Source of the DNA: Gemmatimonadota bacterium
GTDB lineage: Bacteria > Gemmatimonadota > Gemmatimonadetes > Gemmatimonadales > Gemmatimonadaceae
DNA length: 60,792 bases
Reading direction: 5' to 3'
Assembly: GCA_016871915.1 (NCBI GenBank)
Contig: VHBP01000007.1
Coordinates: 1 to 60,792, forward strand
How positions within the stretch are numbered: the first letter of the stretch is position 1; each line of letters opens with the position of its first letter. The notes beneath the pieces were generated by a model. The model was not told where the DNA came from. It made no database searches and was given only the letters and a program-made list of their open reading frames with translations. Shown piece by piece: positions 1-60,792 of the stretch. The position numbers were made by a program, and so were the translations under genes.

Positions 1-777
1 GAGGGGCTGCACTGGATGCTCTGGCAGCGCCGCGAGCGGCGGGAGCAGCGTCGGCGTCATCATCGGCGTGGTGGGCGAGGGCACATCGGTCGGCTTCGAT
101 ACTTCGCGCAACGACTCGAGCGTGACCGCATCCTCGACCCGGAATGGCCCGCTCTGGGTGCGACGCAACGCGGTGAGGTGCGCCGCGCTCCCGACGGCAC
201 GCGCGAGATCTCGCGCGAGCGAACGGATGTAGGTCCCTCCGCCACAGGTGATGCGCACGTCGGCCTCGGCGATCCGCCGATCGGCCGCGCTTCGCAGCGC
301 GAGGACCTCCCAGCGATGCACCTGGATCGTGACCGGCGCGAGGTCGACGGTCTCGCCGCGACGCGCCAATGCGTAGGCACGCTCGCCATCGACTCGCTTG
401 GCCGAGTAGGCGGGGGGCACCTGCGAGAACGTCCCGACGAAAGACGGGAGCGCGGCGAGCAGCGCCTCGCGTGTGGGGAGCGGCGCCTCGGCCGTCACCG
501 AACCGACGTGATCCTCGGTATCGGTCTCCGCGCCGAATCGGATCGTGGCCTCGTAGACCTTGGGCTCACCTGAGAGATGCGGGAGGAGGCGCGTCGCGCG
601 CCCGACGAGGAGCACGAGCAAGCCCGTCGCGAAGGGATCGAGCGTCCCGCCATGCCCGATGCGCGACTCATGCAGCGCCCGGCGCGCAGTGCTCACGACG
701 TCGTGCGACGAGACGCCGACCGGTTTGTCGACGAGGAGGACGCCGTCAGTCGTCCCGGTGGTCTTCCGGTGCGGCAT
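1..777 (-). CDS. truB: tRNA pseudouridine(55) synthase TruB, 3' end cut by window edge
   Basis: Makes pseudouridine 55 in the T loop of tRNAs. The first 259 residues are visible and the frame is still open at the window edge. Seen: the N-terminal VLLVDKPVGVSSHDVV motif, the catalytic-loop segment HGGTLDPFATGLL with its Asp, and YSAKRVDGERAYALAR and CGGGTYIRSLARDL, all typical of the TruB family. The start is an ATG (MPHRKTTG) lying inside the end of rbfA, so the two genes overlap by 32 bases and are probably translationally coupled. It is the last gene of the rimP-nusA-infB-rbfA-truB operon, the usual bacterial order. Confidence 0.95.
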   Translation of the reverse strand, partial: MPHRKTTGTTDGVLLVDKPVGVSSHDVVSTARRALHESRIGHGGTLDPFATGLLVLLVGRATRLLPHLSGEPKVYEATIRFGAETDTEDHVGSVTAEAPLPTREALLAALPSFVGTFSQVPPAYSAKRVDGERAYALARRGETVDLAPVTIQVHRWEVLALRSAADRRIAEADVRITCGGGTYIRSLARDLARAVGSAAHLTALRRTQSGPFRVEDAVTLESLREVSKPTDVPSPTTPMMTPTLLPPLAALPEHPVQPL

Positions 778-1141
778 CGGCGGCGGGGGGCTGATGCAGC
801 GAGGCGAGCAGCGTCTCGATCCGCGCCGCGCGCGCGACCGACTCATCGAGCCGGAAGTGGATCTCGGGGGCGAACTGGAGGCGAAGCGCCTTCCCCACCC
901 GGCTGCGCAGATGGCCGGACACGCCGCCAAGGACCTCGAACGCGGTGGTCTTCTCGGCCTCGGTCCCCAAGACGCTGACGTAGACCGTGGCGTGGCGCAG
1001 GTCACGCGCCATCTCGACCGCCGTCACCGTGAGCAACCCGGTGACGCGGGGATCCTTGAGGCCGTGAGACAGGAAGGCAGCGACCTCCTCGCGGACGGCC
1101 TCCGCCACACGGTCCTGTCGCCGCGGATCACGTGGGGGCAT
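746..1141 (-). CDS. rbfA: 30S ribosome-binding factor RbfA
   Basis: Small KH-fold factor for late 30S maturation and cold adaptation; 131 residues, a normal length. Seen: DRVAEAVREEVAAFL at the N terminus, LKDPRVTGLLTVTAVEM, and the C-terminal RIETLLASL helix. A longer reading exists but would run into infB. The chosen ATG is preceded by a near-perfect AGGAGGT Shine-Dalgarno about five bases upstream, which decides the start. It lies 25 bases after the infB stop, and its 3' end overlaps truB. Confidence 0.95.
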   Translation of the reverse strand: MPPRDPRRQDRVAEAVREEVAAFLSHGLKDPRVTGLLTVTAVEMARDLRHATVYVSVLGTEAEKTTAFEVLGGVSGHLRSRVGKALRLQFAPEIHFRLDESVARAARIETLLASLHQPPAADAAPEDHRDD

Positions 1142-1166
1142 GTGTGACCTCCTGTGCGGGACGCGC

Positions 1167-3926
1167 TCAGTTGGCCGAAGCCGACTGGAGCGTCCGCGCG
1201 ACCGATTCGGTGCGGTAGAGCTCAATCACGTCGCCGACCTTGAGGTCGTTGAAGTTCTCGACGCCGATGCCGCACTCGTACCCTTCCTTGACCTCCTTCA
1301 CATCGTCCTTGAAGCGGCGCAGCGAGCCGATCGTGCCGTCGTAGACCTCGATCCCGTCGCGGACCACGCGGACGCGGCCCTGACGGTTCATGATCCCCGA
1401 GCGGACGAAGCAGCCGGCGATGACGCCGATCTTCGGCACCTTGAAGGTCTCGCGGACCTCCGCCTCGCCGACGATGACCTCCTTCTCCTCCGGACGCAGG
1501 AGGCCTTCGAGCGCGGCGCGCACGTCGGCGACCGCCTCGTAGATGATGCGATAGAGTTTGATCTCGACGCCTTCGCGATCGGCGGCGGCGCGGGCCTTGG
1601 TGTCCGGCCGCACATGGAAGCCGATGATGATCGCGCCCGAGGCCTTGGCGAGGAGGATGTCGCTCTCCGTGACGGCACCAACGGCGCGCGCCACGACCTC
1701 GACCTGCACCTCCTCGTTGCTGAGCTGCTGCAAGGCGTCGGCGAGCGCTTCGGACGGACCGCCCTGGTCCGCCTTGATGAGGAGCTTGAGCTGGCGCTTC
1801 CCCTCGCCCGTCGAGGCCATGAAGTCCTCGAGGGAGACGGCGCCCTTCGCGGTGCGGCGGCTGCGCGCCTCGCGATCGAGCCGCTCACGCCGCTGCGCGA
1901 TCTCGCGCGCCTCGGCGGCATCGAGCACGGCGATGAACTGATCGCCCGCCATCGGGACACCGGTGAGCCCGAGCACCTGCACCGGGATGGCCGGTCCGGC
2001 TTCCTTCACCGGCTTGCCACGCTCGTCGAGCAATGCGCGGACGCGTCCCGAGTGGAGCCCGCAGATGAAGTCATCCCCCACGCGGAGCGTGCCGTTCTGG
2101 ACGAGGATCGTCGCCACCGCCCCCTTCCCGGCGTCGAGCTGCGCCTCGACGACCGAGCCCGTCGCGCGACGATCGGGATTCGCCTTGAGATCGAGGATCT
2201 CCGCCTGCAGGAGGACCTGATCGAGGAGCTCGGTCACGCCGGTCCCCTTCTTGGCCGAGATCTCGGAGGCGAGCACCGTGCCCCCGAAGTCCTCGAGCAC
2301 GACGCCGTGCTGGAGGAGGTCCTGCCGCACCTTCATCGGGTTCGCGGCGGGGAGGTCGCACTTGTTGATCGCGACGATCATCGGCACGCCGGCGTTCTTG
2401 GCATGCGAGATCGCCTCGATGGTCTGCGGCATCACGGCGTCATCGGCCGCGACGACGAGGATCACGATGTCCGTGACCTGTGCGCCACGGGCACGCATCG
2501 CGGTGAACGCCTCGTGACCGGGGGTATCGAGGAAGGTGACGGTGCGGCCATCCGGGAGCGAGACATGATACGCGCCGATGTGCTGGGTGATCCCACCGGC
2601 CTCGCCCGCGACGACGTTCGCCTTGCGGATGTAGTCGAGGAGCGAGGTCTTGCCGTGGTCGACGTGCCCCATGATGGTGACGACGGGCGGCCGCGGCTGG
2701 AGGTCGGTATCGGCGTCCTTCTCCTCCACCTCGGGGGCCGCGGCGTACTCCTCTTCCCGCATGGCCTCGAACCCGAACTCGCTCGCGATGAGCTCGATCT
2801 GGTCGAAGTCGAGGCGCTGGTTGATGGTCACCATCAACCCGAGGTGCTTGAAGGCGAACGACACGATCTGCGTCGCCGGCACCTTGAGGATGTCGGCGAG
2901 CTCGGAGACGGTGATGAACTCGTTGACCCGCACGGTCTTCTTCTCGCGTTCGGCCATCTCGGCGCGGATCGCGGCGAGCTCCTCACGGGCGCTCTCATCG
3001 ATGCGGCCGCCGCGGCGCTTGCCGGGCGCGCCCTCCATCTGGCGCATGGTGCGCGAGATGTTGGCGGTCACCGCTTCCTGATCGACGCGCTTCCCCTTCT
3101 TCCCACGGCGCGGGCCAGACGACGGGGTGGCCGAACCCACGCCACCGCCCATCCCCGTGCCGGAGCGACGATCGTCACGACGGCCACCCGAAAGGCCACC
3201 TCCCGGCGTCGCCGACGCGATCGGGCGCGGGGGCATCGGCATCACGGGGCGCGGACGCGGCGCCCCATGAACGACCGGCTGGGGACGGGGACGCGGGGCC
3301 GATGGCACCGCCGAGGCGGCTGGGGTCGGGGTCGAGGTCAGCTCACCGGCGCCTCCATCGCTCCCTTCGCGCTTCGCGCGCAGCCGCTCCGCCTCCTCCG
3401 AACGGGCGCGCGCGATCTCACGTTCGGCCGCTTCAGCGGCGGCACGCTCCGACGCGACACGCTCGGCGGCGGCACGCTCGGCGGCGGCCGCTTCCGCGGC
3501 GGCGGCGTCGAGGACAGCCTGTTGTGCGGCGGCTTCAGCGGCCGCCGCTTCGGCCTGGGCCACATCAGCGGCACGCCGGCGACGGGTCGCCTTGGGCGCC
3601 TCGGGCTCAGGCGTGGGCTCAGGGGCCGGCTCGGCGACTTTCTTCTTCGCCACCGACTTCCTCGCCGCCGGAGCCACCTTGGGCTCAGCGACGGCGGCGG
3701 TCTTCTTGGCCGCGACCTTCTTCTTGGCGGTGGTCGGCTCGGCGACCGGCGCGGTGCGATGGCGCTTGTCGCGCTCCCACCGAACGCGCGCCCGCGCGAC
3801 CTGTTCGTCGGTCAGCGGAGAGGCCGGCGTCCGCGCCGCAATCTCCATCGACCGCAGCATGGCCAACACCTCGTCCGCCGAGATGCCGAATTCCGTCGCC
3901 AACTCACTCACCCGAAGCTTGCTCAA
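1167..3926 (-). CDS. infB: Translation initiation factor IF-2
   Basis: GTPase that brings fMet-tRNA to the 30S initiation complex; 919 residues. Order seen: a short N-terminal IF2_N helix-turn domain ([15 protein letters not shown]), a long Ala/Lys/Pro/Gly-rich low-complexity linker (about residues 60-330), a second IF2_N domain ([18 protein letters not shown]), the G domain with [11 protein letters not shown] near residue 417, DTPGHEAF and NKCDLP, then the EF-Tu-like and C-terminal fMet-tRNA binding domains. The start is a TTG overlapping the preceding gene's stop as TTGA and preceded by a G-rich ribosome-binding site; this gives the conserved N terminus. A longer GTG reading would only read through the upstream gene. 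Confidence 0.95.
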
Positions 3927-4273
3927 CCCGTCCCCCTTGAACCGTCTGGTCCCGTTCCCGCCGGAGCGGCGAGCGCGAGAATCCCCTGTGCCAACTCGGC
4001 GTCCACGACACCGATCACCGCTGTCGCCTCGCGCCCACCGACCTGCCCGAGCGTCGCCGCCGACGCCACCCACAGCATCGGGACCTGCTTGGCGACGAGC
4101 AACCCTTCGACCTTCTGCCGACTGTTCGCCGCCGCATCGGCCGCGACCACCGCGACCCGCAATGTCCCACGTCGTGCCGCCTCACGGACCCGATCCACTC
4201 CTAGTACGGCACGCCGCGATCGCAATCCGAGTCCCAGCAGACCTAGGAGGCGTCGCTCCGTCGCCGCATCCAT
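3923..4273 (-). CDS. L7Ae/YlxQ-like ribosomal-family RNA-binding protein
   Basis: 116 residues. Its position between nusA and infB, and its alternating alpha/beta pattern (RRLLGLLGLGLRSRRAVLG, then VAVVAADAAANSRQKV), match the YlxQ-type members of the L7Ae/L30e family, which bind kink-turn RNA. No experimental role is assumed. It starts three bases after the nusA stop and ends in a TTGA overlap with infB. The Gly/Pro-rich tail is not conserved in the family as I know it. The companion gene ylxR, often found here in Firmicutes, is absent. Confidence 0.75.
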   Translation of the reverse strand: MDAATERRLLGLLGLGLRSRRAVLGVDRVREAARRGTLRVAVVAADAAANSRQKVEGLLVAKQVPMLWVASAATLGQVGGREATAVIGVVDAELAQGILALAAPAGTGPDGSRGTG

Positions 4274-4276
4274 CCC

Positions 4277-5611
4277 TTACCCCTGCCCCGACTCCGGCTT
4301 CGCGGTCGGCGTCGCGACCTCATTGCCCTCCTCGGTCAACTCGTCCAGGATCGCGACGATACGGTCGGCCTCCTCCGGCGCGATGCCGGGGAGACGCAGG
4401 AAATCGTCACGATCGAGATCGATGATGTCGTTCAACGTGCGGTAGCCACCGGCCTCGAGCACCGCGACGGTGGCCGTCGCAAGCCCCTCGATGGCGGCGA
4501 GCGGGACGTCGGCCGCCTCATCGCCCGGCAGCGGGGCGAAGAGCGGCATCTCGCCGCCCCGCTCCATCCACTCGCGGCTCGAATACAGATCGATCTTCCA
4601 TTCGGTGAGCTCGGAGGCGAGTCGCACGTTCTGGCCGTTGCGCCCGATCGCCAGGGAGAGCTGATCCTCGTCGACGACCGCCTGGATGGTCTTGGTCGTG
4701 GCATCGCTGAAGACGCGTGCGACCTTGGCCGGGGCGAGCGCGAGCTTGGCAAAGCGCTCCGGATCGGCCGACCAAGGCACGATGTCGATGCGCTCCCCGC
4801 CCAGCTCCTGAACCACGGCCTGCACGCGGGCGCCCTTCAAGCCGACACACGCCCCCACTGGATCGATGCCATCATCCTTGGACACGACGGCGATCTTCGT
4901 GCGGCTCCCCACCTCACGCGAGGCCGCGCGGATCTCGACGATGCCCGACTGGATCTCCGGCACCTCGAGACGGAAGAGCGCCTGGACGAAGAGGGCATCG
5001 GCCCGGGAGAGGATGAGGCGCGGCCCCTTCGGCGTCTCCTCGATGCGCTTGAGCACCGCCCGGATCGGCTCGCCCTGCGTATAGGTCTCGCGATGGTTCT
5101 GCTCGCGATACGGGATGATCGCCTCGGCCTCGCGGAACTTGTTCAGCAGGAGCACGATCTTGCCACGCTCGATCTGCTGGATCTCCCCCGAGAGCAGGTC
5201 GCCCACACGCGACGAGAACTCGTCGCGGATCTTGGTGCGTTCCCCCTCGCGGACGCGCTGCACGATGCGCTGCTTGCACGCCTGCACGGCGGAGCGCCCG
5301 AACTCGTTGAAGTCGACCGGGATCTCCATGATGTCCCCGGCCTGATAGTCGGGGTCCTCATAGCGCGCCTCCTCGATGTCGATCTCGATGACCTCGTCAG
5401 TCACCTCCTCGACGACCTTCTTGAGGATCACGATCTTGATGTCGCCCACGGAATCATCGATCTCCACCTCGGCCTGTACCGTCGGGCCGTACTTCTTCCC
5501 GAGGGCGGCAAGGATGCCGTCCTTGAGGAGCTCATGGAGCTCGGTGCGATCGATCTGCTTGCTGTTCGCCAACTCGCGCAATGCCGCGAGGATCTCGGCC
5601 GATCCCGCCAT
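4277..5611 (-). CDS. nusA: Transcription termination/antitermination factor NusA
   Basis: RNA polymerase-associated factor that modulates pausing, intrinsic termination and antitermination. 444 residues: N-terminal RNAP-binding domain (about 1-125), S1 domain around residues 130-200 (GEIQQIERGKIVLLLNKFREAE), two KH domains with GLKGARVQAVVQELGGERIDIV and LAIGRNGQNVRLASEL, and a C-terminal extension ending in a helix-hairpin-helix (FLRLPGIAPEEADRIVAIL). The extra C-terminal region occurs in some phyla. It lies 24 bases after rimP in the same operon, whose leader carries a candidate attenuator that NusA itself could act on (see findings). Confidence 0.96.
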   Translation of the reverse strand: MAGSAEILAALRELANSKQIDRTELHELLKDGILAALGKKYGPTVQAEVEIDDSVGDIKIVILKKVVEEVTDEVIEIDIEEARYEDPDYQAGDIMEIPVDFNEFGRSAVQACKQRIVQRVREGERTKIRDEFSSRVGDLLSGEIQQIERGKIVLLLNKFREAEAIIPYREQNHRETYTQGEPIRAVLKRIEETPKGPRLILSRADALFVQALFRLEVPEIQSGIVEIRAASREVGSRTKIAVVSKDDGIDPVGACVGLKGARVQAVVQELGGERIDIVPWSADPERFAKLALAPAKVARVFSDATTKTIQAVVDEDQLSLAIGRNGQNVRLASELTEWKIDLYSSREWMERGGEMPLFAPLPGDEAADVPLAAIEGLATATVAVLEAGGYRTLNDIIDLDRDDFLRLPGIAPEEADRIVAILDELTEEGNEVATPTAKPESGQG

Positions 5612-5635
5612 GGTCAGACTCCTGAAATGAATGCC

Positions 5636-6106
5636 TTACGGTTTCCAGTGGAACGCGAGCCGGGCGTCGGTGACGTCCGCCAGCGCGATCTCCCGCTCCT
5701 GCCCCTTCATGTCGCGGAGTCGGATGCGCTCCTGCCCCGCCTCCCCCTCCACCGCGACGATCTCGAACTCGTACCGCCCGTGGAGCGCCAGGGCGTTGAC
5801 ACTCGCCCGCCGCCCCACGAACCGCACCCAATCGGCCGCCGTCCGTAGCGGCCGCTCCATCCCCGGGGAGGAGACCTCGAGCACGTAGCGTGCCGAGATC
5901 AGCGTGGGCTCGGCATCGAGCCGGGCTTCGATCGCCCGGGACGCCCGCTCACAATCCCCGACCTGCACCTTCTGACGGTCCAAACGGTCGATCCGGATGT
6001 CAAGCACCTGTCGCCCCTTGGACCCTCCGCGCTTCAGCTCGACCAGTTCGAGCTCAAGCTTCGTAAGTTCTTCACTGACAAGCAGTTCGATTGCGTCGAC
6101 GGACAC
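5636..6106 (-). CDS. rimP: Ribosome maturation factor RimP
   Basis: 30S maturation factor, first gene of the nusA-infB operon; 156 residues. Seen: ELVELKRGG near the N terminus, LDIRIDRLD, DCERASRAIEARLD, YVLEVSSPGMERPL (the RimP signature) and a C-terminal SH3-like half. I place the start at a GTG with GAGG about eight bases upstream. An in-frame GTG 21 bases further up would fall directly on the U-tract of the leader terminator and looks less likely. Confidence 0.92.
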   Translation of the reverse strand: MSVDAIELLVSEELTKLELELVELKRGGSKGRQVLDIRIDRLDRQKVQVGDCERASRAIEARLDAEPTLISARYVLEVSSPGMERPLRTAADWVRFVGRRASVNALALHGRYEFEIVAVEGEAGQERIRLRDMKGQEREIALADVTDARLAFHWKP

Positions 6107-6127
6107 AGCTACGACCTCACAGAGCAC

Positions 6128-6158
6128 AAAAAAAGTGCGGGGAGACCTGCCCCCACAC
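6128..6158 (-). terminator. Intrinsic terminator / candidate leader attenuator before rimP
   Basis: On the minus strand GTGTGGGG (6158-6151) pairs with CCCCGCAC (6142-6135), an 8-bp stem with one G-U pair and an 8-base loop, followed directly by seven U residues (6134-6128). It could simply end the murA-pgeF transcript. But a good promoter lies upstream of it (6195-6223), so transcripts started there must pass this hairpin before reaching rimP. That makes an attenuation role plausible. Confidence 0.8.
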
Positions 6159-6194
6159 TCCGCAAACGGACCGGAATGTCTCCCAACTCTCCCA

Positions 6195-6223
6195 AAGGTA
6201 CGGATTTACGCGGGGACAGTCAA
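6195..6223 (-). promoter_or_regulatory. Sigma70-type promoter for the rimP-nusA operon
   Basis: TTGACT, a 17-base spacer, then TACCTT on the minus strand. The -35 box overlaps the pgeF stop codon. Predicted transcription starts near 6188, giving a leader of about 80 nt before the rimP start. It matches the other promoters seen in this window (TTGAC-N16/18-TANNNT). Confidence 0.7.
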
Positions 6224-6930
6224 GCAGAGCGGACGATGACCCCGATCTGGCGGCCGGCGTCGCCAGCCCGATGGGAGAAGAAGCGATCGTTGTCGCACTT
6301 GGTGCATTCGAGGTCGGCGGACCAGCGGCCAATACCGAGGGCCTTCGCCTGCTCGCCGAGGAGGGCGCGGAGGTCGACCTGCCGCGGGCGCTGGGTCTCG
6401 AGCCCGGTCAATTGCCGGTAGACCTCGGGGCCCACCTCATAACAGCGTCCGCAGATGGAAGGGCCGAAGTGAACCCGTAGCCCGGCGGGCGCATGCCCTG
6501 CCGCCTCGAGGGCGCGCACCGCCTCACCGAGGATCCCACCAGCGACCCCTCGCCACCCGGCATGCACCGCCCCGACCGGGCCGTCCTCATGGGCGAGGAA
6601 GATGGGGACGCAGTCGGCGATGGTGACGGCCAGGCCGCCGGCCCCGAAGAGGAGATGGCCGTCGGCACCCTGATGGCGGACCCAACCCTCCCAGGTCGGC
6701 TGGTGCCGCAGCACCTCAGTGCCGTGCACCTGCTTGGCCGAGGCGAGACGTGGGACTCCGGACTCGGCGAGCGCCCGTTGGAGATCGTGCCACCGGGCCG
6801 ACGATTCGGGTGCCACCCCCTGCTCGGGGAAGCCAAAGGTCCCGGCCTCACGCGTCGTGACGAAGACGGAGAGCCCGAGGTCGTCGAACCCGGGGATGGG
6901 GTGATGCGGAGGGAGCCCTGCGATCGGCAT
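6220..6930 (-). CDS. pgeF: PgeF/YfiH-family purine nucleoside phosphorylase (LACC1-type)
   Basis: 236 residues. The family (formerly called laccase-domain or polyphenol oxidase) includes zinc-dependent purine nucleoside phosphorylase/adenosine deaminases; YfiH/PgeF has also been linked to peptidoglycan editing. Seen: SAKQVHGTEVL, the metal-site Cys in VTIADCVPIFL and HAGWRGVAGG, then FGPSICGRCYEVGPEV. The gene follows murA after a 24-base gap, in keeping with a wall-related operon. It is followed by the rimP promoter and hairpin. Confidence 0.88.
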   Translation of the reverse strand: MPIAGLPPHHPIPGFDDLGLSVFVTTREAGTFGFPEQGVAPESSARWHDLQRALAESGVPRLASAKQVHGTEVLRHQPTWEGWVRHQGADGHLLFGAGGLAVTIADCVPIFLAHEDGPVGAVHAGWRGVAGGILGEAVRALEAAGHAPAGLRVHFGPSICGRCYEVGPEVYRQLTGLETQRPRQVDLRALLGEQAKALGIGRWSADLECTKCDNDRFFSHRAGDAGRQIGVIVRSA

Positions 6931-6954
6931 CGGTTCGATGCGCCCGAGGGCGAG

Positions 6955-8238
6955 TTATTCGACGCGCTGGATCGAAGCGCCGAGGGAGTTCAGCCGCTCG
7001 TGGATGCGCTCGTAGCCGCGCTCGATCTGCCCGATGTTGTTGATCGTGCTCGTCCCCTTCGCGCAGAGCGCGGCGATGAGCATCGCCATCCCGGCGCGGA
7101 TGTCAGGGCTCTCCACCGTGGCGCCGCGGAGTTCGGTCGGGCCGCTCACGAGCGCGCGATGGGGGTCACAAAGCACGATGCGCGCCCCCATCCCGATCAA
7201 TTTGTCGACGAAGAACATCCGCGACTCGAACATCTTCTCGTGCATGAGGATGATCCCCTCGCACTGGGTCGCGGTGACGATGGCGATCGACATCACGTCG
7301 GCCGGGAAGGCGGGCCAGGGCTGATCCTCGAGCTTGGGGACCGCGCCCCCGAGATCGGAGCGGATGCGAAGCGCCTGCTTCTCGGGGACGATGAGATCAG
7401 CGCCGTCGATCCGCGTCTCGACGCCGAGGCGCTCGAAGCCGAGGCGTACGGAGCGAAGATGCTCCACGCCGGCATCGGCGATGCGGAGCTCGGACCGGGT
7501 GACGGCGGCAAGCCCGATGAAGGAGCCGACCTCGATGTGGTCGGGGCCGATGCGGTGTGTGCAACCGTGGAGGGGCCGCCCCCCCTCGATGGTGAGGAGA
7601 TTGGAGCCGATCCCATCGATGCGTGCGCCCATCGCCACGAGCATGCGGCAGAGGTCCTGGACATGCGGTTCGCTCGCCGCGTTGTGCAGGATCGTCGTCC
7701 CCTGCGCGGCGACGGCGGCCATGATGGCGTTCTCGGTCCCGGTGACGCTGGGTTCGTCGAGGAAGAGGTCGACCCCTCGGAGCCCGCGCGTGCGGAAGAT
7801 GATCCGCTCCGCGAATTGGTGCTCCGCGCCGAGGGCCTCGAGCGCGAGGAAATGCGTATCAAGTCGCCGGCGTCCGATCACGTCGCCACCCGGCGGGGCC
7901 AGGTGCACCTCACCGGCGCGCGCCAGCAGCGGCGCCGCGAGGAGGATCGACCCGCGGATGCGGGTGCAGAGCGCCGGATCGAGGGTATCGCCGCGGACGG
8001 CCTTGGCGGTGATTACCAGGGTGTTCGGTCCCGTCCAATCCGCGGTGGCCCCCGCCTGCTTGATCAGCTCGACCAGGCTCAGGATGTCCTTGATGTGAGG
8101 GACGTTCTCGAGCGTGACGGGGTGATCCGTGAGGAGCGCGGCGCAGAGGATCGGGAGCGCGGCGTTCTTGTTGCCGGCGGGCAGGATGGTCCCGGAGAGG
8201 CGGCGACCGCCCTCGACGATGAACTGGGGTTGAGCCAT
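6955..8238 (-). CDS. murA: UDP-N-acetylglucosamine 1-carboxyvinyltransferase MurA (Cys-to-Asp type)
   Basis: Transfers enolpyruvate from PEP to UDP-GlcNAc, the first committed step of peptidoglycan synthesis. 427 residues, normal length. Seen: the N-terminal [10 protein letters not shown] motif with the Lys-Asn pair, the active-site loop [19 protein letters not shown], and the C-terminal [15 protein letters not shown]. The residue that is Cys115 in E. coli MurA is Asp119 here (GAC at 7884-7882). MurA proteins with Asp at this place are known from mycobacteria and chlamydiae and do not form the fosfomycin adduct, so intrinsic fosfomycin insensitivity is predicted. Confidence 0.97.
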
Positions 8239-8288
8239 GTGCGGGAATATACGCTTGACGCCCCGCCACCGAGGGTCGAGGATTCGAT

Positions 8289-8849
8289 ATGCTGATCTTC
8301 CAACTCGCCGCCGCGTCGGCCACGGTCGCAGACACCGTGCTCGTCCGCGCCGTGCCCCCGATCCGGACGACCTTCGAGCAGATCGTCTTCGTGGCCTCGG
8401 GGCTCACGAGCCTCCTGGCCCTGCTCCTCTGCGTGCTCGCCGTGCTCTCACTCCTCGCGATGCGGCAGGGGGCGGCGGCGTTGCAGGCCGAGGTCACGAA
8501 GCTACTGGTCGAGCTGCGCCCGCTGGCGCAGGAGGCCGCGGCGGCGGCGAAGGAGGTCCGGCAGGTCGCCACGCAGGTGCAGGAGATGGTCGCCGACTCC
8601 AAGGCGACGGTCACCACCGTGAACACGACGGTTCGGGCCTCGGTCGAATCGCTCGGGGAGCGAGTGCAGGAGGTGAGCGAGACCGTCGGTCGGGTGACGA
8701 AGATGGCCGAGGGGATCGCGACGGCGGCGGCCGGGGCGGCCGGGGCGGCGGCGGGGTTCATGTTCGGTGGCCGGCGTCGGAAACGGCGGCGCGAGGAGGA
8801 GGCCGAGGACGCCGACCTCGGCGACGACGAGGTTGACGAGGAGGGATGA
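8289..8849 (+). CDS. DUF948-like membrane protein with coiled coil
   Basis: 186 residues, function unknown. One clear transmembrane helix (about residues 32-58, [20 protein letters not shown]) is followed by a long Ala/Val/Glu-rich coiled coil (65-140), then a small Gly/Ala-rich segment ([11 protein letters not shown]), a basic patch (RRRKRRR) and an acidic tail. This helix-plus-coil layout resembles DUF948/YtxG-type proteins. It is divergent from murA across a 50-base gap and overlaps the next gene as ATGA, so the two are likely co-expressed. Confidence 0.6.
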
Positions 8850-9799
8850 TTCGCGTGTGGCGCCCCGCCCTCCTCATGGCGCTGGTGGCGCTCGTCTGCC
8901 TCCCCACCGACCTCCTGGCGTGGACGCCGGGCACACACATCCTGCTGGGGGAAGCGCTGCTGGGATCGGCCGAGGTCTTGCTCCCCGCCGGGCTCGCCGC
9001 ACTCCTCCGTGCCTTCCCGATGGATTTCCTCTACGGGTCGATCGCCGCGGACACGAGCTTCGCGAAGCGCTACGCGAAGGTGGGGCGCCACTGTCACTTC
9101 TGGTCGGTGGCCGATGATATCGCGGACCGCGCGCGCGACGAGCCGCTGCAGGCCTTCGCCTACGGGTACCTCGCGCACCTCGCCGCCGATGTCGTGGCGC
9201 ACAACCACTTCGTGCCGCATCAGCTTGCCATCACCGCCGCGACCTCAGGCGCGGGGCATGGGTACTGGGAAAGCCGATTTGAGATGCAGACGGGGGATCG
9301 CTGGGCGCGGCGCGCGCGTGAGGTGATCCAGCGCGATCATGGACGTGCCGATGAGCATCTCGACCGGATCCTGAGCCCAACGATCTTCAGCACGCCGACG
9401 AATCGGCGGATCTTCCGTGGGATGGTCCACGCGTCCGACTCGCAGTCGTGGCAGCGGGTGATGGCGCTGATGGCGGAGCGCAGTCGCTATCCGCTCCGGG
9501 ATGCCACGGTCGCCGCGCATCTCGATGTGGCGTTCGATTACGTGGTGGACTGTCTAGCTCATGGCACGGAGTGCGTGCCCCGCCGGTTCGATCCGAGTGG
9601 CGAGGAGGCGCTGCGCGAGGCGAAGCAGTTGCGGCGCGCCTCGAAGGCGGGCGGCGAGCGCGCGATCCGACGCGAGGCCGCCGATCGTTTCCGCCTCCCC
9701 TCGGCCGGGCTGGGGTTCGCGCAGCGGCTCTCCGCCCCGCTCCACGCCCCCGCCGGTTCACCCGCTACTTCGCGATCCGAGCCACCAGCAGCTGATTGA
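8846..9799 (+). CDS. Exported zinc-dependent phospholipase C-like protein
   Basis: 317 residues with a Sec signal peptide (ALLMALVALVCLPTDLLAW). The mature N terminus starts WTPGTHILLGE, and His/Asp-rich motifs follow: GSIAADTSF, GRHCHFWSV and YGYLAHLAADVVAHNHFVPH. The N-terminal Trp-Thr-Pro-Gly-x-His and the HLxADxxxHNHF segment resemble the metal ligands of the zinc phospholipase C / S1-P1 nuclease fold (PF00882-like). The substrate is unknown. The C-terminal 90 residues are basic and then Pro/Ala-rich. Its 3' end overlaps the convergent gatB by 35 bases. Confidence 0.7.
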   Translation: MIRVWRPALLMALVALVCLPTDLLAWTPGTHILLGEALLGSAEVLLPAGLAALLRAFPMDFLYGSIAADTSFAKRYAKVGRHCHFWSVADDIADRARDEPLQAFAYGYLAHLAADVVAHNHFVPHQLAITAATSGAGHGYWESRFEMQTGDRWARRAREVIQRDHGRADEHLDRILSPTIFSTPTNRRIFRGMVHASDSQSWQRVMALMAERSRYPLRDATVAAHLDVAFDYVVDCLAHGTECVPRRFDPSGEEALREAKQLRRASKAGGERAIRREAADRFRLPSAGLGFAQRLSAPLHAPAGSPATSRSEPPAAD

Positions 9800-11195
9800 G
9801 CTTCTTGGGGTCGGCGCGCCCCTTGGACTTCTTCATCAGGAAGCCGACGAGCACCCCCTGCAGCTTCTGCTCCCCAGCAGCGAAGCGCGCCGCTTCCGTG
9901 GGATGCTCGGCCCAGACCTCGTCGATCCACTGCTCCAACGCCGAGTCATCGCCAACCTGCAGGAGTCCATCGCGCTGCGCGATCTGGTCGGGGGCCGCCG
10001 CGTCGGTGCGCATCGTGGCGAAGACGGTCTTGGCCGCGGTCGAGCTGAGCTGTCCCCCCTTCACCAACGCGATGAGCGCGGCGAGCCGCGCCGGTGCGAT
10101 CGGGAACTGGGCGAGCGAGACGCCCGACTCGTTCAGCGCCGCGAGGACCTCACCCATGATCCAGTTCGCTGCCGCCTTCCCGTCGCCAGCGGTCGCGACG
10201 ACCACCTCGAAGTAGGCCGCGAGCTCCACGGTGCCCGAGAGTACCTCGGCCTCCGCAGCTGAGAGCGTGTGCGAGTCGATCCAGCGCGCCCGACGTGCGG
10301 CCGGGAGTTCGGGGAGCGCATCGCGCTGCTCGCTGATCCATTCTGGCGTGAGGACGAGCGGCGGCAGATCGGGCTCAGGGAAATAGCGATAGTCGTGACT
10401 CCCCTCCTTGGACCGCGCCGCGCGGACCTCCTGCGCGGCCGCATCAAAGAGCATCGTCTGCTGGGCGATCGTGCCGCCGGCCTCGTAGGTGGCCACGTGG
10501 CGACGGAACTCGAGCTCGAGCGCCTTCTCGACGTTCGAGAAGGAGTTGAGGTTCTTGATCTCGGTGCGAGGACGGAAGGTGGTCTCGCCGAGCGGCCGCG
10601 CGGAGACATTGGCGTCGACGCGGAGGGAGCCCTCTTCCATCGAGACATCGCTCACGCCACAGAAGAGGAGGACCTCACGCAGCGCGCGGAGGTAGGCCCC
10701 GGCCTGCGCCGACGAGCGGATTTCTGGTTCGCCGACGATCTCGATCAGCGGCACCCCGGCTCGATTGAGATCGATCGCGGTCATCCCGGGAAAGCGATCG
10801 TGGATCGACTTTCCCGCATCCTCCTCCATGTGGACGCGGGTGATCCCGACGCGCATGCCATCGGCCAAGGTGAGATGCCCCTCCGTGGCCAGCGGGAACT
10901 CCGCCTGAGAGATCTGATAGCCCTTCGGCAGATCGGGATAGAAATAGTTCTTGCGCGCGAAGATGCTCCGCTCGTGCACGGTGCACCCGAGCGCAAGCGC
11001 CGCGCGAGTCGCCAGCGTCACGGCCTCGGCGTTGAGCACCGGGAGCGCGCCCGGCAGCGCGAGGCAGACGGGACAGGAGTTGCGATTCGGCGCGTCGCCG
11101 AAGTTCGTCGAGCAGGCACAGTAGGCCTTGGTGCGCGTCTTGAGCTGTACGTGCACCTCGAGCCCGACGACCATCTCCCAAGCCGTGGCGCTCAT
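9765..11195 (-). CDS. gatB: Asp-tRNA(Asn)/Glu-tRNA(Gln) amidotransferase subunit B
   Basis: Kinase and tRNA-binding subunit that phosphorylates misacylated Glu-tRNA(Gln) or Asp-tRNA(Asn) before amidation. 476 residues. Seen: VGLEVHVQLKTRTKAYC, CSTNFGDAPN, CPVCLALPGALPVLN, the HMEEDAGKSIHD metal-site segment, and the YqeY-like C-terminal tail domain. The start overlaps the gatA stop as ATGA. The complex implies that Gln-tRNA and/or Asn-tRNA is made by the indirect route. Confidence 0.97.
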   Translation of the reverse strand: MSATAWEMVVGLEVHVQLKTRTKAYCACSTNFGDAPNRNSCPVCLALPGALPVLNAEAVTLATRAALALGCTVHERSIFARKNYFYPDLPKGYQISQAEFPLATEGHLTLADGMRVGITRVHMEEDAGKSIHDRFPGMTAIDLNRAGVPLIEIVGEPEIRSSAQAGAYLRALREVLLFCGVSDVSMEEGSLRVDANVSARPLGETTFRPRTEIKNLNSFSNVEKALELEFRRHVATYEAGGTIAQQTMLFDAAAQEVRAARSKEGSHDYRYFPEPDLPPLVLTPEWISEQRDALPELPAARRARWIDSHTLSAAEAEVLSGTVELAAYFEVVVATAGDGKAAANWIMGEVLAALNESGVSLAQFPIAPARLAALIALVKGGQLSSTAAKTVFATMRTDAAAPDQIAQRDGLLQVGDDSALEQWIDEVWAEHPTEAARFAAGEQKLQGVLVGFLMKKSKGRADPKKLNQLLVARIAK

Positions 11196-12622
11196 CGGTG
11201 GGCCTCCGCGCCGAGCGCTTCTTCCAGCGCATAGGCTGCCCGGAACATCGTCGGCTCGTCGAAGGCCGGAGCGAGCAACTGTCCGCCGACCGGGAGGCCA
11301 TTCACCCGCCCGATGGGGAGGGAGATCCCTGGGATCCCCGCGAGGTTCGCCGTCACCGTGTAGATGTCGCTGAGGTACATCTCGTAGGGATCGGAGATCG
11401 CCCCAAGTGCGAACGCCGGGGTCGGCGTGGTCGGGGTGAAGAGCACATGGACGCCTGACGCAAAGACGTCGGTGAAGTCGCGCGCGATCAGGGCCCGGAC
11501 CTCCTGCGCTTTCCGATAGTAGGCATCGTAGTAGCCCGCGCTCAGCACGTAGGTGCCAAGGAGGATGCGGCGCGTGACCTCGGCCCCGAAGCCGGCGGCG
11601 CGCGTCGCGCCATACATCGCCTGCACGCCATCGGCTTCGATGCGCATACCGTATCGTACGCCATCGAAGCGGGCGAGATTCGCCGAGGCCTCGGCCGGCG
11701 CGATAATGTAGTAGACGGGGATCGCGTAGGGCGTATGCGGGAGCGAGACCTCGCGGATCGTCGCCCCCTGCGCACGGAGCGCCTCGAGGGCGCGATCACA
11801 GGTGGCGCGCACCTCCGGCATCAACGAGTCGGGGAAATACTCCTTCGGCACGCCGACGACAAGGCCGGCGAGCGGCCCTGGGCCAACGCGCATCGCGGGC
11901 ACCGCATGCGCGGCCGAGGTGGCATCGCGGGGATCGTGACCCGAGATGATCTCGGTGGCAAGCGCGGCATCGTCCACGGTGCGGCCGAAGGGGGCGACGC
12001 AATCGAGGGAGGAGGCGAAGGCCACGAGCCCGTAGCGCGAGACGCGGCCGTAGGTGGGCTTCACGCCGACAATCCCGCAGAAGGCCGCGGGCTGCCGCAC
12101 CGAGCCCCCGGTCTCGGAGCCGAGCCCGATCGGAGCGATGCCGGCGGCGACCGCTGCGGCGGAGCCGCCCGATGAGCCACCAGGCGCGCGGCGGCGATCA
12201 TGCGGATTCCGGGACGGCCCGAACGCGCTGTGCTCCGTCGAGGAGCCCATCGCGAACTCATCCATGTTCGTCTTGCCGATCACGATGGCGCCGGCCTCGC
12301 GCAGCTTCCGCACGGCGGTGGCCTCGTAGGGGCTCACCCAGCCGTCGAGGATCTTCGAGCCGCAGGTCGTGGGGAGTGTGCGGGTGGCGAGGTTGTCCTT
12401 GATCGCGACGGGGACACCAGCGAGCGGGCCCATCGCGAGAGGCTGCATCGTGGAGTCATGCGCACCGACCGGATGCACGATGGCGTTGAGCCCATCGGCT
12501 CCCGCATGGGTCTCTGCGAGGCGGTCCAACGAGGCCGTGAGGAGCTCACGCGCAGGGGTCCGCCCCTCGCGCACGGCGGCGCCGAGCTGGGCGGCGGTCA
12601 GATCGAGGAGAGAACGGCTCAT
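11192..12622 (-). CDS. gatA: Asp-tRNA(Asn)/Glu-tRNA(Gln) amidotransferase subunit A
   Basis: Amidase-signature subunit that releases ammonia from glutamine. 476 residues. The Ser-cisSer-Lys triad is present: Lys in VPVAIKDNLATR, cis-Ser in GGSSGGSAAAVAAG, and the nucleophilic Ser in the following GSETGGSVRQPAAF. Overlaps gatC upstream and gatB downstream by four bases each, giving equimolar translation of the heterotrimer. Confidence 0.97.
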   Translation of the reverse strand: MSRSLLDLTAAQLGAAVREGRTPARELLTASLDRLAETHAGADGLNAIVHPVGAHDSTMQPLAMGPLAGVPVAIKDNLATRTLPTTCGSKILDGWVSPYEATAVRKLREAGAIVIGKTNMDEFAMGSSTEHSAFGPSRNPHDRRRAPGGSSGGSAAAVAAGIAPIGLGSETGGSVRQPAAFCGIVGVKPTYGRVSRYGLVAFASSLDCVAPFGRTVDDAALATEIISGHDPRDATSAAHAVPAMRVGPGPLAGLVVGVPKEYFPDSLMPEVRATCDRALEALRAQGATIREVSLPHTPYAIPVYYIIAPAEASANLARFDGVRYGMRIEADGVQAMYGATRAAGFGAEVTRRILLGTYVLSAGYYDAYYRKAQEVRALIARDFTDVFASGVHVLFTPTTPTPAFALGAISDPYEMYLSDIYTVTANLAGIPGISLPIGRVNGLPVGGQLLAPAFDEPTMFRAAYALEEALGAEAHR

Positions 12623-12927
12623 GCCCCCTCCCCCGCGTCTTCGTGCGTGGCGAGCCGCGGGACGAGGAAGAACCCTTCACGCATCTCCGGCGCGAACTCG
12701 GCAGGGGGGCGCGTCAGCGGCACCGCCCCCGCCACATCGGCCCTCAGTGCCATCCCCGGACGCACCGCATCGGCGGCGGCCGCGCCGGACGATGGCACCT
12801 GCTGGAGGGCTTCCATGTGCCCGAGGATCGCATTGAGCTGTTCGACGTACGGGGCGAGCTCTCCCTCAGGGATGCTCAGCCGCGCCAACGTCGCCACATG
12901 CCGCACATCATCAGGCGTCACACTCAT
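12619..12927 (-). CDS. gatC: Asp-tRNA(Asn)/Glu-tRNA(Gln) amidotransferase subunit C
   Basis: 102-residue clamp subunit that stabilises GatA-GatB. Seen: VTPDDVRHVATLARLSIPE at the N terminus and the C-terminal FFLVPRL. The ATG overlaps the pcrA stop by one base (TGATG). A GTG one codon further up is also possible but not needed. Coupling to a helicase gene upstream is a local peculiarity, not a functional link. Confidence 0.93.
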   Translation of the reverse strand: MSVTPDDVRHVATLARLSIPEGELAPYVEQLNAILGHMEALQQVPSSGAAAADAVRPGMALRADVAGAVPLTRPPAEFAPEMREGFFLVPRLATHEDAGEGA

Positions 12928-15212
12928 CACTCGAATCCTCGCTCAAGTCCGGCGAAGGCGATCACCAGTCGCTTCCGCCCGATGCTGTCATCATCGAAAT
13001 CGACCGTCACCTTCGCGTCGCGGCCACTCCCACTGAGCTCCGCGATGGTGCCGGACCCAAAGCGCGTATGCCACACCCGCTCGCCGGGGACGAAGCGCGG
13101 GAGGTCCTGCGACGGCGCCTCCTCCGGCTCGAATTCCACACGCGTCCCCCCGCGCGGAGACCACTCTGGCGTACGCGCCCCACCGAAGGGGCGTTCCCGC
13201 CCCTCGTTCCGACCGAACCGTGATCCGCCGCCAGCGCTCCCCCCGAGAAAGGGCGAGGCGATCCGCGCAGACCCCTTGGCTCGCGCGGTGGGCTGCTTGG
13301 TGTAGTGCTCCGCCACCCCACCTCGGAGGAAGCTCGACATCACGCTCGGCAGCAACTCCCCGTTGCGCCGACGCTGATGCGCCCAGGAGAGCTGGAGCCG
13401 CTCGCCGGCGCGCGTGATGGCGACGTAGAGCAACCGTCGTTCCTCCTCGAGCGCCTCGGGATCGTCGATTGTCCGGAAGAGCGGGAAGAGTCCCTCTTCG
13501 AGACCGGAGACGCAGACCATCGGGAACTCGAGCCCCTTCGCCGTGTGCACCGTCATCATCGTCACCGCATCGGCATCGGGGCCGAGCTGATCGAGTCCGG
13601 TGACGAGGGTCGCGCGCTGCAGGAAGTGATCGAGCGGCCGTAGCCCCACCTCGCCACCATCCTCGATCAGGGTCTCGGCCGCCGAGGTCACGAGTTCACG
13701 GACGTTGTCGAGGCGCTCGAGCCCCTCGGGGCCTTCCGCCCGCAGCGCCTCGTTGAAGCCCGTGGCCTGGATCACTTCGAGCAAGAGCCGATCGACTCCA
13801 CTGTCGGCCGCGAGCGCGCGAACGCGATCGACGATCGCGACCATCTGCGTGAGTGCGTTCCGCGTGGCAGGGCGCACCCCAGCCATCGACTCGATCCGGC
13901 GCGACTGTTCAAGCAGCGAGACGCCGTTGGTCCGTGCCTCCGCGGCGAGGAGTTCGAGCGTCGTCTCACCCACCCCACGCTTGGGCGCGGTGATGGCCCG
14001 ACGGAACGCCTCATCGTCCGACGGATTCGCGACGAGACGGAGCCAAGCGACGAGGTCCTTAATCTCGCGGCGGTCGTAGAAGCGCACCGCGCCGATCACG
14101 CGATACGGGATCGCCTGCACGCGCAGCGCCTCTTCCATCGCGCGGCTCTGCGCATTGGTGCGGTAGAGGATCGCGCACTCGCGCCATGCGCCACGCGTCC
14201 CCTGCCATCGCCGACAGGCGTCGACCACGGCGTCGGCCTCATCGCGATCGTCTGCCGCCTCCACGAGGGTGACCGGCTCCCCACCGAGACGCGTCGTGCG
14301 CAGCGTCTTCCCTCGGCGCCCTTCGTTCATGCGGATCACCGCGTTGGCGAGATCCAGGATGGGCGCGGTCGAGCGATAGTTCTCCTCGAGGCGCACGATG
14401 CGCGCGGAGGGGAAGTCGCGCTCGAAATCGAGGATGTTGCGGATGTCGGCGCCCCGCCAGCCGTAGATCGCCTGATCATCGTCACCGACGACGGCGAGGT
14501 TGCCATGCCCGCCGGCGATGAGCCGCACGAAGTCGTATTGCGCGCGATTGGTGTCCTGGTACTCGTCGACGAGCACCTGCTGGAAGCGCGTCGCGAAGTG
14601 CTGGCGGATCTGCTCCGACTCGCGGAGGATGCGGACCGGGAGGGTGAGCAAGTCGTCGAAGCTCACCGCGTTCGCGCTCCGAAGCGCGCCCTCCAGTTCG
14701 CGATAGACCTTGGCGGCGGCCTCGGCGATCGGGGTCCGACCGAGGCGCACGTACTCCACCGGATCCACGAGCGCGTTCTTGGCCGACGAGATCTCGGCGA
14801 GGATCGCCTTCGGGGTGAAGACCTTGTGGCTGATGCGGAGCCGCTCCATCTCACGCTTCACGACGGCGAGGGTGTCGTCTTCGTCGTAGATCGTGTATTC
14901 CGGTGTGCGTCCGACGCGATCGGCGTGACGACGGAGCATCCGCGCGCCGATGCCATGGAAGGTGCCGATCCACATCCCAGCGGGATCGTGCCCGAGGAGC
15001 CGTCCGACGCGCTCGCGCATCTCCCCCGCCGCCTTGTTGGTGAAGGTGACGGCGAGGATGGCAGAGGGCGGGACACGATGCTGCTCGATGAGCCGCGCGA
15101 TGCGTGTCGTCAGGACGCGCGTCTTACCGGAGCCAGCGCCAGCGACCACGAGCAACGGCCCTCCGATGTGCTCGACCGCCTCCTGCTGCGCGGGGTTGAG
15201 AGCGGGGCTCAC
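12927..15212 (-). CDS. pcrA: UvrD/PcrA-type superfamily 1 ATP-dependent DNA helicase
   Basis: 3'-5' DNA helicase used in nucleotide-excision repair, mismatch repair and plasmid replication. 761 residues, typical of PcrA/UvrD. Seen: Q motif and Walker A (NPAQQEAV, VVAGAGSGKTRVLTTRIA), motif Ia AVTFTNKAAGEM, motif II VLVDEYQDTNRAQY, motif III VGDDDQAIYGWRGAD, motif IV LEENYRST, motif V TVHTAKGLEFPMV and motif VI LYVAITRAGERL. The C terminus has a Tudor-like segment (FVPGERVWHTRFGSG), as PcrA does for RNA polymerase contact. Overlaps serS by four bases. Confidence 0.95.
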   Translation of the reverse strand: MSPALNPAQQEAVEHIGGPLLVVAGAGSGKTRVLTTRIARLIEQHRVPPSAILAVTFTNKAAGEMRERVGRLLGHDPAGMWIGTFHGIGARMLRRHADRVGRTPEYTIYDEDDTLAVVKREMERLRISHKVFTPKAILAEISSAKNALVDPVEYVRLGRTPIAEAAAKVYRELEGALRSANAVSFDDLLTLPVRILRESEQIRQHFATRFQQVLVDEYQDTNRAQYDFVRLIAGGHGNLAVVGDDDQAIYGWRGADIRNILDFERDFPSARIVRLEENYRSTAPILDLANAVIRMNEGRRGKTLRTTRLGGEPVTLVEAADDRDEADAVVDACRRWQGTRGAWRECAILYRTNAQSRAMEEALRVQAIPYRVIGAVRFYDRREIKDLVAWLRLVANPSDDEAFRRAITAPKRGVGETTLELLAAEARTNGVSLLEQSRRIESMAGVRPATRNALTQMVAIVDRVRALAADSGVDRLLLEVIQATGFNEALRAEGPEGLERLDNVRELVTSAAETLIEDGGEVGLRPLDHFLQRATLVTGLDQLGPDADAVTMMTVHTAKGLEFPMVCVSGLEEGLFPLFRTIDDPEALEEERRLLYVAITRAGERLQLSWAHQRRRNGELLPSVMSSFLRGGVAEHYTKQPTARAKGSARIASPFLGGSAGGGSRFGRNEGRERPFGGARTPEWSPRGGTRVEFEPEEAPSQDLPRFVPGERVWHTRFGSGTIAELSGSGRDAKVTVDFDDDSIGRKRLVIAFAGLERGFE

Positions 15213-16483
15213 CCGAGGCGATCGGCGCCCACCCAGGGGCGCAGGGCCTCAGGCACCGTCACGCTCCCATCGGGCTGCTGGTAGTGCTCGAGGATCGCCG
15301 CGAAGATCCGCGGGAAGGCGAGCCCGGAGCCGTTGAGCGTGTAGACGAAGCGGGGTTTCTCGCCTGGCGCCGGCCGGAACCGGATGTTGGCCCGACGCGC
15401 CTGGAAATCGGTGAAGAGCGAGCACGACGAGACCTCGAGCCACTTCCCGACCCCGGGGGCGAAGACCTCGAGATCGTAGGTCTTGGCGCTCCCGAACCCG
15501 GTGTCTCCCGCGGCGAGGAGCACCACGCGATATGGGAGTCCCAACCCCTGCAGCACCGTCTCCGCATGCGAGAGCAGCAGCTGCAACTGCGCCTCCCCAT
15601 CCTCCGGCGCGCAGTAGCGCACGAGCTCGACCTTGTCGAACTCATGGACGCGCAACACCCCCCGCGTGTCCTTCCCCGCGGAGCCTGCCTCGCGACGGAA
15701 ACAGGGGCTGTAGGCGCAGAACGCCTTCGGGAGCTCCTCCGCCGCGAGGATCTCATCACGATAGAGGTTCGTGACGGGGACCTCCGCCGTGGGGATGAGG
15801 AAGAGCTCCTCATCCTTCAAGGCGTACATGTCATCCTCGAACTTCGGGAGCTGGCCGGTGCCGACCATCGAGGGCCGGTTCACGACGACGGGGACCCAGC
15901 ACTCCTCATAACCGAACTCGCTGGTGTGCAGGTCGAGCATCGCGTTCATGAACGACCGGATCATCCGAGCGCCGGTGCCACGATAGACCACGAACCCCGA
16001 GCCGGAGATCTTGGCGCCACGTTCGAGATCGAGGAGCCCCAAGCTCGCGCCCACTTCCCAGTGCGGCTTGATCCCCTCGGCCTCGCGCGGCGTGCCCCAA
16101 CTCCGCACCACGACGTTGGCGGACTCATCTCCTTCCGGCACGTCGGGGAGCGGGATATTCGGCACGCCCAGCAGGAGCTCCTCGAGCCGCGCCTCGGTCG
16201 GCGCGAGCGTCGCCTCGAGCGCGGCGATCGCCTCACCGAGCGCGCGCGCCTCGGCCATCTCCACCGCGGCATCCTCTCCGGCCTTCTTCTTCTTGCCGAC
16301 GACCTGCGTGAGCGCGTTGCGCTGCGCCTTCTTCTCCTCGACGGCCTGGATCGTCTGCCGACGCGTGCGGTCGAGCGTCTCGGATTCGTCGATCACCGGC
16401 CCGTAGACCTCGAGCTTCCCCCGTCGACGCATCCCGTCGCGAAGCGCCTCGGCCTGCTCCCGGATCATCCGGAGATGGTGCAT
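15209..16483 (-). CDS. serS: Seryl-tRNA synthetase
   Basis: Charges tRNA-Ser (and tRNA-Sec, relevant because selB is in this window). 424 residues: an N-terminal coiled-coil arm that reaches the long variable arm of tRNA-Ser (about 30-105), then the class II core with motif 2 FRREAGSAGKDTRGVLRVHE, EVSSCSLFTDFQARR and motif 3 LNGSGLAFPRIFAAILEHYQ. The start is a GTG three bases after the stop of the small lipoprotein gene upstream. Confidence 0.97.
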   Translation of the reverse strand: MHHLRMIREQAEALRDGMRRRGKLEVYGPVIDESETLDRTRRQTIQAVEEKKAQRNALTQVVGKKKKAGEDAAVEMAEARALGEAIAALEATLAPTEARLEELLLGVPNIPLPDVPEGDESANVVVRSWGTPREAEGIKPHWEVGASLGLLDLERGAKISGSGFVVYRGTGARMIRSFMNAMLDLHTSEFGYEECWVPVVVNRPSMVGTGQLPKFEDDMYALKDEELFLIPTAEVPVTNLYRDEILAAEELPKAFCAYSPCFRREAGSAGKDTRGVLRVHEFDKVELVRYCAPEDGEAQLQLLLSHAETVLQGLGLPYRVVLLAAGDTGFGSAKTYDLEVFAPGVGKWLEVSSCSLFTDFQARRANIRFRPAPGEKPRFVYTLNGSGLAFPRIFAAILEHYQQPDGSVTVPEALRPWVGADRLG

Positions 16484-16486
16484 CGC

Positions 16487-17074
16487 TCAGTACTCCGGGA
16501 TCCCGGCGACGAACGAACGGAAGCCGCAGTTGGGATTCACCCGCGCGCTGAGGATCGCCCGACGCCCGACGGGATCGATCGAGTCGACGACGAACTTGGC
16601 GTAGATGTCCGCCGACTGGCTGTACTGACAGGCCAGCGAGTTGATCTTCACCATGAAGACACCACCCGGGTTCACCAGGAGGGTCGAATCGGGGAGCCAC
16701 CCGGTGCGAGGGGCCTCGAGGAGCTGCGAGTACGGCGTGGTCGAGCGCTGCATGGCGACGACTCGCGACCCGATGAGAGGTTGGACGAGCTTGCTCACCG
16801 GCAGGATGACCAACCGGCCATCGGCATCGATGTCGATGGCGAAGTCGAAGGAGCCCGCGGCGTCGAGCTGCGACGCGGAGGCCGTCGTCACGATCACAGC
16901 GGACGGATAGGTGGCCGAGGTCCCGGTGACCGCCCAGAGCTCGAAGCTCCGATCGATGTTGGGGAACTGCGCCTGGAGCTGGAAGGGATCGTCACACGCC
17001 GTCAGCCCGCCCCCGAAGAGGGCGGCGACGAGGAGAGGAATCAGGGCGCGGCGACGGCGCGCGGCAGGGGTCAT
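16487..17074 (-). CDS. Small exported lipoprotein of unknown function
   Basis: 195 residues. A basic N terminus ([12 protein letters not shown]) leads into a hydrophobic segment and lipobox LTAC, so the mature protein starts at Cys-Asp-Asp. Asp in position 2 of the mature form is an inner-membrane retention signal in E. coli; whether that holds here is unknown. No known domain is recognised. The body is Ser/Thr/Val-rich, consistent with a beta structure, with two further Cys residues. It stops three bases before serS and is divergent from a response regulator. A longer in-frame reading reaching into that gene is rejected. Confidence 0.65.
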   Translation of the reverse strand: MTPAARRRRALIPLLVAALFGGGLTACDDPFQLQAQFPNIDRSFELWAVTGTSATYPSAVIVTTASASQLDAAGSFDFAIDIDADGRLVILPVSKLVQPLIGSRVVAMQRSTTPYSQLLEAPRTGWLPDSTLLVNPGGVFMVKINSLACQYSQSADIYAKFVVDSIDPVGRRAILSARVNPNCGFRSFVAGIPEY

Positions 17075-17103
17075 GGGCACAGGGTGGAAGCTAGCGGGAG
17101 CGA

Positions 17104-17120
17104 CGCGTGGATGCCACGCG
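17104..17120. repeat. 7-3-7 perfect inverted repeat between divergent genes
   Basis: CGCGTGG-ATG-CCACGCG lies between the lipoprotein start (17074) and the -35 box of the response regulator promoter (17128). Size, symmetry and place suit a dimeric regulator's operator, but perfect 7-bp arms occur by chance in DNA this GC-rich. Confidence 0.35.
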
Positions 17121-17127
17121 AAACTGC

Positions 17128-17155
17128 TTGACTTCGGAGGGGGCCCGGGTATGCT
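17128..17155 (+). promoter_or_regulatory. Sigma70-type promoter of the response-regulator/manC operon
   Basis: TTGACT, 16-base spacer, TATGCT. The distance from the -10 box to the ATG is about 28 bases. It is the only convincing promoter in this divergent region. Confidence 0.65.
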
Positions 17156-17182
17156 TGAGCGCATCCCATCCACCCTGCGCCG

Positions 17183-17572
17183 ATGCCTCCCATTCACGTC
17201 CTCGTCGCCGACGACGAGCCGCACATCGGCCGGATCATCAAGACCAAGCTCGAGCAGGGGCCGTTCACCGTCACCCTCGCTTACGATGGCATGGATGCCG
17301 TCGAGACCCTCGAGCAGGATGCGTCGGTCCAACTGGTGATCCTCGACCTCATGATGCCGCGCATGGGGGGGATCGCCGTCCTCGACCGGATGCGGGCCGA
17401 CGCTCGCTGGTCTGCCCTCCCCTGCCTGATCCTCACGGCCGCCGGTCAGGACCATCAGGAGGTCGAGGCTCGGCAGCACGGCGCCAACGACTTCATGACC
17501 AAGCCCTTCAGTCCGAAACGACTCCTGGCGCGCGTAGCCGCGCTCGCCGGGGTCGCGGAGCCCCATGACTAG
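17183..17572 (+). CDS. Single-domain response regulator (CheY-like)
   Basis: 129 residues, a receiver domain only. The acidic pair is in VLVADDEPHIG, the phosphoacceptor Asp in LVILDLMMPRMGG (about residue 54), the switch Thr in LILTAAG, and the conserved Lys in NDFMTKPFSP. There is no output domain, so it must act through a partner. No histidine kinase is in the window. It overlaps the mannose-1-phosphate guanylyltransferase gene by eight bases, so the two are co-transcribed. Confidence 0.9.
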   Translation: MPPIHVLVADDEPHIGRIIKTKLEQGPFTVTLAYDGMDAVETLEQDASVQLVILDLMMPRMGGIAVLDRMRADARWSALPCLILTAAGQDHQEVEARQHGANDFMTKPFSPKRLLARVAALAGVAEPHD

Positions 17573-18623
17573 CCCGCTCTACGCTGTGGTCCTCGCCGGT
17601 GGGGTCGGTTCGCGGTTCTGGCCGCTGAGCACCCCAGATCGTCCCAAGCAGCTCCTGCCCTTGATCGGCGCCGAGCCGATGCTGACCGAGACGGTGGCGC
17701 GGCTCGTCCCGTTGGTCGGGATCGAGCGGATCCTGATCCTCACCAGCGAGCGCCTCAAGGCCCCGATCCTTGGCGCCGTGCCTGGACTGACGGCGGATCA
17801 GATCCTCGTGGAGCCCTGCCCCGCGGGGACCTGCGCCGCCCTCACCTGGGCCGCCGTCCAGGTCGCCGCACGTGGCGGTGCCGATGCCCGGATGGTCTGC
17901 GTCCACGCCGATTGGGCGATCGGGGATGCGGAGCGATTCCGGTCGACCCTCGCCGCCGCAGCGGAGGCTGCCGCCTCGCACGATGGCCTCGCGACCGTCG
18001 GGATCGTGCCATCGCGCCCCGACCCAGGGTTCGGGTACATCGAACCCGGCGCGACGCTCACCGGCGAGATCCGGCAGGTCGCGCGCTTCATCGAGAAGCC
18101 TGACATCCCGCGCGCGACCCAGATGGTCGCGGCGGGCTATCTGTGGAACTCGGGGATCTTCGCCTGGCGCGCTACCGACCTGCTCGCCGAGGTGCGCGCG
18201 GTGACCCCCGAGCTCGGCCCGGCGCTCGCGGTGATGGATGCCGCCGGCGGCTCCCCGAGCGCCGAAGCCTTCTTCGCTGCGGTGAGCGGTGGGATCAGCA
18301 TCGATGTCGGCGTCCTCGAGCGCAGCCGCCGCGTGATCGTCCTCGCCGGGGCGTTCGGCTGGGATGATGTGGGGACCTGGGCGGCACTCCAGCGCGTCCG
18401 CCAACACGATGCCGATGGCAATGCGACCTTTGGCCGCGTCGTCACCAGGGGGGCGACCCACAACGTGGTGCACACCGAGCAGGGCGCGGTGGTGCTCTAC
18501 GGCGTGCACGATCTCGTGGTCGTCGTGCGTGACGGCGTGACCCTCGTGACGACGGTCGACCTCGCGCACGACCTCAAGACCCTGGTTGACACCCTACCGA
18601 CCGACCTGAAGGAGCTGACGTGA
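17565..18623 (+). CDS. manC: Mannose-1-phosphate guanylyltransferase
   Basis: Makes GDP-mannose from mannose-1-phosphate and GTP, for surface polysaccharides or glycans. 352 residues, the length of a stand-alone pyrophosphorylase without the isomerase domain. Seen: nucleotide-binding GGVGSRFWPLSTPDRPKQLL, VHADWAIGD (VxADH-type metal loop with a Trp where His is common), FIEKPD, WNSGIFAWRA and AFGWDDVGTW. The Ala-Asp-Trp in place of the usual Ala-Asp-His is worth noting but lies at a variable position. A TGA overlap joins it to the next gene. Confidence 0.9.
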   Translation: MTSPLYAVVLAGGVGSRFWPLSTPDRPKQLLPLIGAEPMLTETVARLVPLVGIERILILTSERLKAPILGAVPGLTADQILVEPCPAGTCAALTWAAVQVAARGGADARMVCVHADWAIGDAERFRSTLAAAAEAAASHDGLATVGIVPSRPDPGFGYIEPGATLTGEIRQVARFIEKPDIPRATQMVAAGYLWNSGIFAWRATDLLAEVRAVTPELGPALAVMDAAGGSPSAEAFFAAVSGGISIDVGVLERSRRVIVLAGAFGWDDVGTWAALQRVRQHDADGNATFGRVVTRGATHNVVHTEQGAVVLYGVHDLVVVVRDGVTLVTTVDLAHDLKTLVDTLPTDLKELT

Positions 18624-19819
18624 GCGGGTTCGTCCTCTACGACGACGCCGTCGCGCGCACCCTCGAGCCCTTCGCGCTCACGCGGCCGACTGGCGAGCTC
18701 CGTGCCGGGAGCCGCCTCATCCGCGAGCGGTGGGCGCAGGTGCTCGGCCTCGAGGCGATCGGCTTCGTCGGCGCGGCGCATCTCGCGCGGTTCGAGGAGC
18801 CGGGGGCGCCACCTACCGCCACCGGCGTGCTCCCTGCGGGCACCGTCGTGGTGAACGCCCGCTGCGCCCCGTCGCTCACGGCGCGTGTGGCCAGCGGCAC
18901 GACGATGGTGATGATCGGGAATCGGATCGCCGCGGTGCAGCTCGCCGCCGACACCCCGGTGGCCGCGCTCGCCGACGGCTCCGCCTCGCTCGAATCCCTC
19001 GGCACGCGCACCGGCGTGATGGCGCGCGTCGAGGGGTGGTGGCTCGTGGCCGCGTGGGATCTCATCCGTCATCTCCCCGAGATGCTCGCCGCCGATACGG
19101 TGGCCGAGCTCCCACCCGCACCGCATCGCCCCGAGGGGCTCTCGGTGATCGGCACCCATCCGATGCACGTCGACCCGAGTGCGACCATCGAGCCGATGGT
19201 CCTCATCGATGCGACCGCTGGCGCCGTGGTTGTGCAGCGCGGCGCGTCGGTGCAGGCCTTCACGCGCCTCGTCGGTCCCTGCGTGATCGGCGAGGACGCC
19301 ATCGTCGCCGGCGGGCGCGTCGCCTGCTGCAGCATCGGTGAACGCAGCAAGGTGCATGGCGAGCTGAGCGTCTCGATCGTCATCGGACATGCCAACAAGG
19401 GGCATGACGGTTTCGTCGGGCACTCGGTGATCGGCCGGTGGGCCAACCTTGGGGCCGGCACGATCACGAGCAACCTCAAGAACTCCTACGGCACGGTGAC
19501 CTGCTGGTCCCCGAACGGGATGCGTGACACTGGGATGCAGTTCCTCGGGAGCCTGATCGGCGACCATGTGAAGACGGGGATCGGGACCCGCCTCACCACG
19601 GGCGGGGTGCTCGGCGCGGGGGCCAACTGCTTCGGCACGCAGATGCCGCCAAAGGTGGTCGCCCCCTTCGCTTGGGGAGAGGCCTCGCGGTGGGAGCTCT
19701 TCGCGCTCGACAAGTTCCTGGTGGTCGCCGAGCGGATGATGCAGCGTCGGGGGCGCGCGTTGAGCGCCGAGATGCGCGACTGTCTGGCCGCGGCACACGC
19801 GGCGCGCTGGTCCGTCTGA
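18620..19819 (+). CDS. GlmU-like putative sugar nucleotidyltransferase with left-handed beta-helix
   Basis: 399 residues. The N-terminal half starts FVLYDDAVARTLEPFALTRPTGELRAG and lacks the usual GxGTRM pyrophosphorylase loop. This matches the alternative GlmU-like family found in Bacteroidetes and Gemmatimonadota-type genomes. The C-terminal half (about 175-355) is a hexapeptide-repeat beta-helix with GPCVIGEDAIVAGG, GHSVIGRWANLGAGTI and GAGANCFG, typical of acyltransferases acting on sugar nucleotides. It probably makes or modifies an activated amino sugar; substrate not predictable. Overlaps manC by four bases. Confidence 0.75.
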   Translation: MSGFVLYDDAVARTLEPFALTRPTGELRAGSRLIRERWAQVLGLEAIGFVGAAHLARFEEPGAPPTATGVLPAGTVVVNARCAPSLTARVASGTTMVMIGNRIAAVQLAADTPVAALADGSASLESLGTRTGVMARVEGWWLVAAWDLIRHLPEMLAADTVAELPPAPHRPEGLSVIGTHPMHVDPSATIEPMVLIDATAGAVVVQRGASVQAFTRLVGPCVIGEDAIVAGGRVACCSIGERSKVHGELSVSIVIGHANKGHDGFVGHSVIGRWANLGAGTITSNLKNSYGTVTCWSPNGMRDTGMQFLGSLIGDHVKTGIGTRLTTGGVLGAGANCFGTQMPPKVVAPFAWGEASRWELFALDKFLVVAERMMQRRGRALSAEMRDCLAAAHAARWSV

Positions 19820-19842
19820 CCGCCGTCCAGCAGACGCACACG

Positions 19843-20613
19843 ATGCGCGGATGGACCCTCGGGAGCGGCAGCTCCGGAAATGCCATCGTCCTCGAGAGCG
19901 GGGCGTATCGGATCCTGATCGACTGCGGATTCGGCCCGCGGGCGATCGCGGTGCGCCTGCGGACGCTCGGGATCGCGCCCGAGTCGATCAGTGCCCTGCT
20001 CATGACGCATGAGCACATCGATCATGCGCAGGGGGCAGAGCGGGCGCAGAAGAAGTACCGGTGGCCCGTCTACGGGTCCGCGGGAACGCTCCTCGCCCTG
20101 CCGGAGATCGAGAGCCGTTGGCGGCGACCGATCGCGCCGGGGGTGCCGGTGGCGATCGACGGGTTCACCATCGAGGCGATCGCGGTGCCGCACGACGCAG
20201 CGAGCTGCTTCGCCTACACTGTGACTGCCTCGGCGTCGGGTGCCCGCGTTGGGGTCGCGCATGACCTCGGGGCGGTACCGGATGAGTTATTCGGGAGCTT
20301 CGCCCGGTGCGACGCGTTGATGCTCGAGGCGAATCATGATGCGGAGCTGCTCCGTACGGGGCCGTACAACCTCGCCCTTCAGGAGCGGGTCCGCGGGGGG
20401 CGTGGGCATCTGAGCAATGCGCAGGGGGCGGCGCTCGCGGCCGCCGTCGTGCATCCGGGGCTACGCGCGATCTCGCTCCTCCATCTCAGTGCGGTGAACA
20501 ATACGCCAGCTTTGGCCGAGCAGGCAGTGACAGCCGCCGTGCGACGCGCGGGATTCTTCGGATCGGTGTCAGCCGCCCCCCGCTGGGAACCACGACTCGC
20601 CTTCACGGTATGA
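19843..20613 (+). CDS. Metallo-beta-lactamase-fold hydrolase (YycJ/WalJ-like)
   Basis: 256 residues. The start GSGSSGNAIVLESG and the metal motif LLMTHEHIDHAQG are typical of the YycJ-like MBL subgroup. Further ligands: the Asp in VAHDLGAVPDEL, LEANHD and LLHLSAVNNTP. Such proteins are putative nucleases or phosphodiesterases; the substrate is unknown. A longer reading would lie inside the previous gene, so the ATG just after that gene's stop is chosen. It is the last gene of the operon before a hairpin. Confidence 0.8.
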   Translation: MRGWTLGSGSSGNAIVLESGAYRILIDCGFGPRAIAVRLRTLGIAPESISALLMTHEHIDHAQGAERAQKKYRWPVYGSAGTLLALPEIESRWRRPIAPGVPVAIDGFTIEAIAVPHDAASCFAYTVTASASGARVGVAHDLGAVPDELFGSFARCDALMLEANHDAELLRTGPYNLALQERVRGGRGHLSNAQGAALAAAVVHPGLRAISLLHLSAVNNTPALAEQAVTAAVRRAGFFGSVSAAPRWEPRLAFTV

Positions 20614-20641
20614 GCGACTGACACTCGCTCCCCCATACCGT
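20605..20641 (+). terminator. Long hairpin at the end of the manC operon
   Basis: ACGGTAT pairs with ATACCGT and, inside it, GAGCGA pairs with TCGCTC; a 7-base loop and a C4 bulge complete it. The stem includes the MBL gene's stop codon. There is no U-tract, so it may be a Rho-type or weak terminator or an mRNA-protecting stem. Confidence 0.45.
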
Positions 20642-20667
20642 TGGACCCGAAGACCATACAAGAGCGC

Positions 20668-20696
20668 TTTACTTCTATGCGCCGGCCGAATAGACT
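20668..20696 (+). promoter_or_regulatory. Sigma70-like promoter of the SulP gene
   Basis: TTTACT, 17-base spacer, TAGACT, followed by a leader of about 26 bases before the ATG. The -35 is four of six to consensus. Confidence 0.5.
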
Positions 20697-20728
20697 GACC
20701 GGTTCGGTTCCGCCAACCCGTTGAGAAC

Positions 20729-22276
20729 ATGACCACCCACTCGCAGCAGATTGACTGGAAGGCGGACGCCCCGGCGTCGATCGTCGTCTTCCTCGTAGCC
20801 CTCCCCCTCTGCCTCGGCATCGCCCTCGCGTCGGGCGCGCCCCTCTTTGCGGGGGTGATCGCGGGGGTCGTCGGGGGGCTCATCGTCGCGCCGATCAGCG
20901 GCTCCGCCCTGATGGTGAGTGGGCCTGCGGCAGGGCTCACGGCGATCGTGCTCGCCGCGATCACGCAGCTCGGTGACTACCGAGCCTTCCTCGTTGCCGT
21001 CGTCATCGGTGGGGTGCTGCAGATCCTCTTCGCGGCGGTCCGAGCGGGGATCATCGGGTACTATTTCCCCTCCTCGGTGATCAAGGGGATGCTCTCGTCG
21101 ATCGGGATCGTCCTCATCCTTAAGCAGGTCCCGCACGCCATTGGCTACGATGCCTCGGCGATGGGGGGGGAATCGTTCGCGGAGGGTGAGGCGACGACCT
21201 TCTCCGCCGTCGCCGATGCCCTCGGGGCGATCCAGCCCGGGGCGGCACTGATCGCGGCGATCTCCCTCGTCCTCCTCTTCGCATGGCCGAGGACGCCGTT
21301 GGCGAAGGTGAAGTTGCTCCCGGCCCCGTTGGCGGTCGTCCTCCTCGGCCTCGCGGCAAATGCCCTCTACCCAACGCTGGCCCCGGGTTGGACGATCGAT
21401 GCCACGCACCTCGTGGCGCTGCCGATCCCGACGAGCGGGGCCGAATGGGCGCAGCAGTTCGCGACCCCGGCCTGGGGAGCGATCACTTCTCCCGCGGTCT
21501 GGCGCATCGCGGTCACGCTCGGGATCGTCGCCTCGCTCGAGACATTGCTCTCCCTCGAGGCGACCGACAAGATGGATCCCTACAAGCGGGAGGCGCCGCC
21601 GAATCGCGAGCTCCTCGCGCAGGGGGTCGGGAACACGCTCTCCGGATTGATCGGCGGGCTCCCGCTGACCGGCGTCATCGTGCGCTCCGCGGCGAATGTC
21701 TCCGCCGGGGCGAAGACCCGTTGGTCGGCGATCCTGCATGCCGTCCTCCTCGCCGGAGCCGTGGTTGCGATCCCGCAGCTCCTCAATCGGATACCGCTCG
21801 CCGCGCTCGCCGCGATCCTGCTCCATACGGGGTGGAAGCTCGCGCATCCGAGCATCGGACGGGCGCTCTGGGCACAGGGTCGGTCGCAGTTCATCCCCTA
21901 CGCCATCACGATTCTCGTCGTCCTCGTCACCGATCTCCTCGTCGGGATCGGCGTCGGGATGGCGGTCGGCATCTTTTTCCTCCTCCGAGACATGCTCAAG
22001 GCGCCGCCCTTCACCGAGGTAAGCCCCAAGGGGGCGGTGCTCCGGCGGTTTGAGCTCCATCCATATGTAAACTTCCTGAACAAGGGCGCCCTCCTGAGCG
22101 TTCTCGATGACTTGCCCGATGGCGCTAGCGTCGAGATCGATGGCCGTCAGGTCCAGCGCATCGATCCCGACGTCCTGGAGGTCATCCACAACTTCCGTGA
22201 GACCGCGATGATCCGCGGTATCGACTATCAGCTGGTGGGGGTGCCAGCCCTTTCCACCGGCGGTAATGTGCACTGA
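20729..22276 (+). CDS. SulP-family inorganic anion transporter
   Basis: 515-residue inner-membrane permease (SLC26/SulP). Seen: the N-terminal signature VVFLVALPLCLGIALASGAP, some ten to twelve hydrophobic segments, the family motif region GLIGGLPLTGVIVRSAANVSAGA, and a C-terminal STAS domain from about residue 440 (VSIEIDG-type strand at ASVEIDGRQVQRIDPDVLEVI). Substrate may be sulfate, bicarbonate or a dicarboxylate; it cannot be told from sequence. No carbonic anhydrase gene is beside it, which some bicarbonate-type SulP loci have. Confidence 0.9.
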   Translation: MTTHSQQIDWKADAPASIVVFLVALPLCLGIALASGAPLFAGVIAGVVGGLIVAPISGSALMVSGPAAGLTAIVLAAITQLGDYRAFLVAVVIGGVLQILFAAVRAGIIGYYFPSSVIKGMLSSIGIVLILKQVPHAIGYDASAMGGESFAEGEATTFSAVADALGAIQPGAALIAAISLVLLFAWPRTPLAKVKLLPAPLAVVLLGLAANALYPTLAPGWTIDATHLVALPIPTSGAEWAQQFATPAWGAITSPAVWRIAVTLGIVASLETLLSLEATDKMDPYKREAPPNRELLAQGVGNTLSGLIGGLPLTGVIVRSAANVSAGAKTRWSAILHAVLLAGAVVAIPQLLNRIPLAALAAILLHTGWKLAHPSIGRALWAQGRSQFIPYAITILVVLVTDLLVGIGVGMAVGIFFLLRDMLKAPPFTEVSPKGAVLRRFELHPYVNFLNKGALLSVLDDLPDGASVEIDGRQVQRIDPDVLEVIHNFRETAMIRGIDYQLVGVPALSTGGNVH

Positions 22277-22317
22277 TTTCTGCAAAACTGAATCACAACA
22301 AAAAACGGATTATCTCA

Positions 22318-22788
22318 ATGCCAATTTCCAAAACTGAACTCACCAGGGCCAGAAAAATTTGGGGCGACGCACTGGTCGCCATCTCTAAGGCCTACGACAC
22401 TCAAGGGATCAAAGCCGCGAAGAAATTAGCCAATGCGGCTATCGATGCTGCATACGGCTACGATCTTGGCCCAGTGCTGTTCAAACCGACCCTGACAAGC
22501 GGAAGAAAAACTTTTCGGCCCACCCGCGAAGGGGCTCTTTCGTATTTTGTGGGCCAGAATCCGAAGTTCACAGACAAGGGCTTTGCCTTGAAAGGCTGGC
22601 GCTCAGTGAAATCGGAAACTGCCGCATTTTTTATTCACGGCGATATGGCTCTGTGGATGGGTTGGGTCACCTTCACAGACAAGTTCGGTAAGGTCACAAA
22701 GGTTGAAAAGAGCTGGGGCTACAAGAAAGATGACAAAGGGGTACTCCGCATCGTACTCCATCATTCCTCATTGCCCTTCGCTCCGTGA
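22318..22788 (+). CDS. SnoaL/NTF2-like protein of unknown function, probably acquired
   Basis: 156 residues. Seen: ISKAYDTQGIKAAKKLAN, the well-kept block YGYDLGPVLFKPTL, FRPTREGALSYFVG, and the C-terminal GVLRIVLHHSSLPF. From memory, relatives in marine bacteria and cyanobacteria carry the name phosphoribosyl-AMP cyclohydrolase, but the Cys/His metal motifs of HisI are absent here and that name is not adopted. The fold looks like a small NTF2-like cone. Relatives I recall have a signal peptide; this one does not. Its DNA is clearly AT-richer (by eye near 50 percent) than its neighbours, with many AAA and TTT codons, which points to transfer. Confidence 0.6.
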   Translation: MPISKTELTRARKIWGDALVAISKAYDTQGIKAAKKLANAAIDAAYGYDLGPVLFKPTLTSGRKTFRPTREGALSYFVGQNPKFTDKGFALKGWRSVKSETAAFFIHGDMALWMGWVTFTDKFGKVTKVEKSWGYKKDDKGVLRIVLHHSSLPFAP

Positions 22789-22813
22789 TACCGCCCACCA
22801 CCGGCCAACCGCA

Positions 22814-22833
22814 ATTCGCAAACAGATGCGAAT
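22814..22833 (+). repeat. Small inverted repeat after the acquired gene
   Basis: ATTCGCA and TGCGAAT flank a six-base loop, 25 bases downstream of the gene's stop. No U-tract follows, so termination is uncertain. Confidence 0.4.
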
Positions 22834-22846
22834 CATCCGAGGCGCC

Positions 22847-23020
22847 TTAAGGTTCAGAAAGCATCCAATGCTGCATCGGTATCTTGATGTCGTTCAGGAG
22901 CGCAACCTGAACGCTCGTGAAGAGGTGGGCCACTTGCGGGTGGGGCAAAATCGCATCCAGCGATTCCACCACCTTGGCGCCCATACAGTTCGGGAGCTCC
23001 GATACTCGGCGGCCGCGCAT
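22847..23020 (-). CDS. 57-residue ORF, possible remnant of a larger protein
   Basis: Not recognised. The reading begins MRGRRVSELPNCMGAKVVE and ends in IPMQHWMLSEP followed by TAA. The middle has a regular amphipathic pattern (ESLDAILPHPQVAHLFTSVQ) that looks more like true protein than the other five frames. No ribosome-binding site is evident. It fills most of the 315-base gap between the acquired gene and groEL and lies in the same AT-richer patch, so it may be the C-terminal stump of a transferred gene. Confidence 0.35.
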   Translation of the reverse strand: MRGRRVSELPNCMGAKVVESLDAILPHPQVAHLFTSVQVALLNDIKIPMQHWMLSEP

Positions 23021-23036
23021 TCTTTAGTGAGTGGTG

Positions 23037-23083
23037 TACTAAACACAGACGGGCCTCGGCCGATTTCGCGACCGGGGCCCGTC
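23037..23083 (-). terminator. Terminator of groES-groEL
   Basis: On the minus strand GACGGGCC (23083-23076) pairs with GGCCCGTC (23055-23048), with an inner CCG/CGG, followed by the U-rich TGTGTTTAG. A perfect 9-bp inverted repeat GTACTAAAC (23036-23044) and GTTTAGTAC (23102-23110) brackets this hairpin and covers the groEL stop codon. Confidence 0.7.
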
Positions 23084-23103
23084 TCACATCCGATCCGGAC
23101 GGT

Positions 23104-24747
<1,644 letters not shown>

Positions 24748-24765
24748 TCAGTGAGTGGGAAGGGA

Positions 24766-25071
24766 TCAGGAGACGACCGCGAGGATGTCGCTCTCGCGGA
24801 GGATGAGGAACTGCGCACCGTCGATGGTGACCTCGGTGCCGGAGTACTTGCCGTAGAGCACCTTGTCGCCGGCCTTCACCTCCATCGGGACGCGCTTGCC
24901 GTCCTCGGTGCGGCCCGGGCCGACGGCGATGACCTCGCCCTGCTGCGGCTTTTCCTTGGCGGTGTCCGGGATGTAGAGGCCGCCGCGCATCTGCTCGGCC
25001 TCCTCCATCGCCTTGACGACCACGCGGTCGGCCAGCGGCGCGACCTTCTGGGCGGCGTTCTTGGCTGCCAT
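24766..25071 (-). CDS. groES: Co-chaperonin GroES (10 kDa)
   Basis: Heptameric lid of GroEL; 101 residues, slightly longer than usual because of an N-terminal AAKNAAQKV extension. Seen: [38 protein letters not shown] and the C-terminal [12 protein letters not shown]-type strand. A longer in-frame reading would run through the CIRCE operator and the promoter, so the ATG inside is chosen. Confidence 0.96.
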
Positions 25072-25115
25072 GGGTATCCGATCTCCTACGAAATAAGGTG
25101 GATGGAATTGGTGTT

Positions 25116-25142
25116 GAAGCACTCGCGATAAGTGAGTGCTAA
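25116..25142 (-). promoter_or_regulatory. CIRCE operator (HrcA site) of groESL
   Basis: Perfect arms AGCACTC and GAGTGCT with the canonical nine-base spacer; the TAA side is also conserved on one flank. It lies just downstream of the -10 box and 45 bases before the groES ATG. CIRCE is bound by the repressor HrcA, released on heat stress. hrcA is not in this window. Confidence 0.92.
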
Positions 25143-25150
25143 CACGAGGG

Positions 25151-25179
25151 ATTCTAGTTGCAATCCACGTGCCAGTCAA
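25151..25179 (-). promoter_or_regulatory. Sigma70 promoter of groES-groEL
   Basis: TTGACT, 17-base spacer, TAGAAT on the minus strand, nearly ideal. The transcription start would fall at the edge of the CIRCE element, the classic layout for HrcA repression. Confidence 0.85.
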
Positions 25180-25240
25180 CTCCGCCACTTTGTCAGCTCA
25201 GTCGCCTAACCCTTTGGGGATAAAGGCGTTAATGGCAGAC

Positions 25241-26014
25241 TCACCCTGCCAGGATGCCGTGCGCCATGCACAGGCCAATCAACGTCAGATCAGGCTCAGT
25301 TAGCTCGATCTCAGCGGAGTGCGGCTGGATCAACGCCGCGAGCCCACCCGTCGCCACCACCTTCGGCACCCCGGGCCTCGGCCACTCGCGCTTGATGCGT
25401 CGGACGACCCCATCCACCGATTCGGCGGCGCCGTAGATCACTCCCGATCGGATGCACTCGTCGGTGCGGGTCCCGATCACCTTGGCAGGCGCCACGAGCT
25501 CGGTGGCCGCCAACTTCGCCGTCCGACGGAAGAGGGTCTCCGCCGAGGTACGGATCCCGGGCTGGATCACCCCGCCAAGAAACACGCCGTCAGCGGTCAC
25601 GCAGTCGTAGGTGGTCGCCGTCCCCAGATCGACCACGACGCAATCGACCCCGTAGAGCCGGCTGGCCGCCAGGGTGTTGATGACCCGATCCGCGCCGACG
25701 GTCATCGGCTCGTCGACCGCGAGGGTGATGCCGAGAGGTGAACGTGCGTCGATGATCACCGGCCCCTTCCCGATCAGCCGGGCCATCGACTCGGCCAACG
25801 TCCCTGTCACCGAAGGCACGACCGAGCCGACCGCACCCCCGGCGAGCTGTCGCGCATCGATACCAGCGGTGCCCAGCAGCCCGTGCAGCAGGAGGTGCAC
25901 CTCGTCCGGCGTCCGCGCCGCCTCGGTGGTGACGCGCCAATGGTGACGCACCGCGCCATCGACGCAGAGCCCCAGTGTGGTCTCGGTGTTCCCCACATCA
26001 GCGACGAGTAGCAT
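25241..26014 (-). CDS. coaX: Type III pantothenate kinase
   Basis: First step of coenzyme A synthesis (pantothenate phosphorylation). 257 residues of the ASKHA fold. Seen: P-loop-like VADVGNTETTLGL at the N terminus, TVGADRVINTLAA, VVDLGTATTYDCV with the catalytic Asp, GGVIQPGIRTSAETLF, and VVATGGLAALI. CoaX is insensitive to CoA feedback and to many pantothenamides. Last gene of the scpA-to-coaX train, 11 bases after birA. Confidence 0.95.
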   Translation of the reverse strand: MLLVADVGNTETTLGLCVDGAVRHHWRVTTEAARTPDEVHLLLHGLLGTAGIDARQLAGGAVGSVVPSVTGTLAESMARLIGKGPVIIDARSPLGITLAVDEPMTVGADRVINTLAASRLYGVDCVVVDLGTATTYDCVTADGVFLGGVIQPGIRTSAETLFRRTAKLAATELVAPAKVIGTRTDECIRSGVIYGAAESVDGVVRRIKREWPRPGVPKVVATGGLAALIQPHSAEIELTEPDLTLIGLCMAHGILAG

Positions 26015-26025
26015 CTCGGACTCCG

Positions 26026-26760
26026 TCAGACGGTGGCAAAGGTGAGCGAGCCGGCGCGGACCGGGGTGATCCCCGCTGGTGTGGCGACGAGCAACTCCCC
26101 GCGCGGGGAGAGCCCACGCGCGACCCCCTCGACGGGCTCGGCGAGGGTCCGGCCGATGGCGACATCGCGCGTCGCGAAGGCGGCGAGCTCCTCCCCACGC
26201 AGCGCCCCGGCCGCGTTGGCCGCGGCACGTAGTGCGGGGATCACCTCGCCCAGCACCTCGACCGGGTCGGCCCCTTCGAGGGTGGTCGCCTGCGGCTGAT
26301 CTGCCGGCACCTCGAGATTGATCCCGACCCCGATCGCGACCCAATCAGGATGCATCCCGCGCCACCGCGTCTCGACGAGCACGCCGGCGAGCTTCCGTTC
26401 GCCGACCCAGAGATCATTGGGCCACTTGAGTCGCACCGGTGCACGGGTCCAACGATCGAGCACCGGGGCGAGCCGGAGCCCGACGCGCACCGAGAGCACA
26501 TCGAGCGCGGTGGCATCGCCGCTCGGCCGCTCGAGGAGCGTCATCCAGATCCCGGCGCGCGGCGCCGAGGTCCAGACCTTCCCGTTTCGCCCGCGCCCGC
26601 CCTCCTGCGCCTCGGCGATCACCAACGTGCCCCCCGGTGCGCCACCTGCGGCGAGCGCATGCGCCCGGTCCATCGTGCTCCGGCAGACAGCGTGCGCCTC
26701 GACCTGCGGGAGGCCCAGCAAGGCGGCGAGCGCCTCCCCCGTCCACCCGAACCAGGTCAC
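26026..26760 (-). CDS. birA: Biotin--[acetyl-CoA-carboxylase] ligase (catalytic type)
   Basis: Attaches biotin to the carboxyl carrier protein. 244 residues without an N-terminal winged helix, so it is a ligase but not a biotin repressor. Seen: CRSTMDRAHALAAGGAPGGT (substrate loop), the biotin loop EAQEGGRGRNGKVWTSAP, RLKWPNDLWVGERKLAGVL and VAIGVGINLEVP. Overlaps uppP by four bases. Placed next to coaX as in several phyla. Confidence 0.93.
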   Translation of the reverse strand: MTWFGWTGEALAALLGLPQVEAHAVCRSTMDRAHALAAGGAPGGTLVIAEAQEGGRGRNGKVWTSAPRAGIWMTLLERPSGDATALDVLSVRVGLRLAPVLDRWTRAPVRLKWPNDLWVGERKLAGVLVETRWRGMHPDWVAIGVGINLEVPADQPQATTLEGADPVEVLGEVIPALRAAANAAGALRGEELAAFATRDVAIGRTLAEPVEGVARGLSPRGELLVATPAGITPVRAGSLTFATV

Positions 26761-27575
26761 CAGGCCCCTCGGGTCCCGAGGAGCACGAGGATCAGTGCGC
26801 CGAGTGCGAAACGATAGACGGCGAAGATCCCGTACCCGCGGTGCGAGACGAACTTGAGGAGTACCGCGATCGCGATCCAGCTCGAGATGGCGGCCGACGC
26901 GATGCCGACGACGATCGGGAGCGAGAGCCCCGTCTCACGGAGCGCATCCGGGACTTTGAGGACCGCCGCCGCGAGGACGATCGGCATCGACATCACGAAG
27001 GAGAAGACGGCAGCGGCACTGCGATCGAACCCAAGGGCGCGCCCCGCGGTGATCGTCGACCCCGAGCGCGAGACCCCAGGCACCAAGGCCAGCACCTGTG
27101 CACACCCGATCAGGAGCGCATCGCGCCAGGTCATGGTGTCGCGGGCCCGGCGCGTCGGCACCTTGGCATCGACGAGCCAGAGGAGTGCCCCCATCACGAT
27201 CAGCGCGATCGCGCTGATGAACGGAGCCCGGAAGACGGTCTCCGCGAGATCCTCCAGCAGGAGCCCACCGAGGCCCGCGGGGATCGTCGCGATGAAGATG
27301 AACCAGGCGCGACGTGAGGCATCATCGACCGGACGTCGGTGCCGCAGCAGCGTCACCCCACCGATCGCGACAGCACGCCACTCGGCGCGGAAGTACCAGG
27401 CGAGGGTGATCAGCGTGCCGATGTGCAACGCGAGGTCGAAGCCGAGCCCCGCCGGCGCCCACCCGAAGACCCACGGGGTGAGGGAGAGATGGGCCGAGCT
27501 CGAGACGGGGAGGAACTCGGTGAGCCCCTGAAGGATCCCGAGGATGAGCGCTTGGAGGACGGTCGGTTCCTGCAT
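26757..27575 (-). CDS. uppP: Undecaprenyl-diphosphatase UppP (BacA)
   Basis: Integral membrane phosphatase that recycles undecaprenyl diphosphate to the lipid carrier for wall and O-antigen synthesis; higher dosage gives bacitracin resistance in E. coli. 272 residues with about seven hydrophobic segments. Both signature loops are present: GLTEFLPVSSSAHL with Glu and Ser residues, and VPGVSRSGSTITAG with the catalytic Arg. The start is the ATG of MQEPTVLQA; a longer reading overlaps bshA. Confidence 0.95.
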   Translation of the reverse strand: MQEPTVLQALILGILQGLTEFLPVSSSAHLSLTPWVFGWAPAGLGFDLALHIGTLITLAWYFRAEWRAVAIGGVTLLRHRRPVDDASRRAWFIFIATIPAGLGGLLLEDLAETVFRAPFISAIALIVMGALLWLVDAKVPTRRARDTMTWRDALLIGCAQVLALVPGVSRSGSTITAGRALGFDRSAAAVFSFVMSMPIVLAAAVLKVPDALRETGLSLPIVVGIASAAISSWIAIAVLLKFVSHRGYGIFAVYRFALGALILVLLGTRGAW

Positions 27576-27585
27576 CGCGGGAAAG

Positions 27586-28716
27586 CTACCGCCCGTCCAT
27601 CGCGTCGGCGTAGAGCCGCTCGTACCGCGCGACCACATCGCTCGTGGCGAAGCGCGCCCGCGCGTCGGCCGCCGCGGCGGCACTCGCCTCAGACCACCGG
27701 CCGGGGTCGAGGAAGCCGCGCACCGCCTGGGCCATCCCCTCGACGTCGCCGAGCGGGAGGAGCGCCCCAGTCACCCCATCGCAGACGACCTCCGGCACAC
27801 CGCCCACACGGGCCGCGACCACCGGGACCCCGCTCGCGAGCGCCTCGAGCGCGCTGAGACCGAAGCTCTCACTCTCCGACGGAAAGACGTACACATCAGC
27901 GGCCGCGAAGAGCGGCGCGACGGTGTCGATCTTCCCGAGGAATCGGACGTCCGCCGCGACACCGAGTCGGCGCGCCTCCTCCTCAGCGGCGTGCCGATCG
28001 GGACCGTCGCCGACCATGACGAGGACGCAGTCGTTCTGCGCGCGGACGCGGGCGAAGACGCGGATCACGTCAACGACGCGCTTCACGGGTCGGAAGTTCG
28101 AGATATGCATCAGGACGGGGCGTCCACCCCCGAGCTCCTGCCGCAGCTCGTTGCCGTAGCGGGCCCGGTCGAAGACGATGGGATCGACGAAGTTCGGGAT
28201 GACCTCGATCAGGCAGTCGGAGCACCCGAAGGCACGGGTGGTCTCATCCTTGAGCCACTGCGAGACCGCGGTGATGCGATCAGAGCGCTCGATCGAGAAC
28301 TTGGTGATCGCCTGATACGAGTGATCCTGGCCGACGATCGTGATGTCGGTGCCGTGGAGCGTCGTCACGACGGGGAGCGCTCGCCCCTGTTCGCGAAGCA
28401 TCTCCTTGGCGATCCAGGCACTGGTCGCGTGTGGGATCGCGTAGTGCACATGTAGGAGATCGAGCTCGTGGGCCAACACCACATCGTGCATCCGCACCGC
28501 AAGGGCCAGGTCGTACGGCGGGTATTCGAAGAGCGGGTAGTTCCCGATGCTGACTTCGTGGAAGTAGACGCGCGGGAGGAAGTGCGGAAGCCGGAAGGGA
28601 TGCTCGTAGGAGATGAAGTGCACCTCATGGCCACGACCGGCCAAGGCAATGCCAAGCTCGGTCGCGACGGCGCCCGAGCCTCCATAGGTCGGATAACAGG
28701 TGATCCCGATCTTCAC
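27586..28716 (-). CDS. bshA: N-acetyl-alpha-D-glucosaminyl L-malate synthase BshA
   Basis: GT4 glycosyltransferase for the first step of bacillithiol synthesis: UDP-GlcNAc plus L-malate. 376 residues. Seen: the N-terminal ITCYPTYGGSGAVATELG, HVHYAIPHATSAWIA, VTTLHGTDITIVG, HISNFRPVKRVVDVI, and the C-terminal ESFGLSALEALASGVPVV with the EX7E donor motif. The start motif and malate-site residues fit BshA better than a generic GT4. BshB and BshC are not in the window. It is four bases overlapped with miaA, as seen in other phyla only as chance neighbours. Confidence 0.87.
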   Translation of the reverse strand: MKIGITCYPTYGGSGAVATELGIALAGRGHEVHFISYEHPFRLPHFLPRVYFHEVSIGNYPLFEYPPYDLALAVRMHDVVLAHELDLLHVHYAIPHATSAWIAKEMLREQGRALPVVTTLHGTDITIVGQDHSYQAITKFSIERSDRITAVSQWLKDETTRAFGCSDCLIEVIPNFVDPIVFDRARYGNELRQELGGGRPVLMHISNFRPVKRVVDVIRVFARVRAQNDCVLVMVGDGPDRHAAEEEARRLGVAADVRFLGKIDTVAPLFAAADVYVFPSESESFGLSALEALASGVPVVAARVGGVPEVVCDGVTGALLPLGDVEGMAQAVRGFLDPGRWSEASAAAAADARARFATSDVVARYERLYADAMDGR

Positions 28717-29633
28717 GATGCTGCTCCTTGCCTGAACCAGCGTTCGGCCTGCGCCTCCGCATCCGCCGCCGTCGGGTCGAGCCGAGTGACCTCGTCAGTG
28801 GCGGTGAGTTGATGCCGGAACCAGGTGCGCTGCCGCTTGGCGTACTGCCGCGTGGCGATGAGGACCGCCTTGCTAGCCGAGGCGTGCGAGCGCTCCCCCT
28901 GCACCAGTTCCCGTACCGCACGATAACCACAGGCGTTCCACGCCGGGGCATCGGCGGGCACCGTGGCGATGATGGCACGGACCTCCGCCTCCCAGCCGGC
29001 GGCGAACATCGCATCGATTCGCGCGGCGAGCCGTTCGTGCAACTCAGCGCCCGGATCGACGATCAACCAGTGCGCGCGATAGGCCGGGGCCGCCGACTGC
29101 TCGGCGAAGGCATCGCTGAGCCGAGCGCCGGTGAGGAGGGCGACTTCGGCGGCGCGCACCAGCTGCGTGCGACCCAGGGGTGCCCGCGCAGGATCGAGGA
29201 CCGCGACCCAGCGACGCAGGGTCTCCATGTCGAGTGTGGCGAGCGCGGCATCGAGTACGGTGCGACGTACGGGATCGAGCGGGGCCTGCGGGGCGAGCGG
29301 ATGCAGCAGCGCCTTGAGCCAGAACCCCGTCCCGCCGCACACGATGATATGCTGACCACGTGACGCGGCCGATGCGATCCACCCGTATGCGGCCTCCGCC
29401 CACCGCGCCGCGGACCAGCGCTCGGTCGGCTCGGCGACATCGATCCCCTCATGCGGGACGCGATGGCGTTCCTCGCGCGTCGGCTTCGCCGTACCGATGT
29501 CGAACCCACGATAGATCTGTCGCGAATCGGCCGAGATGATCACCGCCCCATGGCGCTCGGCGAGGGCCAGCGCGATCGCCGACTTCCCCGCCCCGGTCGG
29601 TCCCGCGATGACGTGCAGCATCGAGCGAGGCAT
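28713..29633 (-). CDS. miaA: tRNA dimethylallyltransferase MiaA
   Basis: Adds dimethylallyl to A37 of tRNAs that read codons starting with U. 306 residues. Seen: P-loop IAGPTGAGKSAIAL, SADSRQIYRGFDIGTAKPT, the region CGGTGFWLKALLHPL and YAKRQRTWFRHQ. Two in-frame ATGs (29633 and 29621) are possible starts, neither with a strong ribosome-binding site; the upstream one is given. It follows mutL after 11 bases, the same neighbour as in Enterobacteria. Confidence 0.94.
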   Translation of the reverse strand: MPRSMLHVIAGPTGAGKSAIALALAERHGAVIISADSRQIYRGFDIGTAKPTREERHRVPHEGIDVAEPTERWSAARWAEAAYGWIASAASRGQHIIVCGGTGFWLKALLHPLAPQAPLDPVRRTVLDAALATLDMETLRRWVAVLDPARAPLGRTQLVRAAEVALLTGARLSDAFAEQSAAPAYRAHWLIVDPGAELHERLAARIDAMFAAGWEAEVRAIIATVPADAPAWNACGYRAVRELVQGERSHASASKAVLIATRQYAKRQRTWFRHQLTATDEVTRLDPTAADAEAQAERWFRQGAAS

Positions 29634-29644
29634 CGCGCGCGGAC

Positions 29645-31426
29645 TCAGGTGCGCCCGAAGCGCCGATCGAGCTCGTCCCAGGTGAGCTGCAGGATCGTCG
29701 CGCGGCCATGCACATCGTGCGCGGGAAGTGTGGTGCGTGCGAGCGCGAGGAAGAGGGCCCGCATCTCCTCCGGCGCGAGGAGATCCCCCGCCTTCACCGC
29801 CGCCTTGCACGCCACCGTCGCCGCGAGGCGCTCGTGCCGCGCGATGGTCGACGGGAGCCGGTCTCCCGTGAGCGCCGCCAAGGTCTCACGCAGACAACGC
29901 TCGGCGTCGAAGCGCGGATGGGGATTGGGCACGGCGTGGACGAGGACGCTGTTCCCGCCGAAGGCCTCGGCGTCGAAGCCGAGTCCGACGAAGAGCGCGC
30001 GATGCGCCTCGAAGACCTCGGCCTCCGCCGGGGAGAGGTGCAACGTCAGCGGGAAGAGGAGGCGCTGTGACGGCGCATCTCCTCGCTCGAGCGCCCCCAT
30101 GAAACGCTCGTAGAGCACCCGTTCGTGCGCCGAGTGTTGATCGATGAGCACCAGCGCATCGCCCCGCTCGAAGGCGATGTAGGCGCGATGGAACTGGATC
30201 AGCGGCGGGACGATCAGCTCGAGATCGGCGGCGGGTGTGGTGGCCTCGGAGGGGCGCGCCTCCAGTGAGCCAGCAGCCTCAGGCTGATCCGTCGCGCCCG
30301 CGTCCGGCTCGAAGAGCGGGGCCGGCGCGCTCGGCGCCGCCTGCCGCAACACCTCGATCGGGAGCGGGGTGCCGAAGAGTGCCTGCGGCATCTCCGGTCG
30401 CGGGATCGCGCCGACCGAGGCGATCGCGTCCTCGGTGCCAAGGGCGCGTCGAACGGCACGCTCGACCGCGCGCTCGACGGTCCACCGATCGACGAAGCGC
30501 ACCTCGGCCTTGGCCGGATGCACGTTCACGTCGACCTCGCGACCCGGCAGCGTCACCTCAAGGACGAGACTCGGGCGTGTCCCTGCGGGAATCGTCGACT
30601 TATACGCGGCCTCCACCGCGCGGACGATGCCGACGTCACGCACGGCGCGGCCGTTCACGAGGACGAGCACCTGGCGGCTCGTGATCCCGACATCGGTGGG
30701 GCGCTCGACGAGCCCCGCCACATGGATCGCCCCCTGCACGTCATCCACCGCGACGAGGCGCTCCGCCACCTCCCCACCCCAGAGCGGGCCGAGTCGCGCG
30801 CGCAGCGACGCGGCCGCGGGAAGCTGCCACTGTTCCTTCCCGTCGTGCACCAGACGGAAGCGCACATCACGACGCACGAGGGCCATCGTCCCCATCAGCT
30901 CGACGATCGCGCGCCACTCGCTCCGCGCGCCGCGCAAGAACTTCTGCCGCGCGGGTGTGTTGTAGAAGAGCGCCTCGACCGAGACGGTGGTGCCCCGTCG
31001 CCGCGCGATCGGCGTGACCCCGACGAGCGTGCCGCCGGAGACCACTACCGCGACACCGGCGCCATCCTCGGTCGCGGTCTCGATCCGCAGCTGTGACACC
31101 GATCCGATCGCGGGGAGCGCCTCGCCGCGAAAGCCGAAGCTCCCGACGCCGACGAGATCCTCCGCATCCCGGATCTTGCTCGTGGCGTGTCGCGCGATCG
31201 CGAGGCGCGCGTCCGCTTCCGGCATCCCCGTCCCGTCATCGCTCACCCGGATGAGCGCGCGTCCGCCATCACGGATCTCCACGTCGATCGCCATCGCCCC
31301 GGCGTCGAGGGCGTTCTCGACGAGTTCCTTCACCACGGACGCCGGACGTTCCACCACCTCACCGGCCGCGATGCGATCGGCGACAGCGGCGGAGAGGATC
31401 GCGACGCGTGCCCGCTCGGGACTCAC
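29645..31426 (-). CDS. mutL: DNA mismatch repair protein MutL
   Basis: ATP-dependent matchmaker and, in this type, nicking endonuclease of mismatch repair. 593 residues. Seen: GHKL ATPase motifs LVENALDAGAMAIDVEI, DDGTGMP and GFRGEALPAIGSVS, the transducer domain with NVHPAKAEVRF, a Pro/Ala linker, and a C-terminal dimerisation domain. The motif DQHSAHERVLYE (about residue 427) fits the metal endonuclease signature DQHA(X)2E(X)4E except Ala to Ser at one place. No mutS is in the window. Confidence 0.95.
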   Translation of the reverse strand: MSPERARVAILSAAVADRIAAGEVVERPASVVKELVENALDAGAMAIDVEIRDGGRALIRVSDDGTGMPEADARLAIARHATSKIRDAEDLVGVGSFGFRGEALPAIGSVSQLRIETATEDGAGVAVVVSGGTLVGVTPIARRRGTTVSVEALFYNTPARQKFLRGARSEWRAIVELMGTMALVRRDVRFRLVHDGKEQWQLPAAASLRARLGPLWGGEVAERLVAVDDVQGAIHVAGLVERPTDVGITSRQVLVLVNGRAVRDVGIVRAVEAAYKSTIPAGTRPSLVLEVTLPGREVDVNVHPAKAEVRFVDRWTVERAVERAVRRALGTEDAIASVGAIPRPEMPQALFGTPLPIEVLRQAAPSAPAPLFEPDAGATDQPEAAGSLEARPSEATTPAADLELIVPPLIQFHRAYIAFERGDALVLIDQHSAHERVLYERFMGALERGDAPSQRLLFPLTLHLSPAEAEVFEAHRALFVGLGFDAEAFGGNSVLVHAVPNPHPRFDAERCLRETLAALTGDRLPSTIARHERLAATVACKAAVKAGDLLAPEEMRALFLALARTTLPAHDVHGRATILQLTWDELDRRFGRT

Positions 31427-32169
31427 CGCCGCGCTCCGATGGCCCCCGTCGGTCCGATCGCGTCGAGCACCGCCAGCTCCTTGGCCGTCAGCGCACGCAC
31501 CGCGCCTGAGGCAAGCCCGCCCAGCTTCACCGGACCGAAAGCGGTCCGGACCAGCCGGAGCACCTCGAGCCCCACCGCTTCGCAGAGACGACGCACCTCG
31601 CGATGTCGGCCCTCACGAATCGTGAGCGTCAGCTCCCAGGTGCGGCTCTGCTCCCCTCCCGTGACCTCGACCTGCTCTGGATGGACGGCACCATCCTCGA
31701 GCTCGACGCCGGCCCGAAGCTCGGCGGCCGCGGCCTTCACCGGCCCGCGCACCGTCGCCACATAGGTGCGCTCCACGCCGGCACTGGGATGGGTCAGGCG
31801 ATGCGCCGCCTCGCCATCGGTGGTGAGCAGGAGGACGCCCTCCGTCATGTAATCGAGACGTCCCACGTAGGTGAGGCCCGGTTGCGGCGGGACGAGATCG
31901 AAGACGGTGCGACGCCCCTCGGGGTCGTGCGCGGTGGTCAGCACCCCTGCCGGCTTGTGCAGGACGATCCAGGTGGTCGCCTTGGGCATCACGATGCGGT
32001 GCCCGTCGACGGTGATGACATCATGCGCTGGATCGACCGATTGTCCCGTCTTGGCGACGACGTCGTTGATCTTGACGCGCCCCGCCGCGACCAACTCCTC
32101 CGCCTTCCGACGCGACGCGACTCCCGCCCGCGCGAGGGCGCGGTGGATGCGCATCGCCTCGTCGGTCAT
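31423..32169 (-). CDS. RsuA/RluB-family pseudouridine synthase
   Basis: 248 residues: an N-terminal S4 domain (MRIHRALARAGVASRRKAEEL) and the catalytic domain with VGRLDYMTEGVLLLTTDGE, whose Asp is the nucleophile. Closest by length and motif to RluB, which modifies 23S rRNA at position 2605; RsuA or RluE specificity cannot be excluded. The gene commonly follows scpB in many bacteria. Four-base overlaps on both sides. Confidence 0.88.
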   Translation of the reverse strand: MTDEAMRIHRALARAGVASRRKAEELVAAGRVKINDVVAKTGQSVDPAHDVITVDGHRIVMPKATTWIVLHKPAGVLTTAHDPEGRRTVFDLVPPQPGLTYVGRLDYMTEGVLLLTTDGEAAHRLTHPSAGVERTYVATVRGPVKAAAAELRAGVELEDGAVHPEQVEVTGGEQSRTWELTLTIREGRHREVRRLCEAVGLEVLRLVRTAFGPVKLGGLASGAVRALTAKELAVLDAIGPTGAIGARR

Positions 32170-32774
32170 GGGGTCGGCGCGGGCTCCGCCGCCGCGGACT
32201 CGGCGACGTCCGGCGCCTCGACCGCCGTGTGTCCCGCCGGCAATCCGGAGCGGTGCAACGCGATCTCCAGTTCATCCACGCGCGGGAGCTCCTCGAGATG
32301 TCGGAGCCCGAACTGCTCGAGGAACATCGCCGTCGTCCCGTACAGCAACGGACGCCCCAGCCCCTCCGCGCGCCCGACGACATCGATCAATCCGCGCTCG
32401 TGGAGCGACTTGATGATCGCGCCGGCATCGACCCCGCGGATCTCCGCGATCTCGGCGCGTTCGATCGGCTGCCGATACGCGATGATCGCCAAGGTTTCGA
32501 GCGCCGCCGCGGAGAGTCGCTGCGGGCGCACCGCCATCTGCGCCCGCTCGATCGCCTCCGTGTACTCGGGGCGCGTCAGGATCTGCCACCCATCGCCCAC
32601 GGCGACCAGGGCGACGCCATGGCCATCCACATCGTAGTGCTCCCGGAGCTCCTCGAGCGCCGCCTGAACCGCAGCAGGCGACGATTCGGGGTCGAGCGCC
32701 GCGAGCTCCTCCCCTGGGATGGGGCGAGGGCTCGCGAAGAGGGCGGCCTCAAGCAGCTTGGCCAGCGAGTTCAC
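32166..32774 (-). CDS. scpB: Segregation and condensation protein B
   Basis: Winged-helix kleisin partner of the SMC-ScpA complex in chromosome condensation. 202 residues. Seen: KLLEAALFASPRPIPGEELA, RPQRLSAAALETLAIIAYRQ, IERAEIAEIRGVDAGAII, and GRPLLYGTTAMFLEQFGL. The start overlaps scpA by 26 bases. The C-terminal Ala/Pro-rich tail is not conserved. Confidence 0.94.
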   Translation of the reverse strand: MNSLAKLLEAALFASPRPIPGEELAALDPESSPAAVQAALEELREHYDVDGHGVALVAVGDGWQILTRPEYTEAIERAQMAVRPQRLSAAALETLAIIAYRQPIERAEIAEIRGVDAGAIIKSLHERGLIDVVGRAEGLGRPLLYGTTAMFLEQFGLRHLEELPRVDELEIALHRSGLPAGHTAVEAPDVAESAAAEPAPTP

Positions 32775-33483
32775 GGCGAATCTCCACGTCGGCGAATGGC
32801 CGGGGTTGGGTCAGAGAGAGCTCGCTACGCTTGGCGAGCTCGAGGAGGGCGAGAAGGCCCGAGAGGACCTCCCAGGGTTCGGCGTCGGCGCGCACCACAT
32901 CGCGCCACCGCGCCTGTTCACGCAACGCGAGCACCGCACGCACCAGCCCGATCGCGCCATCCACATCGATCGCGCGCGGCACCACCTCGTGCACGGTCGG
33001 GCGGTTGGCCGTCCGGAGCACCCGATCGACGGCGACGAGGAGGTCGGTCAACGAGAGGGCCAGCGGGGCCGGAGGCGGGGCCGCAGCCTGCTGCACGAAG
33101 GTCCGCCCGAACCGGTTCCGACGATCGTCCCCGAGTCGCTCGAGGACATCGACGACCTCACGCATCTGCTGGTATTCGAGCAGTCGCCGCACGAGCTCCG
33201 CCCGCGGATCCTCCCACCCCTCATCGCCTTCCTTGCGAGGAAGGAGCATCTGCGCCTTGATGCGGATGAGGCGGGCCGCCATCTCCAGATATTCAGCGGC
33301 CTCATTCAACTTCAGTGCGTGCATGCGGTCGACGAACTGCTGACAGACGCGAGCGACGGGGATATCGTAGACGTCAAGCTGCTCGTCGCGAATGAGCGAG
33401 AGCAGGAGGTCGAGGGGGCCATTGAACCCGTCGACATCGACAACGAACGCGCCCTCGAGGGGCGACAAACCCGGTGCGGTCAC
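32749..33483 (-). CDS. scpA: Segregation and condensation protein A
   Basis: Kleisin that closes the SMC ring. 244 residues. Seen: the N-terminal VDVDGFNGPLDLLLSLIRDEQ, YDIPVARVCQQFVDRM, EYLEMAARLIRIKAQMLLPR, and the winged-helix C terminus. First gene of the nine-gene run and divergent from rpsT. No promoter matching the local consensus was found in its upstream 100 bases. Confidence 0.94.
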   Translation of the reverse strand: MTAPGLSPLEGAFVVDVDGFNGPLDLLLSLIRDEQLDVYDIPVARVCQQFVDRMHALKLNEAAEYLEMAARLIRIKAQMLLPRKEGDEGWEDPRAELVRRLLEYQQMREVVDVLERLGDDRRNRFGRTFVQQAAAPPPAPLALSLTDLLVAVDRVLRTANRPTVHEVVPRAIDVDGAIGLVRAVLALREQARWRDVVRADAEPWEVLSGLLALLELAKRSELSLTQPRPFADVEIRRELAGQAA

Positions 33484-33532
33484 CGCGGGAAGGTAGGCCC
33501 CTCTCGCAGCAGAGTCAAAGCGCCCGACGGCC

Positions 33533-33561
33533 TTGACGTAACCCCTTGCCGAGCATAGGCT
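33533..33561 (+). promoter_or_regulatory. Sigma70-type promoter of rpsT
   Basis: TTGACG, 17-base spacer, TAGGCT. It leaves a leader of about 45 bases before the rpsT start. S20 represses its own synthesis translationally in E. coli; no structure supporting this was tested here. Confidence 0.75.
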
Positions 33562-33611
33562 TCAGGGCTACGGCGCCGGAGGTCGGTGCCGCGAACTTCC
33601 CTTTGGAGAGT

Positions 33612-33851
33612 ATGTCCGTGCCGAGAATCGCGTCCGCGAAGAAGAACATGCGCAAGACCAAGGCGGCGACCGCGCGTAACCGGTCGCAGCGGGCCGCGCT
33701 GCGGACCGCCCTCAAGGCGGCGAAGGATTCTGCCGCGACCCCAGCGGCGAAGCGCAAGGCGACGCAGCTCCTCGATCGCGCCGCGCGGAAGGGGCTCGTC
33801 CACCGCAACACCGCCGCGCGTCAGAAGTCGTCGATCGCCAAGGCCAAGTAG
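33612..33851 (+). CDS. rpsT: 30S ribosomal protein S20
   Basis: Primary 16S rRNA binder, 79 residues, strongly basic. Seen: RIASAKKNMRKTKAATARN, then DRAARKGLVHRNTAAR. The ATG at 33612 has GGAG only three bases upstream; a GTG two codons later gives a nine-base spacing and the usual M-P-x-I-x-S-A-K-K N terminus, so the true start may be 33618. A longer in-frame reading overlaps the promoter and is rejected. Single-gene transcription unit between a promoter and a terminator. Confidence 0.93.
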   Translation: MSVPRIASAKKNMRKTKAATARNRSQRAALRTALKAAKDSAATPAAKRKATQLLDRAARKGLVHRNTAARQKSSIAKAK

Positions 33852-33871
33852 GTCGGCCGGAGCGCATCAGA

Positions 33872-33911
33872 GGCGCCGCTGCCCTACGGGGTGGCGGCGC
33901 CTTCGTCGTTT
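33872..33911 (+). terminator. Terminator of rpsT
   Basis: GGCGCCGC pairs with GCGGCGCC across a 14-base loop, followed by TTCGTCGTTT. The stem is very stable. It also lies beside the end of the minus-strand genes, but there it has no U-rich side. Confidence 0.7.
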
Positions 33912-33979
33912 CGGTCCTCGCGGCGCACCACGACCGTCAGGTCGCTCGCCTGCCCCTCGAGCGGCCGATACCACCTCAT
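33884..33979 (-). CDS. 31-residue small ORF after the zinc-ribbon gene
   Basis: Begins MRWYRPLEGQASDLTVVVRR and ends before TAG inside the rpsT terminator. Trp-Tyr-Arg and the Val strand look protein-like, and the ATG follows the zinc-ribbon stop by eight bases. There is no known family. It could equally be chance reading in a short intergenic stretch. Confidence 0.3.
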   Translation of the reverse strand: MRWYRPLEGQASDLTVVVRREDRNDEGAATP

Positions 33980-33987
33980 GGCCCCAC

Positions 33988-34683
33988 TCAATCCGCGGCG
34001 AGCTCTCCTCCACACCGCTCGCAGTACCACTCCGTCGGGAAGTTCAGCGTCCCGCAGTCATGGCACTTCCGCGACTTGCCGTTGCCCGTCCCCTCCGCCG
34101 GCGGTGTCGCACGACCCGCTGCGGGCGCCGGAGCCGAGGGAGCCGAGGGAGCCGAGGGAGGCGCCTGCACCGCCCCACCGAATGCCGGCGAGGCGAACGA
34201 GACCCGCGGCGGACGATCGGATGGCACCCCGGGAATCGGCCGACGCGGTCCCTGCACCTCCTCAAGCAAGGTGCGCCGATGGGCGAGCGCCGCGACCAGG
34301 GCATCGCGTTCCGCCCCGATGGAGGTGACCTGCGCATTCAGCCCGTTCAATCGCTTCGCCCACACGCGCGGGTCAAGTTCGCCCACCGCCGCACGCAATT
34401 CGCCCTCCGCCCGCTCCTCCTCCACGCGGGCGAGTCGGGCCTCGGCGTCCTGCACCGCCGCCGCATCTTTCTCCAACCCCGCCGCGAGCGCATCGGCCTC
34501 GACCTCCGCGCGTAGCCGCAGATCGGCGAGCCGCGTCTCGTACTCCTCATGGAGCCGCGCATAGAGGTTCGGTGGCGTCCCGTCACGCCGCTCCTCCAGC
34601 TTCTCGAGATAGCCGGCGTAGCGCTGCGTCTCGGCGAGCAATTCGTCCAACGTCTCGGTTGCGGGCGTAGGCATCTGGGTCAT
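33988..34683 (-). CDS. Coiled-coil protein with C-terminal zinc ribbon
   Basis: 231 residues, not recognised. Residues about 10-145 are Glu/Ala/Arg/Leu-rich and predicted to form a coiled coil; residues 150-200 are Pro/Ala-rich with the repeat PSAPSAPSAP; the last 30 residues hold a zinc ribbon, CHDCG, 12 residues, CERCG. A coiled coil with a terminal zinc ribbon is a common shape for small adaptor proteins, but no role follows from that. It starts 31 bases after pyrC, at the end of the pyr operon. Confidence 0.65.
   Translation of the reverse strand: MTQMPTPATETLDELLAETQRYAGYLEKLEERRDGTPPNLYARLHEEYETRLADLRLRAEVEADALAAGLEKDAAAVQDAEARLARVEEERAEGELRAAVGELDPRVWAKRLNGLNAQVTSIGAERDALVAALAHRRTLLEEVQGPRRPIPGVPSDRPPRVSFASPAFGGAVQAPPSAPSAPSAPAPAAGRATPPAEGTGNGKSRKCHDCGTLNFPTEWYCERCGGELAAD
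34133..34159. repeat. Three tandem 9-bp units in coding DNA
   Basis: GCCGAGGGA occurs three times head to tail. On the coding strand it gives three Pro-Ser-Ala units of the linker in the zinc-ribbon protein. The array could vary in copy number by slippage. Confidence 0.8.
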
Positions 34684-34714
34684 GACCGGGCTGAGCGAGG
34701 CGACCGCAGTGCGA

Positions 34715-36004
34715 TCACCGATCTAACTGATGGACGACGCGCCCCCCGACGATGGTACAGACCGCCTGTCCTGCGAGGGTCTGGCCGCCGTACGGGGTGT
34801 TGCGCCCCTTCGACTTGAACCGCGCGGGATCCACGGTCCACTGCCGGGTGGGATCGAAGAGTGTCACATCGGCGAGACTCCCCTTCGCGAGCGTCCCGCC
34901 GGGGAGGTGGAAGACCTTCGCCGGGCGGGTGCTCATCCGGTCGACGAGCTGTGCGATGGTGAGGACTCCGCGCTCCACCAACCAAGTGACGTTCATGCCG
35001 AGGGCGGTCTCGAGCCCGACGATCCCATTGGGCGCATCGGCGAACTCGCGCTCCTTTTCGTCGTAATGGTGCGGGGCATGATCGGTCACGAGGAGATCGA
35101 TCGTCCCGTCCCTCACCCCCTGCTGCAACGCCGCCACATCCTCGGCGGTGCGCAGCGGGGGATTCATCTTCGCGTTGGTGTTGTAACCCTCGACCGCCTC
35201 ATGGGTGAGCGAGATGTGATGGCTACAGACCTCGGCGGTGACGTTCACCCCCTGGTCCTTCCCCCAGCGCACGAGGTCGACGGACCCCTTGGTGCTCAGA
35301 TGGCAGAGATGGATGTGCCCCTTGGTGAGCTTGGCCAGGAGGATGCAGCGGATGACGTCGATCTCCTCCGCCTCGCCAGGGATCCCCTTGAGGCCCAGTC
35401 GCGCGGAGACGGTGCCTTCATGCATCGCGCCGCCCTGCGCGAGCGCCATCACCTCACAATGCTCGACGACGGGGATCCCGAAGGTCTGCGCGTACTCGAG
35501 CGCGGTGCGCATGATGTGCGAGTTCTCGACGGGCTTCCCGTCATCGCTCACCGCGACCGCACCGGCCGCGACCATCTCTCCGAACTCGGCGAGGGTCTCC
35601 CCCATCTGCCCGACGGTGATCGCACCGTAGGGGTAGACCCGCGCGAAGCCGGCCGCCTCCCCTTGCCGCTTCACGAAGCCGACCGTCGCCTGATTGTCGG
35701 TGACGGGCTTGGTGTTCGGCATCGCGCACACGGCGGTGAAGCCGCCGGCGACGGCGGCATGCGCGCCACTCGCGACGGTCTCTACCTCTTCGCGTCCCGG
35801 CTCCCGGAGGTGCACATGCACGTCGATGAAGCCGGGCGCGACGACGAGTCCCTTCGCCTCGATACGCTGCAAGCCGTCTGGGCCGGCGATCTGTCCGCCG
35901 ATCGCGGCGACCTTCCCGTCGACGAGGAGGAGATCCCCGACGGCATCGAGGCTCTGGGAGGGATCGACGAGGCGCCCGCCCGTGATGAGGAGTGATGTCG
36001 TCAT
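34715..36004 (-). CDS. pyrC: Dihydroorotase (type I)
   Basis: Ring closure of carbamoyl aspartate to dihydroorotate, third step of UMP synthesis. 429 residues, amidohydrolase fold. The zinc-site residues expected for an active enzyme are all present: HVHLREPG, the Asp-Asp in [11 protein letters not shown], His in VVEHCEV and [10 protein letters not shown], and Asp in [13 protein letters not shown]. It is therefore not the inactive PyrC' form that only scaffolds aspartate carbamoyltransferase. Overlaps pyrB by four bases. Confidence 0.95.
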
Positions 36005-36957
36005 ACGGCGGTTCCCCTGGCGGCGTCGGCGAGCGCCGGGGCATTGCCGGCTAGGAGGTAGAGGACGGCCATCCGGACGGCGACGCCGTTGGTCACCTGC
36101 TCAAGGATCACGCTGTGCGGGCCATCAGCCACATCGGAATCAATCTCAACGCCGCGGTTCATGGGACCGGGATGGAGGATGACGAGGTCGCGCGGCGCGC
36201 GCTCGAGCCGAGCACGGGTCACGCCGAAGACACGGTTGTATTCGCGAAGCGACGGGATGTAGCCGAGCTGCATCCGCTCGAGTTGGAGCCGGAGGACGTT
36301 CAGCGCATCGGCCCACTCGATGGCGGCTTCGATCCGGCCGAAGACTTCCACGCCAAGCTCTCGGATCGCACCCGGCAAGAGGGAGCGTGGGCCGCACACG
36401 GCGACCTGCGCCCCCATCGCCTTGAGCCCCCAGATGTTGGAGCGCGCGACGCGGGAGTGCAGCACATCACCGATGATGCAGATCCTCTTCCCTTCGAGCC
36501 CGCCGAGCTTCTCGCGCAGGGTCAGGAGGTCCAGCAGCCCCTGCGTGGGGTGTTCGTGCGTACCATCACCGGCGTTGATCACGTTTGACTCGATTCGCTC
36601 GGCGAGGAAGCGCGCGGCGCCGGAGTGCGGATGGCGGATCACCACCATGTCGATCCGCATCGCCTCGAGGTTCCTCGCGGTATCGACCAGGGTCTCCCCC
36701 TTGGAGACGCTGGAGGCGGCGGTCGCGACGTTCACCGTGTCGGCGGACATCCGCTTCTCGGCGAACTCGAAGGAGATGCGCGTGCGGGTCGAGGGTTCGA
36801 AGAAGAGGTTCACCACCGTCATCCCGCGGAGCGTCGGGACCTTCTTGATCGCGCGCTCCGAGATGGCGCGGAGCGGTTCCGCGACATCGAGAATCGCGGT
36901 CACCTGCTCACGGGAGAGACCCGCGAGCCCCAGCAGGTCCTTCCCGAGTATCGTCAC
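36001..36957 (-). CDS. pyrB: Aspartate carbamoyltransferase catalytic chain
   Basis: Makes carbamoyl aspartate. 318 residues. Seen: carbamoyl-phosphate site [45 protein letters not shown], and [14 protein letters not shown]. No regulatory chain (pyrI) is nearby, so it resembles the Bacillus-type enzyme. Overlaps pyrR by four bases. Confidence 0.96.
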
Positions 36958-37499
36958 AGGAGGGCTCCGGAGACGACGACCTCATCGCGGCCGTCGAGAA
37001 TAGGGACGAAGACATCGACGCGTCCACCGGGCCCGACCTCGATCCGCTTGCCGATGACATCGGCGTGGATGGGGAGCTCTCGACCCCCTCGGTCGACGAG
37101 GACCGCGAGCATGATGCGGGCTGGCCGCCCGAAATCCGCGAGCTCATCGAGGGCCGCGCGGATGGTGCGGCCGGTGAAGAGCACATCGTCGACGATCACG
37201 ACCACCTGATCGTCGATGTCGACGGGGATCTGTGTGCGACCCACCACGGGGCGCGGTCCGACGGTCTGCAGGTCATCACGATAGAGCGTGATATCGAGGG
37301 CGCCACGCGGGACATCGGCCCCTTCCCGATCGCGGATCACATCGGCGAGTCGGTCGGCGATCTGCACGCCGCGGCGCTGGATCCCCACGATAACCAAACG
37401 GTCCAACCCGGCGTTCAACTCGAGGATCTCATCCGCCATGCGGGAGATCGTCCGGGCAACGGCCTTGCTGTTCAGGGCGACTTGGGCGGCGTCGGGCAT
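36954..37499 (-). CDS. pyrR: PyrR bifunctional regulator / uracil phosphoribosyltransferase
   Basis: 181 residues, PRTase fold. Seen: [33 protein letters not shown], and the PRPP loop [19 protein letters not shown]. In Firmicutes PyrR binds pyr mRNA in a UMP-dependent way; here the gene heads pyrR-pyrB-pyrC, consistent with self-control. I found no clear PyrR-binding anti-antiterminator in the 53 bases between the tRNA and this gene. Confidence 0.93.
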
Positions 37500-37552
37500 T
37501 CCGGAGAAGAAAGATACGTCGTGTCCGATCGGCGCGAACCCATCGGCAGGGA

Positions 37553-37640
37553 CGGACAGGGCGGGATTCGAACCCGCGATTGGCTATTAACCAATACACG
37601 CTTTCCAGGCGTGCGCCTTCAACCACTCGGCCACCTGTCC
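37553..37640 (-). tRNA. tRNA-Ser (GGA anticodon)
   Basis: Acceptor stem GGACAGG with CCTGTCC, discriminator G, D-arm TGGCCGAGTGG, anticodon loop CTGGAAA (anticodon GGA, reads UCC/UCU), long variable arm, and T-arm GGGTTCGAATCCC. The CCA end is not encoded. Only 53 bases upstream of pyrR. Confidence 0.95.
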
Positions 37641-37681
37641 CACGTCGACCCCCCGAACCGGCTGAGGGCCCGACACACGAC

Positions 37682-37711
37682 GGCGCGCTGGAGGAGACCC
37701 TTCAGCGCGCC
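37682..37711. repeat. Hairpin between the two tRNA-Ser genes
   Basis: GGCGCGCTG and CAGCGCGCC are perfect 9-bp arms round a 12-base loop. There is no U-tract on either strand. On the minus strand it lies between the two tRNAs and could be an RNA processing or partial termination signal. Confidence 0.5.
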
Positions 37712-37723
37712 AGCTCGTGTGAG

Positions 37724-37810
37724 CGGACAGAGTGAGATTCGAACTCACGATACCGTTGCCGGTATGCCGGTTTTCGAGACCGGTGCCTTCAACCACTCGG
37801 CCATCTGTCC
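37724..37810 (-). tRNA. tRNA-Ser (CGA anticodon)
   Basis: Acceptor stem GGACAGA with TCTGTCC, discriminator G, D-arm as in the neighbouring tRNA-Ser, anticodon loop CTCGAAA (anticodon CGA, reads UCG), long variable arm, and T-arm with GTTCGAATC. The CCA end is not encoded. The 5' half is nearly identical to the GGA gene, so the pair probably arose by duplication. Confidence 0.95.
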
Positions 37811-37818
37811 AGACCTGC

Positions 37819-37848
37819 AAGTTACCCTGCGGCAGGAGGGGGGGTCAA
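37819..37848 (-). promoter_or_regulatory. Promoter of the tRNA-Ser pair (and perhaps pyrRBC)
   Basis: TTGACC, 18-base spacer, TAACTT on the minus strand, with the -10 box nine bases before the mature 5' end. No separate promoter was seen in front of pyrR. Confidence 0.65.
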
Positions 37849-37888
37849 CGGTCGGGAACCGCCACGCGTGAGACCGGGTTCCAGTGCC

Positions 37889-40057
<2,169 letters not shown>

Positions 40058-40061
<4 letters not shown>

Positions 40062-40255
40062 GCCGGCTCGAAGACGAGGTGACCACCCGCGGCGCGCGCC
40101 ACGATGGCGTCGCCGTCCTTGAACTTGCCCTCGGGGAGCGCCATCGCCAATGGGTTCTGGACCATTCGCTGGATGGTCCGCTTCAGCGGCCGCGCCCCGA
40201 AGGCCGGGTCATACCCCTCGGTGGCGAGGAGCTGCTTGGCATCGCCGCCCCCTGT
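40058..40255 (-). pseudogene. clpB: C-terminal fragment of clpB
   Basis: About 65 codons in frame read [33 protein letters not shown] and GHLVFEPA followed by TGA. This is the last part of the ClpB/Hsp104 D2 domain, including the near-invariant [16 protein letters not shown] block. The fragment begins at the selB stop, with no ATG/GTG/TTG start before the block and no Walker motifs upstream: the preceding DNA is selB. Its stop still overlaps the next gene as ATGA. It looks like the tail of a once intact clpB operon gene cut by rearrangement. Confidence 0.8.
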
Positions 40256-40257
40256 GG

Positions 40258-42114
40258 TCAGGGCGTGGCGGGCACCGAGGGGAAGCGTCGGCCGGCCGCT
40301 GACCGACGGGAGATTCCTCGCGCGTCACACCATTCCAAGAAGGGGATCAACCACTTCCGCGTGATCCCTAGCGCCTCGCGGAGCTCCGAGGGGGAGTAGA
40401 TATTCCCTGGGCGTACATGGGCGCTCAGCCGTGCGAGCAGGGCCACGACCGCCTCGTGCGCGAACCACCACTCTATGCCGACCTGCACCACCTGCCCGTC
40501 TTTTTGCAGAAGCTTGAGCAGGGCGACGACCTCGCTCCCCCATTGCGCCTTGAGCTCGGTCAGCGATGGCGGCTCGACGCCCGCGCTCCGAAGGCGCTCC
40601 AGGACGTCATCCTTCGCGGATCGTGCTCCCGCTTCGGCGCCAGCGGCAAACCCGGGAAGGCGCACCGTTGCCCCCTCGATCACGATCACCTGCGCCCTTT
40701 CGGCGCGACGAATCACCTCATCGGCGATCGCCGACTGCGCGCTCAGGAGCTGCCGCGCCTCCTGCCGATCGAGCCCGGGGGCGAGGGGATTCTCCTGATG
40801 AGCCCGCTCGAGACGCGTGATGAGCCGTTGCCTGAGACGCTCCAGGATCTCGTTGCGGATGACTCGATCGCCAACCCGCGTGACCTTCGCGAGCTCCTTC
40901 ATGAGCCGTTCGACCTGGACGGGGCGAACACCAAGCCGCTGCGGGACGGTAGTGAGATCGAGCCCCGTAGCGATCGATTCATCGAGCATCCACCCGAGTC
41001 GCGTCGCGAGCGTCGCGTCCGTTTCCAGCCAAGGGCGGGCACGGCGCGAGAGCGGGATGGCATCGGTCACCACCCCACCGCCGATCGTCCCGATCGGTGA
41101 GCCCCCACGCAGCACGACGCGATCACCTCCGCGCGCGAGCACGGGCGTGTCGAGCACGAGGCGCACGGCGCGTGTGGAGCCAGCGATAACCTCTCCCCCA
41201 GCGGCGATCACCCGCGCGCCGCATTCTTGGGTGCCGAGATGGAATCGCACCCGCGTGCGTGGACCGAGTCGTTGCGCATCGGATAGGAGGGTGAGATCGG
41301 CGCGCAGCACCTGCGTGGTCTCCCAGGGCTCATCCGCGCATACGAGGGTTGCGCCAATTGGGACCTCCTCGCGATCGATCCCGGCGAGCGCGACCGCCAC
41401 GCGATGCCCGGCCTGGATCTCATCGACCTTCGCGCCGTGGGACTCGAGGCCGCGCACGCGCGCCGCGCGATCGCCGGGAAGGATGCGCACGGCGACCTCA
41501 CGACGCAGCACCCCACTCCACCCCGTGCCCGTCACCACAGTCCCCGCTCCCGCCACCGAGAAGACGCGATCGATCGGCAGCCGCCAAGGATCCTCGCCCC
41601 CACGCGCGGGCACCGCCGCGCAGGCCGCTGCCAGCGCCGCGCGCAGCGCATCGAGCCCCTCGCCAGTGAGTGCAGAGACGGGAAGCACGGGAGCGCCCTC
41701 GAGCACCGACCCCGCGAGCGCCCCTCGCACCTCGTCAATCGCGTGAACCCGTAGCTCCTCGTCGACCAGATCGGCCTTCGTCAACGCAACGACACCGCCG
41801 CGGATCCCGAGGAGCGAGAGGATCGCGAGATGCTCACGCGTCTGCGGGCGCACCCCCTCGGCGGCATCGATGACCAAGAGCGCGAGGTCGATCCCGCTCG
41901 CCCCGGCGAGCATCGTGCGGACGAATCCCTCATGGCCCGGGACATCGACCATGCCGACGGTCCCCACCCCCTCGAGCACCAAGGGCGCGAAGCCCAACGC
42001 GATCGTGATGCCGCGCCGTTGCTCCTCCGGGAGCCGGTCGGTCTCGACCCCGGTGAGGGCACGCACGAGCGCCGTCTTCCCATGATCGATGTGCCCCGCC
42101 GTACCGATGATCAT
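40258..42114 (-). CDS. selB: Selenocysteine-specific elongation factor SelB
   Basis: Delivers Sec-tRNA(Sec) to UGA codons that have a SECIS element. 618 residues. Seen: G domain with [21 protein letters not shown] (residue 2 on), [17 protein letters not shown] and [11 protein letters not shown]-Tu-like domains 2 and 3, and about 250 C-terminal residues with winged-helix repeats that bind SECIS RNA. The ATG overlaps the recO stop. SelB predicts selenoproteins, selA, selC and selD elsewhere; none is in the window, and no in-frame UGA gene was noticed. Confidence 0.93.
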
Positions 42115-42872
42115 CGGCTCTCGGCGCTCGTACCGCTCGCCTCCCACTCCCGCCAGGCGCGGAGCGGCTTACCCTCGGCGAGATGCTCCTCGAGGAACTC
42201 GCGGACGAGCCGTTGATGGGCGCGGGCGACCTTGGCATCCTCCGGGATCACCTCCTCCCCAGAGGCCCAGGCCAAGAGCATCGCGCGTGCGTCGGCAGGC
42301 AGGGCACGCGCCCCCGGCGCCAACGCCGCACATCGCGCACAGAGCGCGCCCCCCGCGCGCGGCGAGAAGCGGACCGCCTCCGCTGTATCGAGCGCCTCAT
42401 GACAGGCCGCGCAGTGCTCCACGGTCGGGGCGAAGCCGAGCGCCTCGGCGAGGTGCCAGGCGGCGGTCACCGTTCGCGGGATGACCTCGTGAGGCGCCGC
42501 CACACTCACCGCATCGAATCCCGCGACGAGCACGTCGTGGATCGCCCCGCCGCCATCCTCCGGCGCGCAGCGCATCCCTAGCTCACTGAGCGCAGCGGCC
42601 GCACCGAAGCGCGCCAGCGAGGCGGCGAGCCCGGGGCGCGCCCGCGTCGCATCGAAGCTGCCGAGGGTGTGGAGGTCGCGGGTGGGATGTAGGACGATCT
42701 GCGCCGCCCCGCTGGTGAAGAGGTCGAGCCCCTGCCCGAACTTGCCGCCGGTCCGCTTGGCCCCGCGCGCGATGACGCTCACGACCCCCGCCTCCCGCGT
42801 CGCCAAGCGGACGATGCGGGAGGTCTCGCGATAATCGAAGGCGTGGAGGACGATGGCGTCGGTGCGGATCAC
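42111..42872 (-). CDS. recO: DNA repair protein RecO
   Basis: RecF-pathway mediator that loads RecA and anneals strands. 253 residues. Seen: N-terminal OB fold TDAIVLHAFDYRETSRIVRL, VIARGAKRTGGKFG, and the zinc motif CAACHEALD with CARCAALA. The gene overlaps the btuB-like gene and selB by four bases each, so it is transcribed behind the vitamin B12 riboswitch. Confidence 0.93.
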   Translation of the reverse strand: MIRTDAIVLHAFDYRETSRIVRLATREAGVVSVIARGAKRTGGKFGQGLDLFTSGAAQIVLHPTRDLHTLGSFDATRARPGLAASLARFGAAAALSELGMRCAPEDGGGAIHDVLVAGFDAVSVAAPHEVIPRTVTAAWHLAEALGFAPTVEHCAACHEALDTAEAVRFSPRAGGALCARCAALAPGARALPADARAMLLAWASGEEVIPEDAKVARAHQRLVREFLEEHLAEGKPLRAWREWEASGTSAESR

Positions 42873-44815
42873 CGCTCCAACTTAAGCCCCAGATACCAGA
42901 TACGACCGGGCGAGGCGAACCCCTGGATCTGGGTGTAGCGCACATCGGTGGCGTTGTCGACGCGCACCTGGAGCCGGGAGGTCGAGCCCTTCACCGAGGG
43001 CAACGGAAGCTCGGTGCTCAGATCGAGGGTCGTGAAGGCGGGGAGCTCCACCGGCGCGGCAGGCCACCCTGAGAAGTCACGATCCTCACGTATCCCGGTG
43101 TGCGTCACCACGGCGGAGACCGAGCCGCGATCCATGATACGATGCACGAGCGTCAGCGTCGCGAGGTGTTCGGGGCGTCGGATCAACCGCCCCCCGGCGA
43201 CGAAGTTGGCTCCTGTCCCCTCATCGAATCCGGCATCGGTCACGCGCGTTTCGGTCCACGTATAGGCCGCCGACACCCGCGTGCGTGCGAACTCCGGCAG
43301 TGCGCCTTCGAGCTCCATCCCACCCGCATTCGCCGCGGCGATGTTGTAGTAGTTCGGCGCGTCCGGCTGTAGGGTACGGGAGGTGTACTGGATGAGATCC
43401 CGGAAGCGCTGCGAAAACCCGGTGGCCCGCACGAAGAGGCCCGTCGTACCCGCCCACTCGACGCCGAACTCCGCCGACTCGGTCCGCTCCGGCCGCAGCG
43501 CTGCGTTCCCCACGGTGAACCCTTCCGCGAAGTTCTCGAAGAAGCTGGGTGCCTTGAAGGCAGAACCCGCCGAGGCGCGGAGTCGCACCCCATCGGTCAG
43601 GCGCCACGAGGTGCCGGCGCGGACGGTGTGGAAGGTGCCGAAGGCGCTGTTGTCATCGAGACGCGCCCCGAGACTGTAGGCGAACCGCCCCTGCTCTCCC
43701 AACCCCTGCGCGTAGAGCGCGTGCGTCTCACGCGCCGCCCGGAACGCCCCTGGGTAGTCGCCGTACTCGCTCAGACTCACCGACTGACTGCGCTCCGTCT
43801 CGCGGGAGAACTCGCCGCCGAGGGCGATGGTGTGGTTCGGCGTCAGTCGGTAGATCCCACGCAGGTCGGCGAGCCGACGCACGACGGTCCCGCGCGTGAA
43901 GTACCCGAAGAAGCCGAGGGTGTCCGCCGCATCATCGGGGCCATCGTTCGTGCGCGGGTGTCCCTCGGCGCTCGAGAGCTGGAGCCGCGTCTCAAAGCGA
44001 TCGGTCCACCGGCGTCCGCCATCGAGCCCGACGAGGAGCCGATGCTCCACCCGCTCCGCGTTGCGATCCTCGATCGCGCCCGAGGAACTGGTCGGGTATT
44101 GATAGAGCGAGCTGTTGTAGCGACCGGTGAGGCGGAGATCGCTGCGCGCGCCGGTGTAGCTGAGCCCAGAGACGACACCGGTGTTGCGATAAGCATTGTT
44201 GAAGGGGAGGATCCCCGCGCTGCCATGATGATCTCCCTGCACCGTGGCACGCAGACCGGCGATCGTGCGCTCGCCACCCAAGGAGAGCCGTCGCGTCCCG
44301 ATGTTCCCGCTGCCGACCTCGGCGCGCGTCTTGGTCGTGCCGCCTCCTCGACGCGTGAAGAGCTGGATCACACCGGAGACCGCTTCCGATCCGTACAGGA
44401 CGCTCGCGGGACCACGCACGACCTCGATCCGCTCGATGTCGTCGAGGGTGATGCGCCCGAGATCGAGCACGCCCCCCGGCTCATTCAGCGGAACGCCATC
44501 GACGAGGACCCGAACATAGTTGGACTGCCCGCCGCGCACGAAGAGCGCGACCTGCGAACCGACCGACGAGGTCCGTGCGATGGCCACGCCAGGGACCCGC
44601 CGCAACGCATCGGCGAGATGCGTGATCCCCTCCGCACGGAGCGCCGCCGCATCGAGCGTGGTCGCCGTCGCGGTCGGTGCGTAGTTCACCCCCGGGATCC
44701 GCGTGGCCGTAACGACCTCCGGCGGGAGACTCGTCGGCCTGCGGCCCGACTGCGCGAACAGGAGGCTCGGGAACGCGACACAGGTGACCACGGTGAATCG
44801 GCGGAGCGATGACAT
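42869..44815 (-). CDS. TonB-dependent outer-membrane receptor (BtuB-like)
   Basis: 648 residues. A signal peptide (RRFTVVTCVAFPSLLFAQ) precedes a TonB-box-like PEVVTATRIP, a plug domain (about 50-160) with LADALRRVPGVAI, VRGGQSNYVRVLVDG, GRITLDDIERIEVVRGPAS and LYGSEAVSGVI, then a beta barrel ending in GRIWYLGLKLER. The TonB box resembles that of BtuB, and the gene follows a cobalamin ABC transporter under a B12 riboswitch, so vitamin B12 or another corrinoid is the probable ligand. Confidence 0.88.
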   Translation of the reverse strand: MSSLRRFTVVTCVAFPSLLFAQSGRRPTSLPPEVVTATRIPGVNYAPTATATTLDAAALRAEGITHLADALRRVPGVAIARTSSVGSQVALFVRGGQSNYVRVLVDGVPLNEPGGVLDLGRITLDDIERIEVVRGPASVLYGSEAVSGVIQLFTRRGGGTTKTRAEVGSGNIGTRRLSLGGERTIAGLRATVQGDHHGSAGILPFNNAYRNTGVVSGLSYTGARSDLRLTGRYNSSLYQYPTSSSGAIEDRNAERVEHRLLVGLDGGRRWTDRFETRLQLSSAEGHPRTNDGPDDAADTLGFFGYFTRGTVVRRLADLRGIYRLTPNHTIALGGEFSRETERSQSVSLSEYGDYPGAFRAARETHALYAQGLGEQGRFAYSLGARLDDNSAFGTFHTVRAGTSWRLTDGVRLRASAGSAFKAPSFFENFAEGFTVGNAALRPERTESAEFGVEWAGTTGLFVRATGFSQRFRDLIQYTSRTLQPDAPNYYNIAAANAGGMELEGALPEFARTRVSAAYTWTETRVTDAGFDEGTGANFVAGGRLIRRPEHLATLTLVHRIMDRGSVSAVVTHTGIREDRDFSGWPAAPVELPAFTTLDLSTELPLPSVKGSTSRLQVRVDNATDVRYTQIQGFASPGRIWYLGLKLER

Positions 44816-45603
44816 TACCTTGAACCTCGGTGACGAAGGGGAAGAAGGACGGGTGCCCCGACCGCAGGGTCGCGGGAGACGATGAGGGGCCACTCGTAGA
44901 CGCGTTCGAGCACATCGCCGCGCATCACCTCATTCGGTGAGCCTTCCGCAGCGACATACCCCTGATGCAACAACACGATCTGGTCCGCGAAGCGTGCGAC
45001 CAAGTTCAACTGATGACTCACGAGGATCACGCAGAGCCCCTGGCGTGCGAGCGTATCGCAGAGCTCGAAGACCGCCATCTCGTGCGCGATGTCGAGATAG
45101 GTGGTCGGTTCGTCGAGGACGATCGCTCGTCCCCCCTGCGCGAGCGCCCGCGCGATGCGCACCCGCTGCCACTCGCCACCGGACAGCGTGTCGGTGCTCC
45201 GATCGACCAGGGGGGCGATGTCCGCGCGCTCGATCGCCTGCGCCACCGCCTCGCGATCCTCCGCCGTCGGGGCCGAGAACGCCCCGCCATGCGGGTAGCG
45301 CCCCAGCGCGACGAGATCACGGACCTGCAGCGGGAAGACGGGCTCCTCTCGCTGCGGCACGACGCTCACCAGACGCGCCATCTCGCGGGGGCTCATGGCC
45401 TCCGCCGATGTGCCGTCGACGACGATTCGTCCACTCGTCGGCGTGACACGCCGGACGAGTGCGCGCACGAAGGTGCTCTTCCCCGAACCATTGGGCCCCA
45501 CCACCGCCGTGATTCGGCCTGGCAGCGCCACGAACGAGACCCCATCGAGCGCCGCCGCACGCATCCCGGGATACCGCACGACGAGCGACTCGACGCGGAT
45601 CAT
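44815..45603 (-). CDS. btuD: Cobalamin/iron-siderophore ABC transporter ATP-binding protein
   Basis: 262-residue ATPase of a FecCD/BtuCD-type importer. Seen: Walker A VGPNGSGKSTFVRALVRR, Q-loop VVPQREEPVFPL, signature LSGGEWQRVRIARALAQ, Walker B AIVLDEPTTYLDI and the switch His in VSHQLNLVARFA. The btuC-like permease and btuF-like binding protein precede it. BtuD is preferred over FepC/FhuC because of the riboswitch. Confidence 0.88.
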   Translation of the reverse strand: MIRVESLVVRYPGMRAAALDGVSFVALPGRITAVVGPNGSGKSTFVRALVRRVTPTSGRIVVDGTSAEAMSPREMARLVSVVPQREEPVFPLQVRDLVALGRYPHGGAFSAPTAEDREAVAQAIERADIAPLVDRSTDTLSGGEWQRVRIARALAQGGRAIVLDEPTTYLDIAHEMAVFELCDTLARQGLCVILVSHQLNLVARFADQIVLLHQGYVAAEGSPNEVMRGDVLERVYEWPLIVSRDPAVGAPVLLPLRHRGSR

Positions 45604-46577
45604 CGCGCCACCGTCTGACGGAGTCGCCAGAGGAAGAAGGGGACGCCGATGAGCGCCGTGACCGCGCCCAGCGGCAGCTCGGCGGGCCGCATCACCGTCC
45701 GCGCGACGAGATCGGAGAGCACCACCAGGACTCCGCCAGCCACCGCCGCCACGACGATCGTCCCGCGGGCCTGCCGCGCGCCGAGCGCTCGCGCGATCGC
45801 GGGAACCATCAGCCCGACGAACCCGACGAGGCCCACCGCCGCAACCGTCGCCGCCGCGAGGAAGGAGGCGGTGATGAAGACGAAGCGGGTCGTGCGATCG
45901 AGATCAAGCCCCAAGGCCGACGCCGGCTCCTCGCCCAGCGCGAGCACATCGAGGTCGCGGCCGCGCCAGAGGAGCGCCGCGAGTCCCCCGCCGACACTGA
46001 CCGCGGTGGTCAGCACCACCGACCAACGGGCATCGCCGAGCGAGCCCATCATCCACCAGAGCGCGCCACGCACCGCCCCTTCCGGCGTGCGCACGAGGGC
46101 AACCATGATCGCGGCGGTACAGAAGGCACCGACGACGACCCCCGACATGAGGAGGATGCGAGGATCGGTGCGCCCTCCCGCGGCGCGCGCGACCATCAGG
46201 ACGAGCTGCGCCGCCACCAGCGCACCGATGAAGGCGGCAATGGGGGTCGTCGCGCCCTCACTTCCCATCGTGACCGCCAACACCGCGCCGAGCGCCGCGC
46301 CACCGGAGACGCCGAGGAGATAGGGCTCGGCCAAGGGATTCCGGAGCGCGGCCTGCAGCGCCGTGCCACTCCCCGCGAGCCCCGCACCCACCAAGAGTCC
46401 GAGGAGGATCCGCGGGAGCCGAATGGTCCGCACGATCGTCTCTGTCGTTGGATCGCCGCTACCGATCACCGCCTGCCAGACCTCGGTCGGCGAGAGCGCG
46501 ACCGCTCCGAACCCGAGCGCGAGCGTCACGACCACGAGGATCATGACGAGGAGGGCGATCCACCGAGGTGCGGACAT
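45600..46577 (-). CDS. btuC: Cobalamin-type ABC transporter permease
   Basis: 325-residue FecCD-family permease with nine to ten hydrophobic segments. Seen: RTIRLPRILLGLLVGAGLAGSGTALQ (residues 48-73), LAEPYLLGVSGGAALGAV, and the coupling region VGLVGFVGLMVPAIARALGA. Overlaps btuD by four bases and btuF by one. Confidence 0.9.
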   Translation of the reverse strand: MSAPRWIALLVMILVVVTLALGFGAVALSPTEVWQAVIGSGDPTTETIVRTIRLPRILLGLLVGAGLAGSGTALQAALRNPLAEPYLLGVSGGAALGAVLAVTMGSEGATTPIAAFIGALVAAQLVLMVARAAGGRTDPRILLMSGVVVGAFCTAAIMVALVRTPEGAVRGALWWMMGSLGDARWSVVLTTAVSVGGGLAALLWRGRDLDVLALGEEPASALGLDLDRTTRFVFITASFLAAATVAAVGLVGFVGLMVPAIARALGARQARGTIVVAAVAGGVLVVLSDLVARTVMRPAELPLGAVTALIGVPFFLWRLRQTVAR

Positions 46578-47509
46578 CAGGGCGCCACGGGGGCAATGGG
46601 GCGGAGCAGCTTCCGGAGATGGCGCGCCGCCTCGCCCATCCGCACCCCCGGTCGCCCCACGATCCCGGTGTCGGGGAAGATGAGGCGCCGATCACGAACC
46701 GCGCGGAGCTGGCGCCAGCGGGCATCCGAGGAGAAGCGCACCGCCATCCGCTCGCCGACGATCAACATGTCCGGGTCGCGGCGGACGAGTTCCTCGACCG
46801 AGAGCTGCGGCGACGGGGCCGCCATGTCAGCGAAGGTGTTCACCGCCCCCGCGACCAGGAGGAGTTCGGAGCGATAGCTCCCGCCACCGATCACGATCAG
46901 CGGATCATCCCAGACGATCCACGCGACGGAGGGGAGGCGATCACTCGTGGGGGCGAGGGCGCGCACCGAGTCGACCGCACGCAGCGTGGAGTCGACGGCG
47001 ACGGTGGCCGCACGCGTCTCATCGAGCAACGCGCCCAGAGCGGTCGCGATGCGCCGGAGATCCGTCACCGCATCGGTACGCACGGCTAGGGTGCGTACGC
47101 CGGCCTCCTGCAACCGCGTCGCCGCCGTGCGATTGGACGGGCTCGCATAGAGCACCACCAGGTCCGGCCGCCGTGCGAGGATCGCCTCGACATTCGGCTG
47201 CATCGCATCACCGACGTCAGGGATCTCCAGCGCGGCGAGGGGCCACCCATCCCACTTGCTCCGCCCGACGACGCGTGACCCGGCCCCCATAGCAAAGAGC
47301 AGCTCGGTGGTGACGGGGTTGAGCGAGATGATCCGCTGCGCCGCGGGACGGACCGCCACGCTGTCGCCGAAGTCATCGACGACGACCGGCGCCCCCTGCG
47401 TGCGCTCGGCCTTCGACGAATCCCCGCACGCCACGGCGCCTAGCATGAAGATCGCCACGCCGACGATCGACCGCCAGGACCGCAGAAGGGACGCACGAGA
47501 CGCAGGCAC
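46577..47509 (-). CDS. btuF: Cobalamin-type ABC transporter substrate-binding lipoprotein
   Basis: 310 residues of the BtuF/FepB family. The start is a GTG eight bases after the terminator stem, only one base past the U-tract, with GGTGGAG lying in the 3' arm of the terminator hairpin as its ribosome-binding site. The N terminus gives a lipoprotein signal (VGVAIFMLGAVAC). Seen: AQRIISLNPVTTELLFAMGAG, LEIPDVGDAMQPNVEAILA, VAWIVWDDPLIVIGGGSY. A reading 16 codons longer exists, but would begin inside the hairpin. Confidence 0.85.
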   Translation of the reverse strand: MPASRASLLRSWRSIVGVAIFMLGAVACGDSSKAERTQGAPVVVDDFGDSVAVRPAAQRIISLNPVTTELLFAMGAGSRVVGRSKWDGWPLAALEIPDVGDAMQPNVEAILARRPDLVVLYASPSNRTAATRLQEAGVRTLAVRTDAVTDLRRIATALGALLDETRAATVAVDSTLRAVDSVRALAPTSDRLPSVAWIVWDDPLIVIGGGSYRSELLLVAGAVNTFADMAAPSPQLSVEELVRRDPDMLIVGERMAVRFSSDARWRQLRAVRDRRLIFPDTGIVGRPGVRMGEAARHLRKLLRPIAPVAP

Positions 47510-47510
47510 G

Positions 47511-47540
47511 AAAAAGGCTCCACCGGATACCGGAGGAGCC
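47511..47540 (-). terminator. Riboswitch terminator hairpin in the btuF leader
   Basis: On the minus strand GGCTCCTCCGG pairs with CCGGTGGAGCC, eleven bases each with one T-T mismatch, round a 3-base TAT loop, followed by UUUUU. It stands 87 bases past the aptamer. The 3' arm contains the btuF ribosome-binding site, so the stem could block both transcription and translation. Confidence 0.85.
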
Positions 47541-47626
47541 TCGATGCACGTGGACACCCACGTCGCCCATCACCGGACGACGCCGCGTCGACGCCACCGA
47601 CCCTCCCCCGAGGGTCAGACTGTGGC

Positions 47627-47779
47627 ACGAACGCAAGTCGTCTCCTGGCTCCGGGTCATCCCCCACACCTTCCCGCGCGATCGATCGCGCAGTGGTCTGC
47701 CGTGGGGAACTCGTCCTGCTACCCGTCACAGTGGCGGGGCCGCGCCGGATTCACACCGGCTTCCGTGTCCCGCGTTCGT
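47627..47779 (-). promoter_or_regulatory. Cobalamin (AdoCbl) riboswitch aptamer
   Basis: P1 is ACGAACGC (47779-47772) with GCGTTCGT (47634-47627), eight perfect pairs. Inside are GGAAGCCGGTGTGAATCCGG, the core GCCACTGTGA (B12 box), and AGCCAGGAGACGAC. A strong hairpin GCCAC-GACCCTC / GAGGGTC-GTGGC (47593-47626) follows and may be part of the expression platform or loop-loop contact. It controls btuF-C-D-B and, by overlap, recO and selB. Confidence 0.9.
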
Positions 47780-47795
47780 CTTCAGTTGTCCTGCG

Positions 47796-47824
47796 AACCT
47801 ACAGTCGGGTGCTCCGGTTGGCAA
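47796..47824 (-). promoter_or_regulatory. Candidate promoter of the B12 operon
   Basis: TTGCCA, 17-base spacer, TAGGTT on the minus strand. Both boxes lie at the 3' end of the upstream gene, and the TAG of the -10 box is its stop codon. Transcription would begin near 47789, about ten bases before P1. Confidence 0.5.
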
Positions 47825-49007
47825 GCACGTCATCCAAGCGGTCCTTCAACTGCCGTCGCGCGAGCTCGTACTCGGTGCGCTCCGCCTCGGTCGGGGCCGA
47901 CCGCCGCTCGAACGCGGTGTCGAGCGTGGCGATCTCCAAGGCGATGGCCTCGGCGTCATCCCCGCCCCGCCGTGTGCGCGGCGTGGTCAGCGAACGCCGC
48001 AGCGCGAGGAGTAGCGCGATGGCGAGCGCCCCACCGACCAGCGCGACGATGAGCATCACGCGGTTCGTCCCGCCCGCGCCACCAGCGGGGATCGTCACCG
48101 TGATCGTCTGGGCCGCCGCCACATCCTTCGCCTCGAAGCGCTTGAAGGGGCGCCCCTCGATCTGCACCGGCGCGTCCGCCACGAGGCGCCCCCCGCTCGC
48201 GATCGCCTCCGGCGATTCGACCAACACCTCGAGGAGCGCAATCGGCGATTCGACGAGGAACTCGAGGGGATCGCGATTCGCCGGGACCTCATAGGAGAAG
48301 GCGATCTGCCGCACCCCGGGAGAGATCGGCGCGTTCACGCGCACACGCCCGTCGACCACGCGGATCGCCTCGGGCGAGACGTCCCCCGGCCCGGGCGTCA
48401 CCTCGGTCACGCCGGTGGGGAGCACCGCATCGAAGGTGAAGCCGTTCGCGCCAGCTGCCACGCGCGTCCGTGTGGAATCATTGGACAGCTCGTAGATCTC
48501 GACCACCGTGCGCGTGGTGCGCGTCGCCGAATCCGGCGCGGTGATGATCAGATGGCGCCCCACGGTCCGGATCGTGAGCGGCGCACTCGTCGTATCGTGC
48601 ACCTGGATCTCGGCGATCCCATCCCGCACTGCGCGTTCACGCACTGGGGGCGTGAAGTAGGCGACCCCGCCTCGACTGGTGGAGACGAAGTAGATCGCGC
48701 TCGTGTCCCCGGTGGCCTTGTAGCGGAAGTCGTAGCGCCCATCACGGGTCGTGCGCATCGAGTCGATCGGGCCCGCAGCATCGGGGCCGACGCGATGCAG
48801 CGTCACCCAGGCGCCTACGACGGGGATGCCCTGCGTCCCCCCTCCAGGGAGGAGGACGCGACCGGCGATGGAACGGGCGTCACCCTGTGCTTGCAGGGGC
48901 GAGCTGCCCGCCAACAGGAGCAGAAACGCCAGACGGGCGAGAGGCCAGTAACCCCCCGCCCGACTGTGTGACCCCTGCGCGTTCGCGCCGAAGACGGGCG
49001 CGCTCAC
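47799..49007 (-). CDS. Exported protein with carboxypeptidase regulatory-like domain and one TM helix
   Basis: 402 residues. A signal peptide ([19 protein letters not shown]) precedes a beta-sandwich regulatory-like domain (about 46-110, with [16 protein letters not shown] and [10 protein letters not shown]), about 200 residues of beta-rich extracytoplasmic sequence, a C-terminal TM helix ([20 protein letters not shown]) and a charged cytoplasmic tail with a short coil. No enzyme motif. The GTG start overlaps metK as GTGA. Its stop lies in the -10 box of the next promoter. Role unknown. Confidence 0.65.
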
Positions 49008-50182
49008 CCGGCGCGGACGGCGCGCTTGAGATCGGCGACCTTGTTCGTCTTCTCCCAGGTGAAGAGCTCGACCTTCTTCCCGAGGCGCGTGGTCTTCTCC
49101 GGGGTCCGCCCGAAATGCCCGTAGGCCGCGGTCGGTCCGTAGATCGGCTTCTTGAGCTCGAGCGCCTCGATGATCCCACGCGGGGTGAGGTCGAAGGTCT
49201 TCTCCACGGCGCGCATGATCGCGCGCTCATCGACCGTGCTCGTGCCGAAGGTGTCGACCATCACCGAGACCGGCTTCGCGACGCCGATCGCATAGGCGAG
49301 CTGCACCTCGCACTTCGAGGCGAGCTTGGCCGCGACGATGTTCTTGGCGACCCACCGCGCGGCATACGCCGCCGAGCGATCGACCTTCGACGGATCCTTC
49401 CCCGAGAAGGCGCCACCACCGTGACGGCCATAGCCGCCGTAGGTGTCGACGATGATCTTGCGCCCGGTGAGGCCGGCGTCCCCGTGCGGGCCACCGACGA
49501 CGAAGCGTCCCGTCGGGTTGATATGCAACTTCATCTTCGTGGCGCGCAGCTCGCGCGGGATCACCGCCTCGATGATGTCACGCGTGACCGCCTGATGGAT
49601 CGCGCGGTTCCCCACCGAATCGGCGTGCTGCGTGGAGATGACGACGGTGTCGACCTCGACCGGGCGCCCATCCTCATACACGACCGAGACCTGCGACTTG
49701 CCGTCCGGACGCAGCCACGGGAGGGTCCCATCCTTGCGGCGGGCGGCGAGCGCCTCGGTGAGGCGATGCGCGAGGACGATCGGGAGGGGCATCAGCTCCT
49801 CCGTCTCGTCGCAGGCGAAGCCGAACATCATCCCCTGGTCACCGGCGCCACCGGTGTCGACGCCCTGGCCGATGTCGCGCGACTGCTGGCCCAATGCGTT
49901 GAGCACCGCGCACGAATGCGCATCGAAGCCGATCCCCGCCTCGGTGTAGCCGATCCCCTCGATCGTCTGCCGCACGAGGGCGCGAAGATCGACCCACGCG
50001 GCCGTGGTGACCTCACCGAAGATCGTCGCGAGTCCGGTGGTGACCATCGTCTCGCAGGCGACGCGCGAGTGCGGGTCCTGCGCGAGGAGCGCGTCGAGCA
50101 CGGCATCGGAGATCTGGTCGGCGACCTTGTCCGGATGCCCTTCGGTGACCGACTCGGAGGTGAAGAGATGGCGATGCAGCAC
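49004..50182 (-). CDS. metK: S-adenosylmethionine synthetase
   Basis: Makes SAM from methionine and ATP. 392 residues. Seen: [36 protein letters not shown] (family signature), [14 protein letters not shown] and [19 protein letters not shown]. The start is a GTG without a visible ribosome-binding site. There are 73 bases between it and ptsI, occupied by a terminator; no SAM riboswitch class was recognised. Confidence 0.97.
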
Positions 50183-50202
50183 GAGTGGGAGAGGTAGGGG
50201 TG

Positions 50203-50241
50203 AAAACGAAAGGGCCGTCGCGACGCGGCGGCCCGCACCCC
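50203..50241 (-). terminator. Terminator after ptsI (or metK leader hairpin)
   Basis: GGGCCG pairs with CGGCCC and is followed by TTTCGTTTT. Outside it GGGGTG and CACCCC could pair as well and enclose the U-rich stretch, giving two exclusive forms. It ends the PTS operon or acts in the metK leader. Confidence 0.65.
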
Positions 50242-50255
50242 TGAACGTTAGGCCC

Positions 50256-52022
50256 CTAGGAGAGGCCCAGCAACCCGTCCGTTACCCCCGCTCCGAGCTC
50301 GTCCATGAGCGCCTGCCTGAGGAGGCGCTCCGCCTCTCGGGCCGTAGCGGCCCCTAGGGCAGCGCGCGCCGCCACACCAGCCGCCTCTAGGCTGACCCCG
50401 CGGATCAACCGTTTGATCACCGGGATCGCCGCCGCCGACACGCTCAGGGTCCGGACCCCGAGCCCGAGCAGAGCGTAGGCCATGAGCGGCTGCGAGGCCA
50501 TCTCCCCGCAGACGCTGCAGTCGCGGCTCACCGCCCGAGCGTCACGCACCGCACCGTCGATGAGGCGAAGCACCGCCGGATGCAACGGGGTGAAGCGCGT
50601 GACGAGCGCGGCGTTGCCACGGTCGACCGCCAACGTGTACTGCACCAAGTCGTTGGTCCCGATACTGAAGAAGTCCACCTCATTAGCGAAGCTCGCCGCC
50701 GTGAGCGCGGCGGCCGGCGTCTCGACCATGATCCCCAAGGGGACATCGGCCCGATGCTCGACCCCATGCCGCGCCAGTTCGGCCGCCGCCTCCCGCAGCA
50801 GATACCGCGTCTGCCGTACCTCATCGACCCCGACGATGAGCGGGAGCATGATGCGCACGTCGCCATGGACCGCCGCGCGCAGCAGCGCACGTAATTGGAC
50901 GGAGAAGAGCGCCGGTTCGTCGAGACACATGCGAATCGCGCGCCATCCCAGAAAGGGATTAGGCTCGTGCGGGAACCCGCCGACCGGGAGCTTATCCCCT
51001 CCTACGTCGTAGGTCCGGATCACCACCGGTTGCCCGGGGAAGGCGTCCAACACGGCACGATACGCCGCGACCTGCTCATCCTCCGTGGGCATCGCGGTCC
51101 GGCCCACCACGAGGAACTCGGTGCGCATCAACCCGACCCCCTCCGCCCCCGTCGTCCCGAGTCGCTCCACCTCATCGGGGAGATCGACGTTCGCCCGCAG
51201 GGTGATGCGTACCCCATCCGCGGTGACCGCCTCAGCCGTGCTCATGGCCACGAGCTCCGAGCGCACGGCCTCCTCCTGCCGTGCCCGCTCCGCGAACCGC
51301 GCCAAGGTCGCCGCCGTCGGTCGCAGGACCAACTCACCATTGCTCGCATCGAGGATCACGCGGTCCCCCGTCTGCACGCGCGAGGTCGCATCGATCAACC
51401 CGACCACCGCGGGAATGCCGAGCGAACGCGCGAGGATCGCCACATGCGAGGTGCGCGTCCCCGCATCGGTCGCGATCCCGCGGATCGACGATCGATCGAG
51501 CTGCACCGTCAGGCTCGGCGTCAGATCATGCGTGACGAGGATCGTGTCCCCATCGGGCCCTGCGGCCACCGGGTCGCCGTCGGGGAGCCCAAGCAGGATC
51601 GAGAGGAGTCGGATCTCGATGTCGACCAGATCGCCGGCGCGCTCGCGCATCAACGGATTCGTGGAGCGCGCGAATCGCTCCCGCCACTCCAAGAAGACGA
51701 GCTCGACCGCCTTCTCCGCCCCGAGGTTCTGCCGGATGAGCGCTTCGATATCCCCGGTGAGCGCCTCATCGCCAAGCACCGCGACCTGCACGTCGAAGAT
51801 CGCCGCTTCGGCGGGGCCGGCATTCTGCTCCGCACGCGCCTTGCACTGATGGAGCCGATCGACGGCCGCGGCGATGGCCGCGTGCAGGCGCGGCAGCTCG
51901 ATCGGGACCTCGTCGTCGGCGATCACACGCACCGGGACTTCCGGGACCTCCCAGCGCAGGAGCTGCGCGGTCCCGATCACGATCCCTGGCGAGGCCGAGA
52001 CCCCGTGGAGCGGCGTACCCAT
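50256..52022 (-). CDS. ptsI: PTS enzyme I (phosphoenolpyruvate-protein phosphotransferase)
   Basis: Takes phosphate from PEP to HPr. 588 residues. Seen: [16 protein letters not shown], the active His (about 193) in [27 protein letters not shown]-type linker at [11 protein letters not shown], and the PEP-binding barrel with [27 protein letters not shown] and [14 protein letters not shown]. Last gene of hprK-EIIA-B-C-D-HPr-EI; a 6-base gap follows HPr. Confidence 0.95.
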
Positions 52023-52028
52023 CGTGCC

Positions 52029-52295
52029 TCAGCTCTCGCCGAAACGGCCAGCGATCAGCACCGCGATCGCGTCGATCGCGGCCTGCGCATCGGGCCCATC
52101 CGCGCGGATCGTGACCTGCGCGCCACACTCGGCGGCGAGCATCATGACCCCCATGATGCTCTTCGCGTTCACCTCGCGCCCATCACGACCAATCGTGATC
52201 TGGCTGGTGAAGCGCGCGGCGCACTTAACGATCTCCGCTGCCGGTCGCGCATGGATGCCGTGCGCGTTCTGGACCTGCACCGTGCGTTCGACCAT
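52029..52295 (-). CDS. ptsH: Phosphocarrier protein HPr
   Basis: 88 residues. Both phosphorylation sites are kept: His15 in NAHGIHARPAAEI (by EI) and Ser46 in VNAKSIMGVMML (by HPr kinase, which is encoded 2.3 kb upstream). The Ser46 region is the Gram-positive type, rare in diderms except where hprK is present. The ATG overlaps the EIID stop by one base; a much longer reading would lie on EIID. Confidence 0.96.
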   Translation of the reverse strand: MVERTVQVQNAHGIHARPAAEIVKCAARFTSQITIGRDGREVNAKSIMGVMMLAAECGAQVTIRADGPDAQAAIDAIAVLIAGRFGES

Positions 52296-53056
52296 CAGGG
52301 CGCGACTCCGTAGAGGGTGAAACCCAACAACCCGATGATGGCGATCTGCCACCCCTCCGCCTTCCCTCGCAACGCCGTCACGATCGCAGCACCGACGGCG
52401 ACTCCGGCGAGCACGGTGCCCAGCATGGCGCGCCCCGGTCCGATGATCCCATGCGCCGCGACCGGGAGCGCCACCCCCGCGACCAGCGCGGTGGCGCGCC
52501 CCATATGCGCCGGCCCACGCCGCAGGATCCAGGCATCGAGCGCCCGCGCCACCCGCAGCCCATGGGTCCACCCCACATACAGCCCCCAGACACGTAACCC
52601 GACATGCAACACGTTGTAAGCGCCGAGGAAGAGGAGCAACACCGTTAACGGGGCCGCGCCAAGCCCGTACGCCAAGAGGGCGACCGCCGAGCAGAGAGGG
52701 AGCCATCCCGCCCAGACGAGGCGGTCCCCCACGGAGCCCAGCGGGCCGGCCGCCGCGACGCGGAACCGGTCGATCTGCGCCGCAGGCACCCCATCAAGTT
52801 CCGCACGCATGAGCGCCCCGACGGCGACCGACGCGAGGTAGGGATGCGCATTGAAGTAGCCGCTGTGTCGGCCGAGCGCCGCCGCATAGGCCGATCCACG
52901 TGGGCCACCCGGCAGGCGACGCAACGCGGGCTCCATCGCGAAGGCGATCCCGTTCCCGATCATCGTCTCGTAGTTGAACGCCCCCTGCATCGCGAAGAGG
53001 CGACTGACGACGGCGAGCCAGGTGCGCACCGGGAGGCGAGGCGATAGGTCCGTCAT
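52295..53056 (-). CDS. PTS mannose-family EIID component
   Basis: 253 residues, the IID membrane partner specific to the mannose-fructose-sorbose family. Seen: FAMQGAFNYETMIGNGIAFA, FNAHPYLASVAVGA, GPLGSVGDRLVWAGWLPL, and a C-terminal hydrophobic segment. Overlaps EIIC by four bases. Substrate not predictable. Confidence 0.87.
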   Translation of the reverse strand: MTDLSPRLPVRTWLAVVSRLFAMQGAFNYETMIGNGIAFAMEPALRRLPGGPRGSAYAAALGRHSGYFNAHPYLASVAVGALMRAELDGVPAAQIDRFRVAAAGPLGSVGDRLVWAGWLPLCSAVALLAYGLGAAPLTVLLLFLGAYNVLHVGLRVWGLYVGWTHGLRVARALDAWILRRGPAHMGRATALVAGVALPVAAHGIIGPGRAMLGTVLAGVAVGAAIVTALRGKAEGWQIAIIGLLGFTLYGVAP

Positions 53057-53748
53057 GCGACCCGCCAGGCGATGCTGAAGCCGACCAGGAGCCCGGAGAC
53101 CAGATACCAGCGCGCGCCAGCGGTGGACTGCGTCACCTTCCAGATCGCCGCCAAACCGACCGCCGAGGCGGTCCCGACGACCACGGCGCGCGAGATCACC
53201 GGGGTGAGGACGAAGGATGCGAGCGCGCGGTCATAGAGCGGGATGGCAATCGCGAGGATGAGCGCGGTGACCAGCCCCGCACGAATGAGATCGATGGTGA
53301 GACCGATCAGTTGTACGACGGTCACGGCGCTCCCCGACCCGCGGGCGATCCGCGCCTGCTGCCGCCGCGCCACGGCGGCATTGAGCCGCCGCAGCAGATG
53401 CACGGAGGTCCCGCCGATCCCAGCGGCGATGAGGGCGATGAGGACCGCGACCGTCATCGCCCCTGCCGTCCCGACCTCGACCCGTCCGAAGAGCACGCCA
53501 CCGATCACGGCGGCCGAGCCCCACTCGGGATATCGTGACGACCCGAAGGGCATGGCCTCGAGCGCGAAGAATTCAAGGGCCACACCGATCGTGAGCCCGC
53601 CGAGCGGATTCCCAGCGAGCGCCCCGGCCGCCGTGGCAGCGACGATCGGGCGCGAGATCATCGCCTGCGGGAAGGCCACCACGTCGAGCCCCAATAGCGC
53701 GCCGAGCACGATGAATGGCGCGAGGGGAAGGAGCTCGGCGAGCATCAT
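53053..53748 (-). CDS. PTS mannose-family EIIC component
   Basis: 231-residue membrane channel with five to six helices. Seen: LLGLDVVAFPQAMISRPIV, NPLGGLTIGVALEFFALE and GSSRYPEWGSAAVIGGV, the IIC-man pattern. Overlaps both neighbours by four bases. Confidence 0.85.
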   Translation of the reverse strand: MMLAELLPLAPFIVLGALLGLDVVAFPQAMISRPIVAATAAGALAGNPLGGLTIGVALEFFALEAMPFGSSRYPEWGSAAVIGGVLFGRVEVGTAGAMTVAVLIALIAAGIGGTSVHLLRRLNAAVARRQQARIARGSGSAVTVVQLIGLTIDLIRAGLVTALILAIAIPLYDRALASFVLTPVISRAVVVGTASAVGLAAIWKVTQSTAGARWYLVSGLLVGFSIAWRVA

Positions 53749-54236
53749 GCCGTCCCGTCCCCGCGCAGGACCTCGTCCAACGACGTCACCGGGGCGCTCG
53801 GCACATCCTGTGCGACCACCGTGAGGCCACGTGCTACCATCGCCTGCAACAGAGCCTGCTCCGCTGGCGAGAGGAAGACATATCGCATCCGCTGCACGCG
53901 CCCCGGCTTCATGTGGAGGCCGCCGATGGTGACCTGGCGCAGTCCGGGCGATGCGGCGGTGAGCCGGTCCATCGTCTCGATATCACCGGTGAGGAGCATA
54001 CCGACGCGCGGGTCGGCCTGATACTGCGCGAGGCGCTGCACCGCCTGGTCTACGGTGACGAACTCGATCGCCATCTCCGGCGGCGTCCCCATGCGATAGA
54101 GCTCCTGCTCCCACTCGGCCGCAGCGATCGCGTCATCCACGAGCACGAAGAACCCGATCTCACAGGGTTGCCCCCACCCCACGACCACCTGGCCGTGGAT
54201 GAGGCGGTCATCGATGCGCAGGAGCTCGAGGGTCAT
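53745..54236 (-). CDS. PTS mannose-family EIIB component
   Basis: 163 residues. The phosphorylated His is at residue 14 in LLRIDDRLIHGQVVVGWG, exactly the IIB-man motif; then LFVLVDDAIAAAEWEQEL-type region (FFVLVDDAIAAAEWEQEL). A phosphorylation-competent form, so the system is not only regulatory by sequence. Confidence 0.9.
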   Translation of the reverse strand: MTLELLRIDDRLIHGQVVVGWGQPCEIGFFVLVDDAIAAAEWEQELYRMGTPPEMAIEFVTVDQAVQRLAQYQADPRVGMLLTGDIETMDRLTAASPGLRQVTIGGLHMKPGRVQRMRYVFLSPAEQALLQAMVARGLTVVAQDVPSAPVTSLDEVLRGDGTA

Positions 54237-54610
54237 CGCCCCTCGCCGAGCACACGGATCCCGGCCTGTGCCTGCTCGACGACCTTCTCGAGCGTGCCCC
54301 CGGCGACGAAGCTCAGCAACATCGGAAGCGAGGTGCCGGTGACGACGTGGAGCGCCGGGATCGAACGCGCGAGGCGCGCCCCGACGAAGGTGCAGCTCCC
54401 CGCGGGGAGATCGGTGAAGAGCACCGTCGCCCCCGTGCGGTCAAGCGCCTCGCGGATCGCCTGCTCGATCCCCTCCGGCGTCCGATCGGCGTTGGTCACC
54501 GCGACGAGGCCATGCCCCTCCCCCATCACCTGCGCGACGGCGGAGATGATCCCCTCGGCGAAGCGCCCATGCCCCGCGACGACGGCGGCGCGCCGCTCAC
54601 TCATCATCAT
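54233..54610 (-). CDS. PTS mannose-family EIIA component
   Basis: 125 residues. The active His lies in VVAGHGRFAEGIISAV near the N terminus; the rest (DLPAGSCTFVGARLA, SLPMLLSFVAGG) matches IIA-man. Three ATGs in a row at the start overlap the hprK stop; any of them could be used. Confidence 0.88.
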   Translation of the reverse strand: MMMSERRAAVVAGHGRFAEGIISAVAQVMGEGHGLVAVTNADRTPEGIEQAIREALDRTGATVLFTDLPAGSCTFVGARLARSIPALHVVTGTSLPMLLSFVAGGTLEKVVEQAQAGIRVLGEGR

Positions 54611-55562
54611 CGAGCAGGTAGCGCTGCACCTCGGCCTTGCTGACGAGGTGCCCTTTCAGGCGCTCGTTGAAGGCCTGCGCCGGATCCTCCCCCGCGTAGC
54701 GCATGAGATGATTCATCGCGATGACCTCGGCGATCACCGTGAGGTTCTTCCCGGGGTTGAGCGGAACCGTGATCTGGGGGATCGAGACGCCGAGGATCTC
54801 CGTGGTCGCCATGTCCAAGCCGGTCCGCTCGGCGACCATCCCCTCGTGCCACGCCTGCAACACGACGACGACCTCGATGCGCTTCTGTTGACGGACCGCG
54901 CGGATCCCAAAGATCGAGCGCACGTCGATAAGCCCGACGCCGCGGATCTCCATGAAGTGGCGCTGCATCGGATGCCCCGTGCCGAGGAGGATGTCCGCCC
55001 CCTTGCGTCGGACCATCACGAGATCATCGGCGACGAGCCGATGCCCGCGTTCGACGAGGTCGAGGACGCACTCTGACTTCCCGATCCCACTCGCCCCGGT
55101 GAACAGGAGCCCCACACCATAGACGTCCGCCAGCGACCCATGCAGCGAGGTGGTCGGCGCGAAGGCCTGCTCGAGGAATGGGGCGATGCGGCGATAGAAC
55201 TCGAGGGTCTTGAGCCGAGATCGGAGGATCGTCACCCCAGCAGCGGTCGCCGCCGACTCCACCCCATCGGGGAGTGCCAACCCCTTGGTCACCATCACAC
55301 AGGGGATGGGATAGCCGAACAGGAGCGTGAGGATCCGTGCGCGCTCGGCGGTCGACAACGAGCGAAGATAGGTCACCTCGGTCTCACCGAGCACCTGGAT
55401 GCGCTGATAGACGAAGCGCTCGGTGAAGCCCGAGAGGACCATCCCGGGCCCTGACGCGTCGGAGGACGGGATCTCGCGCGACAACCCATCGGCACTGCCG
55501 AGCTGCTCGAGTTCGAGGAGATCGCGCGTCTGCTCGAGGAGCGCGCCGACGGTGAGGGTCAT
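54597..55562 (-). CDS. hprK: HPr kinase/phosphorylase
   Basis: Phosphorylates and dephosphorylates HPr at Ser46 depending on metabolic state. 321 residues. Seen: N-terminal domain, then Walker A LLFTGASGIGKSECVLDL (about residue 155), LVADDLVMVRRKGADILLG, EIRGVGLIDVRSIFG and the signature ITVPLNPGKNLTVIAEVIA. First gene of the PTS train, four-base overlap with the glycosyltransferase upstream. Confidence 0.95.
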   Translation of the reverse strand: MTLTVGALLEQTRDLLELEQLGSADGLSREIPSSDASGPGMVLSGFTERFVYQRIQVLGETEVTYLRSLSTAERARILTLLFGYPIPCVMVTKGLALPDGVESAATAAGVTILRSRLKTLEFYRRIAPFLEQAFAPTTSLHGSLADVYGVGLLFTGASGIGKSECVLDLVERGHRLVADDLVMVRRKGADILLGTGHPMQRHFMEIRGVGLIDVRSIFGIRAVRQQKRIEVVVVLQAWHEGMVAERTGLDMATTEILGVSIPQITVPLNPGKNLTVIAEVIAMNHLMRYAGEDPAQAFNERLKGHLVSKAEVQRYLLDDDE

Positions 55563-56680
55563 CGCGACGTCCTCGTGGGGGTGGTGTCGATGACCTGCTG
55601 CAGATGCGCCTCGGTCGCGCGCGCGCAGCGGTCCCAGGTGAAGGAAACGGCGAAGCGCCGCGCGCTGGCCCCCATCGAGGCGACGAGCGCGGGGTCGGCC
55701 GCGAGGCGGTTCATGGCATCAGCCATCGCGGCGACATCGCCATGCGGGACGAGGAACCCCGTCTCGCCATGCCGCACCGACTCCCGGATCCCCGGGGAGT
55801 TCGACGCGACCACCGGCGTGCCGCAGGCCTCGGCCTCGACGTTGGTGAGGCCCCATCCCTCCTTGGGTGAGGCGAGGGCCACGGTCCAGGCGCGACGAAG
55901 CAAGGCGAGCTTCTCCTCCTCGGTGATGAAGCCAAGGAAACGCACGCGGTCGGCAAGGTCAAGCGAGTCGATCAGCCGCTCGAGGGCCGGGCGATAATCC
56001 CCCGCCCCAGCGATCTCGAGCACCGCCCCCGGCGCGGTCACGCGCGCGAAGGCGCGGATGACCTGATCGACCCCTTTGTACTTCTTGAGGCGGCCGAGGT
56101 AGGCGAAGGTCGGGACCGCGGCTCGCTGCGTTGCATCGGGCGTGTAATGGTCGCTCGAGACCCCCGGTGGGATGACCACCACTCGGTCGCGTGAGATCCC
56201 GCGGTCGACGAGATCGTCGGCCGTGCTCTCGCTGATCGCCTGGAACGGCACGCCCCGATACATCGCGGCGAGCGGGCGCTCACTCAGCCAGACCGCGGTC
56301 GCGAGGATCGGGTTCAACTCCTGGAAGGCCGCGCCCCCGAAGAGATGTGGGATCACGGCGACGACGCGCCGCGCCCCCCAGCGCGTGGTGTAGAGCGGGA
56401 TCTTGTTGATGTCCTCGTAGAGGAGGTCGAACCCACGCCCCTTGAGGTGCTGCTCCCAATACCGCCGCGCATGGAAGGGGAAGCTCTGCCGCGTCCCCAC
56501 GCGATGGATCTCGACGCCATTCCGGGTCGCGCGTGGCGGGCACCCCGGCCAGCCGCCGCAGAGGAGGACGACCTCATGTCCCCAGCCCGCGAGCCGCTCG
56601 AGAATCTCCTGCAGGTGGATCTCCGCCCCACCGCCAAGCGGATTCTCCAGATCCTGCCAATTGACGGCGAGCAGTCTCAC
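55559..56680 (-). CDS. GT4-family glycosyltransferase
   Basis: 373 residues. Seen: LAVNWQDLENPLGGGAEIHL (residues 4-23), VVVIPPGVSSDHYTPDA, FAYLGRLKKYKGVDQVI, and the donor site SPKEGWGLTNVEAEACGTPVV with an EX7E motif. Substrate unknown. The start is a GTG overlapping nusB as GTGA; a longer reading would cover nusB. No polysaccharide cluster is nearby. Confidence 0.85.
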   Translation of the reverse strand: MRLLAVNWQDLENPLGGGAEIHLQEILERLAGWGHEVVLLCGGWPGCPPRATRNGVEIHRVGTRQSFPFHARRYWEQHLKGRGFDLLYEDINKIPLYTTRWGARRVVAVIPHLFGGAAFQELNPILATAVWLSERPLAAMYRGVPFQAISESTADDLVDRGISRDRVVVIPPGVSSDHYTPDATQRAAVPTFAYLGRLKKYKGVDQVIRAFARVTAPGAVLEIAGAGDYRPALERLIDSLDLADRVRFLGFITEEEKLALLRRAWTVALASPKEGWGLTNVEAEACGTPVVASNSPGIRESVRHGETGFLVPHGDVAAMADAMNRLAADPALVASMGASARRFAVSFTWDRCARATEAHLQQVIDTTPTRTSR

Positions 56681-57099
56681 GCGAGACTGCCGGTCCGTCG
56701 AGCGAGCGCGTCGAGCACGCCATTCACGAAGCGGGCCGCGGGCTCGGTGCCATACCGCTCCGCCAGCCGCACCGCATCCTGGATCACGACGCGCGGCGGC
56801 GTGCCGCCCTGCAGAAGCTCCGCCGCCGCGACGCGCAGCACCGAGCGCTCGATGTGCCCGAGCCGCCCCAACCGCCAGTTCGTCGTCACCTCGCCAAGCT
56901 CTGCATCGATCTCCGACTGTTCGGCCACGATCCGCATCACGAGGGCCTCGGCGAAGGCGCGCTCGTCTGGCGCGATCGCGAGATCGTCCCAGACATTCAT
57001 CGCGACGCGCGAGAGATCGGCGTCCCCGCCGCGCACGTCCCACGCATAGACCGCTTGGAGGGCGCGGGTGCGCCCCCGCGTCTCAAGCCGTGCCGGCAT
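56677..57099 (-). CDS. nusB: Transcription antitermination protein NusB
   Basis: 140 residues. With NusE it loads at boxA RNA for rRNA antitermination. Seen: RGRTRALQAVYAWDV at the N terminus, IERSVLRVAAAELL, PPRVVIQDAVRLAERYG and the end FVNGVLDALARR. The ATG has GGAGG six bases upstream, choosing it over in-frame ATGs five and two codons earlier. It overlaps the end of ribH by 17 bases. ribH-nusB is a common pair. Confidence 0.94.
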   Translation of the reverse strand: MPARLETRGRTRALQAVYAWDVRGGDADLSRVAMNVWDDLAIAPDERAFAEALVMRIVAEQSEIDAELGEVTTNWRLGRLGHIERSVLRVAAAELLQGGTPPRVVIQDAVRLAERYGTEPAARFVNGVLDALARRTGSLA

Positions 57100-57583
57100 C
57101 GCCATCCTCCGCATCGGTGAGATCGAGTCGCCCGAAGAGATCGGCCATCTCGAGCACCGCCAGGGTGGCGTCCCAGCCCTTGTTGCCATGCGCACCGCCG
57201 GCCCGCGCCTCCGCCTGCTCCATCGTATCGCACGTGAGCAGCCCGAACCCGATCGGAACCCCGAACTCCCCCTGCAGGAGTGCGAGACCACTCGAGGCCT
57301 CCCCCGCGACGAAATCGAAGTGCGGCGTGTCCCCGCGGACGACGGCGCCGAGCGCGACGCAGGCATCGTAGCGCTCGGTCTGCAGGGCGCGCGCCACGGC
57401 GGGCGGGAGCTCCCACGCCCCGGGGACGCGCACCACGTCCACATCCTCGAGCCGCATCCCGTGCTTGAGGCAGGCCTCGAGTGCGCCATCGACGAGCTTG
57501 TCGGTGATCGATTCGTTGAAGCGCGCCGCGACGATCACGAGGCGCTTGCCGCTGCCGTCCGGCATCCCGATGAACTCCGCCAT
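57083..57583 (-). CDS. ribH: 6,7-dimethyl-8-ribityllumazine synthase
   Basis: Penultimate step of riboflavin synthesis. 166 residues. Seen: VIVAARFNESITDKLVDG, VRVPGAWELPPAVARAL, and VALGAVVRGDTPHFDFVA with the catalytic His. Follows ribBA with a one-base overlap of TGATG type. It forms an icosahedral shell in many bacteria. Confidence 0.96.
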   Translation of the reverse strand: MAEFIGMPDGSGKRLVIVAARFNESITDKLVDGALEACLKHGMRLEDVDVVRVPGAWELPPAVARALQTERYDACVALGAVVRGDTPHFDFVAGEASSGLALLQGEFGVPIGFGLLTCDTMEQAEARAGGAHGNKGWDATLAVLEMADLFGRLDLTDAEDGDAGTA

Positions 57584-58782
57584 CAGATCGCCCTCAGATG
57601 GCCGAGCTTGGTGCGTTTGGTCTCGAGATACTCGGCGTTCTCCGCTGTGGCCGGTGAGATGATCGGCACGCGCTCGCCGAGCGAGATGCCGTACCCCTCG
57701 AGCCCTACGAGCTTACGCGGGTTGTTGGTGATCGGTCGGATGGAGGAGACGCCGAGGTCCAAGAGGATCTGCGCGCCGATCCCGTAGTTCCGGAGATCGG
57801 GGGCGAAGCCGAGCTTCTCGTTCGCCTCGACCGTATCGGCACCGGCATCCTGCAGCGCGTAGGCCTTGAGCTTGTTGAGGAGCCCGATCCCCCGCCCTTC
57901 CTGATCGAGATAGACGATCACGCCGGCGCCGGCCTCGCCGACGAGCCGCATCGCCTCGTGCAACTGCCAATGACAGTCGCACCGCATCGAATGGAAGGTG
58001 TCACCGGTGAGGCACTTGGAGTGCATGCGGACGAGCACATCCTTCGCACCGGCGACATCCCCATAGACCAGCGCCACATGTTCCCGCGCATCGACATCGT
58101 TGCGGTAGCCGACGAGACGGAAGGTGCCGAACTCGGTCGGGAGGCGCACATCGGCCTCGCGATGGACGAGTCGCTCGTGTCGCAGGCGGTACGCGACGAG
58201 CTGCGCGACGGTGATGAAGGTGAGCCCGTGGGTCTGCGCGAAACGCTCGAGGTCAGGGCGACGCGCCGAGGCGCCCTCGCCGGTGAGGATCTCGCAGATC
58301 ACGCCCGCAGGACGGAGCCCCGCGAGGCGCATCAGATCGATCGCCGCTTCGGTGTGCCCGACGCGCTGCAACACCCCGCCCTCGCGGGCGCGGAGCGGAT
58401 GCACATGCCCGGGGCGGCGCAGATCGCTCGGCCGGGTGGAGGCCGCCGCGAGGAGACGGATCGTCGTCGCCTGATCAGAGGCGCTGATCCCGGTCGTCAC
58501 GCCGTGCGACGGCGCCGCATCGACCGTCACGGTGTAGGCGGTGCGGAGGGCGTCGGTGTTCTCCGAGCCCATCGGCGGGAGATCGAGCTCGTTGACGCGC
58601 TCTGGCGAGAGCGCGACACAGATCATCCCCTTCGCCTCCATGAGGAAGTTCACCATCTGCGGCGTGATGCACTCCGCCGCCCCGATGAGGTCGCCTTCGT
58701 TCTCGCGATCCTCGTCGTCGGCGACGACGATGAATTTGCCGTGGCGCAGGTCCTCGAGGGCCTGCTCGATCGTCCCGAACAT
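57583..58782 (-). CDS. ribBA: Bifunctional DHBP synthase / GTP cyclohydrolase II
   Basis: 399 residues supplying both riboflavin precursors. N-terminal DHBP synthase: VVADDEDRENEGDLIGAAE (metal-site Glu and Asp) and PSHGVTTGISASDQATTI. C-terminal GTP cyclohydrolase II: zinc Cys in CLTGDTFHSMRCDCHWQL, YLDQEGRGIGLLNKLKAYAL and IRPITNNPRKLVGLEGYG. The ATG two bases after ribE is the start; a longer reading overlaps ribE. Confidence 0.95.
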   Translation of the reverse strand: MFGTIEQALEDLRHGKFIVVADDEDRENEGDLIGAAECITPQMVNFLMEAKGMICVALSPERVNELDLPPMGSENTDALRTAYTVTVDAAPSHGVTTGISASDQATTIRLLAAASTRPSDLRRPGHVHPLRAREGGVLQRVGHTEAAIDLMRLAGLRPAGVICEILTGEGASARRPDLERFAQTHGLTFITVAQLVAYRLRHERLVHREADVRLPTEFGTFRLVGYRNDVDAREHVALVYGDVAGAKDVLVRMHSKCLTGDTFHSMRCDCHWQLHEAMRLVGEAGAGVIVYLDQEGRGIGLLNKLKAYALQDAGADTVEANEKLGFAPDLRNYGIGAQILLDLGVSSIRPITNNPRKLVGLEGYGISLGERVPIISPATAENAEYLETKRTKLGHLRAI

Positions 58783-58784
58783 GG

Positions 58785-59381
58785 TCAATGCGTGAGTAGG
58801 GGCGCCGCGAGGCGCTTGAGATGTTTGGCGAGGAGGTCGCCCTCCAGCTGCACGCGATCCCCCACCGCGAGGGTGCCAAAGGTCGTGTGCCGCCAGGTGT
58901 GGTCGATGATGGAGAGCTGCAGGATCCCGGGGGCCGGGAGTGCGTTGACCGTGAGGCTCACCCCGTCGACCGCGATGCTGCCGAGGGGGACGAGCAATTC
59001 GTCGATCGCGGGCGGGACCGCGACATCGATCAGCCAGGCATCCCCGCGCTTGACCACCTGTCGCACCTCGCCGACCCCATCGACATGCCCCTGCACGATG
59101 TGGCCCCCGAGGCGGTCCCCGATGGCGAGCGCGCGTTCGAGATTGAGCCGGGTCCCGACGGTCCACTGCCCGATGGTCGTCCGCTCCAGCGTGGTAACGA
59201 CAGCCGCGACCGCGAACCATCCCGCGCCGTGCCGGATGACCGTGAGACAGGCCCCGTTGCAGGCGATGCTCTCCCCGTCCGTCAGCCCCTCGTAGGGGGC
59301 GGCGATCACGAGCTCACGCCCGGCGTCCGTCGTGGACACCTCGCGCACCATGCCGACCGCCGTGATGAGCCCTGTGAACAT
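58785..59381 (-). CDS. ribE: Riboflavin synthase alpha chain
   Basis: Dismutates two lumazines to riboflavin. 198 residues in two repeated barrels. Seen: MFTGLITAVGMVREV, SIACNGACLTVI, GGHIVQGHVDGVGEV, and the second repeat SIAVDGVSLTVNAL. Called ribE here (ribC in E. coli). It lies 18 bases after ribD. Confidence 0.95.
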   Translation of the reverse strand: MFTGLITAVGMVREVSTTDAGRELVIAAPYEGLTDGESIACNGACLTVIRHGAGWFAVAAVVTTLERTTIGQWTVGTRLNLERALAIGDRLGGHIVQGHVDGVGEVRQVVKRGDAWLIDVAVPPAIDELLVPLGSIAVDGVSLTVNALPAPGILQLSIIDHTWRHTTFGTLAVGDRVQLEGDLLAKHLKRLAAPLLTH

Positions 59382-59399
59382 GGAGAGACGCGGGTGGAA

Positions 59400-60509
59400 T
59401 CAGCGAGCCAGCGACGCCGTGGGGGCGTAGACGGTCATCCGGTCGTCGCCAAAGGCACGTTCCGTGACCACCTGCCACCGCCCCGGGAGCGCCCCAGATG
59501 CCGCGGCTGCCAGCTCGACCCCGCCGAAGGCGGCGAGGGCCCCGGCCCCGAGCAGGACCGGCACCTGAAAGATAACGAGGCGGTCGACCAATCCAGCGCT
59601 CAGGAGCCCCCCTGCGAGCCCCGCCCCTCCCTCGACGAGGAGGTGGTGGACCCCTGCCTGCCGGACCAACGCCAGCTGGTCGCGGAGGGTCGGGGCGGCG
59701 AGGCACCGGACGCCTTTCGTCGCGAGGGAGCCCGTGGCGGCTGCATCCCGCACGGCCGGGGGCTCCTCATTCGGTGGGTTCGGCCCGCGCGAGATCACCC
59801 AGGTCGGGACCTTCCGCGCGGTCTTCACCAACGCGCTGGCGGCCGGCACCCGACTCGCGTCCCCGAAGACGATCCGCGTCGGCGCCACCCGCGGCCTGCG
59901 ACCCGCGCGCACCGTCAGCTTGGGGTCGTCGGCGAGGACCGTCCCCACCCCCACCGCGATCGCATCGGCATTCGCCCGCATCCGGTGCACCTCGCGCATC
60001 GCCTCGGGGCCCGTGAGCTGCAGGCGGCTGCGATCCCGCGGCGCAAGCATCGCATCCATCGATACGGCGAGCTTGAGCGTGACGAACGGGCGATCGGTCA
60101 CGCGCTGCGCGAGGAGGAAGGGCGCGTTGATTTCGGCGGCCGCTTCGGACTCCACCTCTTCGATCACCGTGATCCCCGCCTGGCGGAGCCGGTCGATCCC
60201 GCCCTGTGCGACCGGATTCGGATCGCGCACCGCGACGATCACGCGTCGGACCCCGGCCGCGATCACCGCCTCCGTGCACGGCGGCGTGCGGCCATGATGA
60301 TTGCAGGGTTCCAGCGTCACGTAGAGGTCGGCGCCGCGCGCCCGATCCCCTGCGGCCGCGAGCGCCATCACCTCGGCGTGCGGCCCGCCGAGCTCGGCAT
60401 GCCACCCTTCGCCGACGACCTCACCCCCATGAACGACGACGGCGCCGACCATGGGGTTCGGCGCCGTCCACCCCCACCCGCGTCGCGCCAACCGCAGGGC
60501 GCGACGCAT
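59400..60509 (-). CDS. ribD: Bifunctional deaminase/reductase RibD
   Basis: Second and third steps of riboflavin synthesis. 369 residues. Deaminase: GWTAPNPMVGAVVV, the zinc ligands GPHAEVMAL and LEPCNHHGRTPPC. Reductase: RPFVTLKLAVSMDAMLA, DAIAVGVGTVLADDP and HHLLVEGGAGLAGGLL. The ATG gives MRRALRLARRG, the usual N terminus, though relatives begin some residues earlier; no better start was found in the 47 bases before it. No FMN riboswitch is in front. Confidence 0.94.
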   Translation of the reverse strand: MRRALRLARRGWGWTAPNPMVGAVVVHGGEVVGEGWHAELGGPHAEVMALAAAGDRARGADLYVTLEPCNHHGRTPPCTEAVIAAGVRRVIVAVRDPNPVAQGGIDRLRQAGITVIEEVESEAAAEINAPFLLAQRVTDRPFVTLKLAVSMDAMLAPRDRSRLQLTGPEAMREVHRMRANADAIAVGVGTVLADDPKLTVRAGRRPRVAPTRIVFGDASRVPAASALVKTARKVPTWVISRGPNPPNEEPPAVRDAAATGSLATKGVRCLAAPTLRDQLALVRQAGVHHLLVEGGAGLAGGLLSAGLVDRLVIFQVPVLLGAGALAAFGGVELAAAASGALPGRWQVVTERAFGDDRMTVYAPTASLAR

Positions 60510-60556
60510 CCAGGCCGCGTCGCGCGGGCCCGGTGGGGGAGCAAGCTCGTGCTGCG

Positions 60557-60792
60557 TCAGAGGCTGAAGCGCGCGCCGAGCGACGCGAAGAAACGCTTCT
60601 TCGTGAGGTTGCTGTCGAACGGGTTGAGGAGGTTGAGATCCCCACCCGAGGTCTGCCCGACCTCGGCGACGACCTTCACGAGGAGCAGGTTGAGTCCGAG
60701 CGACCCGTAGAGCGTGTTCTGCTTCTCGGTCATCTTCGAGTTGGCGTTGATCGACCCGAGGGTGCCGACCGTGCCGCCGAGCCGCGCGCTGG
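60557..60792 (-). CDS. C-terminal part of an outer-membrane beta-barrel-like protein
   Basis: 78 codons at the window edge, 5' end missing. Alternating hydrophobic/polar residues in NTLYGSLGLNLLLVKVVAEV, and the last strand KRFFASLGARFSL ends in Phe-x-Leu with hydrophobic penultimate positions, as outer-membrane barrels do. Seen only in part, so the family cannot be named. Confidence 0.6.
   Translation of the reverse strand, partial: SARLGGTVGTLGSINANSKMTEKQNTLYGSLGLNLLLVKVVAEVGQTSGGDLNLLNPFDSNLTKKRFFASLGARFSL

Follow-up and report, generated by a model that had tools for sequence, protein, structure and literature searches.

NusA is a near-universal transcription factor, and to our knowledge the control of its level has been established in few species. 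The rimP-leader, which has a conserved GGGc...gCCC stem and occurs in the majority of species, is the most ubiquitous bacterial attenuator (Naville & Gautheret 2010, PMC2965389). The original description named NusA as the best regulator candidate and RimP as another possibility, without deciding between them, and work cited there found that NusA represses the rimP-nusA operon in E. coli (PMC2965389). In B. subtilis, NusA autoregulates through NusA-stimulated termination in its own leader; a review confirms this precedent (PMC12288461), which had been invoked when an attenuator was first predicted at the locus described here. Literature searches turned up no study of this leader in Gemmatimonadota.

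The DNA analyzed here, termed the window, is a 60,792-nucleotide stretch of a Gemmatimonadota contig (VHBP01000007.1), which its close matches among named records situate near Gemmatimonas. It contains, with a probability that we put at about 0.66, a promoter-proximal intrinsic terminator that attenuates transcription of the rimP-nusA-(L7Ae)-infB-rbfA operon, is of the rimP-leader kind, and has NusA as its likely modulator.

Anatomy of the leader

By Pfam assignment, the genes of this region encode, in order, MurA-type, PgeF-type, RimP, NusA, L7Ae-like, IF2, and RbfA proteins. Read along the minus strand, the pgeF stop is followed by TTGACT-N17-TACCTT, a hairpin, a run of seven U residues, the Shine-Dalgarno sequence GAGG, and the rimP GTG. 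The features are as follows.

6220..6930, minus strand: pgeF (yfiH type, Cu-oxidase_4; PF02578), the neighbor upstream
6223-6218, minus strand: -35 hexamer TTGACT, from the sequence; TTGAC is kept in relatives
6200-6195, minus strand: -10 hexamer TACCTT with a 17-nt spacer, from the sequence; a promoter here beats shuffles in 115/118 leaders
6171..6186, minus strand: possible weak 5' hairpin UUGGGA-GACA-UUCCGG (RNAfold), at the genus level only and of uncertain function
6155..6179, minus strand: possible competing hairpin ACAUUCCG/CGGAGUGU, a candidate antiterminator that overlaps the base of the terminator stem, in the genus only
6134..6159, minus strand: terminator hairpin AGUGUGGGGG-CAGGUC-UCCCCGCACU, from its fold, its conservation in 107/107 assessable loci, and compensatory changes
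6128..6134, minus strand: terminator U tract of 7 T; the T run is kept in nearly all relatives
6118-6115, minus strand: rimP Shine-Dalgarno sequence GAGG, from the sequence
5636..6106, minus strand: rimP, with its GTG start at 6106 (PF02576 and PF17384 above cut-off)
4277..5611, minus strand: nusA (PF08529, KH_5, HHH_5), the likely regulated and regulating gene

The TGA inside the -35 hexamer is the stop codon of pgeF (6222-6220), and a transcription start placed from the -10 hexamer falls near 6188/6187. Positions 6159-6150 (AGUGUGGGGG) pair with 6143-6134 (UCCCCGCACU) to give a stem of 10 bp, including two G-U wobbles, which closes on the loop CAGGUC, and the hairpin has a folding energy of -16.0 kcal/mol. 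Between the U run and the rimP GTG (6106-6104) there are 21 nt. The sequence bears out the promoter, the seven-U tract, and the GTG of the original prediction; the hairpin is also present, but the stem that had been given as 8 bp reaches 10 bp once two end pairs are counted. An intrinsic terminator is thus located directly upstream of rimP in a rimP-nusA-infB operon, and from the sequence and its conservation, RNA from the predicted start would have to read through it to reach the operon.

As a lone site, this hairpin is statistically unremarkable. A generic scan of 12 kb returned 4 terminator-like sites, against 3.4 expected, and 4 sites in the whole 60.8 kb scored at least 28, against 0 or 1 in Markov sequence, with the nusA-leader hairpin having the longest T run among them. 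The case therefore rests on comparison across relatives, and the real evidence against chance is conservation. Of 200 genomes of the phylum, 161 contain the strict pattern GTGGGGN{3,12}CCCCRCNYTTTT, mostly as a single copy, and the window's own genome has one match only; the same pattern read backward, as a control, is present in 3. Among the strict-pattern sites with a listed nusA place, 108 of 118 are on the same strand as nusA and 110-703 nt before it.

Conservation across Gemmatimonadota

Loci for comparison were obtained by RimP and NusA searches that covered the genus, family, order, class, and phylum. Loci picked by the RimP or NusA protein alone numbered 108, from which one (L121) was excluded because too little sequence precedes nusA on its contig; a hairpin and U run precede rimP or nusA in all 107 assessable loci. 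A single expression fits 104 of these 107; the other three depart from it by a G-U pair or a broken U run (L108, L122, and L123). The core stem is GUGGGG/CCCCAC in most loci, GCGGGC/GCCCGC in much of family f2, and GUCGGG/CCCGAC in others, and the six core pairs are formed in all 45 distinct arm pairs. Changes on both sides of the stem affect the core (UA to CG, 11; GC to CG, 11 and 3) as well as the basal pairs (AU to GC, 13; UA to AU, 14). They total 52, whereas shuffles give 20 on average and never more than 35; the count is indicative only, because the shuffles keep relatedness in. An alignment of leaders for stem covariation had been proposed with the original prediction; it yields a stem that is kept phylum-wide and whose pairs change compensatorily.

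A sigma70-type promoter precedes the stem in 115 of 118 leaders, the best TTGACA/TATAAT-like site scoring above at least 95 of 100 dinucleotide shuffles. These predicted promoters mostly have TTGAC and a 17-nt spacer. In the window's family, the -10 hexamer ends about 30 nt ahead of the stem, and in 19 distinct leaders from other families, the stem starts 0-7 nt after the predicted +1. Many relatives have a predicted RNA that opens with the hairpin, as would suit a structure that guards the rimP-nusA mRNA from decay and is no terminator. We give this reading hardly any credence, since a run of 5-8 U is kept along with the stem in GC-rich genomes and a stabilizing hairpin needs no U run.

Spacing on the downstream side is also variable. 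The rimP AUG follows the terminator U run by 0-3 nt in L024, L027, L097, L099, and L101, where no Shine-Dalgarno sequence fits, so that ribosomes on read-through RNA would have to initiate immediately after the hairpin. In L109 and L114 (family f5), a second terminator-like hairpin with a U run lies just upstream of the rimP-leader hairpin, in tandem (GCCGCCCC..GGGGCGGC or GGCCGCTCCC..GGGGGCGGCC), an arrangement resembling the C-first, G-second tandem of gammaproteobacteria.

Across the leaders, no larger conserved structure or antiterminator was found: the hairpins upstream of the stem differ from genus to genus, and in 19 leaders the space before the stem is too small for one. In L014 and L053-L095, the predicted leader RNA opens with a variable GC-rich hairpin that immediately precedes the terminator hairpin. 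Such an upstream 5' hairpin occurs in most genera of the window's family and is weak in the window's own genus. For all long leaders of family f1, its mean folding z is -0.93, with half below -1; the z is about -0.2 in the window and near zero in the window's own genus, and for this last reason we claim no function for the family f1 hairpin.

It is distinctly unlikely that the window's genus has a classical terminator/antiterminator switch, possibly driven by a ligand or ribosome, in which ACAUUCCG:CGGAGUGU or GGGAGAC:GUCUCCC opens the base of the terminator. When the 86-nt leader is folded with RNAfold, the ACAUUCCG/CGGAGUGU helix together with a truncated stem is preferred, and AUUCCG and GGAGUG are retained genus-wide, but RNA ending at the U run folds to the full terminator. 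Moreover, GGGAGAC is absent in L005-L007 and L009, though GGUCUCCCC is retained; neither pairing is present in other genera, and the short leaders are too small for either. Both pairings were rejected as antiterminators for want of support outside the genus.

Leaders in genomes without rimP

The rimP gene is usually near-universal in bacteria. In 11 near-complete genomes of Gemmatimonadota, from at least two lineages, rimP is not detectable, and the promoter and hairpin are directly before nusA. Neither RimP_N nor RimP_C gave a match over the cut-off in any of the 11, whereas the same RimP_N model, as a control, detects RimP in 16 of 17 genomes of the same order, the window's included.

Eight of these genomes (G210, G156, G201, G200, G208, G226, G216, and G244; loci L164-L171), which are 90-97% complete, have the promoter and hairpin about 110-210 nt ahead of nusA. 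In six of the eight (L164, L166-L168, L170, and L171), pgeF and the leader are separated by an unrelated gene, for an Ig-like protein; in L165 and L169, the leader still follows pgeF. The Ig-like gene is small and lipoprotein-like, its identity having been assigned by eye from the translation. Because these eight loci were picked through a pattern match, they show what can happen and not how often. The remaining three genomes belong to genus g14 (G151, G029, and G222; L175-L177), whose members G159 and G240 do have RimP. Leaders of this genus with and without rimP align as one element, GGCAACTTGCG...GUGUCGGG...CCCGRC and a U run, and in L177 the gene upstream of the leader is not pgeF. Altogether, the upstream neighbor is other than pgeF in 7 of the 11 rimP-less genomes.

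From these sequences, several genera within one family of Gemmatimonadota appear to have lost rimP, and the genus labels imply at least two losses. In L172 and L173 (genus g41), RimP matches only about residues 5-97 of a 97-amino-acid open frame, which suggests that the C-terminal SH3 domain has been lost there.

Because the promoter and hairpin persist before nusA without rimP and without pgeF as a neighbor, the leader element follows nusA; its retention in all 11 genomes ties it to nusA rather than to rimP. This distribution also bears on whether the hairpin is merely the 3' terminator of murA-pgeF, with rimP-nusA read by leakage or from another promoter, which was the plain alternative raised alongside the original prediction. 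Operons do end in intrinsic terminators, and pgeF is the adjacent upstream gene in the window, as it is in most relatives, but a plain terminator of murA-pgeF is expected to depend on pgeF for its position, and the hairpin stays with nusA after rimP is lost or pgeF displaced. Where the Ig-like gene intervenes, or where the neighbor is another gene as in L177, promoter and hairpin are both still in place. In addition, 115 of the 118 leaders have their promoter-like site between the upstream gene and the hairpin, and no rimP promoter fits downstream, where the 21 nt after the hairpin include the Shine-Dalgarno sequence. We consider this alternative very improbable.

Probable attenuation and its possible regulator

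If the leader is an attenuator, RNA polymerase would start near 6188, and the hairpin would be transcribed about 30 nt further on. A substantial fraction of the complexes would then terminate in the U run and release a leader RNA of about 55-61 nt, and the remainder would continue into rimP-nusA. With NusA on the polymerase, more NusA would favor hairpin closure and termination and would thereby lower nusA expression. The hairpin may also insulate rimP-nusA from murA-pgeF read-through. The NusA-type attenuator of the original prediction stands as far as its layout is concerned, with promoter, hairpin, and U run found phylum-wide and staying with nusA after rimP loss or a change of pgeF; from this layout we infer termination, its regulation, and NusA as the effector.

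The architecture of the leaders restricts the kinds of regulation that can be considered. A stem 0-7 nt from the predicted +1 leaves no room for an aptamer, a leader peptide, or an antiterminator, which rules out models of these three kinds in those leaders and admits only a factor that acts on the hairpin. Taken together, the short leaders and the rearranged loci leave two options: attenuation that is fixed, or attenuation by a factor that works on the hairpin at the polymerase. NusA is a candidate because it works in this way and is encoded by the gene that stays behind the leader. Since the leader is kept before nusA in the rimP-less lineages, RimP is not a necessary regulator there, a comparative argument that is new.

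Terminators that require NusA are often weak, and the strength of the window's hairpin (-16 kcal/mol, with seven U) is a counterpoint to the NusA reading. A regulator other than NusA, such as the operon's own L7Ae-like protein or IF2, would be indistinguishable at the sequence level, as would a constitutive partial terminator. The latter, which would hold operon expression at a constant proportion of promoter firing in the absence of feedback, is in our view unlikely. Sequence conservation cannot tell regulated from fixed termination, and no conserved extra regulatory element is seen in the leaders, but feedback is the easier explanation for a terminator that has been kept on one operon throughout a phylum, at the gene for a termination factor, and feedback has been demonstrated in B. 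subtilis (PMC12288461).

The chances are about even that the Gemmatimonadota rimP-leader is a minimal nusA feedback element, consisting of a bare hairpin and U run at or just after +1, sensed only by polymerase-bound NusA and kept through rimP deletion and changes of the upstream gene. If so, it would answer the RimP-or-NusA question for the rimP-leader family, and at about 30 nt of RNA in some lineages, it would be one of the smallest attenuators.

Comparison with known systems

The window element is most likely a rimP-leader of the already known kind. It shares the general form of that family, a short terminator hairpin with a G-rich 5' arm, a C-rich 3' arm, a U run, and no visible antiterminator, and its arms agree with GGGc..gCCC and a U run, being GGGG/CCCC in the window and most relatives and, to the letter, GCGGGC/GCCCGC in a large part of family f2. 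The distance to rimP is 4-130 nt in described rimP-leaders (PMC2965389) and about 0-100 nt in most of the loci here. Unlike in the described family, most stems here are GUGGGG/CCCCAC, GGGC/GCCC being confined to some order-level relatives, and in some relatives rimP is gone and nusA is directly behind the hairpin.

RF01770, the tandem form of gammaproteobacteria, belongs to the same operon and likewise has a terminator before rimP. In E. coli, the tandem consists of AGCCCCG..CGGGGTTTTTT and then GGGCTTTAGGCCCTTTTTTT, whereas the window has a single terminator. The RF01770 covariance model (47-bit cut-off) had no match in the window (Rfam scan) or in its own genome, and a search of eight genomes returned weak matches in two distant genomes.

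As in the B. subtilis nusA attenuator, a promoter and a leader terminator are followed by a nusA-bearing operon. The B. subtilis leader is 180 nt long (PMC2965389), and that of the window is about 60 nt when counted through the U run; dependence on NusA was tested in B. subtilis, whereas the Gemmatimonadota leaders are known from sequence. An independent arrival at the B. subtilis layout, which the original prediction had said would be informative, is not supported, the rimP-leader kind being widespread. A shared kind is the simpler reading, because such leaders are known in the majority of species, in E. coli, and throughout Gemmatimonadota.
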